From Ilumatobacteraceae bacterium (GTDB lineage: Bacteria > Actinomycetota > Acidimicrobiia > Acidimicrobiales > Ilumatobacteraceae), in contig JAJTFJ010000012.1 in assembly GCA_021298435.1 (NCBI GenBank), positions 1-54,974 on the forward strand: a stretch of DNA of 54,974 nucleotides, in the 5' to 3' direction. The notes below the pieces were generated by a model. It worked only from the letters and a program-made list of their open reading frames with translations, did no database searches and was not told the DNA's origin. The position numbers were made by a program, and so were the translations under genes. Each line of letters opens with the position of its first letter. Position 1 is the first letter of the stretch. Below, one piece after another: positions 1-54,974 of this stretch.

Positions 1-63
1 GTCCGCGATCGCGACATTGCTCGCTACCGCGAACTGCTGGCAAAGCTCGGCCTTCGCCGTTAA
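1..63 (+). CDS. rpsO: 30S ribosomal protein S15, C-terminal fragment
   Basis: The window opens inside a gene. The first 20 codons read to a TAA at 61-63 and end in RYRELLAKLGLRR, the characteristic C-terminus of ribosomal protein S15, which binds 16S rRNA in the 30S subunit. Placement directly before pnp is the classical rpsO-pnp order, which supports the call. Only the last 20 residues are present. Confidence 0.85.
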   Translation, partial: VRDRDIARYRELLAKLGLRR

Positions 64-197
64 CAAAATCTTCCCACCGACACTTTTTATTGTTGTCGGT
101 TGTCAGTCGATGATTCCGCGCCATGGGGCGGGGTTGCCGACTGGGAACCGGCGTGTTGTGGGTGGGGAAGTACCAAAACATAAACAAGGGAGTTCCC
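64..197 (+). promoter_or_regulatory. structured rpsO-pnp intergenic leader
   Basis: This 134-bp leader holds a perfect 7-bp stem, ACCGACA (76-82) with TGTCGGT (94-100), around an 11-nt U-rich loop. A second GC-rich region that can fold (GCCG/CGGC near 137-155) precedes a clear ribosome-binding site, AAGGGAG, just before the pnp ATG. The first hairpin has no T-run, so it is not a canonical terminator. In E. coli the equivalent leader is an RNase III processing and PNPase autoregulation site; a similar role here is inference. Confidence 0.45.
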
Positions 198-2699
198 ATG
201 GCTGACGCCATTCGCGTTTCCGCACCTGTCTCAGGTTCGGATAAGACCATCACCTTCGAAACCGGAAAGTTTGCGCAACAGTCGCAAGGCGCCGTGATCG
301 CAACCATTGGTGGTACCACTGTCCTTGCTACTGCAAACGCTGCTCGCGGCGTTCGTGATGGCATTGACTTCTTTCCACTCACAGTCGACGTTGAAGAACG
401 CGCCTATGCAGCAGGAAAAATCCCCGGCGCATTTTTCCGCCGTGAAGGTCGCCCATCAGAGCAGGCAATTCTTACCTGCCGTCTGATTGACCGCCCACTT
501 CGTCCCGCGTTCCCTGATGGGTACCGCAACGAGACCCAGGTCGTTATCACCGTCATCGGTGTCGACATGGAAAACCCACACGACGTCATCGCGATCAACG
601 CATCATCTGCTGCGCTCATGATCAGTGGCATTCCATTCGAAGGCCCCATCGGCGCCGTTCGTATGGCGTACTCACAAGATGGTGAATGGGTTCCTCATGC
701 AACATACGCAGAGGGCAACAACGGAACATTCGAAATCGTCGTTGCGGGCCGTCAGCTCGACAACGGAGACGTCGCCATCATGATGGTGGAAGCAGGCGGC
801 ACCGAGAAGTCCTACGAGTACTACGCAGACGGCGCACCAAAGGTGACCGAGCAGGTCATCGCTGATGGTCTCGAAGCATCGAAGGTATGGATCAAGGAAT
901 CAATTGGCCTTCAGCGCCAGTTGCTTGCAAGCGTGATTGCAACTCGTGGACCAATCACACCGCTTGAGTACACACCAGTTCTTGATTACACCGATGAAGT
1001 GTTCGCAGCAGTGGAAACAGCAGCAACACCAAAGCTTGCAAAGGCAATCACCATTGCTCTCAAGGCTGATCGCAACGCTGCAACAGACGCAGCAGCTGCT
1101 GAAACAGTTGCTGAGTTGTGTGGCGAAGGCGGCAAGTTTGCTGGCCAAGAAAAGGCTGTGAAGGAAGCTGTTCGCAGCCTCACCAAGAAGCTTGTTCGTA
1201 AGCGCGTTGTTGAAGAAGGCATCCGTATCGACGGTCGTGGCCCGAAGGATCTTCGTGGACTCACTAGCGAAGTGGGTGTGCTTGCACACGCACACGGAAC
1301 AGGTTTGTTCCAGCGCGGTGAAACACAAGTTCTCAACGTGTGCACCTTGGCCATGCCTCGCATGAACCAGATGCTCGACACATTGGGTCCAGACAACGAG
1401 AAGCGTTACATCCACCACTACAACATGGCTCCATGGGCGAACGGTGAAACCGGTCGCGTGGGTTCACCAAAGCGCCGCGAAATCGGCCACGGTGCACTTG
1501 CAGAGCGTGCGTTGTTGCCAGTGGTTCCAAGCCAAGAAGAATTCGCATACGCGATTCGTTTGGTGAGTGAAGTGCTTTCGTCCAACGGTTCAACATCGAT
1601 GGCATCGGTGTGCTCATCCAGCTTGTCCCTCATGGACGCTGGTGTGCCACTCAAGGCTCCCGTATCCGGCATTGCCATGGGTCTCATTTACGCAGAAGGC
1701 AAGTACCTCACACTCACCGACATCCTCGGTGCAGAGGACGCATTCGGCGACATGGACTTCAAGGTTGCAGGTACCGAAGACGCAGTCACCGCATTGCAGC
1801 TCGACACAAAGATTGATGGCATCCCTGCCGACGTTTTGTCAGCAGCATTGCAGCAGGCACGCGAAGCTCGTATGCAGATTCTTGCCAACATGAACGCCGC
1901 ACTTGCTGCGCCACGTTCAAGCGTTGCAGAAACCGCACCGAAGATCGTTTCGTTCACCATTCCTTTGGACAAGGTCGGCGAAGTCATCGGACCAAAGGGC
2001 AAGGTCATTAACACCATCCAGCAGGAAACCGGTGCAGACATCGCAGTCAGCGATGACGGCGCAGTCGGAATCGTCACTGTTGGTTCGCCAGACAACTTCC
2101 GCGTGGAAGATGCCAAGGCTCGCATCCTCGCGATTGTTGATCCTCCAACGGCAGAACTCAATGCGATCTATGACGGTCGTGTTGTCAGCACCACCAAGTT
2201 CGGCGCATTCGTCAACATCCTTCCTGGACGTGACGGACTCGTGCACATCAGCAAGCTGGGCAATGGCCAGCGTGTGAACAATGTGGAAGACGTCCTCACC
2301 TTGGGTGATGTCATTCGCGTTCGCGTTGATGATGTTGACGACAAGGGCAAGGTCAGCCTTACTCCTGTCGACGAAGAAGGAAACGACATCCCAGGTGGTG
2401 GCGGAGGCGGCGGCGGAGACCGTGGCCCACGCGAGCGCCGTGATCGTGACGACCGTGGTGGTCGCGATGACCGTGGTGGACGTGGCCGTGATGACCGTGG
2501 TGGCCGTAGCGACCGCGATCGCGCACCACGCGAAGACCGTGCTCCTCGTGAAGATCGTGCACCTCGTGGCGATGCTCCTGTCGAAGTCTCTTTCGAGGCT
2601 GAATTCGACAGCGAGATGCGTAACGAGTTCGGTGACCTTGGTCCCGACACTCGTGGCAGCCGTGATGACCGTGGCAACGGCAATCGTCGTCGTCGCTAA
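198..2699 (+). CDS. pnp: polyribonucleotide nucleotidyltransferase (PNPase)
   Basis: 833 aa from the ATG at 198, chosen because AAGGGAG lies a few bases upstream; an in-frame start at 123 would lie in the leader. PNPase degrades RNA 3' to 5' by phosphorolysis and can add tails. Order: two RNase PH-like domains in the first ~570 residues, a KH domain near residues 590-650 with the loop VIGPKGK, then an S1 domain (YDGRVVSTTKFGAFV). It ends in about 100 low-complexity residues: a run of eight Gly, then repeated DDRGGR and APRED units, rich in Arg and Asp. That tail is longer and more repetitive than the E. coli C-terminus and is probably disordered. A terminator hairpin follows directly. Confidence 0.97.
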   Translation: MADAIRVSAPVSGSDKTITFETGKFAQQSQGAVIATIGGTTVLATANAARGVRDGIDFFPLTVDVEERAYAAGKIPGAFFRREGRPSEQAILTCRLIDRPLRPAFPDGYRNETQVVITVIGVDMENPHDVIAINASSAALMISGIPFEGPIGAVRMAYSQDGEWVPHATYAEGNNGTFEIVVAGRQLDNGDVAIMMVEAGGTEKSYEYYADGAPKVTEQVIADGLEASKVWIKESIGLQRQLLASVIATRGPITPLEYTPVLDYTDEVFAAVETAATPKLAKAITIALKADRNAATDAAAAETVAELCGEGGKFAGQEKAVKEAVRSLTKKLVRKRVVEEGIRIDGRGPKDLRGLTSEVGVLAHAHGTGLFQRGETQVLNVCTLAMPRMNQMLDTLGPDNEKRYIHHYNMAPWANGETGRVGSPKRREIGHGALAERALLPVVPSQEEFAYAIRLVSEVLSSNGSTSMASVCSSSLSLMDAGVPLKAPVSGIAMGLIYAEGKYLTLTDILGAEDAFGDMDFKVAGTEDAVTALQLDTKIDGIPADVLSAALQQAREARMQILANMNAALAAPRSSVAETAPKIVSFTIPLDKVGEVIGPKGKVINTIQQETGADIAVSDDGAVGIVTVGSPDNFRVEDAKARILAIVDPPTAELNAIYDGRVVSTTKFGAFVNILPGRDGLVHISKLGNGQRVNNVEDVLTLGDVIRVRVDDVDDKGKVSLTPVDEEGNDIPGGGGGGGGDRGPRERRDRDDRGGRDDRGGRGRDDRGGRSDRDRAPREDRAPREDRAPRGDAPVEVSFEAEFDSEMRNEFGDLGPDTRGSRDDRGNGNRRRR

Positions 2700-2730
2700 A
2701 CAGCACATCGTTCTCTCGTAGAACTACAAA

Positions 2731-2766
2731 AAGGCCGGTGGCACGAAAGTGTCGCCGGTCTTTTTC
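2731..2766 (+). terminator. rho-independent terminator after pnp
   Basis: The 12-bp stem GGCCGGTGGCAC / GTGTCGCCGGTC, with two G-T pairs and a GAAA loop, is followed by TTTTTC. It lies 30 nt after the pnp stop and just before the dapB promoter. Confidence 0.85.
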
Positions 2767-2777
2767 TTTGTACCGAC

Positions 2778-2783
2778 TACGGT
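2778..2783 (+). promoter_or_regulatory. -10 box of dapB (leaderless type)
   Basis: TACGGT ends 7 nt before the dapB ATG at 2791, and no Shine-Dalgarno sequence is present. Transcription would begin at or next to the start codon. No convincing -35 box is seen. The same hexamer occurs at several other starts in this window. Confidence 0.5.
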
Positions 2784-2790
2784 CAGAGGC

Positions 2791-3552
2791 ATGATTCGCG
2801 TAGGTGTTGTAGGTGCTGCAGGGAAAATGGGCTCGACGGTGTGTGATGCCGTTGCTGCCGCTGAGGGCATGGAGCTCGTGGCGGCCGTTGACACCCAGAA
2901 CAGTGGAGCCGTGGTGCATGGCGTCACGATTGCGGCCGACCTGAAGTCGTTGGCAGATGCGAAGTGCGATGTGGTCGTTGACTTCACTGTTGCTGCTGCT
3001 GCGCGCACCACATTGCCGTGGCTTGCGTTGCACGGCATGCATGCAGTGGTGGGTACCACTGGGTTCTCTGATGCAGACCTTGCATCGTTTCAGAAAGCCT
3101 TCACGGGGAGCAATTGTTTGATTGCTGCCAACTTCGCTATCGGCGCTGTTCTGATGATGAAGTTTGCAGAACAAGCTGCTCCATACTTTGAAACAGCAGA
3201 GATCATCGAGTTCCATCACAATGCAAAAGCAGATGCACCGAGCGGCACTGCGATGGCCACTGCACAACGCATGGCTGCAGCGAGTGATGAATGGGCTGCT
3301 GACCCAACAAAGCATGAAGTCGTGCCAGGTGCACGCGGCGGTGTTGGTCCTGGCGGCATTCACATTCATGGAGTGCGCATGGTCGGAATGACGGCGTCAC
3401 AAGAAGTGATCTTGGGAACTGCAGGTCAGACCTTGGTGATTCGTCACGACAGCAATGACCGTGTGAGTTTCATGCCGGGTGTTGTTCTCGCGTGTCGCAA
3501 AGTCGCCGGCTTGAGCGAGCGCCTCACGATGGGTATCGACTCACTGTTGTAA
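2791..3552 (+). CDS. dapB: 4-hydroxy-tetrahydrodipicolinate reductase
   Basis: 253 aa. Reduces the DapA product with NAD(P)H in the diaminopimelate/lysine pathway, which feeds peptidoglycan. The N-terminus has the Rossmann loop GVVGAAGKMG. The active-site segment HHNAKADAPSGTA carries the catalytic His pair and Lys of the family, followed by a GGVGPGG-IHIHGVRM segment typical of the C-terminal domain. Length is normal. The ATG at 2791 is preferred over an in-frame start at 2749, which would lie inside the pnp terminator. dapA lies 6.5 kb downstream, separated by unrelated genes. Confidence 0.96.
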   Translation: MIRVGVVGAAGKMGSTVCDAVAAAEGMELVAAVDTQNSGAVVHGVTIAADLKSLADAKCDVVVDFTVAAAARTTLPWLALHGMHAVVGTTGFSDADLASFQKAFTGSNCLIAANFAIGAVLMMKFAEQAAPYFETAEIIEFHHNAKADAPSGTAMATAQRMAAASDEWAADPTKHEVVPGARGGVGPGGIHIHGVRMVGMTASQEVILGTAGQTLVIRHDSNDRVSFMPGVVLACRKVAGLSERLTMGIDSLL

Positions 3553-3582
3553 TCCTCGCCGGCACACATGTGCCGTCAATGC

Positions 3583-3620
3583 AAAAGGCCCGCTCCACCG
3601 AAGTGAAGCGGGCCTTTTTT
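3583..3620. terminator. bidirectional terminator between dapB and tpx
   Basis: AAAAGGCCCGCT (3583-3594) and AGCGGGCCTTTTTT (3607-3620) form a perfect GC-rich stem with A- and T-runs on its flanks. It can therefore stop transcription from dapB on the plus strand and from tpx on the minus strand. Confidence 0.9.
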
Positions 3621-3631
3621 AAATTCTTGAA

Positions 3632-4129
3632 TTACTTCAAAACCTTGATTGCTGCGTCATAGTTGGGTTCGTTTGCAATGTCGGAGACGAGCTCTGTGTG
3701 CAACACGTTGCCCTTCTCGTCTGCAACAACAACTGCACGTGCGAGAAGTCCGGTGAATGCACCTTCGTTCAAGAGCACGCCGAACTGATTTCCAAAACCA
3801 CCGCGGAACGCTGATGCGTTCTGCACGTTGGTGAGGCCTTCGGAACCGCAGAAGCGACCCTGTGCGAATGGAAGGTCTGCAGAGACGCAGTACACAACCG
3901 TGTTGTCAAGCGATGATGCAAGTTCGTTGAACTGGCGAACGCTCTGAGCACATGTTGGTGTGTCAACGCTAGGGAAGATGTTGAAGATGACGCGCTTGCC
4001 TGCAACATCAGCGTTGCTGAAGTCCTGCAAGTTGCCACCAGTGAGTGTGAATGAAGGAAGCGTCTGTCCTGGTGCAGGAAGATCGCCCACTGTGTTGACG
4101 GGGGTGCCGCCGAATGATGTCTGAGCCAT
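3632..4129 (-). CDS. tpx: thiol peroxidase (atypical 2-Cys peroxiredoxin)
   Basis: 165 aa, the usual Tpx length. Reduces peroxides using a peroxidatic Cys, recycled by thioredoxin. The peroxidatic site is PSVDTPTC (Cys60) and the resolving site is RFCGSEG (Cys94), giving the Tpx spacing. The start MAQTSFGG aligns with the family N-terminus; an in-frame start at 4162 would add 11 unsupported residues. There is no Shine-Dalgarno, but TAGGCT lies 8 nt upstream of the ATG, so the mRNA may be leaderless. Transcribed convergently to dapB with a shared terminator. Confidence 0.95.
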   Translation of the reverse strand: MAQTSFGGTPVNTVGDLPAPGQTLPSFTLTGGNLQDFSNADVAGKRVIFNIFPSVDTPTCAQSVRQFNELASSLDNTVVYCVSADLPFAQGRFCGSEGLTNVQNASAFRGGFGNQFGVLLNEGAFTGLLARAVVVADEKGNVLHTELVSDIANEPNYDAAIKVLK

Positions 4130-4137
4130 AAGGGGTG

Positions 4138-4143
4138 AGCCTA
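4138..4143 (-). promoter_or_regulatory. -10 box of tpx
   Basis: On the minus strand TAGGCT is separated from the tpx ATG by 8 nt, with no ribosome-binding site between them. This fits initiation at or near the start codon. Confidence 0.4.
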
Positions 4144-4158
4144 CGGCGTGAACAGGGC

Positions 4159-4755
4159 TCACACTTGTGGAGCGCCGGGGGACCTTCTACGAGAGGCCTG
4201 GAAAAAGGAGATGCCGAAGAGAATTCCGACAACCCACCACTGGTACTGGTCGATCCAGTCGAGCACAGCACGAATCTGGTCTTCGACAGCCTTGCCGCCG
4301 AACCAGATGGCAGTCAGACGGATCATGATGCCGGGAACGAGAAGAGCGAAGAACTTCTTTGGAGCCATCTTTAGGTGACCCACAAGAAGGCACACGATGT
4401 TGGAGCTAGGCATCAAGAGAACGGCGAGCCAGCCTGCACGCATAGTGGCTCGCTCTGTCCAGTAATAGATGCGGGGCATTTCGCCCACTTGGGATTCCGT
4501 CCATCGCAGGGCTCGTTCACCAAAGATGCGGCCTGTGAAATAGAGGGCAGAGCTAGCAGCCAAGATGCGGAAGAAGCCAATGCCGAAGTAGGGGAAAGCA
4601 TCGATGAACGGCACAGATCCGAAGAGATTTCGGTTTCGGGCACTGAGGATGAGGACGAGGATGGGGTGGTTATCGACGAGGGCGGGGCCGATATTGCTAC
4701 CGATTGTTCCTGCGGCAAAGAGGATGGAAGTGATGACCACGAGGAGGCGACGCAT
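4159..4755 (-). CDS. DedA/VTT-like integral membrane protein
   Basis: 198 aa, strongly hydrophobic. An N-terminal membrane segment is followed by several more; the central region has the basic/aromatic pattern of SNARE-associated (DedA, VTT) proteins, with VGHLKMAPKKFFAL resembling the conserved amphipathic stretch. DedA proteins act in envelope lipid handling, including undecaprenyl-phosphate or phosphatidylethanolamine flipping; the substrate here is unknown. The MRRLL start at 4755 is preferred over 4776 because TACGGT lies 7 nt upstream of it. A basic C-terminal tail (RRRSPG) is probably cytoplasmic. Divergent from the acyl-CoA synthetase; ends 29 nt before tpx in the same direction. Confidence 0.6.
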   Translation of the reverse strand: MRRLLVVITSILFAAGTIGSNIGPALVDNHPILVLILSARNRNLFGSVPFIDAFPYFGIGFFRILAASSALYFTGRIFGERALRWTESQVGEMPRIYYWTERATMRAGWLAVLLMPSSNIVCLLVGHLKMAPKKFFALLVPGIMIRLTAIWFGGKAVEDQIRAVLDWIDQYQWWVVGILFGISFFQASRRRSPGAPQV

Positions 4756-4762
4756 TATGAGA

Positions 4763-4768
4763 ACCGTA
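4763..4768 (-). promoter_or_regulatory. -10 box of the DedA-like gene
   Basis: TACGGT on the minus strand, then 7 nt, then the ATG. No Shine-Dalgarno. This supports the shorter start at 4755. Confidence 0.45.
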
Positions 4769-4782
4769 GTGCCCACAGGCTC

Positions 4783-4810
4783 TTGAGTGGTGTCGCTTCC
4801 TTGCTACGGT
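4783..4810 (+). promoter_or_regulatory. promoter of the acyl-CoA synthetase gene
   Basis: TTGAGT (4783-4788), a 16-nt spacer and TACGGT (4805-4810) form a recognisable sigma-70-type promoter. The leader is about 38 nt and carries a ribosome-binding site (AGGGGGA). It stands back to back with the DedA-like promoter. Confidence 0.5.
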
Positions 4811-4854
4811 TTTCACAGTCGTGGCGTCATGCCACCAGAGCGCAGGGGGACACC

Positions 4855-6486
4855 ATGAAGGGTTTGATGCAACCGACTCAGTTGACGATCAATTATTTGT
4901 TTGATCGGGCCGAGAAGTACCACCACCACAAGACAATCGTGACTGCCACGGCAACGGGTCGCGAGCGCGTGACCTATGGGGAATGGGCGGAGCGCACACG
5001 TCGTCTTGCCTCGGTACTCGACACTCTTGGTATCTCCAACCTTGGCCGTGTCGCAACATTTGCGTGGAATACGCAGCGCCACCTTGAACTGTATTTCGCT
5101 GCACCGTGCAGTGGTCGTGTTCTACACACGCTCAACATTCGCTTGTTCCCTGAACAGCTCACTTACATCGTGAACCATGCAGAAGATGAAGTCATCTTCA
5201 TCGACACGTCGATTTATCCATTGATTCAGCCGTTGCTCTCAACATTCACCACGGTGAAGCACCTTGTCTTCATGTATGACGGCAAGGGCGAAGTGCCGAC
5301 GTCTGTGCCTGGTTTCCAAGTGCATGAATATGAAGCACTTCTTGCAGCTGCGAAGCCTGCAGTGTGGCCGTCAAACATTGACGAGAACCAAGCTGCCAGC
5401 ATGTGTTACACCAGCGGCACCACTGGTAATCCGAAGGGTGTGGTGTACAGCCACCGCAGCACCTACTTGCACACCATGGGTGCGATGACAGTTGATTCGT
5501 TGGGTGCACGTGAATCCGATGTGATTCTTCCCGTCGTGCCAATGTTCCACGCCAACTCATGGGGTCTTGCTCACGCTGGTGTTGCCTCCGGTGCAGACCT
5601 CATCATGCCTGGACCCGACTTGTCAGGTCCAGCAGTTGCGAATCTCATCGTGGAAGAAAAGGTCACTGTTGCTGCAGGTGTGCCAACAATCTGGATGGCC
5701 GTGTTGCCTGAACTCAAGGGCCGTGACACGTCGGCATTGCGCACTATTCCATGCGGTGGTTCTGCAGTACCGAAAGCGCTCAGCGAGGCATACCGCGAGC
5801 AGACTGGTTTGCCGATCTTGCAAGCATGGGGCATGACAGAAACAAGCCCGATTGCTGCAGTGTGCACCATGTCAAAAGCTGACCTCTTGTTGCCTCAGGA
5901 AGAGCAAGCCGAGTTGCGCACAACTGTGGGTCTCATTGCCTTTGGCGTGGAGATGCGAGTTGTGGAGCCTGGCACCACAACACCACAGCCGTGGGATGGC
6001 GAAACAAGCGGTGAATTGCAGTGTGCTGGCCCATGGATTGCTTCGAACTATTACAACGATCCTCGCTCGGGTGAAAGCTTCACCGAAGACGGCTGGTTGC
6101 GTACTGGTGACGTCGCAGTGGTTGATGCAAGGGGTCGCATTCGTTTGGTTGACCGCACGAAGGACCTCATCAAGTCCGGTGGCGAATGGATCTCATCGGT
6201 TGATGTTGAGAACGAGTTGATGGCTCATCCAAAGATTGCTGAAGCAGCAGTGATTGGTGTGCCTCATCCGAAGTGGAGCGAACGCCCCCTTGCATGCGTC
6301 GTGGTGAAGCCTGGCGAAACATTGACAAAGGAAGAAGTTCTGGAGTTCATTGCGCCAAGCCTTGCCAAGTGGCAGATGCCTGATGATGTTGTCTTCATCC
6401 CTGAAGTGCCAAAGACATCGGTGGGCAAGTTCTCGAAGAAGACCCTGCGCGAACAATTCGAGACGTATCAACTTCCTACGGTGTAG
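4855..6486 (+). CDS. fatty-acid--CoA ligase (AMP-binding)
   Basis: 543 aa. Adenylates a carboxylic acid with ATP and transfers it to CoA, most likely a medium- or long-chain fatty acid. Visible ANL motifs: [11 protein letters not shown] (around residues 185-195), WGMTETSP near 325, the GWLRTGD...[15 protein letters not shown] hinge region near 410-445, and a C-terminal [10 protein letters not shown] with the catalytic Lys near 523. The ATG at 4855 is chosen because CAGGGGGA stands just upstream and upstream in-frame sequence lies in the DedA-like gene. Divergent from that gene; the 3' end overlaps the convergent gene by 11 nt. Exact acyl specificity cannot be read from the sequence. Confidence 0.9.
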
Positions 6487-7315
6487 GTGACTGCTGGCGG
6501 CGCTGCAGAAGTGTGGCGCCACCAACAACGCTGATCCCAACCAACATCACGATGAGTGATTGTGTGCGAAGCGATGTTGCAATGCTTGAGGCAATTGCTT
6601 GTGAGATCTCTGTATTGCTGTCACTAGAAAGACCGCTTGCAATGGGCGACACAAGCAGAGAAACGAATAGGGCTAAGCCGGACCCAACTGCGAGCAGCAA
6701 TGCTGGTCGTCGGACTGTTCTCACGCTGCTTGGAGCAGTGAAATAGCTGAGTACCAAAAACACCAGTGCGGCGATGGGAAGAAGTGTTCGTATGAGTGTG
6801 ATGGTGGACACCGTGGAGCGTGCTGACTCAAGGTCTTCTGCACTGAGTAACTCGAACTCTGCTTGGGGGTATTCATCTGCAAGCAGCAGTCCGAGTCGTG
6901 GGTTCTCTTCTCTGATGTCACTGACGAGTTGTGTGACCATCGGCCTGAGGTCCACTCGATGTGATGTGGCGGCAGTGGAAGCATCTGATCTCAACTCTTG
7001 AACTAGAGGCTGGTGAATGCCCCGGATCGCATCGGACCAAAAAGTTTGGAACGCAGGTGACGCCACGATTCTTTCGGCGGCTGACTGCAAAATCAACTGA
7101 AACACAACGGGGAGATTTCTTTCCTCGGCGATGGGAGTGATCATTGCCTCTGCAATCTCAGATTGGACTTGAGGTTGTTGGGCAGCAACGCTTGCAGTCT
7201 TGACGAATCGTGATGTCGTAAACACTTCGGTGTAGGCCCAATTAACAATCAGGCTGAGCATCACCAAGACGGTTGTCACTATTGCAAGAAGAACTGATCC
7301 GATGCGGCGACTCAT
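6476..7315 (-). CDS. actinobacterial membrane protein of unknown function
   Basis: 279 aa. One N-terminal membrane helix (residues ~5-28), then about 150 extracytoplasmic residues beginning TSRFVKTASVAAQQP, then three hydrophobic segments near 185-275 and a short basic tail. The segment after the first helix resembles a widespread actinobacterial family with TDRFV-like motifs and no known function. The start MSRRIG at 7315 is chosen because TAATTT lies 7 nt before it; an in-frame extension to 7573 would run through the antisense of the ABC ATPase gene. Its last 11 nt overlap the end of the convergent CoA ligase. Confidence 0.65.
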   Translation of the reverse strand: MSRRIGSVLLAIVTTVLVMLSLIVNWAYTEVFTTSRFVKTASVAAQQPQVQSEIAEAMITPIAEERNLPVVFQLILQSAAERIVASPAFQTFWSDAIRGIHQPLVQELRSDASTAATSHRVDLRPMVTQLVSDIREENPRLGLLLADEYPQAEFELLSAEDLESARSTVSTITLIRTLLPIAALVFLVLSYFTAPSSVRTVRRPALLLAVGSGLALFVSLLVSPIASGLSSDSNTEISQAIASSIATSLRTQSLIVMLVGISVVGGATLLQRRQQSPTP

Positions 7316-7322
7316 GAGCTCT

Positions 7323-7328
7323 AAATTA
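7323..7328 (-). promoter_or_regulatory. -10 box of the unknown membrane protein gene
   Basis: TAATTT on the minus strand followed by 7 nt and the ATG, without a Shine-Dalgarno: a leaderless-type start. Confidence 0.45.
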
Positions 7329-7406
7329 CGAGGTCTTCCTGTTTTGGCACTATCAGCGGGGAACAGACCTGATTCATGATCCCTGGGTCTGTTTGTTGCG
7401 CCAGAT

Positions 7407-8153
7407 CTACAGGCGGCCAGAGTTGATGATGCTCTGCAAGAACTGTTGCGCACGTTCCGACTTGGGAGCAGTAAACACCTGTGAAGGTGGGCCTTGTTCG
7501 ATGATATGTCCACTGTCAAGAACGCAGACAACATCGCTTGTGTCTCGCGCAAAACCCATCTCATGAGTCGCAAGAATCAATGTCATTCCTGATGCCTTTA
7601 ATTCGCGAACAACATCGAGAACTTCGCCAACAAGTTCTGGGTCGAGAGAGCTGGTGATTTCATCGAGTAACAGCACTTCTGGTTCGATGGCTAATGCGCG
7701 CACAATCGCCACACGCTGCTGTTGGCCGCCGGAAAGTTGATCCGGATATGAATCTGCCTTATCGGCAAGCGCAAAACGCTCGAGTAGTTCCATTGCCTTG
7801 AGGCGCGCTTCTGCCTTGGGAACGCCAAGAGTGCGCGTGGGAGACAAGATGATGTTTTCGATGACGGACATGTGGGGGAATAAGTTGAAGTTCTGAAACA
7901 CCATTCCGATACGTCGGCGAACAGGGTTCGCGTCGAGACCAGGAACAGAGATGTCTTCGCCGTCGAGATAGATCTCGCCGTCGTCAATGGGCTCAAGCAG
8001 GTTGATGCAACGCAAGAGTGTGCTCTTGCCAGAACCACTCGGACCAATGAGGGTCACAACGGAGCCTTCCGCGATGGCAAGCGTGACGCCATGCAGAACA
8101 ATGTGCGCGCCATATGACTTGCTGACTGCATGAAGTGAAATCTTGGTGGTCAT
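7407..8153 (-). CDS. polar amino-acid ABC transporter, ATP-binding protein
   Basis: 248 aa. The ATPase that drives import of an amino acid, glutamine/glutamate or related by family. Walker A GPSGSGKST, signature LSGGQQQR, Walker B VLLLDEITSSLD and the switch His in ATHEMGF are all intact. The ATG overlaps the permease stop by 4 nt (ATGA), implying translational coupling. It is the last gene of the three-gene importer operon on the minus strand: binding protein, permease, ATPase. Confidence 0.95.
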   Translation of the reverse strand: MTTKISLHAVSKSYGAHIVLHGVTLAIAEGSVVTLIGPSGSGKSTLLRCINLLEPIDDGEIYLDGEDISVPGLDANPVRRRIGMVFQNFNLFPHMSVIENIILSPTRTLGVPKAEARLKAMELLERFALADKADSYPDQLSGGQQQRVAIVRALAIEPEVLLLDEITSSLDPELVGEVLDVVRELKASGMTLILATHEMGFARDTSDVVCVLDSGHIIEQGPPSQVFTAPKSERAQQFLQSIINSGRL

Positions 8154-8986
8154 CGCACTCGTGTCCCTGTTGTGCGGCGACGTTCACGTTCCATCATGTA
8201 GTCAGTTGTGCGAGTGAGAGGAATAGTGATGCTTAGGAAGATCACTGCGGCGCCGATGTACGGAGTGAAGTTGGCGAACTTTGCTTTCTCGATGCCGGCC
8301 TGACGAAGAATTTCAATCGGACCGATGAGGCTGACGAGCGCAACATCTTTTTGCAAGCTGACAAGGTCATTCATGAGTGGTGGCACGACGCGACGCACAG
8401 CCTGAGGGATGACAACAAAGCGCATTGTTTGCCAGTTGGAAAGTCCCAGCGATCGCGCAGCGGCTCGCTGTGATTCGTGAACACTCTCGATGCCTGCGCG
8501 AAATACTTCGGCGACATAGGAGGCATATGTGAGGACAAGGGCAACAGAACCCCATAGGAGGGGGCTATTCCATGGGCGATCAAGGCCTAAGCCGGGAACG
8601 CCAAACCCGATGAGATAGATCCACAAGATGATGGGGACACCGCGCATGATGTCGGTGTAGGCGATGGTGAGTGCTCGCACGGGAAACAATGCAGGAGAGC
8701 GAGAGTTACGGGCCATGGCGATCACCATGGCGAGAATCAAAATGAGTGGCGCTGACCAGGCAAAAATCTTGATGTCAAGAATGAATGCATCGAGTAGTCG
8801 TGGGAAAGAATCACGAAAACGCTCGCCATTGAAGAACGATTGACGCACGCGATCCCATCGCGGCATTCGTGGGACGAGAAGCACAATCGCGGTCACCACG
8901 ATCAGCGAACTGACCGTAGCGACCGCGATGCTGCGACGTTTCCGTTTTTGTTCGTACACAGCACGACGACTGGTGGTGGTAGCCAT
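8150..8986 (-). CDS. polar amino-acid ABC transporter, permease
   Basis: 278 aa with a basic N-terminus (YEQKRKRRS) and about five or six membrane helices. The EAA-type loop, with RSLGLSNWQTM followed by VIPQAVRRVVPPL, is the classic ATPase-contact motif of the HisM/GlnP permease family. Lies between the binding protein (33 nt upstream) and the ATPase (4-nt overlap). Probably works as a homodimer because only one permease gene is present. Confidence 0.93.
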   Translation of the reverse strand: MATTTSRRAVYEQKRKRRSIAVATVSSLIVVTAIVLLVPRMPRWDRVRQSFFNGERFRDSFPRLLDAFILDIKIFAWSAPLILILAMVIAMARNSRSPALFPVRALTIAYTDIMRGVPIILWIYLIGFGVPGLGLDRPWNSPLLWGSVALVLTYASYVAEVFRAGIESVHESQRAAARSLGLSNWQTMRFVVIPQAVRRVVPPLMNDLVSLQKDVALVSLIGPIEILRQAGIEKAKFANFTPYIGAAVIFLSITIPLTRTTDYMMERERRRTTGTRVR

Positions 8987-9019
8987 CTTTAAACAGTCGT
9001 TGTGTTGTGTGACGAGGAA

Positions 9020-9883
9020 TTACTTGATGACTGGGATTTCAGCCTTGCTGGACAACCAGGTGCTGGTGATCTCTGCAAGAGATCCACTGTCCTTGATTGC
9101 TGCAAGTGCAGTGTTCACACAACCGACCAATGGGTTCTCGAGGTCGAAGACCAAACCGAACTCATCAGCAGATGCAGATGCATCGGCGGGGAACTGTCCG
9201 AGAACAGCTGATCCTTCGATTTCCACTGCCGACACGTAGAGAGCAGTCGGAAGGTCGAAGATTGCAGCATCAATCTGGTTTGCTTCGAGAGCTGCCTTTG
9301 CGCCTGCATTGTCGTCATACACGAATGGCTCGGTGTCTGGCTTGATCACGTTGGTGATGTAGTCAAGGCTGGTGGTGCCAGTCTGTGCTCCAAGCTTGAG
9401 CTTCTTGATGTCTGCAAGAGTGGTTGCACCCTTTGCAGCTGAATCAGTGAGGCCAACGATTGCCTGGTTGGTGGTGTAGTAACCATCGCTGAAGGAAACA
9501 GTCTTCTTGCGCTCTTCGGTGATGGAGTACTGCTGAAGGTTGAAGTCAAAGTTCTTCTTACCTGGCTGGATCGCTTCGTCAAATGTGGTGCGAACCCACT
9601 TGACATTTGCGTCGGAGTAGCCAAGCTCGGTTGCGATTGCATAAGCAACAGCAGCTTCGAAACCTTCTTTTGATTCTGGCTTGTCGTCAACGACCCATGG
9701 GCCGAATGCAGGTGAGCCTGTGGCGATGGTGAGCACACCGTCGTTGAGGGTCTTGCCAGCTGTGCACTCGTTGCCAGAACCAGCAGTGGTTGCAGCGTCT
9801 GAGGATTCGCTAGATGATGATCCGCCACATGCTGCGAGCAGCAGTGCACCGGAGATGGACAGGGCGAGCGCGATTTTGCGCAT
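9020..9883 (-). CDS. amino-acid ABC transporter, substrate-binding lipoprotein
   Basis: 287 aa. Signal peptide with lipobox (LLLAACGG), then a Ser-rich linker and a type-II periplasmic-binding fold (family 3 solute-binding, amino-acid type). The start MRKIAL at 9883 is chosen for the ribosome-binding site AAAGGAAA upstream; an in-frame start at 9943 would add 20 residues before the signal peptide. First gene of the importer operon. A possible -35 TTGACG lies at about 9938-9943 on the minus strand. Ligand unknown. Confidence 0.92.
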   Translation of the reverse strand: MRKIALALSISGALLLAACGGSSSSESSDAATTAGSGNECTAGKTLNDGVLTIATGSPAFGPWVVDDKPESKEGFEAAVAYAIATELGYSDANVKWVRTTFDEAIQPGKKNFDFNLQQYSITEERKKTVSFSDGYYTTNQAIVGLTDSAAKGATTLADIKKLKLGAQTGTTSLDYITNVIKPDTEPFVYDDNAGAKAALEANQIDAAIFDLPTALYVSAVEIEGSAVLGQFPADASASADEFGLVFDLENPLVGCVNTALAAIKDSGSLAEITSTWLSSKAEIPVIK

Positions 9884-9995
9884 GGTGTTTCCTTTCGGAA
9901 GGGATTGGGCAGACGAAATCCTATCTTTCGGTATTTCCGTCAACGAACTGAGTCTGGAGGCCGAATCGGGGGCGGTGCAGGTGCGTCTTGTCAGT

Positions 9996-10001
9996 CATAA
10001 T
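9996..10001 (+). promoter_or_regulatory. -10 box of dapA
   Basis: CATAAT followed by 6 nt (GGGGGC) and the dapA ATG. The short G-rich spacer is too close to act as a normal Shine-Dalgarno, so a leaderless start is likely. Confidence 0.4.
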
Positions 10002-10007
10002 GGGGGC

Positions 10008-10910
10008 ATGGCCCTTTTCGGACAAGTTCTCACGGCAATGATCACGCCCTTCGATTCCACTGGTGCGCTCGACATCGCCGAGGCCGTCCGTCTCGCCAAA
10101 TGGTTGCAGGACAACGGCAACGATGGCCTTGTCATCTCTGGCACCACTGGCGAATCATCCACACTGACTGACCCCGAAAAGTTGGAACTCTGGGAAGCCA
10201 TCATTGGCGCAGTCACTATCCCGGTTATCGCAGGCAGTGGCTCGAATGACACCGCTCACTCTGTGCACCTCACGAAAGAGGTCACGAAGATGGGTGCGGC
10301 TGGCATCCTGGCCGTTGGTCCGTATTACAACCGTCCGCCGCAGTCGGGTCTCGTCGGCCACATTGAAGCGATGGCGAATGCAACAACGTTGCCGGTCGTT
10401 GTCTATGACATTCCTGTTCGCACTGGTCGCAAGATTTCAACAGAGTCACTTGCGTACTTGGCGAACAACGTGAAGAACGTAAAGGCGTTGAAAGATGCTG
10501 CGGGTAATCCAGCAGAAACGGCGAACCTCATGGCGATGGTGCCGAAAGACTTCGAGTTGTACTCTGGCGATGACGGACTCACGCTTGCGTTCCTTGCATA
10601 CGGAGGCTCGGGTGTGATTGGAGTGGCAACACACTGGAGTGCGCCAGAACATCAACTCATGATCAACGCATTCCACAGTGGTGATGTAAAGAAGGCTCGT
10701 GCAATCAACGACATCTTGTTGGAGAGCTATGCATTCGAAACCGGTGATGCGAACCCGAATCCGATTCCATCAAAGGTGATGATGAATCATCTTGGATTCA
10801 ATGTGGGGCAGTGCCGTTTGCCCATGGGCCCACCACCTGCAGGTCTTGATGTTCGCGCTCGTGAGGTTCATGCGAATCTTGAGAAGGCGCGTGCCGCTCT
10901 TCGCGGTTAA
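10008..10910 (+). CDS. dapA: 4-hydroxy-tetrahydrodipicolinate synthase
   Basis: 300 aa. Condenses pyruvate with aspartate semialdehyde as the first committed step to DAP and lysine. The Schiff-base Lys is Lys162 (VKALKDAAG) and the proton-relay Tyr is Tyr133 (VVVYDIPVRTG); GTTGESSTL near residues 45-53 is the substrate-binding loop. The start MALFGQV gives normal length; an ORF opening at 9681 would read through the divergent binding-protein gene. rnj begins 3 nt after the stop, so the two are probably cotranscribed. Confidence 0.96.
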   Translation: MALFGQVLTAMITPFDSTGALDIAEAVRLAKWLQDNGNDGLVISGTTGESSTLTDPEKLELWEAIIGAVTIPVIAGSGSNDTAHSVHLTKEVTKMGAAGILAVGPYYNRPPQSGLVGHIEAMANATTLPVVVYDIPVRTGRKISTESLAYLANNVKNVKALKDAAGNPAETANLMAMVPKDFELYSGDDGLTLAFLAYGGSGVIGVATHWSAPEHQLMINAFHSGDVKKARAINDILLESYAFETGDANPNPIPSKVMMNHLGFNVGQCRLPMGPPPAGLDVRAREVHANLEKARAALRG

Positions 10911-10913
10911 CTC

Positions 10914-12575
10914 ATGGCTGCTCCGATACGTATCTACTTCCTTGGCGGTCTTGGCGAGATTGGTCGCAACTGCATGGTCCTCGAGCAGGACAGCAAGTTG
11001 CTCCTTATTGACTGTGGTCTCATGTTCCCCGATGCAGACATGCACGGCATCGACTTGGTGTTGCCTGACTTCACCTTCTTGATTGAAAACAAAGATCGCA
11101 TCGTCGGTTGTGTGGCAACCCATGGTCACGAAGACCATGTCGGTGGTTTGCAGTTCTTGCTGCGTGAATTGGAATTCCCCATTTACGGATCTGCCGTCAC
11201 GCTTGGATTAGCACGTAATCGCATTGAAGAAGCAGGGCTGTTGAAGAACACCAGCCTTGTCACTGTTCGTGATGGTGAGCGCATCAACATTGGGCCGTTT
11301 GACGTTGAGTTCTTGCCAGTCACTCACTCGGTGCCGCACGCACACGCGATCATCGTTCACACGCCACAGGGTGTCATCGTGCACTCGGGCGACTTCAAGC
11401 TTGATCTCACGCCGGTCGACAACCGTCGAACAGATCTTGCGCGCTTGGGTGAATTGGCATCCACTGTGGGTATTCGCTTGTTGATGTGTGACAGCACGAA
11501 CGCTGAAGAGCATGGTCATGCACCGAGCGAGAAGAGCGTGGGCGCTGTCCTTCGCCAGTTGTTCTACGAGCATCGTGACCGTCGCATCATCACCGCATCG
11601 TTTGCCAGCCACATTCACCGTGTGCAGCAGGTGATTGAAGCCGCACTTGATCACGGTCGCAAAGTGTGTCTCATGGGTCGTTCCATGCAGAAGAACATCG
11701 CACTCGCCATTGACCTCAAACTGATTGATGTTCCGGCCAGTGCATTCGTCGATGTGGAACAAGTGCACGATTACGCACCGCAAGACATCTGCATTATCTC
11801 CACCGGTTCACAGGGTGAACCAATGTCGGCACTTTCATTGTTGTCGCGCGGTGAAAGTCGTTGGTTCAAGGTGGGAGAGGACGACACCATCATTTTGTCG
11901 AGTCACGCAATTCCTGGCAACGAGGGAAATGTCAATCGAGTGATTGATGGTCTCATGCGTGCGGGCGCAAAAGTGGTGCACAGCGGAATCGCAGATGTGC
12001 ATGCAACAGGGCACGCACAAGCAGATGAATTGAAGACGTATCACTCCATCCTTCGTCCTGAATGGTTCATTCCGGTGCACGGCGAATTCCGCCACATGCG
12101 TGCACATGCAGAACTTGCAATTGTGATGGGTGCCGAAAAAGACAAAGTGTTGCAAGCCACTGATGGTGACGTTGTTGAACTGTCGGATGATGGTCTGGCG
12201 TTCGTGGGCAAAGTTCCTGCGAGCTACTTGTTCGTTGATGGCATTGTTGGCGATGTGGGTCAAGGCGTGTTGCGCGACCGTCGCGTTCTTGCTGAAGAAG
12301 GCGTTGTTGTCATCGTGGCCACTGTTGATGCAGCGAACCACAAAGTCATTACTGGCCCTGAGGTGATTACTCGCGGTTGGGTCTATGCACCGGAAGCCGA
12401 CAGCCTTCTTGACGAGGCTGAGGCCCACATCGAGAAGCAGCTGGTGAAAGCTCTTGACGACGGCATCACCGATATCGATGGTCTCGAGCGCGTGGTGCGC
12501 AAAGCAGCGGGCAAATTCGTCAGCGATCGCACAAAGCGTCGTCCGATGATTGTTCCTGTGGTGATGACCACATAA
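10914..12575 (+). CDS. rnj: ribonuclease J
   Basis: 553 aa. A metallo-beta-lactamase/beta-CASP nuclease with 5'-3' exonuclease and endonuclease activity in mRNA decay and rRNA maturation. The zinc motif HGHEDHVGG lies near residues 68-76, with further ligands in VTHSVPHAH and HSGDFKLD. The beta-CASP core and a C-terminal domain complete the usual length. Sits directly after dapA and before ftsK, the common actinobacterial order. With pnp in the same window, it supplies both main exonuclease polarities of RNA turnover. Confidence 0.95.
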   Translation: MAAPIRIYFLGGLGEIGRNCMVLEQDSKLLLIDCGLMFPDADMHGIDLVLPDFTFLIENKDRIVGCVATHGHEDHVGGLQFLLRELEFPIYGSAVTLGLARNRIEEAGLLKNTSLVTVRDGERINIGPFDVEFLPVTHSVPHAHAIIVHTPQGVIVHSGDFKLDLTPVDNRRTDLARLGELASTVGIRLLMCDSTNAEEHGHAPSEKSVGAVLRQLFYEHRDRRIITASFASHIHRVQQVIEAALDHGRKVCLMGRSMQKNIALAIDLKLIDVPASAFVDVEQVHDYAPQDICIISTGSQGEPMSALSLLSRGESRWFKVGEDDTIILSSHAIPGNEGNVNRVIDGLMRAGAKVVHSGIADVHATGHAQADELKTYHSILRPEWFIPVHGEFRHMRAHAELAIVMGAEKDKVLQATDGDVVELSDDGLAFVGKVPASYLFVDGIVGDVGQGVLRDRRVLAEEGVVVIVATVDAANHKVITGPEVITRGWVYAPEADSLLDEAEAHIEKQLVKALDDGITDIDGLERVVRKAAGKFVSDRTKRRPMIVPVVMTT

Positions 12576-12630
12576 ATCCTGTCTTTTGGGGGTTTGGGGA
12601 GGTATCCCGAACGTCAGTTCACCCCACTAG

Positions 12631-12636
12631 TACCTT
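12631..12636 (+). promoter_or_regulatory. -10 box of ftsK
   Basis: TACCTT followed by 7 nt and the ATG at 12644; no Shine-Dalgarno. Suggests that ftsK has its own leaderless promoter within the rnj-ftsK gap. Confidence 0.45.
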
Positions 12637-12643
12637 TTGAGTC

Positions 12644-15028
12644 ATGTCTGGCAAGGGTTCTCGTTCGTCTTCTGGCGGCTCTAAGGGGTCGTCCCGTGGG
12701 GCTGTGAAGACCCCACCCAAGGGAAACAAGCGTCCAACCGCAAAGTCCAAGTCCAAGGACAACGCCGATTCGGCTGCCCGTGAGGTCGTTCGTGGCCGAG
12801 AGGTCGAGTTCTGGGGTATTGGACTCATCAGTTCCGGCATCGTGTTTGTTCTCGCTATGTATCTGCGAATGGCTGGCCCATTAGGTCGCGGAATCGACAC
12901 CACCTTTGGCTGGCTGCTCGGCCTTGGTCGATTCGCTCTGCCAGTTGTTGTCATCGGTGTGGGTGTTGCCATGGTGCGACGCCGCAGTGTGGAGCATCGC
13001 GTCCGCTTAGCTATTGGCTGGACCGTTGTGGTGCTGGCCATCCTTGGTCTGTTGCACGTCATGAATGGTGCCGACAAGATCGTTGCTGATGTCGATGCGA
13101 TGTCTCAGGCCGGCGGTTGGTTTGGTGCAGTCATCGGCGAGCCTCTTCGTTCAACACTGAGCTGGGCAGGTGCGTGGGTAGTACTCATTGCCATTGGCAC
13201 CGCGGGTGCGATGTTGGTGACAGATACAACGCTTCCCGAACTCATCGCGATCATTCGTACATGGAGCGCAAAGATCTCTGGCCCAGCGGCAGATGCTGCT
13301 CGCACCGCAACGACTAATCGTGATCGTGGTTTCGACAGTGTTGATGACGAAGTGCCAGCGAAGAAGTCGCGCGCAAAGAAACTCAGTATCTACGACGCCG
13401 CAGACGATGACGATCTTGCTCCGGTGAAGCCGAAGCAATCGCGTCGCAAATCAGAACCTGCGTCTGCAAGTACTCCTGAATTCGTGGGCAAGCCTGGTAC
13501 AAAGAACGCCGGCAGTGATGATGAATCCTCAACTGCTGTTGTTGGCGCAACCTCTGGCGTGTGGACACTTCCACCGCTGAATTTGCTGGGCCAAACAGAA
13601 ACCTTTGAAGTAGACAATGCTCGTGTTGCCGAACGCGGACGTTTGTTGCAGCAAGCACTTGCGTCTCATGGCGTGGAAACTCGCCTCAGCCATCAAACTG
13701 TTGGGCCAACAGTGACTCGTTTTGAGTTGGAACTCGGAACAGGTGTGAAGGTTGCAAAGATCACCAGCTTGAACCGCGACATTGCCTACTCAATGGCCGC
13801 CACCGACGTGCGTATCTTGGCACCGATCCCTGGCAAGTCTGCTGTGGGTGTGGAAGTACCGAACGAAGTGCGTCAACTGGTGTCGTTGGGTGACCTCATG
13901 GTCAGTGCTGAAGCTCGTGCTGCGACACATCCGCTTGACGTTGCAGTCGGCAAAGACATTGCTGGCCGTGCGGTGTTTGTGAACCTTGCGGCAACGCCAC
14001 ACATGTTGATTGCTGGTGCCACGGGTGCTGGTAAGTCCAGTGGCATTAACTCGATTCTCACGTCGTTGCTCATGCGCAGTACGCCTGAGCAAGTGCGTCT
14101 CATTCTGATTGACCCGAAGCAAGTGGAAATGGGCCAATACGCCCGTTTGCCACACCTTCTCACTGCTCCTGTCACTAACCCGAAGAAGGCAGCGAATGCG
14201 TTGTCGTGGGCTGTGAAAGAAATGGAGAACCGCTACGACACATTGGTTGAAGTGGGCTTCCGTGACATTGGTGGTTTCAACGCAGCGTTTGATCGTGGCG
14301 AAGTGAATGATCCGAACGACGAACACGCCAAGAAGTATGAGCGCATGCCGTACATCGTTGTTGTTGTCGACGAGTTGAACGACCTCATGATGGTCGCAGC
14401 GCGTGACGTGGAAGAGTCCATCACACGTATTGCTCAGAAGGCACGTGCTGTTGGTATTCACCTCATTGTCGCTACGCAGCGCCCGAGCGTCAACGTCATC
14501 ACCGGCGTGATTAAGGCAAACATTCCAGCTCGTATGGCCTTTGCCGTGAGCAGTCTCACCGACAGTCGAGTCATTCTCGACCAACCAGGTGCAGAGAAGT
14601 TGGTCGGTAAGGGCGACATGTTGTTGATGCCTGGCAATACCAACGTGCCGCAGCGTATTCAGGGCTCATGGGTTGACGAAGAAGAAGTGCGCAAAGTAGT
14701 CGCGCACTGGCGTCGTCAAGGACCTGAAGTTGTGTATGTCTCAGGCATTGAAGGTGATCCGAGTGGTCCTGGCAGCAGCGGTGGCGGAGCGTCGTCCTAC
14801 GGTGGCGGCAGCAGCGATGAAGATGATTTGATTCGCGCAGCCATTGATGTTGTTGTGCGTTCAGGCCTTGGTTCAACATCGATGTTGCAACGCAAGTTGA
14901 AAGTGGGCTTTGCCCGTGCAGGTCGCATCATGGATGAACTGGAAGAACGAGGAATCGTTGGGCCAGCGCAAGGCTCCAAGCCGCGTGAAGTTCTCGTGAC
15001 AGTCGAGGAACTCGAAAACGAAGGATAA
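12644..15028 (+). CDS. ftsK: DNA translocase FtsK/SpoIIIE
   Basis: 794 aa. Pumps the chromosome terminus through the closing septum. A basic, Ser/Gly/Lys-rich N-terminus (~50 residues) is followed by four membrane helices within roughly residues 55-200, then a charged linker with lysine-rich patches. The motor domain has Walker A GATGAGKSSG near residue 460 and Walker B in IVVVVDELND. The last ~65 residues are a winged-helix gamma domain (LGSTSMLQRKLKVGFARAGRIM), which in the family reads KOPS polarity sites. Confidence 0.95.
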   Translation: MSGKGSRSSSGGSKGSSRGAVKTPPKGNKRPTAKSKSKDNADSAAREVVRGREVEFWGIGLISSGIVFVLAMYLRMAGPLGRGIDTTFGWLLGLGRFALPVVVIGVGVAMVRRRSVEHRVRLAIGWTVVVLAILGLLHVMNGADKIVADVDAMSQAGGWFGAVIGEPLRSTLSWAGAWVVLIAIGTAGAMLVTDTTLPELIAIIRTWSAKISGPAADAARTATTNRDRGFDSVDDEVPAKKSRAKKLSIYDAADDDDLAPVKPKQSRRKSEPASASTPEFVGKPGTKNAGSDDESSTAVVGATSGVWTLPPLNLLGQTETFEVDNARVAERGRLLQQALASHGVETRLSHQTVGPTVTRFELELGTGVKVAKITSLNRDIAYSMAATDVRILAPIPGKSAVGVEVPNEVRQLVSLGDLMVSAEARAATHPLDVAVGKDIAGRAVFVNLAATPHMLIAGATGAGKSSGINSILTSLLMRSTPEQVRLILIDPKQVEMGQYARLPHLLTAPVTNPKKAANALSWAVKEMENRYDTLVEVGFRDIGGFNAAFDRGEVNDPNDEHAKKYERMPYIVVVVDELNDLMMVAARDVEESITRIAQKARAVGIHLIVATQRPSVNVITGVIKANIPARMAFAVSSLTDSRVILDQPGAEKLVGKGDMLLMPGNTNVPQRIQGSWVDEEEVRKVVAHWRRQGPEVVYVSGIEGDPSGPGSSGGGASSYGGGSSDEDDLIRAAIDVVVRSGLGSTSMLQRKLKVGFARAGRIMDELEERGIVGPAQGSKPREVLVTVEELENEG

Positions 15029-15033
15029 GAACA

Positions 15034-15948
15034 ATGTCAGCAGCATTAACCCAGGTATGTGACGGACTCAAGTTTCCAGAAGGGCCTGTGGCAATGCCTG
15101 ATGGTTCTGTAATTCTGACGGAGATGTTTGGCGCGTGTCTCACACGTGTTGCGCCCGATGGCACAAAGTCAAAAGTTGCTGATGTCGTTGGACTGCCGAA
15201 TGGTCTTGCACTCGGGCCTGATGGCTTCTTATACATGTGCAACAACGGCGGAGCTTTCACGCCACTTGACATGGCAGGGCTCACGTTTCCTGGTGAATTT
15301 GATCCGTCCAAGTACATCGGTGGACGAATTCAAAAAGTCAATATCGAGACTGGTGAAGTAACAGACCTTTACACGCACTGTGATGATCATGCTCTGCGTG
15401 CGCCGAACGACATTGTGTTTGATGAACACGGTGGCTTCTGGTTTACCGATCACGGTATTCGTCACGAACGTGTCGCTGATCGCACCGGCATCTATTACGC
15501 CAAGGCCGATGGTTCGTTCATCGAAGAAGTTGTCTTCCCCGTGGATTCACCCAATGGCATCGGACTATCACCAGCAGGGGATCGCGTGTATTGGGCTGAG
15601 ACGCACACGGGTCGTGTGTATCAACGCGCCATCACTTCGCCAGGCAAAGTGGCGCCGCTCACGGAGATTCCCACCATGTTGTGTGGACTGCCCGGATACC
15701 AATTGTTTGACTCGCTCGCAGTGGACGGCGAGGGAAACATTTGTGTTGCCACACTTGTGAACGGTGGAGTCACCGTGATCTCGCCCGACGGCGATGTCAT
15801 CAATTTCATCGAAGTGGATGACCGCATCACCACAAACATCTGTTTTGGTGGTCCTGACTACCAAACGGCCTACATCACGGCCTCAAGCACGGGCCGTTTG
15901 TTGAAGATGCAGTGGCCATACAAGGGCCTCAAACTCCACTGGCAGTAG
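15034..15948 (+). CDS. SMP-30/gluconolactonase-family protein
   Basis: 304 aa. A predicted six-bladed beta-propeller of the SMP-30/lactonase/LRE family, calcium-dependent sugar-lactone or ester hydrolases. Evidence: KFPEGPVAMPDGS at the N-terminus, repeated blade motifs (LPNGLALGPDGFLY, SPNGIGLSPAGDRVYWAET), and RAPNDIVFDEHGGFWFTDHG, which holds the Asn/Asp metal ligands. No signal peptide, so cytoplasmic. An AAGGA ribosome-binding site overlaps the ftsK stop, implying coupling. Its presence between ftsK and rimO is not part of the usual core order. The substrate cannot be inferred. Confidence 0.8.
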   Translation: MSAALTQVCDGLKFPEGPVAMPDGSVILTEMFGACLTRVAPDGTKSKVADVVGLPNGLALGPDGFLYMCNNGGAFTPLDMAGLTFPGEFDPSKYIGGRIQKVNIETGEVTDLYTHCDDHALRAPNDIVFDEHGGFWFTDHGIRHERVADRTGIYYAKADGSFIEEVVFPVDSPNGIGLSPAGDRVYWAETHTGRVYQRAITSPGKVAPLTEIPTMLCGLPGYQLFDSLAVDGEGNICVATLVNGGVTVISPDGDVINFIEVDDRITTNICFGGPDYQTAYITASSTGRLLKMQWPYKGLKLHWQ

Positions 15949-15951
15949 GCT
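15946..15951 (+). promoter_or_regulatory. -10 box of rimO
   Basis: TAGGCT, overlapping the stop codon of the preceding gene, then 7 nt and the rimO ATG. There is no Shine-Dalgarno in the A/T-rich spacer. Confidence 0.4.
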
Positions 15952-15958
15952 CATATAA

Positions 15959-17236
15959 ATGGGGCAGAAGTTCTACATAGAGACATTGGGTTGCCCCAAG
16001 AATCAAGTCGACTCCGAAAAGATCATTGGCACATTGCTTGCCGACGGTCTCACGGCAACCTCTGACCCTTCGAAGGCCGATGTCGTTGTTGTCAACACCT
16101 GCGCATTCATCGACGAAGCCCGCAAAGAGAGCATCGACACCCTGTTGACTCTCGATGATCAGCGGAAGCGTTCATCTCGTCTCGTTGTCACCGGCTGCAT
16201 GGCCGAGCGCTACGGCGACGAACTAGCAGAGGCGCTTCCCGAGGCAGACCAGATTGCAGGATTCGGCGTGCCCATCCAGGTTGGTCGCAAGCCCATCAAG
16301 GTCACCGGAGCTGTTCCAAAGTTCGACCTCTTGAACCTTCCTCGTCCGAAGTCATCATCTCCCTGGGCGTATATCAAGATTGCTGAAGGCTGCGACCGTA
16401 GTTGTGGCTTCTGTGCCATCCCATCATTCCGCGGTCCGCAGGTCAGTCGCGATGTCTCGGCAATTCTCGCCGAAGTTGAACAAGTTGATGTGCGCGAAGT
16501 GGTTCTTGTCGCGCAAGACCTCGCAAGTTACGGCAAAGATCGTCCCGACGAATTGGGTGCTGGCTCCATCGTGCAGTTAGTGCGTGATGTTTCGAGCATG
16601 GTCGATTGGGTTCGTTTGTTGTATCTCTACCCAAGCGATCTGTCCGATGAATTGATCGATGCAATCTTGGCCACGGGCGTGCCGTACTTCGACTTGTCGT
16701 TACAGCATGTGTCCAAAGCTCATCTGCGTCGCATGCGCCGCTGGGGTGACAAGGACCGTTTCCTCGAGCGCATTGAGCGCATTCGTTCGATTGAGCCGAA
16801 TGCGACATTCCGTAGCAACTTCATCGTGGGGTATCCCGGCGAGACCGAAGAAGACCATGATCAATTGCTCGACTTCGTGCGCGAAGCGCAACTTGATTGG
16901 TGCGGCTTCTTCTCATTCAGCCCCGAAGACGGAACACACGCATTGACACTTCCTGATCATGTCGAAGAGTCGTTGATGCATGAGCGGTTGTCAGAATTGC
17001 GCGAGATGCAAGACAACATCACAGCCGAGCGTCGTGATGCTCTGTTGGGCGAAACTATTCAAGTGTTGGTCGATGAGCCAGGCATTGCGCGTTCTTTCCG
17101 CGAAGCACCAGAGATTGACGGCGTTGTACAAGTGCCCGATACTCTTGAAGTAGGCCGTTTCCACACTGTTGTGGTGGAACAAGTTTTTGGCCCCGACCTC
17201 ATCGCAGTACCCGCGGATGGTGCACATGGCAGTTGA
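15959..17236 (+). CDS. rimO: ribosomal protein S12 methylthiotransferase
   Basis: 425 aa. A radical SAM enzyme that methylthiolates an aspartate of S12. The N-terminal domain holds three cluster cysteines (Cys12 in ETLGCPKN, Cys48 in VNTCAF, Cys80 in VTGCMAER). The radical SAM motif is CDRSCGFC (Cys145, 149, 152) followed by AIPSFRG, which favours RimO over MiaB. A TRAM domain forms the C-terminus. pgsA starts inside its last codons, as in many actinobacteria. Confidence 0.94.
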   Translation: MGQKFYIETLGCPKNQVDSEKIIGTLLADGLTATSDPSKADVVVVNTCAFIDEARKESIDTLLTLDDQRKRSSRLVVTGCMAERYGDELAEALPEADQIAGFGVPIQVGRKPIKVTGAVPKFDLLNLPRPKSSSPWAYIKIAEGCDRSCGFCAIPSFRGPQVSRDVSAILAEVEQVDVREVVLVAQDLASYGKDRPDELGAGSIVQLVRDVSSMVDWVRLLYLYPSDLSDELIDAILATGVPYFDLSLQHVSKAHLRRMRRWGDKDRFLERIERIRSIEPNATFRSNFIVGYPGETEEDHDQLLDFVREAQLDWCGFFSFSPEDGTHALTLPDHVEESLMHERLSELREMQDNITAERRDALLGETIQVLVDEPGIARSFREAPEIDGVVQVPDTLEVGRFHTVVVEQVFGPDLIAVPADGAHGS

Positions 17237-17771
17237 CGAAACTGCGATCGTGACATGGGCCAACATGGTCACGGTGACTCGAGTTCTTGCGTCACCATTC
17301 CTGTTTCTCATGATTCCCGACGAACGTGTGGGCTCGTGGGCAGCACTGGCTGTGTGGATTCTGTTGTGCAGCAGTGATGGCTTCGATGGCTATTTGGCTC
17401 GTCGTCATGGCATCACTCGTAGTGGTGCATTCCTTGACCCGCTCGCAGACAAGATTCTCGTGCTGGGTGCCATGTTCACTTTGGTGAGCCGTGATGTGTT
17501 CTGGGTCCTTCCGGTTGTGATCATTGCTGCTCGTGAGATTGCTGTCAGTTTGTACCGCGTGTTTGCTGGGTCAAAGGGCGTATCGATGCCGGCCAGCAAG
17601 TTGGCCAAAGTCAAAACGGTGATGCAGCAGTGTGCAGTCGGTTTCGCGCTCTTGCCATTGACTATCAACGATGCCACGTGGACCTACATCGTTTGTTTGT
17701 GGGTCGCTGTTGCTCTCACATTGGTGAGTGCAGCGCAGTACGCGCAACGCGCACTCGTTTCAACACGATGA
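17226..17771 (+). CDS. pgsA: CDP-diacylglycerol--glycerol-3-phosphate 3-phosphatidyltransferase
   Basis: 181 aa integral membrane enzyme making phosphatidylglycerol phosphate. The CDP-alcohol phosphotransferase motif DGFDGYLARRHGITRSG followed by AFLDPLADK is complete. Starts at 17226, or 9 nt earlier at 17217, overlapping rimO by 11 nt. The stop overlaps the following MFS gene by 4 nt. A related CDP-alcohol transferase such as a cardiolipin synthase is possible, but position after rimO supports PgsA. Confidence 0.85.
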   Translation: MAVDETAIVTWANMVTVTRVLASPFLFLMIPDERVGSWAALAVWILLCSSDGFDGYLARRHGITRSGAFLDPLADKILVLGAMFTLVSRDVFWVLPVVIIAAREIAVSLYRVFAGSKGVSMPASKLAKVKTVMQQCAVGFALLPLTINDATWTYIVCLWVAVALTLVSAAQYAQRALVSTR

Positions 17772-19024
17772 GCGAGCAGTTCTCCGCCGAGCAGATGGCG
17801 GAGATTCAGCGTCGTACGCTTCGAACTCTCACGCTGGGGCAAGTTGTCGGTGCTGCGGCGTTGTCGTCGTCGGTCACCGTTGGTGCTTTTGTTGTTCAAG
17901 AGATTCTTGGCGACCAGACTCCTTGGGGTGGCATCGCAACTGCAACCACCACTGTTGGTACGGCTGTGATGGCGCAGGTGCTCACGAGGTACATGATGCG
18001 TAAGGGGCGCCGCCCAGGGCTGCAGACGGGATACGGACTTGCAACAGTGGGCGCTCTGACTGCTGCAGTTGGAGCAGAGACCCAGAACCTGCTGTTGTTC
18101 CTCATTGGACTTTTTCTCTTTGGTAACGGTCAGGCGGCGAACCTTTTGGCTCGCTACACCGCAACAGATCTCGCGTTACCTGATGAGCGCGCTCGTGCGA
18201 TGTCGCGCATCGTGTTCGCATCTACGTTTGGTGCTGTGTTCGCACCAATGCTCATTGGGCCTGCTGAAGCGGCGGGGCAAGAGTGGTTCGGTCTCCATAA
18301 GTACACAGGGCCATGGATCTTGTCCGCAATTGTGTTGTTCCTCGCGTTTGTCAATATCTCTCTTCAACTACGTCCTGATCCGCTCGTTATTTCAGGCGGT
18401 ATTCGTGAGAAGTCAGATGCAAAGTTGCCGAGCATCTCAGAGGCATTGCAGATCATCATGCGCTCGCCCAAAGGCCGTCTCGCACTCAGCAGCATGGTGG
18501 TGTCGCAAGTTGCGATGGTGGCCATCATGACAATGACGCCGGTGCACATGAAGTTGCACGGGCATGAAAGCATCAGCCAGTTCGTCGTATCGCTCCACAT
18601 TGCAGGCATGTATGCCTTTAGCCCCTTTGTTGGTCGTTATGCCGATAAGAAGGGAACCATTGCTGCGGTCTATGTCGGTGCCATCACCTTGGTGGCTGCC
18701 ACTGTTTTGTCTGCCGTGAGTGGTGAATCGTCAATCATCTTGTTCCCTGCATTGTGGCTGTTGGGCATCGGCTGGAACTTCGGGCTCATCGGTGGCTCCT
18801 CCATGTTGTTGGAATCTGTCACGAGTGAGGAACGAGTCACCGTGCAAGGCTCTGCCGACTTAATGATGAGTTTCTGTGGGGGAATGGCTGGATTGTCATC
18901 AGGCTTCATCCGTCGCGCGGTGGGGTATCACATGTTGTCGGTAGGGGGCTTGGTGTTAGTCGGTGCATTACTGGTGTATGCAGGGTTTATGAACACACGT
19001 CAGAAAGATGCAATGTTGGCATGA
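17768..19024 (+). CDS. MFS transporter
   Basis: 418 aa, about twelve membrane helices in two halves, with a cytoplasmic N-terminus (SEQFSAEQMAEIQRR). The loop after helix 2 has YMMRKGRRPG, an MFS motif-A-like basic turn, and the second half has FVGRYADKKGT. The start ATG overlaps the pgsA stop (ATGA) and the stop overlaps cinA (ATGA), so it belongs to the same coupled set. An earlier in-frame start at 17630 lies in pgsA. Substrate unknown. Confidence 0.85.
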   Translation: MSEQFSAEQMAEIQRRTLRTLTLGQVVGAAALSSSVTVGAFVVQEILGDQTPWGGIATATTTVGTAVMAQVLTRYMMRKGRRPGLQTGYGLATVGALTAAVGAETQNLLLFLIGLFLFGNGQAANLLARYTATDLALPDERARAMSRIVFASTFGAVFAPMLIGPAEAAGQEWFGLHKYTGPWILSAIVLFLAFVNISLQLRPDPLVISGGIREKSDAKLPSISEALQIIMRSPKGRLALSSMVVSQVAMVAIMTMTPVHMKLHGHESISQFVVSLHIAGMYAFSPFVGRYADKKGTIAAVYVGAITLVAATVLSAVSGESSIILFPALWLLGIGWNFGLIGGSSMLLESVTSEERVTVQGSADLMMSFCGGMAGLSSGFIRRAVGYHMLSVGGLVLVGALLVYAGFMNTRQKDAMLA

Positions 19025-20265
19025 GGTGCAATGTTGTTGCTGTCGGAACCGAACTGCTTCTTGGGCAGATTGTGGACACCAATTCGTCGTATATCGGTGA
19101 GCAACTTGCCGCTGTTGGTATCGCATCGCACTTGCAGCTCAAAGTGGGGGACAACCTCGACCGCGTTGTTGAAGCATTCACCATCGCGTTAAAAGATGCT
19201 GATGCCATCATCGTGTGCGGTGGCTTAGGGCCCACACATGATGACCTCACTCGCGATGCCATCGCGCGCATGATGGGTGTGGAACTACTGCACGATGAAG
19301 CAGTTGCTGCGGTGATTGAAGAGATGTTCTCTCGTCGCGGTCGTCGCATGTCTGCGAACAACTTGCGTCAAGCAATGGTGCCAGTGGGCGCACGCATTAT
19401 TGAGCAGACGCGCGGCACCGCACCTGGGCTGATGTGTCCGGTGGGCAACAAAATGATTTACGCAGTGCCTGGTGTGCCGCACGAGATGCAAGACATGCTC
19501 TCTCGCGCTGTGTTGCCCGACTTGTTGGCGCGCAGTGGCGAGAAGGCTGTGATCTCTAGCCGTGTGTTGCGCACCTGGGGTGAATCAGAGTCGGGGTTAA
19601 ATGAACGCCTTGACCCCATCATTGAAGAACTCGAAGAAGTGGGTAACCCCACACTGGCGTTCTTGGCTAGTGGCTGGGAAGGCATCAAAGTGCGCCTCAC
19701 TGCAAAGGCTGATTCGCAGTTAGAAGCTGATGAACTGTTGTCGCAGTGGGAAACCAAAGTGCGCGCACTCGTGGGTGACGTTGTGTTCGGTGTTGACGCC
19801 GAGAACATGGAATCTGTTGTGCTTGGTCTGTTACAAGAACGCGGCTGGACACTTGGTGTTGCTGAATCGGTCACGGGTGGTCTCGTGGGCGGACGACTCA
19901 CGAGCATTCCGGGATCATCGGCTGTGTTCCGTGGCGGCGTGATCAGTTATGCAAGCGACGTGAAGTTTGAAGTGTTGGGTGTTGACCGCGGACCTGTTGT
20001 GTCTGAGGAAGCAGCCGTGCAGATGGCGGTAGGTGCCAAGCGAGTCATCGGGTCTGATGTCGCGATAGCTCTCACGGGTGTAGCGGGGCCAGACGAACAA
20101 GATGGTCGCCCTGCAGGCACCTTATGCATAGGTGTGGCATTGCCCGATGGCGCCACATTCAGCACCACGAATACCCTGCCGGGGCTGCGAGATCAGATGC
20201 GCCAATACAGCGTGATTTCGGCCTTGTCGTTCCTTCGGGGCATTCTGCTGAATACACATCGGTAG
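19021..20265 (+). CDS. cinA: CinA-family protein (nicotinamide-nucleotide amidase / ADP-ribose pyrophosphatase)
   Basis: 414 aa, full-length two-domain CinA. The N-terminal MoCF-like domain (GTELLLGQIVDTNS, CGGLGPTHDDLT) is the pyrophosphatase part. The C-terminal PncC domain (LGVAESVTGGLVGGRLT, SYASDVK, ALTGVAGP) deamidates nicotinamide mononucleotide in pyridine-nucleotide salvage. ATGA overlap with the MFS gene. In many actinobacteria cinA is followed by recA; here a tRNA gene follows. Confidence 0.94.
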   Translation: MRCNVVAVGTELLLGQIVDTNSSYIGEQLAAVGIASHLQLKVGDNLDRVVEAFTIALKDADAIIVCGGLGPTHDDLTRDAIARMMGVELLHDEAVAAVIEEMFSRRGRRMSANNLRQAMVPVGARIIEQTRGTAPGLMCPVGNKMIYAVPGVPHEMQDMLSRAVLPDLLARSGEKAVISSRVLRTWGESESGLNERLDPIIEELEEVGNPTLAFLASGWEGIKVRLTAKADSQLEADELLSQWETKVRALVGDVVFGVDAENMESVVLGLLQERGWTLGVAESVTGGLVGGRLTSIPGSSAVFRGGVISYASDVKFEVLGVDRGPVVSEEAAVQMAVGAKRVIGSDVAIALTGVAGPDEQDGRPAGTLCIGVALPDGATFSTTNTLPGLRDQMRQYSVISALSFLRGILLNTHR

Positions 20266-20268
20266 AAT
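20263..20268 (+). promoter_or_regulatory. -10 box of tRNA-Arg
   Basis: TAGAAT, 10 nt before the mature tRNA 5' end. The same hexamer precedes the tRNA-Gly gene in this window. No clear -35. Confidence 0.45.
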
Positions 20269-20278
20269 TCTCAGCATT

Positions 20279-20355
20279 GCCCCTGTAGCTCAGTTGGATA
20301 GAGCATCGGACTTCTAATCCGCAGGTCGCAGGTTCGATTCCTGCCGGGGGCGCCA
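20279..20355 (+). tRNA. tRNA-Arg (anticodon TCT)
   Basis: Full cloverleaf: acceptor GCCCCTG/CGGGGGC, D stem GCTC/GAGC, anticodon loop CTTCTAA, T arm GCAGG-TTCGATT-CCTGC, discriminator G, and an encoded CCA at 20353-20355. The anticodon TCT reads AGA/AGG. The top pair of the anticodon stem (27-43) is a T-C mismatch. Located 13 nt after cinA. Confidence 0.96.
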
Positions 20356-20405
20356 CATCGCCTTCACCCCAAGGCCATCATGAATTTCAGCAGTTTTTAC
20401 TGAAT

Positions 20406-20411
20406 TAACAT
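20406..20411 (+). promoter_or_regulatory. -10 box of the carotenoid-oxygenase pseudogene
   Basis: TAACAT followed by 6 nt and the ATG at 20418. The leaderless-type promoter looks intact although the gene behind it is broken. Confidence 0.35.
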
Positions 20412-20417
20412 CCCATT

Positions 20418-21558
20418 ATGAGTCTTCTTGAATCTGGCGAGAATCACACCCCATGGCATTTACGTGACAACTGGGAACCGATGCAGGTTGAAATCACCAG
20501 CACTGATCTACGAGTCGATGGTGTCATTCCGCCCGAGCTGAATGGCTTGTATGTCCGCACTGGTCCGAACCCTGCATCTGGCACTTCGCCACACTGGTTC
20601 TTTGGTGACGGCATGTTGCACGGCGTACGCATTCGTGATGGCAAAGCAGAGTGGTATGCATCCAAAGATTTGTCCCATCACCGGGGACCTGCTGGCGTTT
20701 AGCTATTTCTCATTTCAACCGCCGTATGTTCACTACATTCGCGTCGGTGCTGATGGAAAGTTAAAGCAACTTGATCCCATTGATGTTCCGAATATGGTGA
20801 TGATGCATGACTTCAACATCACGCAGAACAACGTGATCTTCATGGACTTGCCAGTTGTGTTCGACTTAGGCGAACTTGCAAACGGGTTCCCCTTCAAGTT
20901 CAGCCGTGATGCCGGCGCTCGTCTTGGTGTGATGCCGCGCGACGGGCGGGGTAGCGATACTCGGTGGTTCGAGATTGATCCGTGTTACGTCTTTCATCCG
21001 GTGAACGCTTATGACGATGGCACGAACATCGTGATTCATGTATCTCGCCAGAACGAAGCGTTCGGTTCAAGTTCAGATGACTACGCAGAAGTCGGTCGGC
21101 TCTACAAGTGGACGATCGACACGGTGACGGGAAAAGTGTCCGAAGAGATGGTGGATGATCGACCAGGAGATTTCGGGCGCGTGAACGACAAGTACGTGGG
21201 GTCAAAAGCACGGTTTGCGTATCTCATGTCGTTGGGCGGCGAAGGCAATTCCGAAGAGCCCGTGTACGGAAACTCTTTGTGGAAGTACGACCTGACGACA
21301 GGGCAGTGCTGGGAACATCATTTGGGTGCAACGACACGCGGAGGTGAGCCCGTGTTTGCGCCGTCGTCGCATAATGGTGCCGAAGACGAGGGATATGTAA
21401 TGACGATTGTGCATGACACCGCCGCGGAGAAATCCCGACTCGTCATTATTGATGCGCAGAACTTCAATGGTCCTCCTGTGGCAACGATTCACCTGCCGCA
21501 GCGAGTTCCGTACGGCGCACACGGTAACTGGGTTCCCCACAACCTTGTTCCTATGTAA
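20418..21558 (+). pseudogene. carotenoid oxygenase (RPE65 family), internal deletion with frameshift
   Basis: Two pieces of one gene lie in different frames. Frame A, from the ATG at 20418, gives the N-terminal family motifs (NGLYVRTGPNP, HWFFGDGMLHGVRIRDGKAEWY) and runs to a stop at 20702. Frame B takes over at about 20656 with HPKICPITGDLLAF and continues to the family C-terminus (GAHGNWVP), ending at 21558. All four iron-ligand histidine contexts are in frame B: HPK, MMHDF, VFHPVNAY and AHGNW. The stretch of roughly 70-100 residues normally found between KAEWY-like and AHPK-like motifs is missing. A simple sequencing indel cannot explain that loss, so this is a deletion plus a frame change. 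The intact enzyme would cleave carotenoids, apocarotenoids or stilbenes. Confidence 0.85.
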
Positions 21559-21614
21559 ATCAGGCTGCCTAACTCAAATGGGCTTGATGCCCAGCACAGA
21601 GTGATTGATTGTGT

Positions 21615-22178
21615 TCAGCCTTCGAATGAAGCGAGAACAGTGTCAATGAGTTCGACCCATTCTTGATTCGGAACATGTGTTCCTGCGATGTCATCAATTG
21701 CTCGTCCGAGTGAATATGCCTGGAGGAAGAGCGACAATGCGCGCGGGCTGAGAGCCGGGTTCACCCACCCCTTTGTCTGGGCTTGAGCGATTGCTTCAGC
21801 CATGACTTCTGTGAGGCGATCTTGAACTGTTGCCAGAGCTTCGGCAAACTCTCCACCCAAAGATGCCATGCCGATGAGTCGCGCGCGTTCGGCGCGAACA
21901 GGTGCACGACTGGGAACCTGGGTTTGAGCACTCAGTTGTCGAATGCGATTCCAATAATCCTCTTTTGATGTTGCCGACTCGGCTACGTGTCTCATTGCCG
22001 CGCCATCGGCCTCGACGTTGGCTGCAAAGCGTGTCATCAGGGTCGTATGGATCAGTCCGTCAAAGTCGCCGAAGTGGTGATACAGCGAGCCTCGTGAGAT
22101 GCCCGAGACCCGAAGAACTTCGTCCACCAAGATGTCATGGGGGTTAGAACCATCCAGCATGGACGCCACAGTGCTCAC
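21615..22178 (-). CDS. TetR-family transcriptional regulator
   Basis: 187 aa from the GTG at 22178, given as the nearest conventional start. The HTH recognition region is VSGISRGSLYHHFGDF. The true start is probably upstream: in-frame codons continue to a stop at 22224-22226 and encode IETKLHPTAQKLV, which matches the N-terminus of the second TetR in this window (MHPTKALLLE). A CTG at 22202 aligns with that protein's ATG, and an ATC at 22214 lies 6 nt after a TAGAGT box. The two regulators also share C-terminal motifs (AERARLIGMA, FLQAYSLG). Convergent with the carotenoid-oxygenase pseudogene and divergent from carD. Ligand unknown. Confidence 0.85.
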   Translation of the reverse strand: MSTVASMLDGSNPHDILVDEVLRVSGISRGSLYHHFGDFDGLIHTTLMTRFAANVEADGAAMRHVAESATSKEDYWNRIRQLSAQTQVPSRAPVRAERARLIGMASLGGEFAEALATVQDRLTEVMAEAIAQAQTKGWVNPALSPRALSLFLQAYSLGRAIDDIAGTHVPNQEWVELIDTVLASFEG

Positions 22179-22231
22179 CAGCTTCTGTGCAGTGGGGTGC
22201 AGCTTTGTCTCGATGAAATGACTCTAATAGC

Positions 22232-22275
22232 GAGCCATTCGGGCTCAAAATGAGGCTTTAAGGGGTCAATCCCTT
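22232..22275. promoter_or_regulatory. two inverted repeats between tetR and carD (candidate operators)
   Basis: GAGCC-N5-GGCTC (22232-22246) and AAGGG-N6-CCCTT (22260-22275) lie in the divergent gap. The second ends on the first base of the carD -10 box, where a bound repressor would block polymerase. Assignment to the adjacent TetR is inference. Confidence 0.35.
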
Positions 22276-22280
22276 ACACT
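22275..22280 (+). promoter_or_regulatory. -10 box of carD
   Basis: TACACT followed by 6 nt and the GTG start at 22287: a leaderless arrangement. The same hexamer precedes the RNase P RNA gene with 7 nt spacing. Confidence 0.5.
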
Positions 22281-22286
22281 TGCAGG

Positions 22287-22862
22287 GTGGATTTTAAGAA
22301 GGGTGACATCGTCATCTACCCCCAGCACGGTGCTTGCAAGGTCATAGACCCGAAGAAGAAGCAGGACCCATTCGGCACGGGCAAGAAAGAGGAGTACCTC
22401 ATTCTTGAAACCATCATCAACGAGATGACATTGCGCGTTCCTGTCGCAAAGCTCGACGAAGTCGGAGTGCGCCCACCCGTGTCACCCGATGAGCTCGAAG
22501 ACCTCGTAGCAGTTCTTTCAAAGGCCGATCCTCGCGTCCCAAGCAACTGGTCACGCCGTTTCAAGAACCACCAGGAGAAGCTGAAGAGCGGCGACGTGTA
22601 TCAGGTTGCCGAAGTTGTTCGTAACCTCGCTGCCCGTAACCGTGACGCTTCTCTGTCTGCTGCAGAGCGCACCATGTACGAGCGCGCTCGCACCAACCTC
22701 ATTTCTGAAATTCAGCCAGCGCTGAAGGTCACCAAGGAAGAGGCTGAAGAGTTCTTGAACAAGGCTCTTGAAAAGGGTGTCTTGAAGCCTGTGAAGGCTG
22801 CCAAGAAGAAAGTCGAAGCTGAGCCAAAGCCAGCTGACGACGAGAACGAAGACGACCTCTAG
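22287..22862 (+). CDS. carD: CarD-family RNA-polymerase-binding regulator
   Basis: 191 aa, GTG start. CarD binds the RNA polymerase beta lobe and stabilises the open complex, notably at rRNA promoters. The N-terminal Tudor-like domain (KKGDIVIYPQHGACKV) is followed by a helical DNA-binding domain (SNWSRRFKNHQEKLKSGD, AEVVRNLAARN). The C-terminus has an acidic/lysine-rich extension (PVKAAKKKVEAEPKP...DDENEDDL) of about 30 residues beyond the folded part. The next gene starts 4 nt after the stop. Confidence 0.93.
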   Translation: MDFKKGDIVIYPQHGACKVIDPKKKQDPFGTGKKEEYLILETIINEMTLRVPVAKLDEVGVRPPVSPDELEDLVAVLSKADPRVPSNWSRRFKNHQEKLKSGDVYQVAEVVRNLAARNRDASLSAAERTMYERARTNLISEIQPALKVTKEEAEEFLNKALEKGVLKPVKAAKKKVEAEPKPADDENEDDL

Positions 22863-22866
22863 TCAC

Positions 22867-23733
22867 ATGGCCCGCGTTGGGTTTTGCGGTCTCGGTGTCA
22901 TGGGGTTTCCCATGGCCGGCCATCTCGCCAAGAACAATCACGAAGTTTCTGTCTATAACCGAACAGGTGCACGCGCATTGGAGTGGGTGGCAGCACATGG
23001 TGGACAGGCATTCCCATCGCCAAGTGAAGTAGCGGCCGAAAGCGACATTGTTTTTCTCTGTGTCGGCAACGACGATGATGTTCGTCAAGTCATGTTGTCT
23101 GAGGGTGGCGTGCTCGACGGCGCACATGAAGGTTTGATTGTTGTTGATCACACCACGACTTCTGCTTTGCTTGCTCGCGACATGCACGAATCATGTGCAG
23201 CACATGGTGTTGTGTACATCGATGCTCCGGTGTCGGGTGGTCAAGCGGGCGCAGAAAACGGTGCACTCACCGTGATGTGTGGGTCACTCGATGTTGCAGA
23301 GTTTGATGCAGTCTCTGGCATCATCGCTGCTTATTCGCGGGCGTGTGTGCGTCTTGGTGGCGTGGGTGCTGGCCAGCTTTCGAAGATGGTGAATCAGATT
23401 GCAATCGCTGGTGTGGTGCAGGGTTTGTCGGAAGCACTTGCGTTTGCGCAGCATGCTGGTCTTGATGCTCACGCAGTAGTTGATGTGATTTCCAAAGGTG
23501 CAGCGCAAAGCTGGCAAATGGAAAACCGTGGCCACACAATGGTTGATGACAAGTTCGACTTCGGTTTCGCTGTGGAATGGATGATCAAAGACTTGGGCTT
23601 TTGTATTGAAGAGGCGCAACGCAATGGTTCACAAATTCCTGTGGCCGACCTTGTGTTGGAGTACTACAAAGAGCTCGCCGCAGATGGCGGTTCTCGTCTT
23701 GACACCAGCAGCCTGATTCGCCGCTTGCGATAA
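22867..23733 (+). CDS. NAD(P)-dependent beta-hydroxyacid dehydrogenase (3-hydroxyisobutyrate dehydrogenase-like)
   Basis: 288 aa. Oxidises beta-hydroxyacids or reduces the matching semialdehydes. Rossmann motif GFCGLGVMGFPMAGHL, substrate motif DAPVSGGQAGAENG, and the catalytic Lys in GQLSKMVNQ within the all-alpha domain. Full length. Begins 4 nt after carD and is probably cotranscribed with it. Member substrates include 3-hydroxyisobutyrate, tartronate semialdehyde and succinic semialdehyde, which cannot be told apart here. Confidence 0.88.
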   Translation: MARVGFCGLGVMGFPMAGHLAKNNHEVSVYNRTGARALEWVAAHGGQAFPSPSEVAAESDIVFLCVGNDDDVRQVMLSEGGVLDGAHEGLIVVDHTTTSALLARDMHESCAAHGVVYIDAPVSGGQAGAENGALTVMCGSLDVAEFDAVSGIIAAYSRACVRLGGVGAGQLSKMVNQIAIAGVVQGLSEALAFAQHAGLDAHAVVDVISKGAAQSWQMENRGHTMVDDKFDFGFAVEWMIKDLGFCIEEAQRNGSQIPVADLVLEYYKELAADGGSRLDTSSLIRRLR

Positions 23734-23742
23734 CTGCATCAT

Positions 23743-23761
23743 TTCGGCAATGAATGCCGAA
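23743..23761. terminator. weak hairpin between convergent genes
   Basis: TTCGGCA (23743-23749), a 5-nt loop and TGCCGAA (23755-23761) form a perfect 7-bp stem between two convergent genes. There is no T-run, so termination activity is doubtful. Confidence 0.3.
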
Positions 23762-23765
23762 CGAT

Positions 23766-24995
23766 CTAGATGCGCTCGATGATGGTGGCAGTGCCCATCC
23801 CGCCGCCGGTGCACATGGTGATGAGGCCGGTCTGCTTGTCTTGACGCTCAAGTTCATCAACAAGTGTTCCAATGAGCATGGCGCCAGTCGCGCCGATGGG
23901 GTGACCCAATGCCATTGCGCCACCGTTGACGTTCACCTTTGATGGATCAACGCCTGTGTCTTTGAAGAACTTCAGAACAACTGCAGCGAATGCTTCGTTG
24001 ACTTCAAGAAGGTCGATGTCATCAAATGTCATGCCGGCCTTCTTGAGAACAAGCTTTGCTGCTGGTCCAGGAGCAGTGAGCATGATCACAGGCTCGGTGC
24101 CGGCAACAGCGCTCATGATGATGCGTGCGCGGGGCTTGAGACCATGTGCCTTTGCATAGTCAGGAGAAGTAACGAGAACTGCTGCTGCACCGTCAACAAC
24201 GCCTGATGAGTTGCCGCCGTGGTGCACGTGATTGATCTGTGCGATCTGTGGGTATGCGAGACGTGCGGTCTCATCGATGGAAAGACCTTCAGGATCCTTC
24301 TTGTATCCACCCATTCCTTCGAAACTGGGGGAGAGCTTGGCGAGGTCGGCAAGTGTGGTGCCCGCACGTGGGTGCTCATCAACAGCGAGAGCCAATGTGC
24401 CGTCATTGTTCAAGATAGGAATCAATGATCGCTCGAAGCGTCCTTCGCTGATGGCGATGGCAGCACGGCGTTGACTCTCGACTGCAAGTGCGTCGCACTC
24501 TTCGCGGCTGAAACCTTCAACAGTTGCGATGAGGTCGGCAGAGATGCCCTGAGGAACCATGTTGTACTGATCGCGAAGGTGAGCGTTGTTGGCGGTGAAG
24601 CCATCGACATGCATGGGAGATGGGCGCGACATGGACTCCACGCCACCGGCTACCACGATGTCTTGCATGCCCGAGAGCACGCCCATCGCTGCGAAGTTGA
24701 CCGCCTGCTGACCAGAGCCACAGAAGCGGTTTAGGGTCACGCCAGGGGCTTCAATGGACCAGCCAGCATCGAGTGCGGACATACGAGCGATGTCCATGGA
24801 GTGATCGCCACTGCCGGCGCCACAACCCATGACGACGTCATCGACTTCTGCGGGATCAAAACCCACACGGTCGCGAAGGCCATTGAGAACCTGGGCGAGG
24901 ATGCGCTGTGGGTGCAAGTTGTGTAGGGCGCCTGATTCTTTGCCCCTGCCTCGTGGTGAGCGCACTGCGTCAATAATCCAAGCTTCGCGTTCCAT
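23766..24995 (-). CDS. acetyl-CoA C-acyltransferase (thiolase)
   Basis: 409 aa. Thiolytic cleavage of 3-ketoacyl-CoA or its reverse. The acylated Cys is Cys92 (NRFCGSGQQAV); the catalytic His sits in GGAMALGHPIGATGA and the second Cys in CTGGGMGTA; EVNEAFAAV is also present. Normal length. A GGAGGA ribosome-binding site precedes the ATG. Divergent from an enoyl-CoA hydratase, consistent with a fatty-acid degradation locus. Confidence 0.94.
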   Translation of the reverse strand: MEREAWIIDAVRSPRGRGKESGALHNLHPQRILAQVLNGLRDRVGFDPAEVDDVVMGCGAGSGDHSMDIARMSALDAGWSIEAPGVTLNRFCGSGQQAVNFAAMGVLSGMQDIVVAGGVESMSRPSPMHVDGFTANNAHLRDQYNMVPQGISADLIATVEGFSREECDALAVESQRRAAIAISEGRFERSLIPILNNDGTLALAVDEHPRAGTTLADLAKLSPSFEGMGGYKKDPEGLSIDETARLAYPQIAQINHVHHGGNSSGVVDGAAAVLVTSPDYAKAHGLKPRARIIMSAVAGTEPVIMLTAPGPAAKLVLKKAGMTFDDIDLLEVNEAFAAVVLKFFKDTGVDPSKVNVNGGAMALGHPIGATGAMLIGTLVDELERQDKQTGLITMCTGGGMGTATIIERI

Positions 24996-25088
24996 GTGTC
25001 CTCCGATTGTGTGTGGCTACGGCAGCCAACCTTCACGTGGACTAAACCTTATGGCACGGCATTTGGGCCGAAATCATTGGGGATGCAC

Positions 25089-25865
25089 ATGAGCCAGTTT
25101 GAGACCCTTGAGGTATCTATTTCGGGAGAAATCGGGGCCATTGAACTCAATCGACCAGCACAGCTGAACGCATTGTCGCGTCAGACTCTGCAGGACTTGG
25201 CGTCGGCTGCACGCTGGTTCGATGAGCAGCTACAGGTGAAGGTGGTGGTGGTCTCGGGGCAGGGTCGTTCGTTCTCTGCTGGATTCGATCTCAACACGTT
25301 CGCCACTCCCGACCCGAACTATTCGACGCGCGACATTGCCGACATCGGTCGCCTAATGGCTGAGGCAATTTTTGGGATGAACGCATTGACCATTGCCGCG
25401 ATTCAAGGGAACTGCATCGGGGGAGGGCTCGTTCTGGCGAACAGTTGCGACTTACGCATTGCAGAAGAGGATGCGCGTTTCGTGATTCCTGAAGTTGATC
25501 TGGGAATTCCTCTCACATGGAGTGGTATTCCACGATTGGTACGTGAGATCGGGCCGGCAGCAACAAAAGAACTCGTTCTCACATGTCGTCCGTTCGGCGC
25601 CGATGAAGCAAAGTCATTCGGATTCATTAACACCATTGTTCCGAAGGGCACTGTGATGACCGCTGCGCAGGAACTAGCCGAACAACTTGCGTCAAAGCCT
25701 GCGTATGCATTGCGTACGACGAAGCAGCAAGTGAATGCAGCGTTAGAAGAGATGGTGCATAGCCGCGACTATGCATCCGATGCTGACATCTTCGCGTTTG
25801 CTGTGCACGACCCAGAGAGCCGTGCCGCCAGTGCGAGATACTTGAAGTCAAAGAACAAGGGGTAA
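25089..25865 (+). CDS. enoyl-CoA hydratase/isomerase-family protein
   Basis: 258 aa crotonase. Oxyanion-hole motifs SFSAGFDL and GNCIGGGLVLANSCDLRIA. The Glu in FVIPEVDLGIP matches one of the two catalytic glutamates of crotonase, but the other position (GGGCEL in crotonase) reads GGGLVL, so that Glu is a Val. Hydratase activity is therefore doubtful; isomerase, hydrolase or another crotonase chemistry is more likely. The start may be 25089 or 25083. The next gene follows within 3 nt. Confidence 0.85.
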   Translation: MSQFETLEVSISGEIGAIELNRPAQLNALSRQTLQDLASAARWFDEQLQVKVVVVSGQGRSFSAGFDLNTFATPDPNYSTRDIADIGRLMAEAIFGMNALTIAAIQGNCIGGGLVLANSCDLRIAEEDARFVIPEVDLGIPLTWSGIPRLVREIGPAATKELVLTCRPFGADEAKSFGFINTIVPKGTVMTAAQELAEQLASKPAYALRTTKQQVNAALEEMVHSRDYASDADIFAFAVHDPESRAASARYLKSKNKG

Positions 25866-25868
25866 GTG

Positions 25869-26618
25869 ATGACAAAGGTTTTTGTACATGGCAATCCAGA
25901 AACGTCTGTGATCTGGAAGCCAGTTGTCGAACTGCTGAATGATCGTCGCATCAACGACATCGTTTTGTTGTCGCCGCCAGGGTTCGGTGCGCCGACCCCC
26001 AAGGACTGGGGTGGCACGGTGCGCGAGTACACGCAGTGGCTTGCTGATGAATTGAAAGCCATTGGTGGCGACATTGACTTGGTGGGTCACGACTGGGGTG
26101 CGGGGCACGTGTTCCGTGTGTTGGCCGAATACCCCGGGATTGTTCGTAGTTGGGCGACCGACTGCGTGGGGCTGATGCATCGCGACTACGTGTGGCACGA
26201 CGCTGCACAAGGTTGGGCAACTCCAGAAGTGGGCGAGCAGATGGTGCAGGGCATGGTCGATATGGACGCCGACACGTTTGTGGCTGCGTTCGGTGGGCTC
26301 GGATTCCCCGAAGACATCGCACGTGAGATGAAGCAAGGCATTGACGCTGAAATGGCTCGATGCATTCTCACGTTGTATCGAGATGCTGTTCAGCCAGCGA
26401 TGCGCGCTCTAGGGAGTCGCTTCATTGAACAAGCGCCGAAGCGTGGTCTTGTCATCATCGCCGAGAACGACCACTATGCAGGTTCACATGAGACTCATGA
26501 AGAAATAGCGCGAGCCGTGAACGCCAAAGTGCGACACCTTGAAGGGTGTGGTCACTGGTGGATGCTGGAAAAACCCGAAGAGGCTGCCCGCATGCTTGCG
26601 GGTCACTGGATTAAGTAA
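25869..26618 (+). CDS. alpha/beta hydrolase (haloalkane/haloacetate dehalogenase-like)
   Basis: 249 aa. The sequence begins directly at the motif VFVHGNPETSVIW, which in haloalkane dehalogenases follows about 25 further residues. The nucleophile is Asp75 in VGHDWGAG (Asp, as in dehalogenases and epoxide hydrolases). A candidate acid lies in AENDHYAG and the base His in GCGHWWMLEKPEE. The cap region is short. ATG at 25869, or an adjacent GTG at 25866, after a GGGG-rich ribosome-binding site; coupled to the preceding crotonase gene. Dehalogenase activity is a possibility, not shown. Confidence 0.75.
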   Translation: MTKVFVHGNPETSVIWKPVVELLNDRRINDIVLLSPPGFGAPTPKDWGGTVREYTQWLADELKAIGGDIDLVGHDWGAGHVFRVLAEYPGIVRSWATDCVGLMHRDYVWHDAAQGWATPEVGEQMVQGMVDMDADTFVAAFGGLGFPEDIAREMKQGIDAEMARCILTLYRDAVQPAMRALGSRFIEQAPKRGLVIIAENDHYAGSHETHEEIARAVNAKVRHLEGCGHWWMLEKPEEAARMLAGHWIK

Positions 26619-26624
26619 ACGGAC

Positions 26625-27194
26625 TTACGGCTGTGCGGGTGTGAGGAAACCGCGGAGAACTTCAATCTCGCTATTTTGTGACGATGTAATTTCGTTTGCC
26701 AAAGCGAGTGCAGCAGGATTCTTGCCATCCTTCAGCACATCTCGAGCCATCTGAATTGCGCCTTCATGATGAGCAATCATTGCTTGGGCCCATCGACTAT
26801 TAAATGCGGTGCCTCGTAATGTTCCGAGTTCTGCGAGTTCCTCGGCGGTCAACATTCCGCTCATCATGGAGGAGTGATCCATGCCGTCATCGGCGGTGAG
26901 TGGTTGTCTCCAATCGGACAGTAATTGCGTCATCTGCATGATTTCCGGATCTTGAGCTGCTTTGATCTGAGTCGCAAGATCACGGATGCCTTGGACAGCT
27001 CCACTGGTGGGGTCCAGCGCAATGTCGGACATTTCGATTGCCTGTTCATGATGAGGAATCATCATTTGAGCAAACATGACATCAGCGTCATTGAATGCTT
27101 GACCTGTTGTGGTGTCAGAACTTGCGTTTGAAGAGCCACATGCTGCAAGTGCGATGAAGGACACGGTTGCCAATGCCATACGCAGTGTTTTCAT
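26625..27194 (-). CDS. DUF305 lipoprotein, probable copper-associated
   Basis: 189 aa. Signal peptide with lipobox (ALAACGSS), then a DUF305 domain with two related Met/His motifs, FAQMMIPHHEQAIEM and WAQAMIAHHEGAIQM, which look like an internal duplication. A Met/His cluster (GMDHSSMMSGM) separates them. Such residues bind Cu(I)/Cu(II) in some DUF305 proteins. Ribosome-binding site AAGGGG upstream. Lies 61 nt downstream of the CopC-CopD gene on the same strand, supporting a copper role. Confidence 0.85.
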   Translation of the reverse strand: MKTLRMALATVSFIALAACGSSNASSDTTTGQAFNDADVMFAQMMIPHHEQAIEMSDIALDPTSGAVQGIRDLATQIKAAQDPEIMQMTQLLSDWRQPLTADDGMDHSSMMSGMLTAEELAELGTLRGTAFNSRWAQAMIAHHEGAIQMARDVLKDGKNPAALALANEITSSQNSEIEVLRGFLTPAQP

Positions 27195-27255
27195 AGAAAG
27201 CCCCTTTTCGTGGTTGCCTGGATGCGAGTAAGACTAGTGGGCGGAACGATGAGGT

Positions 27256-28629
27256 TCAGGTCGGGGAAATAGCAACAAGTGTGGCAGTGAGCACAATGAC
27301 CACTGTCCCCATGGCGGATTCAAGAAGTGTGCTGCGCATCAACTGGGCCCTCAGTCGTGAAGGACTTGTCTGTGAAGTACGAGTTTTCCTCATCAAGAGA
27401 CTTCTGTTTTTCGCGGCCAGACGAAGCATCAAAACAACGATCAAGACTTTTACGAGAAGAAGCAATCCGTGTGAAGAGGTGAAAACGGTGGTCACTCCCG
27501 AGTGAAGTCGAAGCATCTGAATGGCCCCCGTGATGACCAACACAATTACTGCTTTTTCTGCAATAAATGAGAAACGTTGAAATGCCTCAAGCGCTCTGTC
27601 GTGAGGAATGTTTGGAATCACGATCAGCAGCATTGCAATCAGCCCACCAACCCAAATGGCCATAGATGTGACGTGAAGTGCATCAACAGGAATGCCGAGC
27701 CACGGCAACGATTGTGAACGCGAGTGTCCGCCATAAGCGAGTGTGATGAGAAACATTGGGACAATGAGTAAGAGATGCAACTGAGTGGATCTGTTGAGGA
27801 CGCCTTCTTGTATTGATCGAAAAAGAACGGCAATAAGAAGAACGCTCAGAACGGTCTTTGTCGCCAACATGGCCCCTGGCGTAGAGCTAAAAATGCTGAA
27901 GAGAGAACTCAATGATGATTCTGAAGGCTCCCTAAGGTCGTTATTGAAAATAAGGGTCTGAATGAATGATGAAGCTGCAAGTAAGGCCACGCCCGCGGTC
28001 ATGAAGCGGCGACCAAGAGGCACAGTCATTGCTCCACCTGCGATAGCTAGTTCAGCGACCAACATGCCGCCGAGAAGAATGATGCCAAGGTACTGAAGAG
28101 AACGAAGCGAGACACGAATAGGTTCAGAGACCGCAGTTGCTTCACTTGAACTGACTTCTTGGAACGGCGGTGTTGTTGACTCAGCCGGCATGAGCGTCGT
28201 AGGTGGCTGGCTGGCAAGTGAATCAGGAACGGTGGGGTTGGAGACTGCAGCCTGAACCACAAAGCCCACACGACCAGAGACAATGTGTCCATCGACGCCG
28301 ACCAATCTCCATCGTGCGGTGACAGATCCCGTCAATCCGCTGGGAAGAGAGAAAACAATGACGGAGTCAGAACTTCCGTGAACGAATTGCGTCAGTGGCG
28401 TGCGTGTTCCGTCACTATTAACAACCTCTCCTGATGCAGAGTTCAGCGGAACTGATTTGGCGAAACTCACAGTCCAAGTCGTTGGTGCTGTTGTGAGGGT
28501 GTCGCCGCTCTTGGGGGAACTATCAGTCTGATTGTTGTGGGCGAGCGCGATGCTGCTTGTGAAAAAAGAGAAGGAGAAGAACGCCAAAAAGACTGTGACG
28601 GCGAAGAGGGAGAGGCGGCGAGTCAACAT
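27256..28629 (-). CDS. copper resistance CopC-CopD fusion protein
   Basis: 457 aa. A 30-residue signal peptide ends in SIALA, so cleavage would leave His31 as the N-terminal residue, the usual CopC copper ligand. VDGHIVSGRVGF supplies Asp113 and His115, the other ligands of a CopC Cu(II) site. After a Pro/Ser/Thr-rich linker (~130-170), about eight membrane helices form the CopD domain, with His in GIPVDALHVTSMAIWVGG. CopC/CopD proteins handle copper import or supply outside the cytoplasm. Ends upstream of the DUF305 gene. Confidence 0.9.
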   Translation of the reverse strand: MLTRRLSLFAVTVFLAFFSFSFFTSSIALAHNNQTDSSPKSGDTLTTAPTTWTVSFAKSVPLNSASGEVVNSDGTRTPLTQFVHGSSDSVIVFSLPSGLTGSVTARWRLVGVDGHIVSGRVGFVVQAAVSNPTVPDSLASQPPTTLMPAESTTPPFQEVSSSEATAVSEPIRVSLRSLQYLGIILLGGMLVAELAIAGGAMTVPLGRRFMTAGVALLAASSFIQTLIFNNDLREPSESSLSSLFSIFSSTPGAMLATKTVLSVLLIAVLFRSIQEGVLNRSTQLHLLLIVPMFLITLAYGGHSRSQSLPWLGIPVDALHVTSMAIWVGGLIAMLLIVIPNIPHDRALEAFQRFSFIAEKAVIVLVITGAIQMLRLHSGVTTVFTSSHGLLLLVKVLIVVLMLRLAAKNRSLLMRKTRTSQTSPSRLRAQLMRSTLLESAMGTVVIVLTATLVAISPT

Positions 28630-28761
28630 GGGAATGGTTGCGACATTGCATGATCGCTGCCCAAAAGGTACCAGACCGTTGCCAGTGGTCGCAGTCGCGG
28701 GTTGTTACTCAATGTGTTGCATGGGCTTGCGGGGCGCTGGATCAAGTGACAGGCTTGCACG

Positions 28762-29640
28762 ATGAGTGATGTTGTGAAGCCCAAGCGAGGTGGTCCTCGT
28801 TCGACGGTTGACTGGTCAGAGTCCCAGCCCTACAAGCGCATTTCTGTTGCAAAGGTGTCGCCTGCCATTGGTGCTGTTGTCAGTGGTGTGCAGTTGGCCG
28901 ATGTTGATGACGAGACATATGCAGAGATTCGCCGCGCACTAAACGAGAACTGTGCGATCTTCTTTCGTGATCAGCACATGACGCCAGAAGAACACATTGC
29001 TTTTGGTCGTCGCTTTGGCAACCTTGATATTCACCCGGCCGCTGCCAACAGCACGGGGCACGAAGAGATTCTGGTGATCGCAGCGGATGAGAACTCAAGT
29101 CGTGCAAATGGTGAGGCCTGGCACAGCGATGTGTCGTGTGAACCGCAGCCGCCACTTGGCAGCATTTTGTACATGAAGGAAATTCCTCCCGTCGGTGGAG
29201 ACACATTGTTCGCCAGCATGTATGCCGCATACGATGCGTTGAGTGACCGCATGAAGGAGTACCTGCACGGTCTTGTTGCAGTGCACGATGGCAATCACGT
29301 ATACAAGGGCTTGTATCAAGGTGTGGCCGACAAGCCCAGTTACCCAATGGCAAAGCATCCGATTGTTCGCACACATCCGGAAACCGGTCGTTTGAGCTTG
29401 TTCGTGAATCGTTCCTTCACAACACACATTGTGGGCATTCCGAAAGACGAGAGCGATGCCATTCTTGGGTACTTGTTCGATCACGTGGAACACCCCAACT
29501 TCCAAACACGTTTTGTGTGGGAAGAAAACTCTGTGGCCTTTTGGGACAACCGTTCTGCGCAGCACCGTGCGATTTGGGACTACTGGCCACACCGCCGCTA
29601 CGGACACCGTGTCACGGTGAAGGGTGATACGCCCGTCTAA
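28762..29640 (+). CDS. TauD/TfdA-family Fe(II)/2-oxoglutarate dioxygenase
   Basis: 292 aa. Hydroxylates a small substrate with O2 and 2-oxoglutarate. The iron ligands are WHSDVS (His-x-Asp) and a distal His in RSAQHRAIWDYWPH, which also offers the Arg that binds 2-oxoglutarate (HRRYGHRV). Family motifs FFRDQHMTPEEHIAFGRRFG and GDTLFASMYAAYDAL are present. Length and motifs match the taurine/2,4-D type; the substrate is unknown. No Shine-Dalgarno is seen before the ATG. Confidence 0.9.
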   Translation: MSDVVKPKRGGPRSTVDWSESQPYKRISVAKVSPAIGAVVSGVQLADVDDETYAEIRRALNENCAIFFRDQHMTPEEHIAFGRRFGNLDIHPAAANSTGHEEILVIAADENSSRANGEAWHSDVSCEPQPPLGSILYMKEIPPVGGDTLFASMYAAYDALSDRMKEYLHGLVAVHDGNHVYKGLYQGVADKPSYPMAKHPIVRTHPETGRLSLFVNRSFTTHIVGIPKDESDAILGYLFDHVEHPNFQTRFVWEENSVAFWDNRSAQHRAIWDYWPHRRYGHRVTVKGDTPV

Positions 29641-29642
29641 TG

Positions 29643-29693
29643 ACTGCTTGTACACAGTAACTGTGCTTTTGGTTACTGCTTGTACGCAGTAAC
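29643..29693. repeat. 19-bp near-identical direct repeat, partly palindromic
   Basis: ACTGCTTGTACACAGTAAC (29643-29661) and the copy at 29675-29693 differ at one base. The second copy contains the last six codons and part of the stop codon of the minus-strand LLM gene, and with one flanking base forms the palindrome GTTACTGC-N6-GCAGTAAC. The first copy lies in the gap between two convergent genes. Confidence 0.7.
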
Positions 29694-30710
29694 AATTGGT
29701 GCGAGTTCGGTGGGTGTGGCGCCGTGCATGATGACGCCGTCACAACCCAGCGCAAACTGATGACGAATAGCGGCCACGCATTGCTCGGGTGATCCAGTCG
29801 CTGACGGTGCAAGCCATTCAGATGGAATCAGGGGAGCGACTCGCTCTAAATCTTCCGTCGTTCCCTTGGCATCCAGCGCACCGGGGAATGTGCGAACAAA
29901 CTCATCTTCGCGGAATCGCTTCAATACAGCAGGGTCCCACTTATTGGTACGCACCATGAGGTCGCCGTAGGCCTGCAAGTACGTCGCAAGTCGGCCCACA
30001 GTTTTCTTCAACCGCAATGCAGGGTCGATGTGGTCGCCAATTGTTGCGAAGCATGACCAAACCTTCACTGAATCAGGATCACGGCCGGCTTCTTCGGCCG
30101 ACCGCTTCACTGTTTGCACTGCGCGCTGAGTTGTTGCATCAGTAAAGAATGTGTGCAGAATCACGTTGTCGTATGCGCGTCCTGCCATCTTGAGTGTTTG
30201 ATCACCGAACACCGTGATGCTGAGGGGGATGTCGAGACGGAAGTCAGGGTCAAGGCGTAACACGGGGTAGGTGCCGGTGATGTCGGTGTGGCCCAACACG
30301 GTCTCGCCATTCCATAAGCGACGCATGAGGAGAGCGAATTGCTCCATGGACTCAGTGGTGGCCATCGGCATGCCGTACGCCTTGAACATGGCTTCGATGC
30401 CGCGACCCAAGCCAAGGCTGAAGCGGCCTTCTGACAACAAATGCAACGTGCTGGCCCAGGATGCCGTGACAAGTGGGTGACGCGTGGTGTGGTTGGTGGC
30501 GGCAGTGATGACGTTGATGGTGCTGGTGGCAGCGACCGCAGCACCGGTGAGGGCTCCCGCTTCCTTGATATTGAAACGCTCTGAGATGAAGGCCGTGCCG
30601 AGCCCTAGTTCTTCGGCATGTGCGAGTTCGCCCAGCATGTCGCGTGGCGACTTCGGTGCCCCAGCCAATGTGTAGAAGCCAAGTTCGGGGTGGGCGGGTG
30701 TTGCGCTCAT
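29673..30710 (-). CDS. LLM-class oxidoreductase, probably F420-dependent (TIGR03857-like)
   Basis: 345 aa, luciferase-like TIM barrel. Motifs: GFYTLAGAPKSPRDM at the N-terminus, TNHTTRHPLVTASWASTLHLLSEGR and RFSLGLGRGIEAM, typical of actinobacterial F420-dependent LLM enzymes. The reaction cannot be predicted. The ATG has TACTCT 6 nt upstream. Convergent with the TauD-like gene; its 3' end overlaps a 19-bp repeat. Confidence 0.85.
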   Translation of the reverse strand: MSATPAHPELGFYTLAGAPKSPRDMLGELAHAEELGLGTAFISERFNIKEAGALTGAAVAATSTINVITAATNHTTRHPLVTASWASTLHLLSEGRFSLGLGRGIEAMFKAYGMPMATTESMEQFALLMRRLWNGETVLGHTDITGTYPVLRLDPDFRLDIPLSITVFGDQTLKMAGRAYDNVILHTFFTDATTQRAVQTVKRSAEEAGRDPDSVKVWSCFATIGDHIDPALRLKKTVGRLATYLQAYGDLMVRTNKWDPAVLKRFREDEFVRTFPGALDAKGTTEDLERVAPLIPSEWLAPSATGSPEQCVAAIRHQFALGCDGVIMHGATPTELAPIVTAYKQ

Positions 30711-30716
30711 GTGGTG

Positions 30717-30722
30717 AGAGTA
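30717..30722 (-). promoter_or_regulatory. -10 box of the LLM gene at 30710
   Basis: TACTCT on the minus strand, then 6 nt, then the ATG, with no Shine-Dalgarno: leaderless type. Confidence 0.45.
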
Positions 30723-30761
30723 GTGCCTACGCCCACTAGGTTCTCATCCAAAGGGGAACAC

Positions 30762-31295
30762 ATGAATCGCATTGAAATTGAGACCAAACTGAACGACGAC
30801 CGCAGCTGGTTGTTGAACACCTACACACAACTGTCGGAGACGCAGTTGTTCGGAGATCTCACACCGAGCGAACATGACCCATCGAACTTCTGGTCAGCCC
30901 TCGACCACCTTGCTCACCTTGCTCTCATTGAGCGGAACTTCGCCAGCATGATTCGCAAGCACATTGCTGGTGAGAAGAACCCTGTGGGGCTCACGCACGA
31001 CAACTCGGGAACACCCCGCACGCGCGATCAGATCATGGCTTCCGTGCATGCGATGACAGAGGAGTGGCAGCTCGAACATCACGGCAAGTCACTCGAAGAA
31101 GTGGTGGCATTGGGTGCCAGCGCACGCGCCATCACATTGCAATTACTCAGCGAGCTTTCCGATGAGCAACTCGAAGAAAAACTGCCCGGCGCACCGTGGG
31201 CTGATGGCACCATTGGCGGTGTGTTGGCAGCGAATGCTGATCATGGTCGCATGCATTGGAAGTGGGCGAAAGATGCGGGAGTGCACGAGCACTAA
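30762..31295 (+). CDS. DinB-family protein
   Basis: 177 aa, four-helix bundle of the DinB/YfiT type. Metal-binding histidines are suggested by SALDHLAHLALIE and a C-terminal NADHGRMHWKW. Some relatives are mycothiol- or bacillithiol-dependent transferases; most lack a known function. A strong ribosome-binding site (AAGGGG) precedes the ATG at 30762, which rules out the earlier in-frame start inside the divergent LLM gene. The nitroreductase ATG overlaps its stop. Confidence 0.8.
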   Translation: MNRIEIETKLNDDRSWLLNTYTQLSETQLFGDLTPSEHDPSNFWSALDHLAHLALIERNFASMIRKHIAGEKNPVGLTHDNSGTPRTRDQIMASVHAMTEEWQLEHHGKSLEEVVALGASARAITLQLLSELSDEQLEEKLPGAPWADGTIGGVLAANADHGRMHWKWAKDAGVHEH

Positions 31296-31987
31296 TGAGT
31301 GATGCATCACATGAGGTGACTCTCTCGGAAGGTTTAGCGACCACTCGTTCCATTCGTCGATACTTGCCCGAGCCGATTCCTGAAGATGTTCTGCGTAACA
31401 TCTTGTTCGGTGCCACTCGTGCACCAAGCGGCTCCAACCGTCAACCATTTCGCTTCATGGTGTTTACAGATTCAGAGAAATCACAGCTGGTGAAGGCCCT
31501 CATTGCTCAGGGTGCACAGAAATTATGGGGCAACAAACGCACTGATGATGGGTACGACAGTGGGTCTGGTGTCGTTGAGGACTCTCCGAAAGCTCGCATG
31601 GCAAACACGATGCAGCAATACGTGGAGAACTTCGCAGATGTGCCCGTGCTCGTGCTGGCGATACTTCTTCGGTATCGCGATCCGAATCCGATGGAAGGCG
31701 CATCGGTGTATCCGGCGTGTCAGAACGTGTTATTGGCTGCACGCGCCAAGGGATACGGAGGTGTCCTCACGGGCTTCCACGGATATGTCACCAAAGAGCT
31801 ACAAGAACTTCTGCAGTTGCCCGAGAATGCATTCATCGCTGCCACCATCACCCTGGGTAAGCCCGCTGGCTCACATGGCCCCGTGCGTCGTGTGCCCATG
31901 AATCAGTTGGTCTATGGCGATACATGGGGCGAAGGCGCGTCGTGGGCCATTGACCCCGACGGGACTGCGGTGATGAAGGGTCGATGA
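31295..31987 (+). CDS. nitroreductase-family oxidoreductase
   Basis: 230 aa FMN-dependent nitroreductase fold. TTRSIRRYLPEPIPEDVLRNIL and ATRAPSGSNRQPFRF are the standard N-terminal FMN/phosphate-binding motifs; YGGVLTGFHGY and the C-terminal GKPAGSHGPVRR fit the family. The ATG shares one base with the stop of the DinB gene, so the two are coupled. Substrate unknown. Confidence 0.88.
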   Translation: MSDASHEVTLSEGLATTRSIRRYLPEPIPEDVLRNILFGATRAPSGSNRQPFRFMVFTDSEKSQLVKALIAQGAQKLWGNKRTDDGYDSGSGVVEDSPKARMANTMQQYVENFADVPVLVLAILLRYRDPNPMEGASVYPACQNVLLAARAKGYGGVLTGFHGYVTKELQELLQLPENAFIAATITLGKPAGSHGPVRRVPMNQLVYGDTWGEGASWAIDPDGTAVMKGR

Positions 31988-32029
31988 CCTAATCTCTCTG
32001 CAGTACTTCAATGAGCCTGAGGAGGCGCC

Positions 32030-32842
32030 ATGACACACGACATGACACTGCAGAACCTGTTTTCCGTGAAGGGCAAAGTTGCCCTCGTCACCGGTGGCTC
32101 ACGAGGCATTGGCGAGATGATCGCTGCAGCTCTTTTGGCCAATGGCGCAAAGGTGTACATCTCGGCTCGTAAGGCGCAGGCATGCGATGAAGCAGCCCAA
32201 CGCCTCATGGCGAACTACGGCGGTGAGTGCATCTCCATCCCCGCAAACGTTGCAGAGATTGATGGCATCGAAGGTCTCGTTGCAGAAATATCGAAGCGCG
32301 AGAAGCACCTCGACATTCTCATCAACAACGCAGGTGTTTCATGGGGCGCTCCGATTGACGACTTCCCAGAAGTTGGTTGGGACAAAGTCATGGACACCAA
32401 CGTCAAGGGTGTTTTCTTCCTGACACAGAAGTTGCTTCCACTGATGACAGCTCGCTCGACCACCGATGATCCGTCACGCATCGTGAATATTGGATCTATC
32501 GACGGTATCGGAACTCCATCATTTGAGACGTACTCGTATGGTCCATCGAAGGCTGCAGTGCACGCGCTCACCAAGGTGTTGGCTGTGAAACTTCGCTCGC
32601 GCAACATCATCGTGAACGCAATTGCTCCCGGACCATTCCCCACATGGATGCTCTCCACGGGTGTGGGCACAGGTGGCGACGTCGAAGGAACCGACTGGGA
32701 TTCAGTGGGCGCTTTGAACCCGAGCAAGCGCGTCGGCACACCTGAAGACATCGGTGGCCTTGCATTGTTCTTGTGCTCACGCGCAGGTGCATTCACCGTG
32801 GGTGAAGTCATCACCTGTGACGGTGGCTCACTTCTGAAGTAA
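32030..32842 (+). CDS. short-chain dehydrogenase/reductase
   Basis: 270 aa classical SDR. Cofactor loop TGGSRGIG, structural NNAG, catalytic Ser in IVNIGSIDG and Y-x3-K in SYGPSKAA. The Arg in ISARKAQ after strand 2 favours NADP(H). The C-terminus is ITCDGGSLLK, as in FabG-like enzymes. A GGAGG ribosome-binding site precedes the ATG at 32030. The stop directly abuts the stop of the convergent arfB gene. Confidence 0.92.
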   Translation: MTHDMTLQNLFSVKGKVALVTGGSRGIGEMIAAALLANGAKVYISARKAQACDEAAQRLMANYGGECISIPANVAEIDGIEGLVAEISKREKHLDILINNAGVSWGAPIDDFPEVGWDKVMDTNVKGVFFLTQKLLPLMTARSTTDDPSRIVNIGSIDGIGTPSFETYSYGPSKAAVHALTKVLAVKLRSRNIIVNAIAPGPFPTWMLSTGVGTGGDVEGTDWDSVGALNPSKRVGTPEDIGGLALFLCSRAGAFTVGEVITCDGGSLLK

Positions 32843-33253
32843 TCACTCCATCGACTTGCGGTCGCGCTTCTTTTCGCTATCGCGTCGTTTGGTTTCGAGT
32901 CGTCGTTCAACAGACCCACGAGTGGGTTTTGTCTTCTTGCGTTTCACAGGTGGTGGGGCAGCGGCCTTGTCAAGAATCTTTGCCAACTGTTCGAGACAGT
33001 TGCGTCTGTTTTGCCATTGGCTTCGTGTTGTCTGATTCGTGACAGTCACTGATTCACCAAATGCAGCGATGATGCGCGCTCGTGCGGCGTTGCTGCATTC
33101 CATGTCGGCAACGGCAACAGTGAGCGACGCTTTCGTTGACGTCTTGTTGACGTTCTGGCCACCGGCACCCCCAGAACGCGCAAACCCCCACTGCATGACA
33201 GTGGGGGCAATGCGGATCCCGCGCTGAGTGCGGAGATCGTCGTCTGGTGTCAC
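32843..33253 (-). CDS. arfB: alternative ribosome-rescue factor ArfB (peptidyl-tRNA hydrolase)
   Basis: 136 aa, GTG start. Releases peptides from stalled ribosomes lacking a stop codon. The catalytic GGQ lies in RSGGAGGQNVNKTSTKA, and the C-terminal tail is lysine/arginine-rich (KRKKTKPTRGSVERRLETKRR), as needed to enter the empty mRNA channel. Length and architecture match ArfB/YaeJ rather than RF1/RF2. Convergent with the SDR gene. Confidence 0.93.
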   Translation of the reverse strand: MTPDDDLRTQRGIRIAPTVMQWGFARSGGAGGQNVNKTSTKASLTVAVADMECSNAARARIIAAFGESVTVTNQTTRSQWQNRRNCLEQLAKILDKAAAPPPVKRKKTKPTRGSVERRLETKRRDSEKKRDRKSME

Positions 33254-33274
33254 ACCTTCAGTATGACTCGTGAA

Positions 33275-34846
33275 CTAGTTGACGCGACGCTCGCGACCAG
33301 CCCAGTACGGCTCACGAAGGTCCTTCTTGAGAACCTTGCCGCTTGGGTTACGAGGAAGGACATCAATCCACTGCACTTGCGTTGGGCACTTGAAACGTGC
33401 GAAGCGCTCGCGTGAGAATTCGATGATTTCGTCTTCCGTGACCTCAACGCCAGCGGCTTTCACGACAACTGCAAGAGCTGTTTCACCCCACTTTTCGTGA
33501 GGAATACCGATAACTGCAACGTCGGCGATGCCGGGGTGCGACATGAGAACATTCTCGACCTCTGCTGGGTAGACGTTTTCGCCACCTGAGACAATCATGT
33601 CCTTCACGCGGTCGTGGATGTACACGTAGCCGTCGGCATCGACATAGCCAGCGTCACCAGACTTGAACCAACCGTCAGCGTCAATTGCCTTTGCGGTTTC
33701 ATCAGGGCGCTTCCAGTATCCGAGCATGTTCTGCCCTGTGCGAATCCAAATTTCGCCGACTTCGCCTGTTTCGCAGTCGCGGTTGTTGTCGTTGTCGTGG
33801 ATACGAATTTCAACACCAGGTCCGGGAACGCCACAGCTGCGGAGGCGGTGCTTGTTCGGGCTGTCGAGTGCGTGATCTTCAGGTGGCAAGTTGATGACAG
33901 CACCGGTTGTTTCGGTGAGGCCATATGCCTGCCAGAACTTGCACTTCAACAAAGCAACGCTCTTGGTGAGAACGTCTTCGCTAATAGGGGATGCTCCGTA
34001 TGCCATGACCTTCAGGCTGCTGAAGTCCTTCGTTGCTGATTCAGGAATCATGTTCATGAATGCAAGAACTGCAGGAACGAGGAAGGCGTGCGTAATGCGG
34101 CGCTCTTCAATGAGATTGACGAGAGCAACTGGATCCAACACGCGGAAGATGACAGTGGTGCATCCCTGGTACATGCCAGCCATCGCCCAGCCGCCACCAC
34201 CGATGTGGAACAGAGGCATTGCTGCGAGGTTCATGGAGTCAGGAGTGATTTCCCAGATCTCTTCGATCATGGGGCCAATTGCAAGGAAGTTTGCATTCGA
34301 GAGCATGACGCCCTTGGGCAAACCGGTGGTGCCACTTGAGTAGAGCTGGAATGCAACGTCGTTCGGTGCTGATGGAACTCGGGGGTCACCCAGTGACTGA
34401 CGTGCGACCCATGTATTCCAATCTTCGTACTGACCATGGCCGCCCACAACAAGAATCAATTTTGTGTGTGTAAGGTTTGGCGCAATTGCATCGAGGATGC
34501 TGACGAACTCTGCGCCAACGACAAGTACTTTTGCTTCTGCGTTGTTGACGATGTATTCCACTTCGGGTGGAGCAAGGCGCCAGTTGACATCAACACTCAC
34601 TGCATTGATGAGTGCTGCACCAAAGCAGATCTCAAAGTGGGGGATGCCGTTCATGTCAAGAAGTGCGACACGATCTTCGGCTTGTACTCCGGCTGCAGCG
34701 AAACCATTGGCAACGCGCTGAGAGTTTTCGTACATTTCAGCCCACGAGAGCTCGCGGGTGCCTTCAATGAGGCAGGTGTGTTGAGGACGTCCCGCACCAT
34801 GGGTACGGACAATGTCGCCAATTGAGGAAATGGTTGCTGTTGACAT
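33275..34846 (-). CDS. acyl-CoA synthetase (AMP-dependent)
   Basis: 523 aa ANL enzyme. P-loop YSSGTTGLPKG near residue 168, YGLTETTGAV, GWFKSGDAGYVDADG near 394, the hinge HDRVKDMIVSGGENVYPAEVE, and catalytic Lys in PRNPSGKVLKKDL near 503. The start MSTATISS at 34846 is preferred over 34891 because it fits family N-termini. Likely activates fatty or aromatic acids. Distinct from the ligase at 4855 (longer N-terminal domain there and different motif variants). Lies just before tRNA-Gly on the same strand. Confidence 0.92.
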   Translation of the reverse strand: MSTATISSIGDIVRTHGAGRPQHTCLIEGTRELSWAEMYENSQRVANGFAAAGVQAEDRVALLDMNGIPHFEICFGAALINAVSVDVNWRLAPPEVEYIVNNAEAKVLVVGAEFVSILDAIAPNLTHTKLILVVGGHGQYEDWNTWVARQSLGDPRVPSAPNDVAFQLYSSGTTGLPKGVMLSNANFLAIGPMIEEIWEITPDSMNLAAMPLFHIGGGGWAMAGMYQGCTTVIFRVLDPVALVNLIEERRITHAFLVPAVLAFMNMIPESATKDFSSLKVMAYGASPISEDVLTKSVALLKCKFWQAYGLTETTGAVINLPPEDHALDSPNKHRLRSCGVPGPGVEIRIHDNDNNRDCETGEVGEIWIRTGQNMLGYWKRPDETAKAIDADGWFKSGDAGYVDADGYVYIHDRVKDMIVSGGENVYPAEVENVLMSHPGIADVAVIGIPHEKWGETALAVVVKAAGVEVTEDEIIEFSRERFARFKCPTQVQWIDVLPRNPSGKVLKKDLREPYWAGRERRVN

Positions 34847-34920
34847 GGTCAAATCGTAGACGAGCAGTTCAAGCAGTTCTCCGCAGGACACGAGAAGTCC
34901 TCAATAGAGGAAAGTCGAAA

Positions 34921-34995
<75 letters not shown>

Positions 34996-35008
34996 GTATG
35001 GAGACCCC

Positions 35009-35014
35009 ATTCTA
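35009..35014 (-). promoter_or_regulatory. -10 box of tRNA-Gly
   Basis: TAGAAT on the minus strand, 13 nt before the tRNA 5' end; identical to the tRNA-Arg box. Confidence 0.45.
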
Positions 35015-35038
35015 GGGGCAAAGGGCGCTAGTCCCGAC

Positions 35039-35467
35039 TCAGATCTTCTCGAGGAACACGATGGGGATCTCCCGATCTGTGCGTTCTTGGTACCCGGCGT
35101 AGCCCTTGTACTTCTCGGTGATGCTTGGCCACAGCGCTGCACGCTCTTCTGAGGTGCCGATACGGGCGGTGCGCTGGTGCTTGGGCTGGTTCTTTGCCTC
35201 GACCCACACGGTGGGGTTGTCACGCAGGTTGAGGTACCAGGCAGGGTGGAAATCATCGCCGCCGCGCGAGGCCACAATCACGAACGTGTCGCCATCGACG
35301 ACCGGGCAGGTGAGCATGCTCTCGCGCTCCTGGCCCGACTTTCGACCTGTGGTGTACAGCTTGATAGCGGGCATGCCAGCGGGCTCCCAGCCCCACTTGC
35401 CACGGGTGATGGCAAGGCCTGCTTTGTGCAGGTTATTCATGGTTTTCAAGACGAAATTGCTAGGCAT
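35039..35467 (-). CDS. F420-dependent nitroreductase/quinone reductase (Ddn-like)
   Basis: 142 aa split beta-barrel of the deazaflavin (F420)-dependent Ddn family. Motifs: IKLYTTGRKSGQERESML, FVIVASRGGDDFHPAWYLNLRDNPTVWVE and a C-terminal REIPIVFLE. Such enzymes reduce quinones or nitro compounds with F420H2 and are largely actinobacterial. TACCGT lies 6 nt upstream of the ATG. Supports F420 use by this organism. Confidence 0.9.
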   Translation of the reverse strand: MPSNFVLKTMNNLHKAGLAITRGKWGWEPAGMPAIKLYTTGRKSGQERESMLTCPVVDGDTFVIVASRGGDDFHPAWYLNLRDNPTVWVEAKNQPKHQRTARIGTSEERAALWPSITEKYKGYAGYQERTDREIPIVFLEKI

Positions 35468-35473
35468 GTCCCC

Positions 35474-35479
35474 ACGGTA
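35474..35479 (-). promoter_or_regulatory. -10 box of the Ddn-like gene
   Basis: TACCGT on the minus strand followed by 6 nt and the ATG; no Shine-Dalgarno. Confidence 0.45.
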
Positions 35480-35551
35480 TCGCTGTTCGGTATGGCTGCT
35501 GAGTATTCCACCTAGGGGTGCTCAAACCCCGAGGGGTACTGTTGAACCCTC

Positions 35552-37288
35552 ATGTTGAAGCGCCTCTTGTCCTCTGTTCTTGCGAAGTACCGAGGCCTTC
35601 TATGGATCGTGATTGGGCTGCAGGCAGTGCAGGCAGTTGCTGGGCTTTATCTGCCCACTCTGAATGCCGACATCATCAATAACGGTGTCGTGAAGAACGA
35701 CATTGGCTACATCTGGCGCATGGGTGGCGTCATGCTCCTCGTGACCCTGGGACAGGTGATCTTTTCTGTCACCGCTGTCTATTTCGGTTCAAAAGTGGCG
35801 ATGGGATTTGGTCGCGACACTCGACGTCAACTGTTCCACCAGGTGAATGCGTTCTCCACTCGTGAAGTTGCGGTCTTTGGTGCTCCGTCGCTGATCACTC
35901 GCATCACGAACGATGTGCAGCAAGTGCAGATGCTGGTGTTGATGACCTGCACACTGATTCTCGGCGCACCGTTCACCGCCATTGGTGGAATCTTTATGGC
36001 GATGCACCAAGACCTGGGGCTCTCACGCATTTTGATGGTGTCGATTCCCATTCTTGCGGTGCTGTTGAGCCTCATCATTTCGAGCATGGTGCCCACGTTC
36101 CGCAAGATGCAGGAACGGATTGACCGCATCAATGAGATTCTTCGTGAACAACTCACCGGTATTCGGGTGGTGCGGGCCTTCGTGCGTGAACCAGAAGAGG
36201 CACAACGTTTTAGCGTTGCCAATGATGCAGTGACACAGACAGCCCTTCGCGGTGGACGCCTGCAGGCACTGATGTTCCCCACGGCCACGTTGGTTGTCAA
36301 CTTGTCGAGTGTGGCAGTGGTGTGGTTCGGTGCTGATCGCATTGCCGAAGGCACGATGAAGCCCGGCGCAATGATTGCGTTCCTCACGTATCTCACACAG
36401 ATTTTGATGTCGGTGATGATGACCACGTGGATGGCTGCTTTGATTCCACGTGCAGCCGTGAGTGCCGAGCGAATCATGGAAGTGCTTGAGACACCGTCGT
36501 CAATTGTGATTGCGGACAATCCCGTCACCGAGTTGTCGCAGACCGCGGTATTGCAGTTTGACCATGTCAGCTTCCGGTATCCCGGTGCAGAACAGCCCGT
36601 GTTGAGCGATGTGAGTTTCACGGTGCGTGCAGGAGAGACCCTTGCCATCATCGGTAGTACGGGCTCTGGCAAAACGACTCTGATGAATCTGATTCCTCGT
36701 CTTGTTGATGCCACAGAAGGCGTTGTGTCGCTTGATGGTGTGGATGTACGAGATCTAGCCCCTGAAGCGCTGTGGTCACGTGTGGGCATAGTGCCACAAA
36801 AGCCGTATCTGTTCTCTGGAACGGTGGCCAGCAACCTTGGCTATGGCAAAGAGAATGCCACCGAGGAAGAAATGTGGGAAGCACTGCGCATCGCACAAGC
36901 CGAAGATTTCGTGCGTGCCATGCCTGAGGGCTTGAACGCCACGATTGCTCAGGGTGGTTCCAATGTTTCAGGTGGTCAACGTCAGCGATTGGCTATTGCA
37001 CGCGCATTGATTCGCCGGCCAGAGATTTATTTGTTTGACGACTCGTTCTCGGCACTTGACCTTGCGACAGATGCACGTCTGCGTGCGGCTCTGACGCCGT
37101 ATGTGCAGCAAGCAGTGGTGGTGGTTGTCGCACAACGTGTGTCAACGATTCGTCACGCCACAATGATCATGGTGCTAGAAGACGGTGATTGTGTGGGCTT
37201 TGGCACGCACGATGAGCTACTTGCTACATGTGAGACATATCAAGAAATTGTGTCCTCGCAGGCAAACGCTCAAGAAGGTGTCTCATGA
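35552..37288 (+). CDS. ABC exporter half-transporter, degenerate-site subunit
   Basis: 578 aa: six membrane helices then one ATPase domain. Walker A GSTGSGKTT near residue 367, signature VSGGQRQR near 472. The residue after Walker B is Asp, not Glu (IYLFDDSFSALD), and the switch residue is Gln, not His (VVAQRVST). The same two changes mark the degenerate subunit of heterodimeric exporters such as TM287/288. The partner gene follows with a 4-nt overlap. Substrate (drug, lipid or peptide) unknown. Confidence 0.92.
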   Translation: MLKRLLSSVLAKYRGLLWIVIGLQAVQAVAGLYLPTLNADIINNGVVKNDIGYIWRMGGVMLLVTLGQVIFSVTAVYFGSKVAMGFGRDTRRQLFHQVNAFSTREVAVFGAPSLITRITNDVQQVQMLVLMTCTLILGAPFTAIGGIFMAMHQDLGLSRILMVSIPILAVLLSLIISSMVPTFRKMQERIDRINEILREQLTGIRVVRAFVREPEEAQRFSVANDAVTQTALRGGRLQALMFPTATLVVNLSSVAVVWFGADRIAEGTMKPGAMIAFLTYLTQILMSVMMTTWMAALIPRAAVSAERIMEVLETPSSIVIADNPVTELSQTAVLQFDHVSFRYPGAEQPVLSDVSFTVRAGETLAIIGSTGSGKTTLMNLIPRLVDATEGVVSLDGVDVRDLAPEALWSRVGIVPQKPYLFSGTVASNLGYGKENATEEEMWEALRIAQAEDFVRAMPEGLNATIAQGGSNVSGGQRQRLAIARALIRRPEIYLFDDSFSALDLATDARLRAALTPYVQQAVVVVVAQRVSTIRHATMIMVLEDGDCVGFGTHDELLATCETYQEIVSSQANAQEGVS

Positions 37289-39147
37289 GCGACAAGAAGA
37301 AGCAGCAAACAATGCCGGGCTCCGAGCTGCGCAACAGCCGTATGCACGTTGTGGGCATGCCCGTGGAGAAGTCAGAGAACTTTGGGCTCACCGCCCGCCG
37401 CCTCATGGGTTTGATGGCAGGGGAGAGAACCCTTGTTGGAATCATTTTGCTGTTGGCCTTTGTCAGCGTTGCTTTAGTCGTGTCAGGGCCTCGCGTGCTT
37501 GGCCATGCGACCGACATCTTGTTCAACGGCCTCACGAAGCGCAATGGCGAGACAGAAGTGAACTTCGGTGCACTGCATCGCACGCTTTTCTTTGCCGTTG
37601 GTGTGTATGTGATGTCCTTTGCGCTTGCATATGCGCAAACCTTTATGCTCGCCGGCGTTGTGCAGCGCACCATGTTCAAGCTGCGTGCAGATATTGAAGC
37701 CAAGATTCACCGTTTGCCCTTGCGCTATATCGATGCAAAGTCCCGTGGTGACCTGCTCAGCCGTGTCACAAACGACATTGACAACATCTCGCAAAGCCTG
37801 CAGCAGTCCCTCAGCCAGTTGATCACATCACTCCTCACGATTATTGGTGTGCTCATCATGATGGTATGGGTGTCCTGGTTGCTCGCCCTCATTGCCATCG
37901 TCACTGTTCCGCTCTCGATTCTGTCGATGAAGCAGATTGCCAACAGATCAAAGAAGCGGTTCATTGCGCAGTGGTCACACACGGGTGCATTGAACGGCCT
38001 CATTGAAGAAACCTTCACGGGTCATGCCATCGTAAAAACATTCGGTCGTCAGAAGGATGTTGAGGAGCGCTTCGCTGTCACAAACGAGAAGCTGTACGAG
38101 GCTGGCTTTGGCGCACAGTTCATGTCGGGTTCTATTCAGCCTGCCATGATGTTCGTGGGCAACCTCAACTATGTGCTGATTGCTGTTGTCGGTGGCTTGC
38201 GCGTTGCTTCGGGCACCATGGGCCTCGGAGACGTACAGGCATTCATTCAATACTCACGTCAGTTCACACAACCACTGACGCAAACAGCATCCATGATGAA
38301 TGTGTTGCAGTCGGGTGTTGCCTCCGCAGAGCGCGTGTTTGAAGTGCTTGATGCTGAGGAAGAAACCGTAGAGCCCGCCGAGGTGCACATGCCCGAGGTA
38401 GTGGGACGCGTGGCCTTTGAAAATGTGAAGTTCTCGTATCTGCCAGAGCGTCCATTGATTGATGACTTGTCATTGGTGGCCGAACCGGGCACAACCGTTG
38501 CCATCGTGGGGCCGACCGGTGCAGGCAAAACAACGTTGGTGAACCTCATCATGCGCTTCTATGAACTTGATGGTGGTCGCATCACTCTTGACGGCCAAGA
38601 CACAGCCTTGATGCCTCGTAGCGAACTGCGACGCAACATCGGCATGGTGTTGCAAGACACGTGGCTATTTGGCGGAACAATTCGAGAGAACATTGCCTAC
38701 GGAAACCCCTCAGCGACGGAAGAGCAGATTCGTGCTGCGGCCAAGGCTGCATATGTGGACCGATTCGTTCACTCATTGCCGCTTGGCTACGACACCGTGC
38801 TGGACAACGAGGGTGGTGCAGTGAGTGCGGGCGAGAAGCAATTGTTGACGATCGCACGCGCTTTCCTCGCCGACCCCACCATCTTGATTCTCGACGAAGC
38901 CACCAGCTCGGTCGACACTCGCACCGAGGTGCTGATTCAGAAAGCCATGGTTGCGTTGCGTAGCCAGCGCACCTGTTTTGTGATTGCTCACCGTTTGTCC
39001 ACGATTCGTGACGCCAATGTCATCTTGGTGATGGAAGCGGGCCGCATTGTGGAGCAGGGCAGTCACGAAGAACTGCTTGAAGCACAGGGTGCGTACTACC
39101 GCCTGTACCAATCACAGTTCACTGGTGCAGCAACAGATCTCGCCTAG
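37285..39147 (+). CDS. ABC exporter half-transporter, catalytic-site subunit
   Basis: 620 aa. A ~45-residue cytoplasmic N-terminal extension, six membrane helices, then an ATPase with Walker A GPTGAGKTT near residue 408, Walker B and catalytic Glu (ILILDEATSSVD) and switch His (VIAHRLST). Its signature reads VSAGEKQ instead of LSGGQ, an atypical motif. It pairs with the preceding gene as a heterodimer: this subunit supplies the catalytic Glu and His, and the partner supplies a canonical signature. ATGA overlap implies equal synthesis. Confidence 0.92.
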   Translation: MSDKKKQQTMPGSELRNSRMHVVGMPVEKSENFGLTARRLMGLMAGERTLVGIILLLAFVSVALVVSGPRVLGHATDILFNGLTKRNGETEVNFGALHRTLFFAVGVYVMSFALAYAQTFMLAGVVQRTMFKLRADIEAKIHRLPLRYIDAKSRGDLLSRVTNDIDNISQSLQQSLSQLITSLLTIIGVLIMMVWVSWLLALIAIVTVPLSILSMKQIANRSKKRFIAQWSHTGALNGLIEETFTGHAIVKTFGRQKDVEERFAVTNEKLYEAGFGAQFMSGSIQPAMMFVGNLNYVLIAVVGGLRVASGTMGLGDVQAFIQYSRQFTQPLTQTASMMNVLQSGVASAERVFEVLDAEEETVEPAEVHMPEVVGRVAFENVKFSYLPERPLIDDLSLVAEPGTTVAIVGPTGAGKTTLVNLIMRFYELDGGRITLDGQDTALMPRSELRRNIGMVLQDTWLFGGTIRENIAYGNPSATEEQIRAAAKAAYVDRFVHSLPLGYDTVLDNEGGAVSAGEKQLLTIARAFLADPTILILDEATSSVDTRTEVLIQKAMVALRSQRTCFVIAHRLSTIRDANVILVMEAGRIVEQGSHEELLEAQGAYYRLYQSQFTGAATDLA

Positions 39148-39161
39148 TGCGAAATGTATCG

Positions 39162-39884
39162 CTACGGGATGATGTAGATCTCTGCGCGGCGATTCAAGTC
39201 TTGTTCTTTATTTGACTTTGAATTCGTGACGGGGAATGAGGCACCAAAGCTCCAGATGGCGATGGTCTTGTTCACGCCTCTGTTGCGCAACAATGTGCGA
39301 ACTGCAGTAGCACGCTTCTGAGACAGTGGCACCATGTTTGCTCGTTCGCCACCCATATTGCCCGAGTGGCCGGTAACGATGATGGAGCTTGCATTTCGTG
39401 CAGCCGCTGCAAGTTCTGCGATGTCTTTCTTCGATGACGCCTTCACAAGAGCGGTGCCGCCATTGAAGTATGCGACGGTGGGTGCCAAGAGTGGCACTAC
39501 TTCTTCTGATGCCTCCACTGTCCCTGTGGTCACCTTGGTACGAACGGTGGCGGCGATTTTGCCGTTTGATCGACGGACGACTTGAGCAATACACCGACCA
39601 GTGTTGATGAACGCAAGGTTCTTTGCAGAGCCGAGACACACCTTGGGTGTGAGTGAGTTGATGATGTACTTCTTCGACTGTGCATCGGTGATGAGACGGA
39701 CCGCTGACATATTGATGCGTGTTGCACCAAGTGCCGTCACAACGAATGGGGTTGCTGAAGGTGTTGCCACTGGTGCTGGAGTAGCGGTGGCAACGGTGTT
39801 CGTGGTTGGCGTCCTGGTGAGTAAGAGGCGTTCCAATCCTAACTTTCGTCTAGACCGCTTGTACAGGGGGCGTCTGAGTGACAA
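39162..39884 (-). CDS. OmpA-family C-terminal domain protein, N-terminus uncertain
   Basis: 240 aa from a TTG. The second half is an OmpA/MotB-type peptidoglycan-binding domain: TVAYFNGGTALVKASSKKDI, then IIVTGHSGNMGGERANMVPLSQKRA and a terminal EQDLNRRAEIYI. A Thr/Pro/Ala linker (TPTTNTVATATPAPVATP) precedes it. No signal peptide or membrane helix is visible: the N-terminus is basic (LRRPLYKRSRRK) and the frame stays open only to 39933 without an ATG. The start is uncertain and the gene may have lost an export signal. Ends 14 nt after the ABC exporter, convergent to it. Confidence 0.65.
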   Translation of the reverse strand: MSLRRPLYKRSRRKLGLERLLLTRTPTTNTVATATPAPVATPSATPFVVTALGATRINMSAVRLITDAQSKKYIINSLTPKVCLGSAKNLAFINTGRCIAQVVRRSNGKIAATVRTKVTTGTVEASEEVVPLLAPTVAYFNGGTALVKASSKKDIAELAAAARNASSIIVTGHSGNMGGERANMVPLSQKRATAVRTLLRNRGVNKTIAIWSFGASFPVTNSKSNKEQDLNRRAEIYIIP

Positions 39885-39979
39885 AAGCCTTATGCCGTAT
39901 GGGTTTTCCAGCTCACGCCACCCGTGAAATCACGGTATTTCATGAGGAATCGCCGCTGGCTGGCAGCGAAGCGCAAAAA

Positions 39980-41194
39980 CTAACTGCGAGGAACCTTGCT
40001 CCAGGCAATTTCCTTGTCCAAACGAGGCTCGCCGGGAAGGCCAAGAACCTGTTCGCCAAGGATGTTTTTCATGATTTCGCTGGTGCCGCCTTCGATGCTG
40101 TTGGCACGCACACGCAAGAACGCATGACGTGCTCCGCCGTCGGTGCCGTCAACAGACAGTTCTTCTGGACGACGGAAAGTGAAGTCGTATCCGATCATTC
40201 CCTCGGCGCCCATGAGTTCAATCGTGAACTCGGTGACCTTCTTGTTGAAGTCAGACATCATCAACTTTGCAATGGAACCTTCGGGTCCAGGGTTGCCGGC
40301 CTTGGCCATCTGCGCACCCTTCATGTTGGTGTAGCGCAAAGCTTCGCTCTGACAGAACAACTTCATGAGACGATCTTTTTGTGCAGGGTCGCGCTGGTCT
40401 GCAGGTGTTTCTCTCCACACACGAATTGTTTCGTCAATAGGGCCACGACGCTTTGCGTTGCCGCCACCGCCGCCACCAATTGCAGTGCGCTCATTCATGA
40501 GCGTGGTGAGCGATGCACGCCAGCCTTCGCCAACATCGCCAATGCGCTGTGAATCAGGAACGCGAGCATCGGTCATGTAGACCTCGTTGAACTCTGCTTC
40601 GCCAGTGATTTGACGCAATGGGCGCACTTCAACACCTGGTGAATGCATATCAATTGCGAAGTAGGTCATGCCCTTGTGCTTCGGAGCTTCTGGATCAGTA
40701 CGTGTGACCAACATTCCCCAATGTGCAAGATGCGCCATTGTGTTCCACACTTTTTGACCATTGATGATCCACTCATCACCATCGCGAATTGCGCGTGTGC
40801 CGAGACCTGCAAGGTCGCTGCCTGCGCCAGGTTCGGAGAACAACTGGCACCACAACTCTTGACCAGTAAACATCGGACGAAGGAAACGTGTCTTCACTTC
40901 TTCACTGCCGTGCGTCACGATTGTTGGACCAGCAAGTGCCATGAAGAATGATGCAGGATGTTGTGGCGCTGCGCCTGCTTTGCGCACGCGCTCTTCAATC
41001 ACTCGGTTGAACTCGGGACGAAGTCCGAGACCGCCATGACCCTTGGGGAAGTGCACCCATGCAAGACCTGCGTCGAAACGTGCGCCACGAAATGTGATGT
41101 CATCAACCTTCTTCGGATCGAACTCCGCAAGAAGTGCATCAAGGGCTTGTTCAACGAGGGCGAGGCTGCTGTCGGCAGAAGTGGTAGTACTCAT
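39980..41194 (-). CDS. acyl-CoA dehydrogenase
   Basis: 404 aa FAD-dependent dehydrogenase, first step of acyl-CoA beta-oxidation or a related oxidation. Motifs: FSEPGAGSDLAGL, GQKVWNTMAHLAHWG, and the C-terminal SIEGGTSEIMKNILGEQVLGLP. A run of six glycines (AIGGGGGGNAKRR) occupies the loop after the NERTAI motif. The start MSTTT at 41194 is preferred; an ORF from 41422 would overlap the VIT gene. Length matches the FadE17/FadE-like group of actinobacteria. Confidence 0.93.
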   Translation of the reverse strand: MSTTTSADSSLALVEQALDALLAEFDPKKVDDITFRGARFDAGLAWVHFPKGHGGLGLRPEFNRVIEERVRKAGAAPQHPASFFMALAGPTIVTHGSEEVKTRFLRPMFTGQELWCQLFSEPGAGSDLAGLGTRAIRDGDEWIINGQKVWNTMAHLAHWGMLVTRTDPEAPKHKGMTYFAIDMHSPGVEVRPLRQITGEAEFNEVYMTDARVPDSQRIGDVGEGWRASLTTLMNERTAIGGGGGGNAKRRGPIDETIRVWRETPADQRDPAQKDRLMKLFCQSEALRYTNMKGAQMAKAGNPGPEGSIAKLMMSDFNKKVTEFTIELMGAEGMIGYDFTFRRPEELSVDGTDGGARHAFLRVRANSIEGGTSEIMKNILGEQVLGLPGEPRLDKEIAWSKVPRS

Positions 41195-41250
41195 ACGCGA
41201 AGTCTCGCCGTTGAAGGCCAGAGTTCGCAAATAGTAGGAAATGCAGTGAA

Positions 41251-41949
41251 TTAGGCGACAACAGAGCCGAACATATAGCCCACTGCCATGGTGATTCCCA
41301 TGGCCACCAAGCCACCGATGACGACGCGAATGATGGGGCGAGCAGTGGAGGCTCGGCCAAACTTTGCGCTTGACCAGCCAAGGCCAGCAAGGGCAATGGT
41401 GACAATGATGAGGGTTGACCATATGCGGGCATTGGCCGACGCCACGGCGGCGACAATCAAGGGAATTGCTGCTCCGCCGGCAAAGGACAGCGCTGACCCC
41501 ACGGCAGCTTGCACGGGCTGCGCTGTTGAGTTGACTGAAATTCCAAGTTCCTCAGCCAAGTGAGTGCCCAATGCATCATGTTTCGTGAGAGCTTCGGCGA
41601 CTTCGCGGGCGAGAACCTGGGGGAGGCCCTTTGCCGCATAGATCTCGGTGAGTTCATCGAGTTCATGCTCTGGCATGGTCTCAAGTTCCCATTTTTCCTT
41701 AGCAATATCGGCGTTTTCTGAGTCTCGTTGTGAACTAACAGAGACGTATTCGCCCAGTGCCATCGAGACTGCACCGGCGACAAGTCCCGCCATGCCTGCG
41801 GTGAGAATGACGGAGCGTTCAGCATCCGATGCCGCAACACCCAAGATGAGGCAGGCGGTGGAGATGATGCCGTCGTTGGCCCCCAGCACCATTGCCCGAA
41901 GGAGGCCGATGCGATGGGCGGCGTGACGTTCAGAATGCATACCACTCAT
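41251..41949 (-). CDS. VIT1/CCC1-family transporter
   Basis: 232 aa. Membrane helices at both ends surround a charged cytoplasmic segment (residues ~70-145). Family motifs: LRAMVLGANDGIISTACLILGV, SMALGEYVSVSSQRDSE (helix 2 and start of the metal-binding domain) and ALSFAGGAAIPLIVA. Relatives export or store Fe(II)/Mn(II). Start at 41949, or Met at 41940. Divergent from the second TetR gene. Confidence 0.88.
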   Translation of the reverse strand: MSGMHSERHAAHRIGLLRAMVLGANDGIISTACLILGVAASDAERSVILTAGMAGLVAGAVSMALGEYVSVSSQRDSENADIAKEKWELETMPEHELDELTEIYAAKGLPQVLAREVAEALTKHDALGTHLAEELGISVNSTAQPVQAAVGSALSFAGGAAIPLIVAAVASANARIWSTLIIVTIALAGLGWSSAKFGRASTARPIIRVVIGGLVAMGITMAVGYMFGSVVA

Positions 41950-42003
41950 TGTGGCACTAATGAATGTTGAGAGCGAGCGTGGAAGAATAAAGAAGTGACA
42001 ACG

Positions 42004-42588
42004 ATGCATCCGACAAAGGCACTTCTTCTTGAGACCGCAGTTTCATTGATTGATGAGTTTGGGCCTCAGGGCTTCACAGTAGAGACATTGTTAGAGACAT
42101 CAAAGATCTCAAAAGGATCTTTGTACCACCACTTTCACGACTTCTCTGACGTGATCGAGCAAGCGCAGGTCGCACGTTTCTCTCGGTATGTCGACGAAGA
42201 CATTGCGCTACTCGTTGACTTGTTACGTTCATCGACATCTCGAGAAGACCTTCAAAAGAAGTTTGCACTCATCGTGCAAGGTGCCGGAATGCCGGGTCGT
42301 GAAGTAGCACGGGCTGATCGTGCAGCAATTCTGGGCATGGCGCGTCATTCAAAAAAGTTCGCAGAAGGACTTGCTGTGGAGCAGCAGCGCGTCACTGATG
42401 TCCTTGCGGATATTGCTCGCGAGATGCAAGAACGAGGCTGGATCAACAAGGATATTGATGGAGCTGTCGTCGCAACATTTGTTCAGGCGTACTCCATGGG
42501 ATTCGTACTCAATGACAACACCACGAATCCAATTTCGATTGAGCAGTGGAGCTCATTCATTTCAATGATGTTGTCGAAAATTCTGTAA
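42004..42588 (+). CDS. TetR-family transcriptional regulator
   Basis: 194 aa. HTH TSKISKGSLYHHFHDF near residues 35-50; the C-terminal ligand domain has ADRAAILGMARHSKKFAEGLA and FVQAYSMGF. ATG at 42004, or GTG at 41995, with a GGAAGAA/AAAGAAG stretch upstream. It is a paralogue of the TetR at 21615: same LYHHF-x-DF motif, same N-terminal HPT, same C-terminal pattern. Divergent from the VIT transporter, a candidate target. Confidence 0.9.
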   Translation: MHPTKALLLETAVSLIDEFGPQGFTVETLLETSKISKGSLYHHFHDFSDVIEQAQVARFSRYVDEDIALLVDLLRSSTSREDLQKKFALIVQGAGMPGREVARADRAAILGMARHSKKFAEGLAVEQQRVTDVLADIAREMQERGWINKDIDGAVVATFVQAYSMGFVLNDNTTNPISIEQWSSFISMMLSKIL

Positions 42589-42628
42589 ATAAATTTTCAA
42601 CGCTGCACCGACTTCTGCGGTGAGCTGG

Positions 42629-43732
42629 TTACAACGGGAGTGGGCCGTGATGAAGGTGCGGCAACACAAGTTCTGCGAATCGTTTCGCTTCATCAACGTG
42701 CGGGTACCCAGAAAAGATGAATGCTTCGATTCCTAGTGCTTGGTAACGCTGAATCTTCTCAATCACTTGTTGTGGTGTTCCGACAATTGCTGCGCCACAG
42801 CCAGAGCGTGCTTTGCCGATACCTGTCCATAACGACGGCTCAATGAATCCGTCCTCGTGTGCTGCAGCACGCAATTCGGCTTGTCGTTGCACACCGATGC
42901 TGGTGCTATCGAGAGATTTCGCCCTGATGGCATCGCCCGTTGCTTCATCGACTGCAGAGATGAGATACGCCGCGGCATTGCGCGCTTCATCTTCTGTTTC
43001 GCGTACGACAACGTGCACGCGATACCCAAACTTGATGGTGCGGTTGTGTCGTGCCGCACGTTCTCTCATGTCTGAAATGATGAGCGAAATCTGCTCTTCT
43101 GTGTCGGGCCACATGAGGTACACATCAGCATCCATAGCTGCGGTTTCGCGTGCTTCGTTGCTGAGTCCGCCGAAGTAGAACGCCGGAGCAGGGGCAGTGG
43201 CTTTGCAAATGCGGGGCGCATCAACATGGAGCGAGATGAATTCGCCATCCATCTCGAGTCGTTCACCGTTCATCAAGGTGCGTAATGCACGCATTGTTTC
43301 TGTTGTGCGTCGATAGCGGTGCGGACCATCAAGAGTCTCGCCAGGCATCTCTGACGAGATGATGTTGATGACAAGTCGGCCATTGAGAACTTGATTGAGC
43401 GTCGCTAGCTGTCGCGCAAGTTGCGGTACCCAGTTTTCTCCCACGCGAACAGCTGTCAGCATTTTCATTCGCTCAATCTGCGGCGCAATCGACGACGCAA
43501 ACGAGAGTGTGTCGATACCGAGGTCGTAGCCCGAGGGGAGAAGAATGTTGTCGAAACCGAGGCGGTCAACAGTGGTTGCGATATCGGAGCAGTGCGCCCA
43601 ACTGCTCGCTAGATCAGCCTTCGGAACACCCAGTTGTTCGTAGTCATCGTCACAGAGAGCGCCGAACCATGAGACTTCAATTGGCGAAATCTCAAACGGC
43701 GACATCTCGCTTGCTGAATTCGATTGGCTCAT
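42629..43732 (-). CDS. FMNH2-dependent monooxygenase, SsuD-like LLM family
   Basis: 367 aa. Closely follows SsuD along its length: WFGALCDDD at the start, DRLGFDNILLPSGYD, NGRLVINIISS, FYFGGLSNEARETAA, IKFGYRVHVVVRE (Arg and His of the SsuD active site, near residues 235-240), and FSGYPHVDEA with the catalytic-site Tyr. SsuD cleaves C-S bonds of sulfonates with O2 and FMNH2 to give sulfite and an aldehyde. The ATG overlaps the aldo-keto reductase stop by 4 nt. No flavin reductase lies nearby. The sulfonate substrate is inferred. Confidence 0.87.
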   Translation of the reverse strand: MSQSNSASEMSPFEISPIEVSWFGALCDDDYEQLGVPKADLASSWAHCSDIATTVDRLGFDNILLPSGYDLGIDTLSFASSIAPQIERMKMLTAVRVGENWVPQLARQLATLNQVLNGRLVINIISSEMPGETLDGPHRYRRTTETMRALRTLMNGERLEMDGEFISLHVDAPRICKATAPAPAFYFGGLSNEARETAAMDADVYLMWPDTEEQISLIISDMRERAARHNRTIKFGYRVHVVVRETEDEARNAAAYLISAVDEATGDAIRAKSLDSTSIGVQRQAELRAAAHEDGFIEPSLWTGIGKARSGCGAAIVGTPQQVIEKIQRYQALGIEAFIFSGYPHVDEAKRFAELVLPHLHHGPLPL

Positions 43733-44658
43733 GGAAGCGGAACACCCTCGCTGGCTTGCACAATGCGATACCAGTCGGTGCGGCTGAGTTGCACGGCTGT
43801 TGCCTTTGCAAGTTCTTGCAAACGTTCTGGCTGAGTACTGCCGAGAATCGCAATGGGCTTTGATGGATGGGCCAAAACAAATGCAACCGCAATGGCAGAA
43901 CGTGTGACGTTCTCGCGTGCAGCAAGTTCATCAATAACTGTCAACAATTCAGCAGGAACTCCTTCACCGGTTGCAAGGCGACCTCCTGCCAAGGGGCTCC
44001 ACGCCATCGGTGTAATCGCAGCTTCCATGCACAAGTCAAGAGTGCCGTCTCGAAGTGGTTCGAGGTGTGCAGCAGAGAACTGTGGTTGCGTTGTCGCTAA
44101 GCCAGAGTCGAGGAAACCATTCAGTGCGAGTGTTTGAGGCACGGTGTAGTTAGAGACGCCAAACTCTTTCACCAACCCACGAGTGCGCAACGAAGTGAAT
44201 GCTGCAGCAACTTCTTCGGGGTGCGTGAGCATGTCAGGGCGATGAACTTGGTAGAGGTCAATAGTGTCCACATTCATGCGACGTAGTGACGCTTCACATG
44301 CGGCGACGAGATAGTCGCCAGAGGAGTCGTAGGGAACGCCAGGGATGATGCCGCCCTTTGTAGCGAGCACGACCCTGTCTCGAAGACCTGGCACGGCGGC
44401 AAAGACACGAGCGAGTGCTTCCTCGCATGCACCAAAATGTGTACCACCCCAGTCGAGGCCATACACATCTGCGTTGTCGATGAGATTCATGCCGAGATCG
44501 ACAGCGGTCGTCACTGTGGCGATGTTGTCATCATCTGAACCAGTGAGGCGCCAGCACCCGAGCGAGAGAGGTCCGACAGAGCCAAGACTGCTGAGATCTC
44601 GATCGCCAGAAACGTCGAGAGGTGTATTCGGCGCAGCAGGAATCTTGAGATCAGACAT
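43729..44658 (-). CDS. aldo/keto reductase
   Basis: 309 aa NAD(P)H-dependent AKR, TIM barrel. Catalytic tetrad visible: Asp and Tyr in LIDNADVYG, Lys in VVLATKGG, His in DLYQVHRPD. The cofactor region near the C-terminus reads LGSTQPERLQE. TAACCT lies 6 nt before the ATG. Coupled by a 4-nt overlap to the SsuD-like gene, so it may reduce the aldehyde made there. Confidence 0.9.
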   Translation of the reverse strand: MSDLKIPAAPNTPLDVSGDRDLSSLGSVGPLSLGCWRLTGSDDDNIATVTTAVDLGMNLIDNADVYGLDWGGTHFGACEEALARVFAAVPGLRDRVVLATKGGIIPGVPYDSSGDYLVAACEASLRRMNVDTIDLYQVHRPDMLTHPEEVAAAFTSLRTRGLVKEFGVSNYTVPQTLALNGFLDSGLATTQPQFSAAHLEPLRDGTLDLCMEAAITPMAWSPLAGGRLATGEGVPAELLTVIDELAARENVTRSAIAVAFVLAHPSKPIAILGSTQPERLQELAKATAVQLSRTDWYRIVQASEGVPLP

Positions 44659-44664
44659 AGTGCG

Positions 44665-44670
44665 AGGTTA
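44665..44670 (-). promoter_or_regulatory. -10 box of the aldo/keto reductase gene
   Basis: TAACCT on the minus strand, then 6 nt, then the ATG at 44658. It would start an internal transcript within the four-gene oxidoreductase cluster. Confidence 0.4.
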
Positions 44671-44678
44671 GTGAAGTG

Positions 44679-45059
44679 TCAGTCGATTCGTTCGAAACGG
44701 GTGACGCGATGAATTCCCATATGGGATTCTTCATGAAGGGCTCGAACTAGTTGGATGGGGTGTGGGAACCGTGAATCGAAGAGGGCTTGCAGCTCTTGCT
44801 GGAATGCGGTATCGCCGACTGCATCCCATTCTTCTTGGGTATCCCAGACAAACACCAGTGTGACTTCACCTGGCTTTGAATCGTCCAGCCACACTTCTTT
44901 TGACAAAAAAGGAATTCTGCTGAGGCTGGGCATCAGGGCTTCGCCCAAAGTCCACACTTCATGGTCAACTGTGATGAATTCATCGACCACCGCAGGATCC
45001 ATCTGGAAGATCAAGACTTCAACAGGACGGCGTTCTCCGTTGACGTATGAGTAATTCAT
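44679..45059 (-). CDS. TIGR03792-like small protein of unknown function
   Basis: 126 aa. The pattern VLIFQMDPAVVDEFITVDHEVWTL, then SKEVWLDD...EVTLVFVWDTQEEWDAV, resembles the TIGR03792 family, a dimeric alpha/beta-barrel-like group with no assigned function. No signal peptide. The ATG overlaps the stop of the alpha-hydroxyacid oxidase gene by 4 nt, and the AKR gene starts 20 nt downstream. Confidence 0.65.
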   Translation of the reverse strand: MNYSYVNGERRPVEVLIFQMDPAVVDEFITVDHEVWTLGEALMPSLSRIPFLSKEVWLDDSKPGEVTLVFVWDTQEEWDAVGDTAFQQELQALFDSRFPHPIQLVRALHEESHMGIHRVTRFERID

Positions 45060-46279
45060 TGATGAGAGACCGTGCGGATAAGAGATGGGCCGATTTCTGC
45101 AATGGTGCGCACACCTGCGAGGGACATGGTGCGTCGCATTTCTGAATCCAACATCGAAAAGGCTCTCTCAACTCCCGCTTCGCCAGCGGCACCGAGGCCA
45201 TAGAGATATGAGCGACCCATGGTGCAGACCGATGCACCAAGAGCAAGTGCTTTCACGATGTCTCCACCGCGACGAATGCCACCGTCACAAATAATGGGGA
45301 GTGCACCCTGTGTGGCGTGGACAACAGGCGCAATGAGGTCGATCGGTGCAGGGGCGCCATCGAGTTGCCGTCCGCCATGGTTGGAAAGCGCAATTGCATC
45401 GACACCATGTGTCAACGCCAGTTGAGCATCATCGACTGATTGCACGCCCTTGAGAATGATGTGCCCTTTCCATCGTTCACGGAACCATGCGATGTCATCC
45501 CAAGACAACGCGGGGTCGAACTGTTCAGAGATGAAGTCGGACAATGTGACGGCAGTGCCGACGGCGCGACCAGCAGCCCCGCTGATATTGGCAAAGGTGA
45601 TGGGGTCGTGGCGCACAAAGTCCCATGTCCATGACGGATGTGTGATGCCATCGATCAGTGTTCCTGGTCCGAGTTTTGGCGGAAGAGTGAAACCGCGACG
45701 GACATCTCGTTCGCGACGACCAAGAACAGCTGTATCAACAGTGAGCATGATGGCTTCGTAGCCGAGTGATTCCGCGCGAGTGAGCATGTCGTGGACCAAT
45801 GCGCGGTCTTTCCATACATACACCTGGAACCATTTCGGACCATTGCTGACAGCAGCAACTTCTTCGATTGATCGAGTCGACAACGTTGAGAGGCAATACG
45901 GCAACTGATGAGCAGCTGCGACGCGTGCAACAGCAAGCTCGCCTTGTGAATGTGCGATGCGTGTGAAACCAGTGGGAGAAAAGATAAGGGGAGATGGAAG
46001 TGTTCGACCCAGAAGTGTTGTGCTGGTATCAATGTTTGAGACGTCGCGAAGAATGCGAGGCACAAATTCATAGCGTTGGTACGCGTCTCGATTGCGGTGC
46101 AGGCTGACTTCGTCTTCGGCGCCACCATCGATGTAGTCAAAGATGCCGCCCGGTAGTCGGCGCTTGGCAATCAGCCGCAGGTCATCAATATTGGCAGCAC
46201 GGTCAAAACGTCGCTTCCGAGCAGACAGGGTGGGACGCGCGAAACTTGCAACTGATTGCAGTGTTCGAAGTAATCCCAT
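45056..46279 (-). CDS. FMN-dependent alpha-hydroxy-acid dehydrogenase/oxidase (LldD-like)
   Basis: 407 aa. Oxidises L-lactate, glycolate or similar 2-hydroxyacids. Motifs: IFDYIDGGAEDEVSL, FSPTGFTRIAHSQGE, FQVYVWKD, the FMN Lys in HIILKGVQS, catalytic His/Arg in LSNHGGRQLDG, and CDGGIRRGGDIVKALALGA. The ATG at 46279 follows a strong ribosome-binding site (AAAGGGAGA), ruling out 46303. First gene of a four-gene minus-strand cluster. MftD-type mycofactocin enzymes are homologous, but no mycofactocin genes are seen here. Confidence 0.9.
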   Translation of the reverse strand: MGLLRTLQSVASFARPTLSARKRRFDRAANIDDLRLIAKRRLPGGIFDYIDGGAEDEVSLHRNRDAYQRYEFVPRILRDVSNIDTSTTLLGRTLPSPLIFSPTGFTRIAHSQGELAVARVAAAHQLPYCLSTLSTRSIEEVAAVSNGPKWFQVYVWKDRALVHDMLTRAESLGYEAIMLTVDTAVLGRRERDVRRGFTLPPKLGPGTLIDGITHPSWTWDFVRHDPITFANISGAAGRAVGTAVTLSDFISEQFDPALSWDDIAWFRERWKGHIILKGVQSVDDAQLALTHGVDAIALSNHGGRQLDGAPAPIDLIAPVVHATQGALPIICDGGIRRGGDIVKALALGASVCTMGRSYLYGLGAAGEAGVERAFSMLDSEMRRTMSLAGVRTIAEIGPSLIRTVSHQ

Positions 46280-46367
46280 GTTGTCTCCCTTTGCTGTCTT
46301 CACACTAATGATGCGGGCTGTTGTGCTCTGCTTTGGTCAAACACGGCTCCGTGCGTGAAACTACAGC

Positions 46368-48065
46368 GTGGCTTTTCCTTCGGATCTTGATATCGCGCAA
46401 GCGGCACACCTTCTACCAATCGCCGACATTGCGGCTCAGATGGGTTTATTGCCAGACCACCTAGAGATGTACGGCCGCAACGTGGCAAAGATTGACCTCG
46501 ATGCAGTGGGAGACATCACTTCTCAGCCCAAAGGGAAATACGTCGTGGTCACGGCGATTACGCCGACCCCCTTGGGAGAGGGGAAGACCACAACTTCTGT
46601 TGGGCTTGCACAGGCAATGAAGCATGTAGGCAAACGTGGACTTCTTGCGTTGCGCCAACCTTCAATGGGCCCCACATTTGGAATTAAGGGTGGAGCTGCC
46701 GGTGGCGGATACAGCCAAGTGGTGCCGATGGAGAACTTAAACCTTCATCTCACTGGTGACTTTCATGCAGTGACCGCAGCGCACAACTTGTTGGCTGCAA
46801 TGGTGGATAACCATTTACATCACGGCAATGCACTGGGTCTTGCTCTGAAGAAAATCACATGGCGTCGTGTTTTAGATGTGAATGACCGTGCCTTGCGCAA
46901 CATGGTGATTGGTATGGGAGGCAATGAGGACGGTGTTGTCCGTCAATCTGGTTTTGACATCACAGCCGCATCTGAGGTCATGGCTATTTTGGCGCTTGCT
47001 AATGACGCGAACGATCTTCGCGCCCGGCTTGGCCGCATTGTGGTGGGGTACACCAATGATGATGTAGCTGTGACAGCTGAACAGATTGGTTGTGCGGGCG
47101 CTATGGCTGTCATCTTGCGTGATGCCGTGAAGCCGAACTTGATGCAGACCTTGGAGAACACTCCCGCGGTCATCCATGCAGGTCCCTTTGGCAATATTGC
47201 CACGGGCAACTCTTCGGTGATAGCCGACAAGTTAGGTATTCATCTCTGTGACTACTTGATTACTGAAGCAGGCTTTGGTGCGGACATGGGTGCTGAACGT
47301 TTCTTCAATATCAAGTGTCGAGTATCGGGTATGACGCCCGATGCCGCTGTTCTTGTTGCCACGGTGCGCGCACTGAAAGCTCATTCTGGCCAATACAGAG
47401 TGGTTGCTGGCAAGCCATTGCCGCCGGACATGTTGAAAGAGAATCCGGATGATGTTCGTGCTGGTGCTGCCAACTTGGTCAAGCAAATCGAGAACGTAAA
47501 GGCACATGGCGTGTCTCCTGTTGTTGCGATTAATGCATTCCCAGGGGACTTTGCTTCAGAACACGAAGTGATTCGTGAGATTGCAGAATCAGTTGGAGCT
47601 CGTGTTGCCGTATGTTCGCACTTCTCTGATGGCGGTGCAGGGGCTGTCGATCTTGCGAATGCAGTGATTGAGGCGTGCGAAGAACCCAGCAACTTTGCAT
47701 TGTTGTATCCCGATGACGCCTCATTGAAGGAAAAGATCGAAAAGATTGCGACCTCTATCTATGGTGCAGCGAAAGTGGAGTACAGCGCCGAAGCGAATCG
47801 TCAACTGGCGATGTATGAGGCAAATGGTTTTGGCGTGTTGCCCATCTGTGTCGCAAAGACCCATTTGAGTATCAGTGGTGATGCATCTCTCAAGGGTGCT
47901 CCGACTGGGCACACATTGTCGGTGCGCGAAGTCCGCGCCTCTGTGGGGGCTGGCTTTGTGTATCCCATTTGCGGCGACATGCGCACGATGCCGGGACTGG
48001 GTGCACACCCTGCAGCAATCAGTATCGATATCGGCCCCGACGGCCGTGTTGTGGGCTTGTTCTAG
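46368..48065 (+). CDS. fhs: formate--tetrahydrofolate ligase
   Basis: 565 aa. Makes 10-formyl-THF from formate, THF and ATP. P-loop PTPLGEGKTTT near residue 65, RQPSMGPTFGIKGGAAGGGYSQV, and NLHLTGDFHAVTAAHNLL are diagnostic. Slightly above the usual ~555 aa. GTG start at 46368; no Shine-Dalgarno is seen. Its stop directly abuts the stop of the convergent LLM gene. Confidence 0.96.
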   Translation: MAFPSDLDIAQAAHLLPIADIAAQMGLLPDHLEMYGRNVAKIDLDAVGDITSQPKGKYVVVTAITPTPLGEGKTTTSVGLAQAMKHVGKRGLLALRQPSMGPTFGIKGGAAGGGYSQVVPMENLNLHLTGDFHAVTAAHNLLAAMVDNHLHHGNALGLALKKITWRRVLDVNDRALRNMVIGMGGNEDGVVRQSGFDITAASEVMAILALANDANDLRARLGRIVVGYTNDDVAVTAEQIGCAGAMAVILRDAVKPNLMQTLENTPAVIHAGPFGNIATGNSSVIADKLGIHLCDYLITEAGFGADMGAERFFNIKCRVSGMTPDAAVLVATVRALKAHSGQYRVVAGKPLPPDMLKENPDDVRAGAANLVKQIENVKAHGVSPVVAINAFPGDFASEHEVIREIAESVGARVAVCSHFSDGGAGAVDLANAVIEACEEPSNFALLYPDDASLKEKIEKIATSIYGAAKVEYSAEANRQLAMYEANGFGVLPICVAKTHLSISGDASLKGAPTGHTLSVREVRASVGAGFVYPICGDMRTMPGLGAHPAAISIDIGPDGRVVGLF

Positions 48066-49010
48066 TTACTTGCCGCGAAGTGCGGCAACGATTGGTGCGC
48101 ACTCATCAATGTTTTCGCCGCCCACGATGGTGTAACTAAAGCCCCAACGCTCACGACGCTCAAGCAATTGCTCGATGCATGAGTCCACCGAACCGATGAG
48201 AGCGAATGGTGACGCGTCGATCATTTCTTTCGACACGCCAAACATCGATGAGATGCCTTCAACAGTTTTTGCGCGGTCGTCAGTGACCTTGACAAAGAAG
48301 GTGCGAATGTTCATCTCGATGTCATTGAGTCGGTGTGCTCCAGCAGCAGCAACGATGGCAACCTTCTCATCAACCGACTCTGCAGTCATTGTCGACAATG
48401 CTTCTGGGCCAACGACGCCAGCGGTGAGTGTGCCGTTGATGCCAATGATGTCGGCCTCGCGCGCTGCATAACTGAGGACGCGCTTACCGCCACCACCGAT
48501 GAGAACTGGAGGAAGTGGCTTCTGCACCGGCTTTGGGTGACCGTCGTAATTGGTAATCGTGTAGTGCTCGCCTTGGAACGAGAATGGACCTTCTGCCATT
48601 GCTCCACGAATGATGGCCATGCCTTCGATGAAGCGATCGATGCGTACCTTCGGAGAGTCGTAGGGAATTCCCGATTGGTCGTAGTCGCTAATCATCCAAC
48701 CGGCACCCATGCCGATTTCGGTACGACCATCAGAAAGAACATCAAGAGTTGCAAGTTCCTTCGCCATGATGAGCGGATGCTTGTAGTCGTTGTCAAACAC
48801 CAATGCACCAACGCGCAAGGTGGTGGTGGCAGAAGCAGCAGCCATGAGCGCTGGCATCGGAGCTAACTGATCAGTGAAGTGATCCGGCATTGTGAGAACG
48901 TCGTATCCGGCGCCTTCTGCGCGACGAGCAAGTTCTGCCCAGCCTTTTGCTGTTGCTTCTTTACTGACTTGGACACCGAAACGGAATGGGCGATGAGGGA
49001 ATTGCGACAT
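48066..49010 (-). CDS. LLM-class F420-dependent oxidoreductase (TIGR03621-like)
   Basis: 314 aa luciferase-like barrel: FRFGVQVSKEATAKGW, YDVLTMPDHFTDQLAP, EIGMGAGWMISDYDQSGI, PPVLIGGGGKRVLSYAAREADIIG. The pattern matches actinobacterial F420 enzymes of the TIGR03621 type. The start MSQFPHR at 49010 is fixed by TACGGT lying 6 nt upstream; the in-frame extension to 49145 overlaps the divergent penicillin-binding protein gene. Confidence 0.88.
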   Translation of the reverse strand: MSQFPHRPFRFGVQVSKEATAKGWAELARRAEGAGYDVLTMPDHFTDQLAPMPALMAAASATTTLRVGALVFDNDYKHPLIMAKELATLDVLSDGRTEIGMGAGWMISDYDQSGIPYDSPKVRIDRFIEGMAIIRGAMAEGPFSFQGEHYTITNYDGHPKPVQKPLPPVLIGGGGKRVLSYAAREADIIGINGTLTAGVVGPEALSTMTAESVDEKVAIVAAAGAHRLNDIEMNIRTFFVKVTDDRAKTVEGISSMFGVSKEMIDASPFALIGSVDSCIEQLLERRERWGFSYTIVGGENIDECAPIVAALRGK

Positions 49011-49016
49011 AAGGCA

Positions 49017-49022
49017 ACCGTA
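49017..49022 (-). promoter_or_regulatory. -10 box of the LLM gene at 49010
   Basis: TACGGT on the minus strand, then 6 nt, then the ATG; no Shine-Dalgarno. Confidence 0.5.
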
Positions 49023-49032
49023 CCAATGAGTC

Positions 49033-51408
49033 ATGTTGGGAAGTGGTGACGCAGGGCCAATAGCGGTGGCAAGTACGGTGGAAATTGCTGTGAATGACTC
49101 ATCCCGCAAGAAAAGAGCCCATTGGGCAATGCGACTGGGCATCACACTGCTCGCCGGGGCCTTGCTGATGACAGCCGGAATCGTAGGTGCGGCTCCTCAT
49201 GTGTGGAAGATGGCCAACGCCCACGAAGAAACCCCGGTGAAGTTGCCTGGGTTTATCGGACTATCGAACCGCACCAAGATGCTCGACTCCGCTGGGCAAC
49301 AAGTGGGCGTCTTTGAATTCGAGAACAGCCAACCCATTGCGATCGATCAAGTACCCCCGCATGTTGTTGCAACATTTTTGGCTGTGGAAGACAGCAGTTT
49401 TGAAAAGCACAAAGGCGTGAACCTTCGTGCTTTGGTGCGTGCGACTCTTTCTAACTTTCAATACTCAACAGGGCGTCAGGGTGCCTCCACCATCACCCAA
49501 CAAGTAGTGAAGAACGAATACCTCGCCGGACTTCCACGAGATGGCCGATACAAGATTCTGCAAGCGCGCTATGCCGTGATGCTCGAAAAGACGACACCGA
49601 AGAAGGCAATTGTGGAGAGATATCTCAACACGGTGTTCTTCGGCAACAATGCGTATGGCATCCAAGCGGCCTCAGAGGTCTACTTCGGTAAGAAGGTGGC
49701 TGAACTCTCTGTTGCTGAATCGGCATTTCTCGTTGGTCTCGTGCAGGCACCGTCGTCCTATGACCCCATCAACCGCCCAGTGGCATCAAAGCGTCGCTTC
49801 AACCAAGTCATTGATCGATTGGTGCAGGTGAACTTGGTGACGAAGGAAGAGGGCGCGGACCTACAGGCTGAAACTGGTTTCCAAGTACCCGAGACAAAAC
49901 GTGAAGTGCCTCAACAGGGAACAAACCGCACGTACTTCACTGAGATGGTGCGTGACCACCTGCTGAACAAGTCGACGATTCTTGGTGCGACATACCAAGA
50001 ACGATTCAACATGCTGTATCGCGGTGGCATCACCGTGACGACAACACTTGATGCAAAAGCGCAAGCGCAAGCAGAGGAAGCCGCAAAGAAGAATCTTCCT
50101 GCCAACAAAACTGGTATCCAATCATCCATGGTGTCGGTCGATACCGCCACTGGCGCATTACGAGCACTTGTGGGTGGACCCGGCTTTGTCGCAGGCCGAA
50201 CAGAAGTGAACCTCGCGCTGCGACGTCGTCAAACGGGTTCAACGATCAAGATGTTTGTTCTCACGGCAGCACTGGAAGCGGGTGTGCAAGCAAGCGACAT
50301 CATTGACGGCACATTGCCGTGCACATTGCCGAACCCTGGTCTTCCTGAAGAACCGTTCAAGATCACAAAGGGAGTCAGTAACCCCGTTGCGACGCTTGAA
50401 GCACAGACGTATTTGTCGATTAACTGCGCATATGCACGTTTGGCGCAGATTGTCGGGCTGAATCGCGTGGTAAACACGATGTACAGAGTTGCGTCATCGA
50501 GTTATCTCACACGAGAGAACTACAAGATTCAGCCGTATGCAAGTTTCTCCACCGGTGCGAATGAATTCAGCCCATTTGACATTGCATCAGGTGCACAGAC
50601 TGTGGCGAACGGTGGAATTCACCACGAGCCGTACTTCATTGAAAAAGTAGAAGGCCCCAGTGGGGTGTTGTATCAACATCAACTGGCTCCACAGCAGGTG
50701 ATCTCGAAAGAAGTTGCTGATGCTGAAGTTGACATTCTGAAAAAGACAATGACGTTAGGAACTGCTCGTCGTACTCCATTGGCGAACAATCGACCTTCGG
50801 CAGGTAAGACCGGTACGCAAGATGAAAACACCAATGCATGGTTTGTTGGCTTTACAAAGCAGTTGACAACGGCTGTGTGGGTGGGTGATCCGAAGGGGTA
50901 CACGCCAATGGTGAACATTCCTGAGTTCAGGGCTGATGGTGTTGCGCGAGTAACAGGCAATACGTATCCGGTGAGAATTTGGAAAGCGTTTATGGACGCA
51001 GCTCACAAAGATCTGCCCAACGTTGACTGGGATGCTCCGCCAAAGCCCACACGTAATCCGATGCGTCTGTATCTGCCGGGACTTGACTGCATCGCCGACT
51101 TGGTCTCGGGCAAATTGCCGCGCACAGCGACGGGTCCGGTCATCACAGTGGTGCCAAGCGTGACTACAACCACGGTGCCAGTACCTGTGACTGCTGCTCC
51201 TCCAACAGTGACAACGATTCCTGCTGCACCAGTCATCGCTCCGACCACCACGGTGTTTAAAGGCCCGATTGTGCGAGTGGTGGACCCCGGTACGACGATC
51301 GCGCCAACAGATCTCAATCCATTGACCCCCATCGTGGGCGTGGACCCATTACGCACTTTTGTGTACAGCTGTGCAAAGGGTCTCCCAGCATCCGTGCGCG
51401 CGGGCTAG
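49033..51408 (+). CDS. class A penicillin-binding protein (transglycosylase/transpeptidase)
   Basis: 791 aa bifunctional peptidoglycan synthase. A short basic cytoplasmic N-terminus and one membrane helix (~residues 33-55) precede the glycosyltransferase domain (VEDSSFEKHKGVN with catalytic Glu; GASTITQQVVKNEYL). The transpeptidase domain has GSTIKMF (active Ser), SINCA and AGKTGT. A Thr/Pro/Val-rich tail of about 90 residues (VTTTTVPVPVTAAPPT...) follows. The start may instead be the GTG at 49090, which has TACGGT 10 nt before it. Divergent from the LLM gene. Confidence 0.93.
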   Translation: MLGSGDAGPIAVASTVEIAVNDSSRKKRAHWAMRLGITLLAGALLMTAGIVGAAPHVWKMANAHEETPVKLPGFIGLSNRTKMLDSAGQQVGVFEFENSQPIAIDQVPPHVVATFLAVEDSSFEKHKGVNLRALVRATLSNFQYSTGRQGASTITQQVVKNEYLAGLPRDGRYKILQARYAVMLEKTTPKKAIVERYLNTVFFGNNAYGIQAASEVYFGKKVAELSVAESAFLVGLVQAPSSYDPINRPVASKRRFNQVIDRLVQVNLVTKEEGADLQAETGFQVPETKREVPQQGTNRTYFTEMVRDHLLNKSTILGATYQERFNMLYRGGITVTTTLDAKAQAQAEEAAKKNLPANKTGIQSSMVSVDTATGALRALVGGPGFVAGRTEVNLALRRRQTGSTIKMFVLTAALEAGVQASDIIDGTLPCTLPNPGLPEEPFKITKGVSNPVATLEAQTYLSINCAYARLAQIVGLNRVVNTMYRVASSSYLTRENYKIQPYASFSTGANEFSPFDIASGAQTVANGGIHHEPYFIEKVEGPSGVLYQHQLAPQQVISKEVADAEVDILKKTMTLGTARRTPLANNRPSAGKTGTQDENTNAWFVGFTKQLTTAVWVGDPKGYTPMVNIPEFRADGVARVTGNTYPVRIWKAFMDAAHKDLPNVDWDAPPKPTRNPMRLYLPGLDCIADLVSGKLPRTATGPVITVVPSVTTTTVPVPVTAAPPTVTTIPAAPVIAPTTTVFKGPIVRVVDPGTTIAPTDLNPLTPIVGVDPLRTFVYSCAKGLPASVRAG

Positions 51409-51422
51409 TACTGCCTAGCCTT

Positions 51423-51929
51423 ATGGCAATGCTTTTGTGGTTTGTCGGTACGTCGTTTTTGGCGGTGTGGTTTGTTTTTCGCGATGACCAATTTGATTAT
51501 CGCGTTCTCGCGCTCGGCGCTGTAGTTCCCGACATCATTGACATCACAACAGGTGGTGCGTGGGCGATGCATTCAATCATCGCTCCGATTGTTGCGTTAG
51601 TTGTGGTGATGGCCGTTGCACGACGCGGTTCTGTGGGGCGGCGTCGGTGGCTGGCACTGCCTATCGGCATGTTCATGCACCTTGTGTTTGATGGCGCGTT
51701 TAACAACACCAAGAACTTCTGGTGGCCACTGACCGGTATTTCGTTTGATGACAGGCCGTTGCCAAGTTTTGATCGATGGGGTCTGAACATCGCTCTGGAG
51801 ATCGCCGGTGCACTGATGCTCGTGTGGGTATGGAAGACACACTCATTGTCATCACCTGATGCGCGTCAACGCTTTATTCGCACTGGTCGTCTTGTCGGGG
51901 CAACGCAAGGGGAGGCAGGGAAGTGCTGA
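51423..51929 (+). CDS. membrane-bound metal-dependent hydrolase-like protein
   Basis: 168 aa with about four membrane helices. VVPDIIDITTGGAWAMHS and FMHLVFDGAFNN supply the His/Asp pairs typical of YdjM/DUF457-like membrane hydrolases; the match is moderate. No known substrate. Begins 14 nt after the PBP gene, and its stop overlaps the GTG of the next gene by 7 nt, so it is probably cotranscribed with both. Confidence 0.6.
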   Translation: MAMLLWFVGTSFLAVWFVFRDDQFDYRVLALGAVVPDIIDITTGGAWAMHSIIAPIVALVVVMAVARRGSVGRRRWLALPIGMFMHLVFDGAFNNTKNFWWPLTGISFDDRPLPSFDRWGLNIALEIAGALMLVWVWKTHSLSSPDARQRFIRTGRLVGATQGEAGKC

Positions 51930-52501
51930 TTCTTCTTCGTCATGGTCAGACAACTGCGAATGCGCAAGCATTGTTGCAGGGCCATATTGATTTACCCCTT
52001 GATAACGAGGGGGTCGCACAAGCGATGCGTTGCGGTGTGCACATTCGGTCGCAGTATCCGAACGCGCGTGTGGTGTCGAGCCCGTTGCAGCGTGCTCAGC
52101 AAACGGCAGCAGCCATCTCTGACGAGGTGGAAGTTGATGAGCGATTCATTGAACTGAACTACGGCGATTGGGATGGCGTTGCGCTGCGCGAAGTTGACCA
52201 ACAGCAGTGGGCTCAGTGGCGACAAGACCCACATTTCCGTCCGCCGAATGGCGAAACCCTGGTGGAACTTGACGTGCGTGTAAGGCCAGCACTGGAAGAA
52301 CTCTTCGCCGAATCAAAAGAACGCGACATCGTGGTGGTGAGTCACGTCTCTCCAATCAAGAGCGCAATCACATGGGCATTGGGTGTGGGGCCTGAAGTGA
52401 CATGGCGGTGTCATCTCGACCGAGCATCCATCTGTCGCGTCTCGCACGGCGCACGTGGGCCGTCATTGTCAGGAATGAACGAGACCGCACACCTTCTGTA
52501 A
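51923..52501 (+). CDS. histidine phosphatase-family protein
   Basis: 192 aa. Phosphoglycerate-mutase-like phosphatase: catalytic RHGQTTANAQ at the N-terminus, SSPLQRAQQTA, the acid Glu in ELNYGDWDG, and the second His in VVSHVSPIKS. GTG start at 51923 with a GGGAGGCAGGG ribosome-binding site, inside the end of the preceding gene. Small-molecule phosphatase of unknown substrate; relatives include acid phosphatases of cofactor metabolism. Confidence 0.9.
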   Translation: MLILLRHGQTTANAQALLQGHIDLPLDNEGVAQAMRCGVHIRSQYPNARVVSSPLQRAQQTAAAISDEVEVDERFIELNYGDWDGVALREVDQQQWAQWRQDPHFRPPNGETLVELDVRVRPALEELFAESKERDIVVVSHVSPIKSAITWALGVGPEVTWRCHLDRASICRVSHGARGPSLSGMNETAHLL

Positions 52502-52516
52502 CGAAGGGTGGGGGGC

Positions 52517-52865
<349 letters not shown>

Positions 52866-52872
52866 TGTAACG

Positions 52873-52878
52873 AGTGTA
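52873..52878 (-). promoter_or_regulatory. -10 box of rnpB
   Basis: TACACT on the minus strand lies 7 nt before position 52865, the first base of the P1 stem. This fits transcription starting exactly at the RNA's 5' end. Confidence 0.55.
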
Positions 52879-52931
52879 CGGACAGCGCAAACGAAAGGTA
52901 ATCAGAATTACTACCGAAGGGGCAGGACAGA

Positions 52932-53708
52932 TCAGTAAATGATGCTGTTGAGGCTTGGTGTGTCCATTGCGACACTGGCGCGTGGTGCTTCAGGGATTTC
53001 TGGTCCGAGAGTGACCTGCACAGCATTGAGCGGACCAAATGCTGATGGGATGGTTGCGATTGTTCCGGCAACGACGGTGCCATCTTCATTGAGTTGATCA
53101 CTCAATGTCTTGATTCCGCCGTTGAACAACTGTGCGGCAACTGCAGCGCGACGTGCTGATTTAGAACCCATGCGCATCATTTCTCCGCGGAGAGCTGGCT
53201 CTGTGGTGAGAGAAACGAAGTATTGGTACGTGGCTGCAACGAGCGACTCAAGCGCGTGTGTGAGTGCAAGAACATCAGTGGGGTTCTTGCCTTCTCCGAC
53301 CAAGCGAAGTGCGTTCTCACCGTATGAGTTCATGAGCTTCTGGTTTGCTTCATTCACTGGCTCAGCATTGCGTGCTGAGACCATGGGAGAAAGAGCAGCA
53401 AGATCAGCAAGGTGGGCTGCTGCAAACGCGCTGATGATGGGCTGTGCTTTGGCGTCAGCCAATGAAGTCATGCGATTGTCGGACAACATGTCTGCGGCCA
53501 TTTTTTCCACTGACATCGCGGTACGCAGAAGAGCTGCATCAGTCACTTTGACATCAGCGAGCTTTTCAATTTCAGGTGTTTGACCAATACGAGCAATGGA
53601 GTGGTGCTCTGAGCCGCACGCTGCGAGAACCGCACTACCAGCAACTAACGCACCACTGGTGCGAAGCATGGAGCGGCGGCTGATCTTTGAAGTGTTTTCA
53701 GTAGTCAT
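52932..53708 (-). CDS. Tat-exported ferritin-like lipoprotein
   Basis: 258 aa. Twin-arginine signal (SRRSMLRTSGALVAG) ending in a lipobox (VLAACGS), so probably a Tat-exported lipoprotein. The mature part is all-helical with the spacing of a ferritin-like bundle (AAHLADLAALSPMV, ALTHALESLVAATYQYFVSL, SARRAAVAAQLFNGG). Metal-ligand positions are less clear than in the neighbouring gene. Ribosome-binding site AAGGAA. Follows the neighbour by 17 nt, forming a two-gene unit. Function unknown. Confidence 0.75.
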   Translation of the reverse strand: MTTENTSKISRRSMLRTSGALVAGSAVLAACGSEHHSIARIGQTPEIEKLADVKVTDAALLRTAMSVEKMAADMLSDNRMTSLADAKAQPIISAFAAAHLADLAALSPMVSARNAEPVNEANQKLMNSYGENALRLVGEGKNPTDVLALTHALESLVAATYQYFVSLTTEPALRGEMMRMGSKSARRAAVAAQLFNGGIKTLSDQLNEDGTVVAGTIATIPSAFGPLNAVQVTLGPEIPEAPRASVAMDTPSLNSIIY

Positions 53709-53725
53709 TGTGATGTTCCTTCTGA

Positions 53726-54295
53726 TCAGGAGCCGGCTGCGGCAAGGGGACTAGCGCCACCGAGCAACGAAAGCGCTGCAGCATGACGAGCTTCGACAGT
53801 GATGATGGATGCAAGCAACTTGGCGGCGTCGATGCCAACCAGTGTTCCTAAGCGAGCGGTGTGGCCAGCGAGTGTCTCGTTCTCAAGAGCCGCCATCTGT
53901 GGTGCGATTGATGCAAATGAGCCAGATGGTGAGGCAAGAGCTGCTTCGGTGCCAGACACTGCGTCGGTACCGAGGTAGCCCTTGAGGGAGTCAACGTAGG
54001 CATCGTGGTGATCGAGCAAGAGTGTCAATGCAAACTTCTCGTCGCCTGTGGCTTTCGCTGCTGCTGCCTTGTAGGTGGCGGCCATCTGGCGCTCACGCTT
54101 CAAAGCATCATTCAAGGTGGGGTAGTCCTTCGGATCGCGGGGAGCATTCACAATCTCTTCTGCTGATGCACGACCTGCGAAGAATGGGGCTGCAACAACT
54201 GCGGCACCACCAGCAAGAAGTGATGTGAGAAGACGACGACGTGATGTCGCTGTTTCTTCGGGGAGGTCAACTTGGTGATTTACCACTCGGGTCAT
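53726..54295 (-). CDS. Tat-exported ferritin-like protein
   Basis: 189 aa. Twin-arginine signal (SRRRLLTSLLAGGAAVVAAP) with a likely cleavage after AGRASA. The mature part has ferritin-like helices: LKRERQMAATYKAAAA, LLLDHHDAYVDSLKGYLG and VEARHAAALSLLGG, with Glu/His residues suited to a di-metal site. The ATG at 54295 touches an AAAGG ribosome-binding site; a GTG at 54286 has better spacing (9 nt) and may be the real start. Upstream partner of the Tat lipoprotein gene. Confidence 0.75.
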   Translation of the reverse strand: MTRVVNHQVDLPEETATSRRRLLTSLLAGGAAVVAAPFFAGRASAEEIVNAPRDPKDYPTLNDALKRERQMAATYKAAAAKATGDEKFALTLLLDHHDAYVDSLKGYLGTDAVSGTEAALASPSGSFASIAPQMAALENETLAGHTARLGTLVGIDAAKLLASIITVEARHAAALSLLGGASPLAAAGS

Positions 54296-54330
54296 CCTTT
54301 GTCGTTTTGGCGAAATGTCGCCCCCCAACA

Positions 54331-54974
54331 CTAGAAGTCCAGTGCTGAGAGGTCGGGTATCCAGGAGCGGGACCTGGAAACGGCCTCAGTCCATTGTTGC
54401 CGCCCAACCCCAGGGTCACCTAATGGGGCAACGGTGGCAGCCCATTTCAGGGTGCTGGCAGCTTCGGAGAGGTGTGACCATTGTCCAGCAGCAGTGCCTG
54501 CCAGGAACCCGGCGCCCAAGGTGGTGGCTTCTGTGATGGACGAGACCCGAACAGGGCGAGCGGTGGCGTCGGCGAGTGCTTGCACAAAGGTTGGGTTGCG
54601 ACTCATGCCGCCATCTATATGAATCTCAGGGATGGACAGACCAGAGTCGGCCTCGGCTGCATCAACAAGGTCGGCGCCACGATGGGCAACGCCTTCGAGA
54701 ACTGCGCGCACCATGTGGGCGCGTGTGGTTCCGCGTGTGATGCCGAACAATGCTCCGCGAGCGCCGTAGTCCCAATGAGGTGTGCCAAGTCCAAGTAATG
54801 CAGGCACGAAGACCACGCCTTCGGTGGTGGCGCATGTGGAAGCGATGGTGTGTGAATCACTCGGGCTGTCGATGAGCCCCATGTCGTCACGAAGCCATTC
54901 GATGTTTGTGCCGGCCGACAACATGATGGCTTCGGTGCCATACGAGATCTGGCCGTTCTGACTGAATGCGACGA
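54331..54974 (-). CDS. FGGY-family carbohydrate kinase (glycerol kinase-like), C-terminal part
   Basis: The gene runs off the window end; about 214 C-terminal residues are seen, with the frame open through 54974. Motifs: SAGTNIEWLRDDMGL, VVFVPALLGLGTPHWDYGARG, VRAVLEGVAHRGADL, IHIDGGMSRNPTFVQALAD and ATTLGAGFLAG, all typical of the ATP-binding half of glycerol kinase and close FGGY kinases. Ends 35 nt upstream of the ferritin-like gene on the same strand. Glycerol is the likeliest substrate; xylulose-type kinases are less likely. Confidence 0.85.
   Translation of the reverse strand, partial: VAFSQNGQISYGTEAIMLSAGTNIEWLRDDMGLIDSPSDSHTIASTCATTEGVVFVPALLGLGTPHWDYGARGALFGITRGTTRAHMVRAVLEGVAHRGADLVDAAEADSGLSIPEIHIDGGMSRNPTFVQALADATARPVRVSSITEATTLGAGFLAGTAAGQWSHLSEAASTLKWAATVAPLGDPGVGRQQWTEAVSRSRSWIPDLSALDF

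Follow-up and report, generated by a model that had tools for sequence, protein, structure and literature searches.

A predicted sulfoquinovose monooxygenase operon with two additional genes in an Ilumatobacteraceae genome

Which substrate would be served by an operon that joins an SsuD-like monooxygenase and an aldo-keto reductase (AKR) to two further genes? This question is raised by the window, the whole 54,974-nucleotide stretch of Ilumatobacteraceae DNA analyzed here. An earlier note had suggested an undescribed organosulfonate or C-S cleavage module. Our analysis does not support such novelty: the monooxygenase/AKR core very probably belongs to the sulfolytic sulfoquinovose (SQ) monooxygenase pathway (sulfo-SMO, also sulfo-ASMO), which is already known, and this assessment covers the core and not the two extra genes. 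SQ is the sugar found in the sulfolipids of plants and algae.

Organization and conservation of the operon

The four open reading frames were confirmed, all on the minus strand (42629-46279), in the order LldD-like, TIGR03792, AKR, and monooxygenase. The successive junctions are a 4-nt overlap, a 20-nt gap, and a 4-nt overlap, which agrees with the gene order and the two overlaps given in the earlier note. The features are as follows.

41995..42588, plus strand: neighboring TetR-family regulator, convergent with the operon (PF00440)
42629..43732, minus strand: FMNH2-dependent monooxygenase of the SmoC/SquD type, predicted SQ monooxygenase, 367 aa (phmmer, trees, PDB titles)
43729..43732, minus strand: 4-nt overlap of AKR stop and monooxygenase start (ORF coordinates)
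43729..44658, minus strand: AKR, predicted SquF/SmoB role, 309 aa (PF00248; Sphingomonadaceae identities)
44679..45059, minus strand: TIGR03792 family protein, 126 aa, with a predicted dimeric alpha/beta barrel resembling that of antibiotic monooxygenases (TIGR03792 model, AlphaFold2, VIA-align)
45056..45059, minus strand: 4-nt overlap of LldD-like stop and TIGR03792 start (ORF coordinates)
45056..46279, minus strand: FMN-dependent L-2-hydroxyacid oxidase/dehydrogenase of the LldD/glycolate oxidase family, 407 aa (PF01070, PDB matches)

The LldD-like start is the ATG at 46279, preceded by AGGGAG; an in-frame GTG also occurs at 46303. Neighboring genes were counted by tblastn over 53 named loci. 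The grouping of these genes into an operon is real and goes beyond chance, because the AKR gene lies directly upstream of the monooxygenase gene in 48 of the 53 relatives, a start codon is available at the -4 overlap in 46 of these 48, and the LldD-like and TIGR03792 genes are additionally present at 14 of the 53 loci. The four-gene order is thus not unique to the window's genome. The TetR regulator was found at 10/53 loci, and at L164 it adjoins TIGR03792 although the AKR/monooxygenase pair is absent.

The monooxygenase groups with SQ monooxygenases

The monooxygenase matches Bac_luciferase (PF00296), and a search of the PDB with phmmer gave 354 bits for 7olf and 349 for 7oh2, followed by 234 for the MsuD structure 7jv3 and 214 for the SsuD structure 1m41. 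The match list names 7olf a methanesulfonate sulfonatase, a label we rejected: the PDB titles of 7olf and 7oh2 name "oxidative desulfurization of sulfoquinovose", and it is 7jv3 that is MsuD. The protein is ~60% identical to Novosphingobium and Rhizobium enzymes. In fold-based alignments its identity was 46-47% to 7oh2/7olf compared with 36-39% to SsuD/MsuD, while the fold itself left SMO and MsuD undistinguished (Z 41.0 versus 40.9).

The phylogeny was examined in a 71-row tree, which omits five long-branch rows and 15 near-copies of an earlier 91-row tree. Here, a 100/100 branch places the window's enzyme and all SMO rows apart from five SsuD/MsuD rows and two Streptomyces SsuD-like rows; in the 91-row tree, which retains the long-branch rows, no supported branch united the crystallized SMO type with the window's clade. 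Judged by its sequence, the monooxygenase belongs with the SmoC/SquD-clade SQ monooxygenases. Membership of SsuD/MsuD was rejected, as the enzyme lies on the other side of the 100/100 branch and scores 271.9 bits against the SsuD equivalog model TIGR03565, below its cut-off of 518.2. An F420-dependent luciferase-like monooxygenase (LLM) was likewise rejected, since no F420 subfamily model exceeds 53 bits, and the enzyme stands apart from the few non-sulfonate LLM rows in the comparison.

Among 63 alignment columns distinguishing five SMO sequences from five of SsuD/MsuD, the window's enzyme is SMO-like in 30, SsuD/MsuD-like in 14, and neither in 19. Residues W208, R238, H240, Y343, and H345 are invariant in 20/20 aligned sequences; because they are common to SMO and SsuD, they leave the substrate unfixed.

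The AKR and its neighbors in other bacteria

The AKR matches Aldo_ket_red (PF00248), and its residues D61, Y66, K101, and H139 fit what we take to be the AKR tetrad. It is 42-46% identical to AKRs that adjoin SMO-like genes in four Sphingomonadaceae, compared with 32% to 7bby, presumably SmoB. The AKR-monooxygenase order with its 4-nt overlap recurs in Sphingomonas paeninsulae and Sphingobium. The related N. pentaromativorans monooxygenase gene is grouped with genes for an annotated alpha-glucosidase, an AKR, a TonB receptor, and a glycerol kinase, and the Sphingobium gene with those for GH188, an AKR, an MFS transporter, a sulfatase, and a sulfate exporter. Among 11 plasmid loci compared, an AKR adjoins the SMO-like gene in seven; L089, L174, and L175 have no AKR beside it, and L173 is an msuE-ssuD locus.

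Like SmoC/SmoB of Agrobacterium and SquD/SquF of Novosphingobium aromaticivorans, then, the window has an SMO-clade, FMNH2-dependent monooxygenase adjoining an AKR, and the comparison with SmoC/SmoB drawn in the earlier note holds up in phylogeny, sequence, operon structure, and neighboring genes. A recent survey gives in its text the rule that SmoB and SmoC lie within 10 ORFs of each other (PMC13372026). The two genes are adjacent in the window, judged by adjacency and the Sphingomonadaceae-like AKR instead of the survey's own BLAST thresholds.

A predicted sulfoquinovosidase gene is present elsewhere in the genome

The earlier note had counted a sulfoquinovosidase among the missing components. 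This does not hold for the genome, in which a GH188 gene lies on another contig (~G000:C24:10814-11902, a computed position), unlinked to the operon, with a sulfatase gene and a kinase-like gene as neighbors. Its best PDB match is SqgA (8qc2, 348 bits), the GH188 NAD-dependent sulfoquinovosidase described by Kaur in 2023 (PMC10755693). With numbering fitted to the text of that paper, the protein shares with SqgA each of the eight residues tested for catalysis and SQ binding (K107, Y136, R166, L170, K172, E189, H193, and H321), including the sulfonate triad R166/L170/K172.

GH188 lies within the monooxygenase locus at 19/53 named relatives (tblastn). The monooxygenase was present in 66 of 121 host-family genomes sampled, and GH188 in 63 of these 66 versus 21 of the 55 without it, an association that does not amount to 121 independent events because the genomes are related. 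Since GH188 is absent from the window and unlinked to the operon in the five genomes sampled that have all four genes in this order, we infer its use with the monooxygenase/AKR pair; it may also serve something else, as the 21 genomes lacking the monooxygenase carry it too.

Flavin reductase and transporter

As the earlier note had observed, neither a flavin reductase nor a transporter is linked to the operon. The genome (assembly 76.5% complete) gave no match to the flavin reductase family PF01613 and holds three unlinked PF03358 matches; one, near ftsEX/menB genes, is SsuE-like at 44 bits, below the cut-off of 164. No SQ/SQGro transporter was seen at the locus, a Pfam scan of 40 neighbor proteins recognized no sulfonate transporter gene, and the genome's best sugar-ABC ATPase match sits in a polyamine-type operon. 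The window thus differs from known sulfo-SMO clusters in its Actinomycetota host, in its two extra upstream genes, and in having no linked NAD(P)H flavin reductase (SmoA/SsuE), transporter, LacI/GntR regulator, or sulfoquinovosidase. A linked reductase is not required for sulfo-SMO, because some known clusters, such as that of N. aromaticivorans, are described without one (PMC9594981).

Proposed pathway and alternatives

We assign the core to the sulfo-SMO pathway because of the monooxygenase clade, the AKR linkage, and the linkage and co-occurrence of GH188. The GH188 enzyme encoded elsewhere in the genome would free SQ from sulfolipid glycosides. The SmoC/SquD-type monooxygenase would then cleave the C-S bond of SQ with FMNH2 and O2 to give sulfite and 6-dehydroglucose, which the AKR would reduce to glucose, with reduced flavin supplied by an unlinked NAD(P)H:FMN reductase. 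This SQ-cleavage chemistry has been published for the enzyme family, and it is the most likely prediction for the window's own proteins.

Could the pair instead desulfonate other or broader substrates, such as alkanesulfonates or methanesulfonate, for sulfur supply as SsuD/MsuD do, with the AKR detoxifying the aldehyde? The reaction family is the same, and the five shared residues and 14 SsuD/MsuD-like columns fit this idea, but the separate 100/100 clade, the low TIGR03565 score (272 versus 518 bits), the GH188 linkage and co-occurrence, and the lack of a sulfonate transporter gene among the scanned neighbors make it improbable. That the operon is a general LLM oxidoreductase unit, for example F420-dependent, and unrelated to sulfonates is hardly credible: the genome does hold 22 Bac_luciferase matches, 21 above the cut-off, but the 272 bits of the SsuD model far exceed those of any F420 model, and the tree and PDB matches point the same way.

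The two additional genes call for a separate assessment. The LldD-like protein matches FMN_dh (PF01070, 475 bits, above the family cut-off), its best PDB matches are lactate and glycolate oxidases, and it scores 308 bits against the LldD model NF033901, short of the cut-off of 550. The TIGR03792 protein scores 65.8 bits against its model (cut-off 45.75). No informative PDB sequence match was obtained for it, and the literature searched contained no paper on TIGR03792; its AlphaFold2 model (pLDDT 81.2) aligned to 1iuj by VIA-align with Z 10.3 and rmsd 2.7 over 98 residues, which predicts an antibiotic-monooxygenase-like dimeric alpha/beta barrel.

One reading compatible with the SQ core, differing solely on these two genes, makes all four proteins a single modified pathway for SQ or another sulfonate, in which the LldD-like and TIGR03792 proteins would catalyze steps (on a 2-hydroxyacid like sulfolactate, for example) or support flavin supply. 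In its favor, the two genes occur always together or not at all at the 53 loci, overlap by 1 or 4 nt in all 14 loci carrying both, and are both present in L046, which lies immediately outside the clade of 10 rows that holds the window's enzyme. Against it, 39/53 loci show neither gene (some contigs are short), TIGR03792 occurs without LldD, AKR, or monooxygenase in L164, from a genome of the same genus, and has different neighbors in all five contexts examined from other genera (L159-L163), and LldD homologues (E <= 1e-90) are found in 17/55 host-family genomes without the monooxygenase. TIGR03792 itself was detected in 24/66 host-family genomes with the monooxygenase and 6/55 without (21 and 5 after removal of four weak matches). 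We consider this reading unlikely. It is likewise doubtful that SQ breakdown was rebuilt as a four-protein unit, with the TIGR03792 protein and the oxidase handling flavin, 6-dehydroglucose, or a hydroxyacid by-product, in which case the monooxygenase would run without a dedicated flavin reductase. The evidence leans towards an accretion-like, lineage-specific addition of two genes with putative roles, which are probably co-expressed to act on other compounds from phytoplankton (glycolate or lactate, for example) and would not take part in a step of SQ breakdown.

Distribution

Production of SQ amounts to roughly ten billion tons per year, a figure given in PMC10755693. Reviews of 2022 and 2026 describe sulfo-SMO as largely or mainly alpha- and beta-proteobacterial (PMC9594981, PMC12890257), and the June 2026 survey reports clusters in Actinomycetota, at phylum level in its text (PMC13372026). 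Here, the genes of the pathway are mapped individually within an Acidimicrobiia family, which yields a testable claim on which organisms mineralize algal sulfolipid in fresh water, and the TIGR03792 and LldD families gain a concrete genetic context for testing. The host family, probably freshwater actinobacteria, is known mostly from metagenome assemblies, and several of its genomes measure 1.5-2 Mb.

A conserved operon with a sulfoquinovose monooxygenase-like core

The four ORFs and the junctions described in an earlier note on this DNA were all recovered at 42629-46279 on the minus strand, with a TetR-type gene at one side:

46279-45056, minus strand: LldD-like gene, ORF
45059-44679, minus strand: TIGR03792 gene, ORF
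44658-43729, minus strand: aldo-keto reductase (AKR) gene, ORF
43732-42629, minus strand: monooxygenase gene, ORF
41995-42588, plus strand: TetR-type gene, convergent with the operon

From the LldD-like gene to the monooxygenase, the junctions are -4, +20, and -4 nt. The most likely start of the LldD-like gene is the ATG at 46279, preceded at five bases by AGGGAG, and a divergent ORF begins beside the operon at 46368. The four-gene set is a real, conserved operon.

The monooxygenase falls in the Pfam family Bac_luciferase and scored 272 bits with the SsuD equivalog model, below its cut-off of 518. Its closest solved proteins are 7olf (354 bits) and 7oh2 (349 bits), titled in the PDB as FMNH2-dependent monooxygenases for oxidative desulfurization of sulfoquinovose (SQ), followed by MsuD (7jv3, 234 bits) and SsuD (214 bits). 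Fold comparison of an AlphaFold2 model (pLDDT 84.9) did not tell SQ monooxygenase (SMO) and MsuD apart (Z 41.0 and 40.9). Phylogeny against SsuD and SmoC, the check proposed in the earlier note, placed the window enzyme with the SMO enzymes: the 71-row maximum-likelihood tree has a 100/100 branch that sets it and all SMO rows opposite five SsuD/MsuD rows and two SsuD-like ones from Streptomyces. An initial 91-row tree, in which long branches were a problem, likewise kept SsuD/MsuD separate and gave no supported joining of the crystallised SMO type with the window's clade. At the 63 columns separating five SMO from five SsuD/MsuD, the window protein is SMO-like at 30, SsuD/MsuD-like at 14, and neither at 19. 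The tree split and the column counts therefore put it on the SMO side, but it does not closely copy the enzymes that have been crystallised. Its best plasmid-borne relatives, at ~60% identity, come from Novosphingobium, Sphingobium, Sphingomonas, and Rhizobium. The window holds two more Bac_luciferase-family genes (29673-30710 and 48066-49145), and the 1.5-Mb assembly has 22 matches to the family, 21 of them above cut-off.

Gene order was counted over the 53 named loci with relatives of the monooxygenase found in a contig search. A same-strand AKR lies directly upstream in 48 of these, and in 45 of the 49 having at least 900 bases upstream; in the other four of the 49, a GH188 gene is convergent with the monooxygenase instead. 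A start codon is available at the 4-nt AKR/monooxygenase overlap in 46/48 loci. Sphingomonas paeninsulae and Sphingobium yanoikuyae share this order and overlap with the window. Identity of the window's AKR is 42-46% to the AKRs of four Sphingomonadaceae loci of this kind, and 32-35% to YdhF and to 7bby (SmoB); 7bby in turn shares 80% identity with the AKR found next to an SMO gene in Rhizobium. The monooxygenase/AKR core is highly likely to be that of the known SQ monooxygenase (sulfo-SMO) pathway, which replaces the earlier proposal of an undescribed module.

Other genes recur in some loci. A cytochrome P450 gene directly follows the monooxygenase in three loci of a related lineage (L048:5423-6670, carrying PF00067, and its homologues L050:8051-9280 and L078:2055-3302). 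A DUF3237 gene, absent from the window, occurs within 11/53 loci (e.g. L037:8066-8494), between the monooxygenase and TetR genes where both were mapped.

A GH188 sulfoquinovosidase homologue outside the window

A recurrent Gfo/Idh/MocA-type gene beside the pair, present in 19/53 loci, had as its top PDB matches 8qc3 and 8qc2, structures of the NAD-dependent sulfoquinovosidase SqgA, founder of GH188 (Kaur 2023, PMC10755693). The earlier note had reported no sulfoquinovosidase; the window's own genome has a GH188 homologue on another contig, C24, 57% identical to the protein of locus L061 and scoring 348 bits to 8qc2. It keeps K107, Y136, R166, L170, K172, E189, H193, and H321. Of the 27 proteins aligned with 8qc2, 26 have all eight residues, the 27th (L053) ending at a contig edge. 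On C24 (L091:7614-12662), the neighbouring genes encode a large sulfatase (PF00884) and a kinase-like protein (PF02958), and no recognised SQ pathway genes were found in these flanks.

Across 121 sampled genomes of the family, GH188 occurs in 63/66 with the monooxygenase vs 21/55 without, counts that are not independent events because the genomes are related. Since 21 genomes have GH188 without the monooxygenase, it is not exclusive to the SQ monooxygenase pathway; seven of the 21 belong to genus g6, and another SQ route or another use may apply. The four-gene order occurs in five of the sampled genomes (G000, which is the window's own, and G070, G093, G104, and G115), and all five carry GH188, on another contig or far off.

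At loci L148 and L153, the GH188 and monooxygenase genes share a 4-nt overlap and a further gene comes next, in L148 a PF03601 (Cons_hypoth698) member. PF03601 goes by the name of sulfate exporter, also used in plasmid annotations; its presence here is consistent with sulfite release. An aldehyde-dehydrogenase-like gene overlaps or flanks GH188 in L082 (3620-5011), L074, L079, and L154-L156 (PF00171, 40 bits in L154), and lies beside the SMO pair in some loci; as a guess, it could oxidise 6-dehydroglucose. In Novosphingobium EMRT-2 (L088), glucuronate-catabolism genes adjoin the pair.

A search of the window's own assembly, which is 76.5% complete, for a PF01613 flavin reductase found none, although it yielded one in 13 of 14 control genomes. 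Elsewhere in this genome are three PF03358 matches, one weakly SsuE-like (44 bits, cut-off 164). Sulfo-SMO clusters lacking a linked flavin reductase are already described in PMC9594981. No SQ transporter was identified in the own genome at the window locus or the best sugar-ABC ATPase match.

The LldD-like and TIGR03792 genes

The order with both extra genes extends beyond the window's genome, as the earlier note had asked to see: they occur together in 14/53 loci and neither occurs alone in any. All 14 show an overlap of 1 or 4 nt between the two, and their junction with the AKR is an overlap in 10 and a 20-21-nt gap in 4. This co-occurrence, never singly and with tight junctions, makes them real operon members in the window's lineage. 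L046, which lies immediately outside the 10-row clade of the window, has the same order; the link to the pair is not general. TIGR03792 homologues in L159-L163 have other neighbourhoods. Among the 121 genomes, LldD homologues (E <= 1e-90) occur in 36/66 with the monooxygenase and 17/55 without, and TIGR03792 (E <= 1e-6) in 24/66 and 6/55, which indicates some association with the monooxygenase, unsorted for relatedness. A locus of the same genus, L164 (G058:C126, 1557-6371), has the same flanks with TIGR03792 alone between them and no LldD, AKR, or monooxygenase gene, a natural near-empty site.

Modelling predicts an antibiotic-monooxygenase-like alpha/beta barrel for the TIGR03792 protein. 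Its AlphaFold2 model from 15 sequences reached a best pLDDT of 81.2 (65 to 81 across five models) and matched 1iuj with Z 10.3 over 98 residues, a resemblance of fold only, from which no function follows. Co-expression by accretion is the likeliest explanation of the two genes, a testable lineage-specific addition to the core, and a working role is possible.

Taxonomic spread

The monooxygenase was found (E <= 1e-95) in 18 of 396 sampled Actinomycetota genomes. Of these, 7 belong to the family itself, 9 to the order's other families, one to the rest of the class, and one to the rest of the phylum. In the open-licence literature, no paper tying SQ to Ilumatobacter was found, the single match for SQ with Acidimicrobi was unrelated by title and abstract, and wider searches gave nothing on Ilumatobacteraceae and SQ among the matches listed. 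PMC13372026 reports sulfo-SMO clusters, taken as SmoB plus SmoC, as frequent in Actinomycetota; its main text does not name Ilumatobacteraceae, and its tables may include these same genomes. The named relatives are mostly titled Ilumatobacteraceae, Acidimicrobiaceae/-iales, or plain Actinomycetota, and a freshwater habitat is suggested by isolate names, Baikal and LacPavin among them. Five loci are titled Bifidobacterium breve (L033, L036, L068) or Acidobacteria (L048, L069); these titles look wrong, because the loci are nested in the tree among Ilumatobacteraceae- or Acidimicrobiaceae-titled ones.
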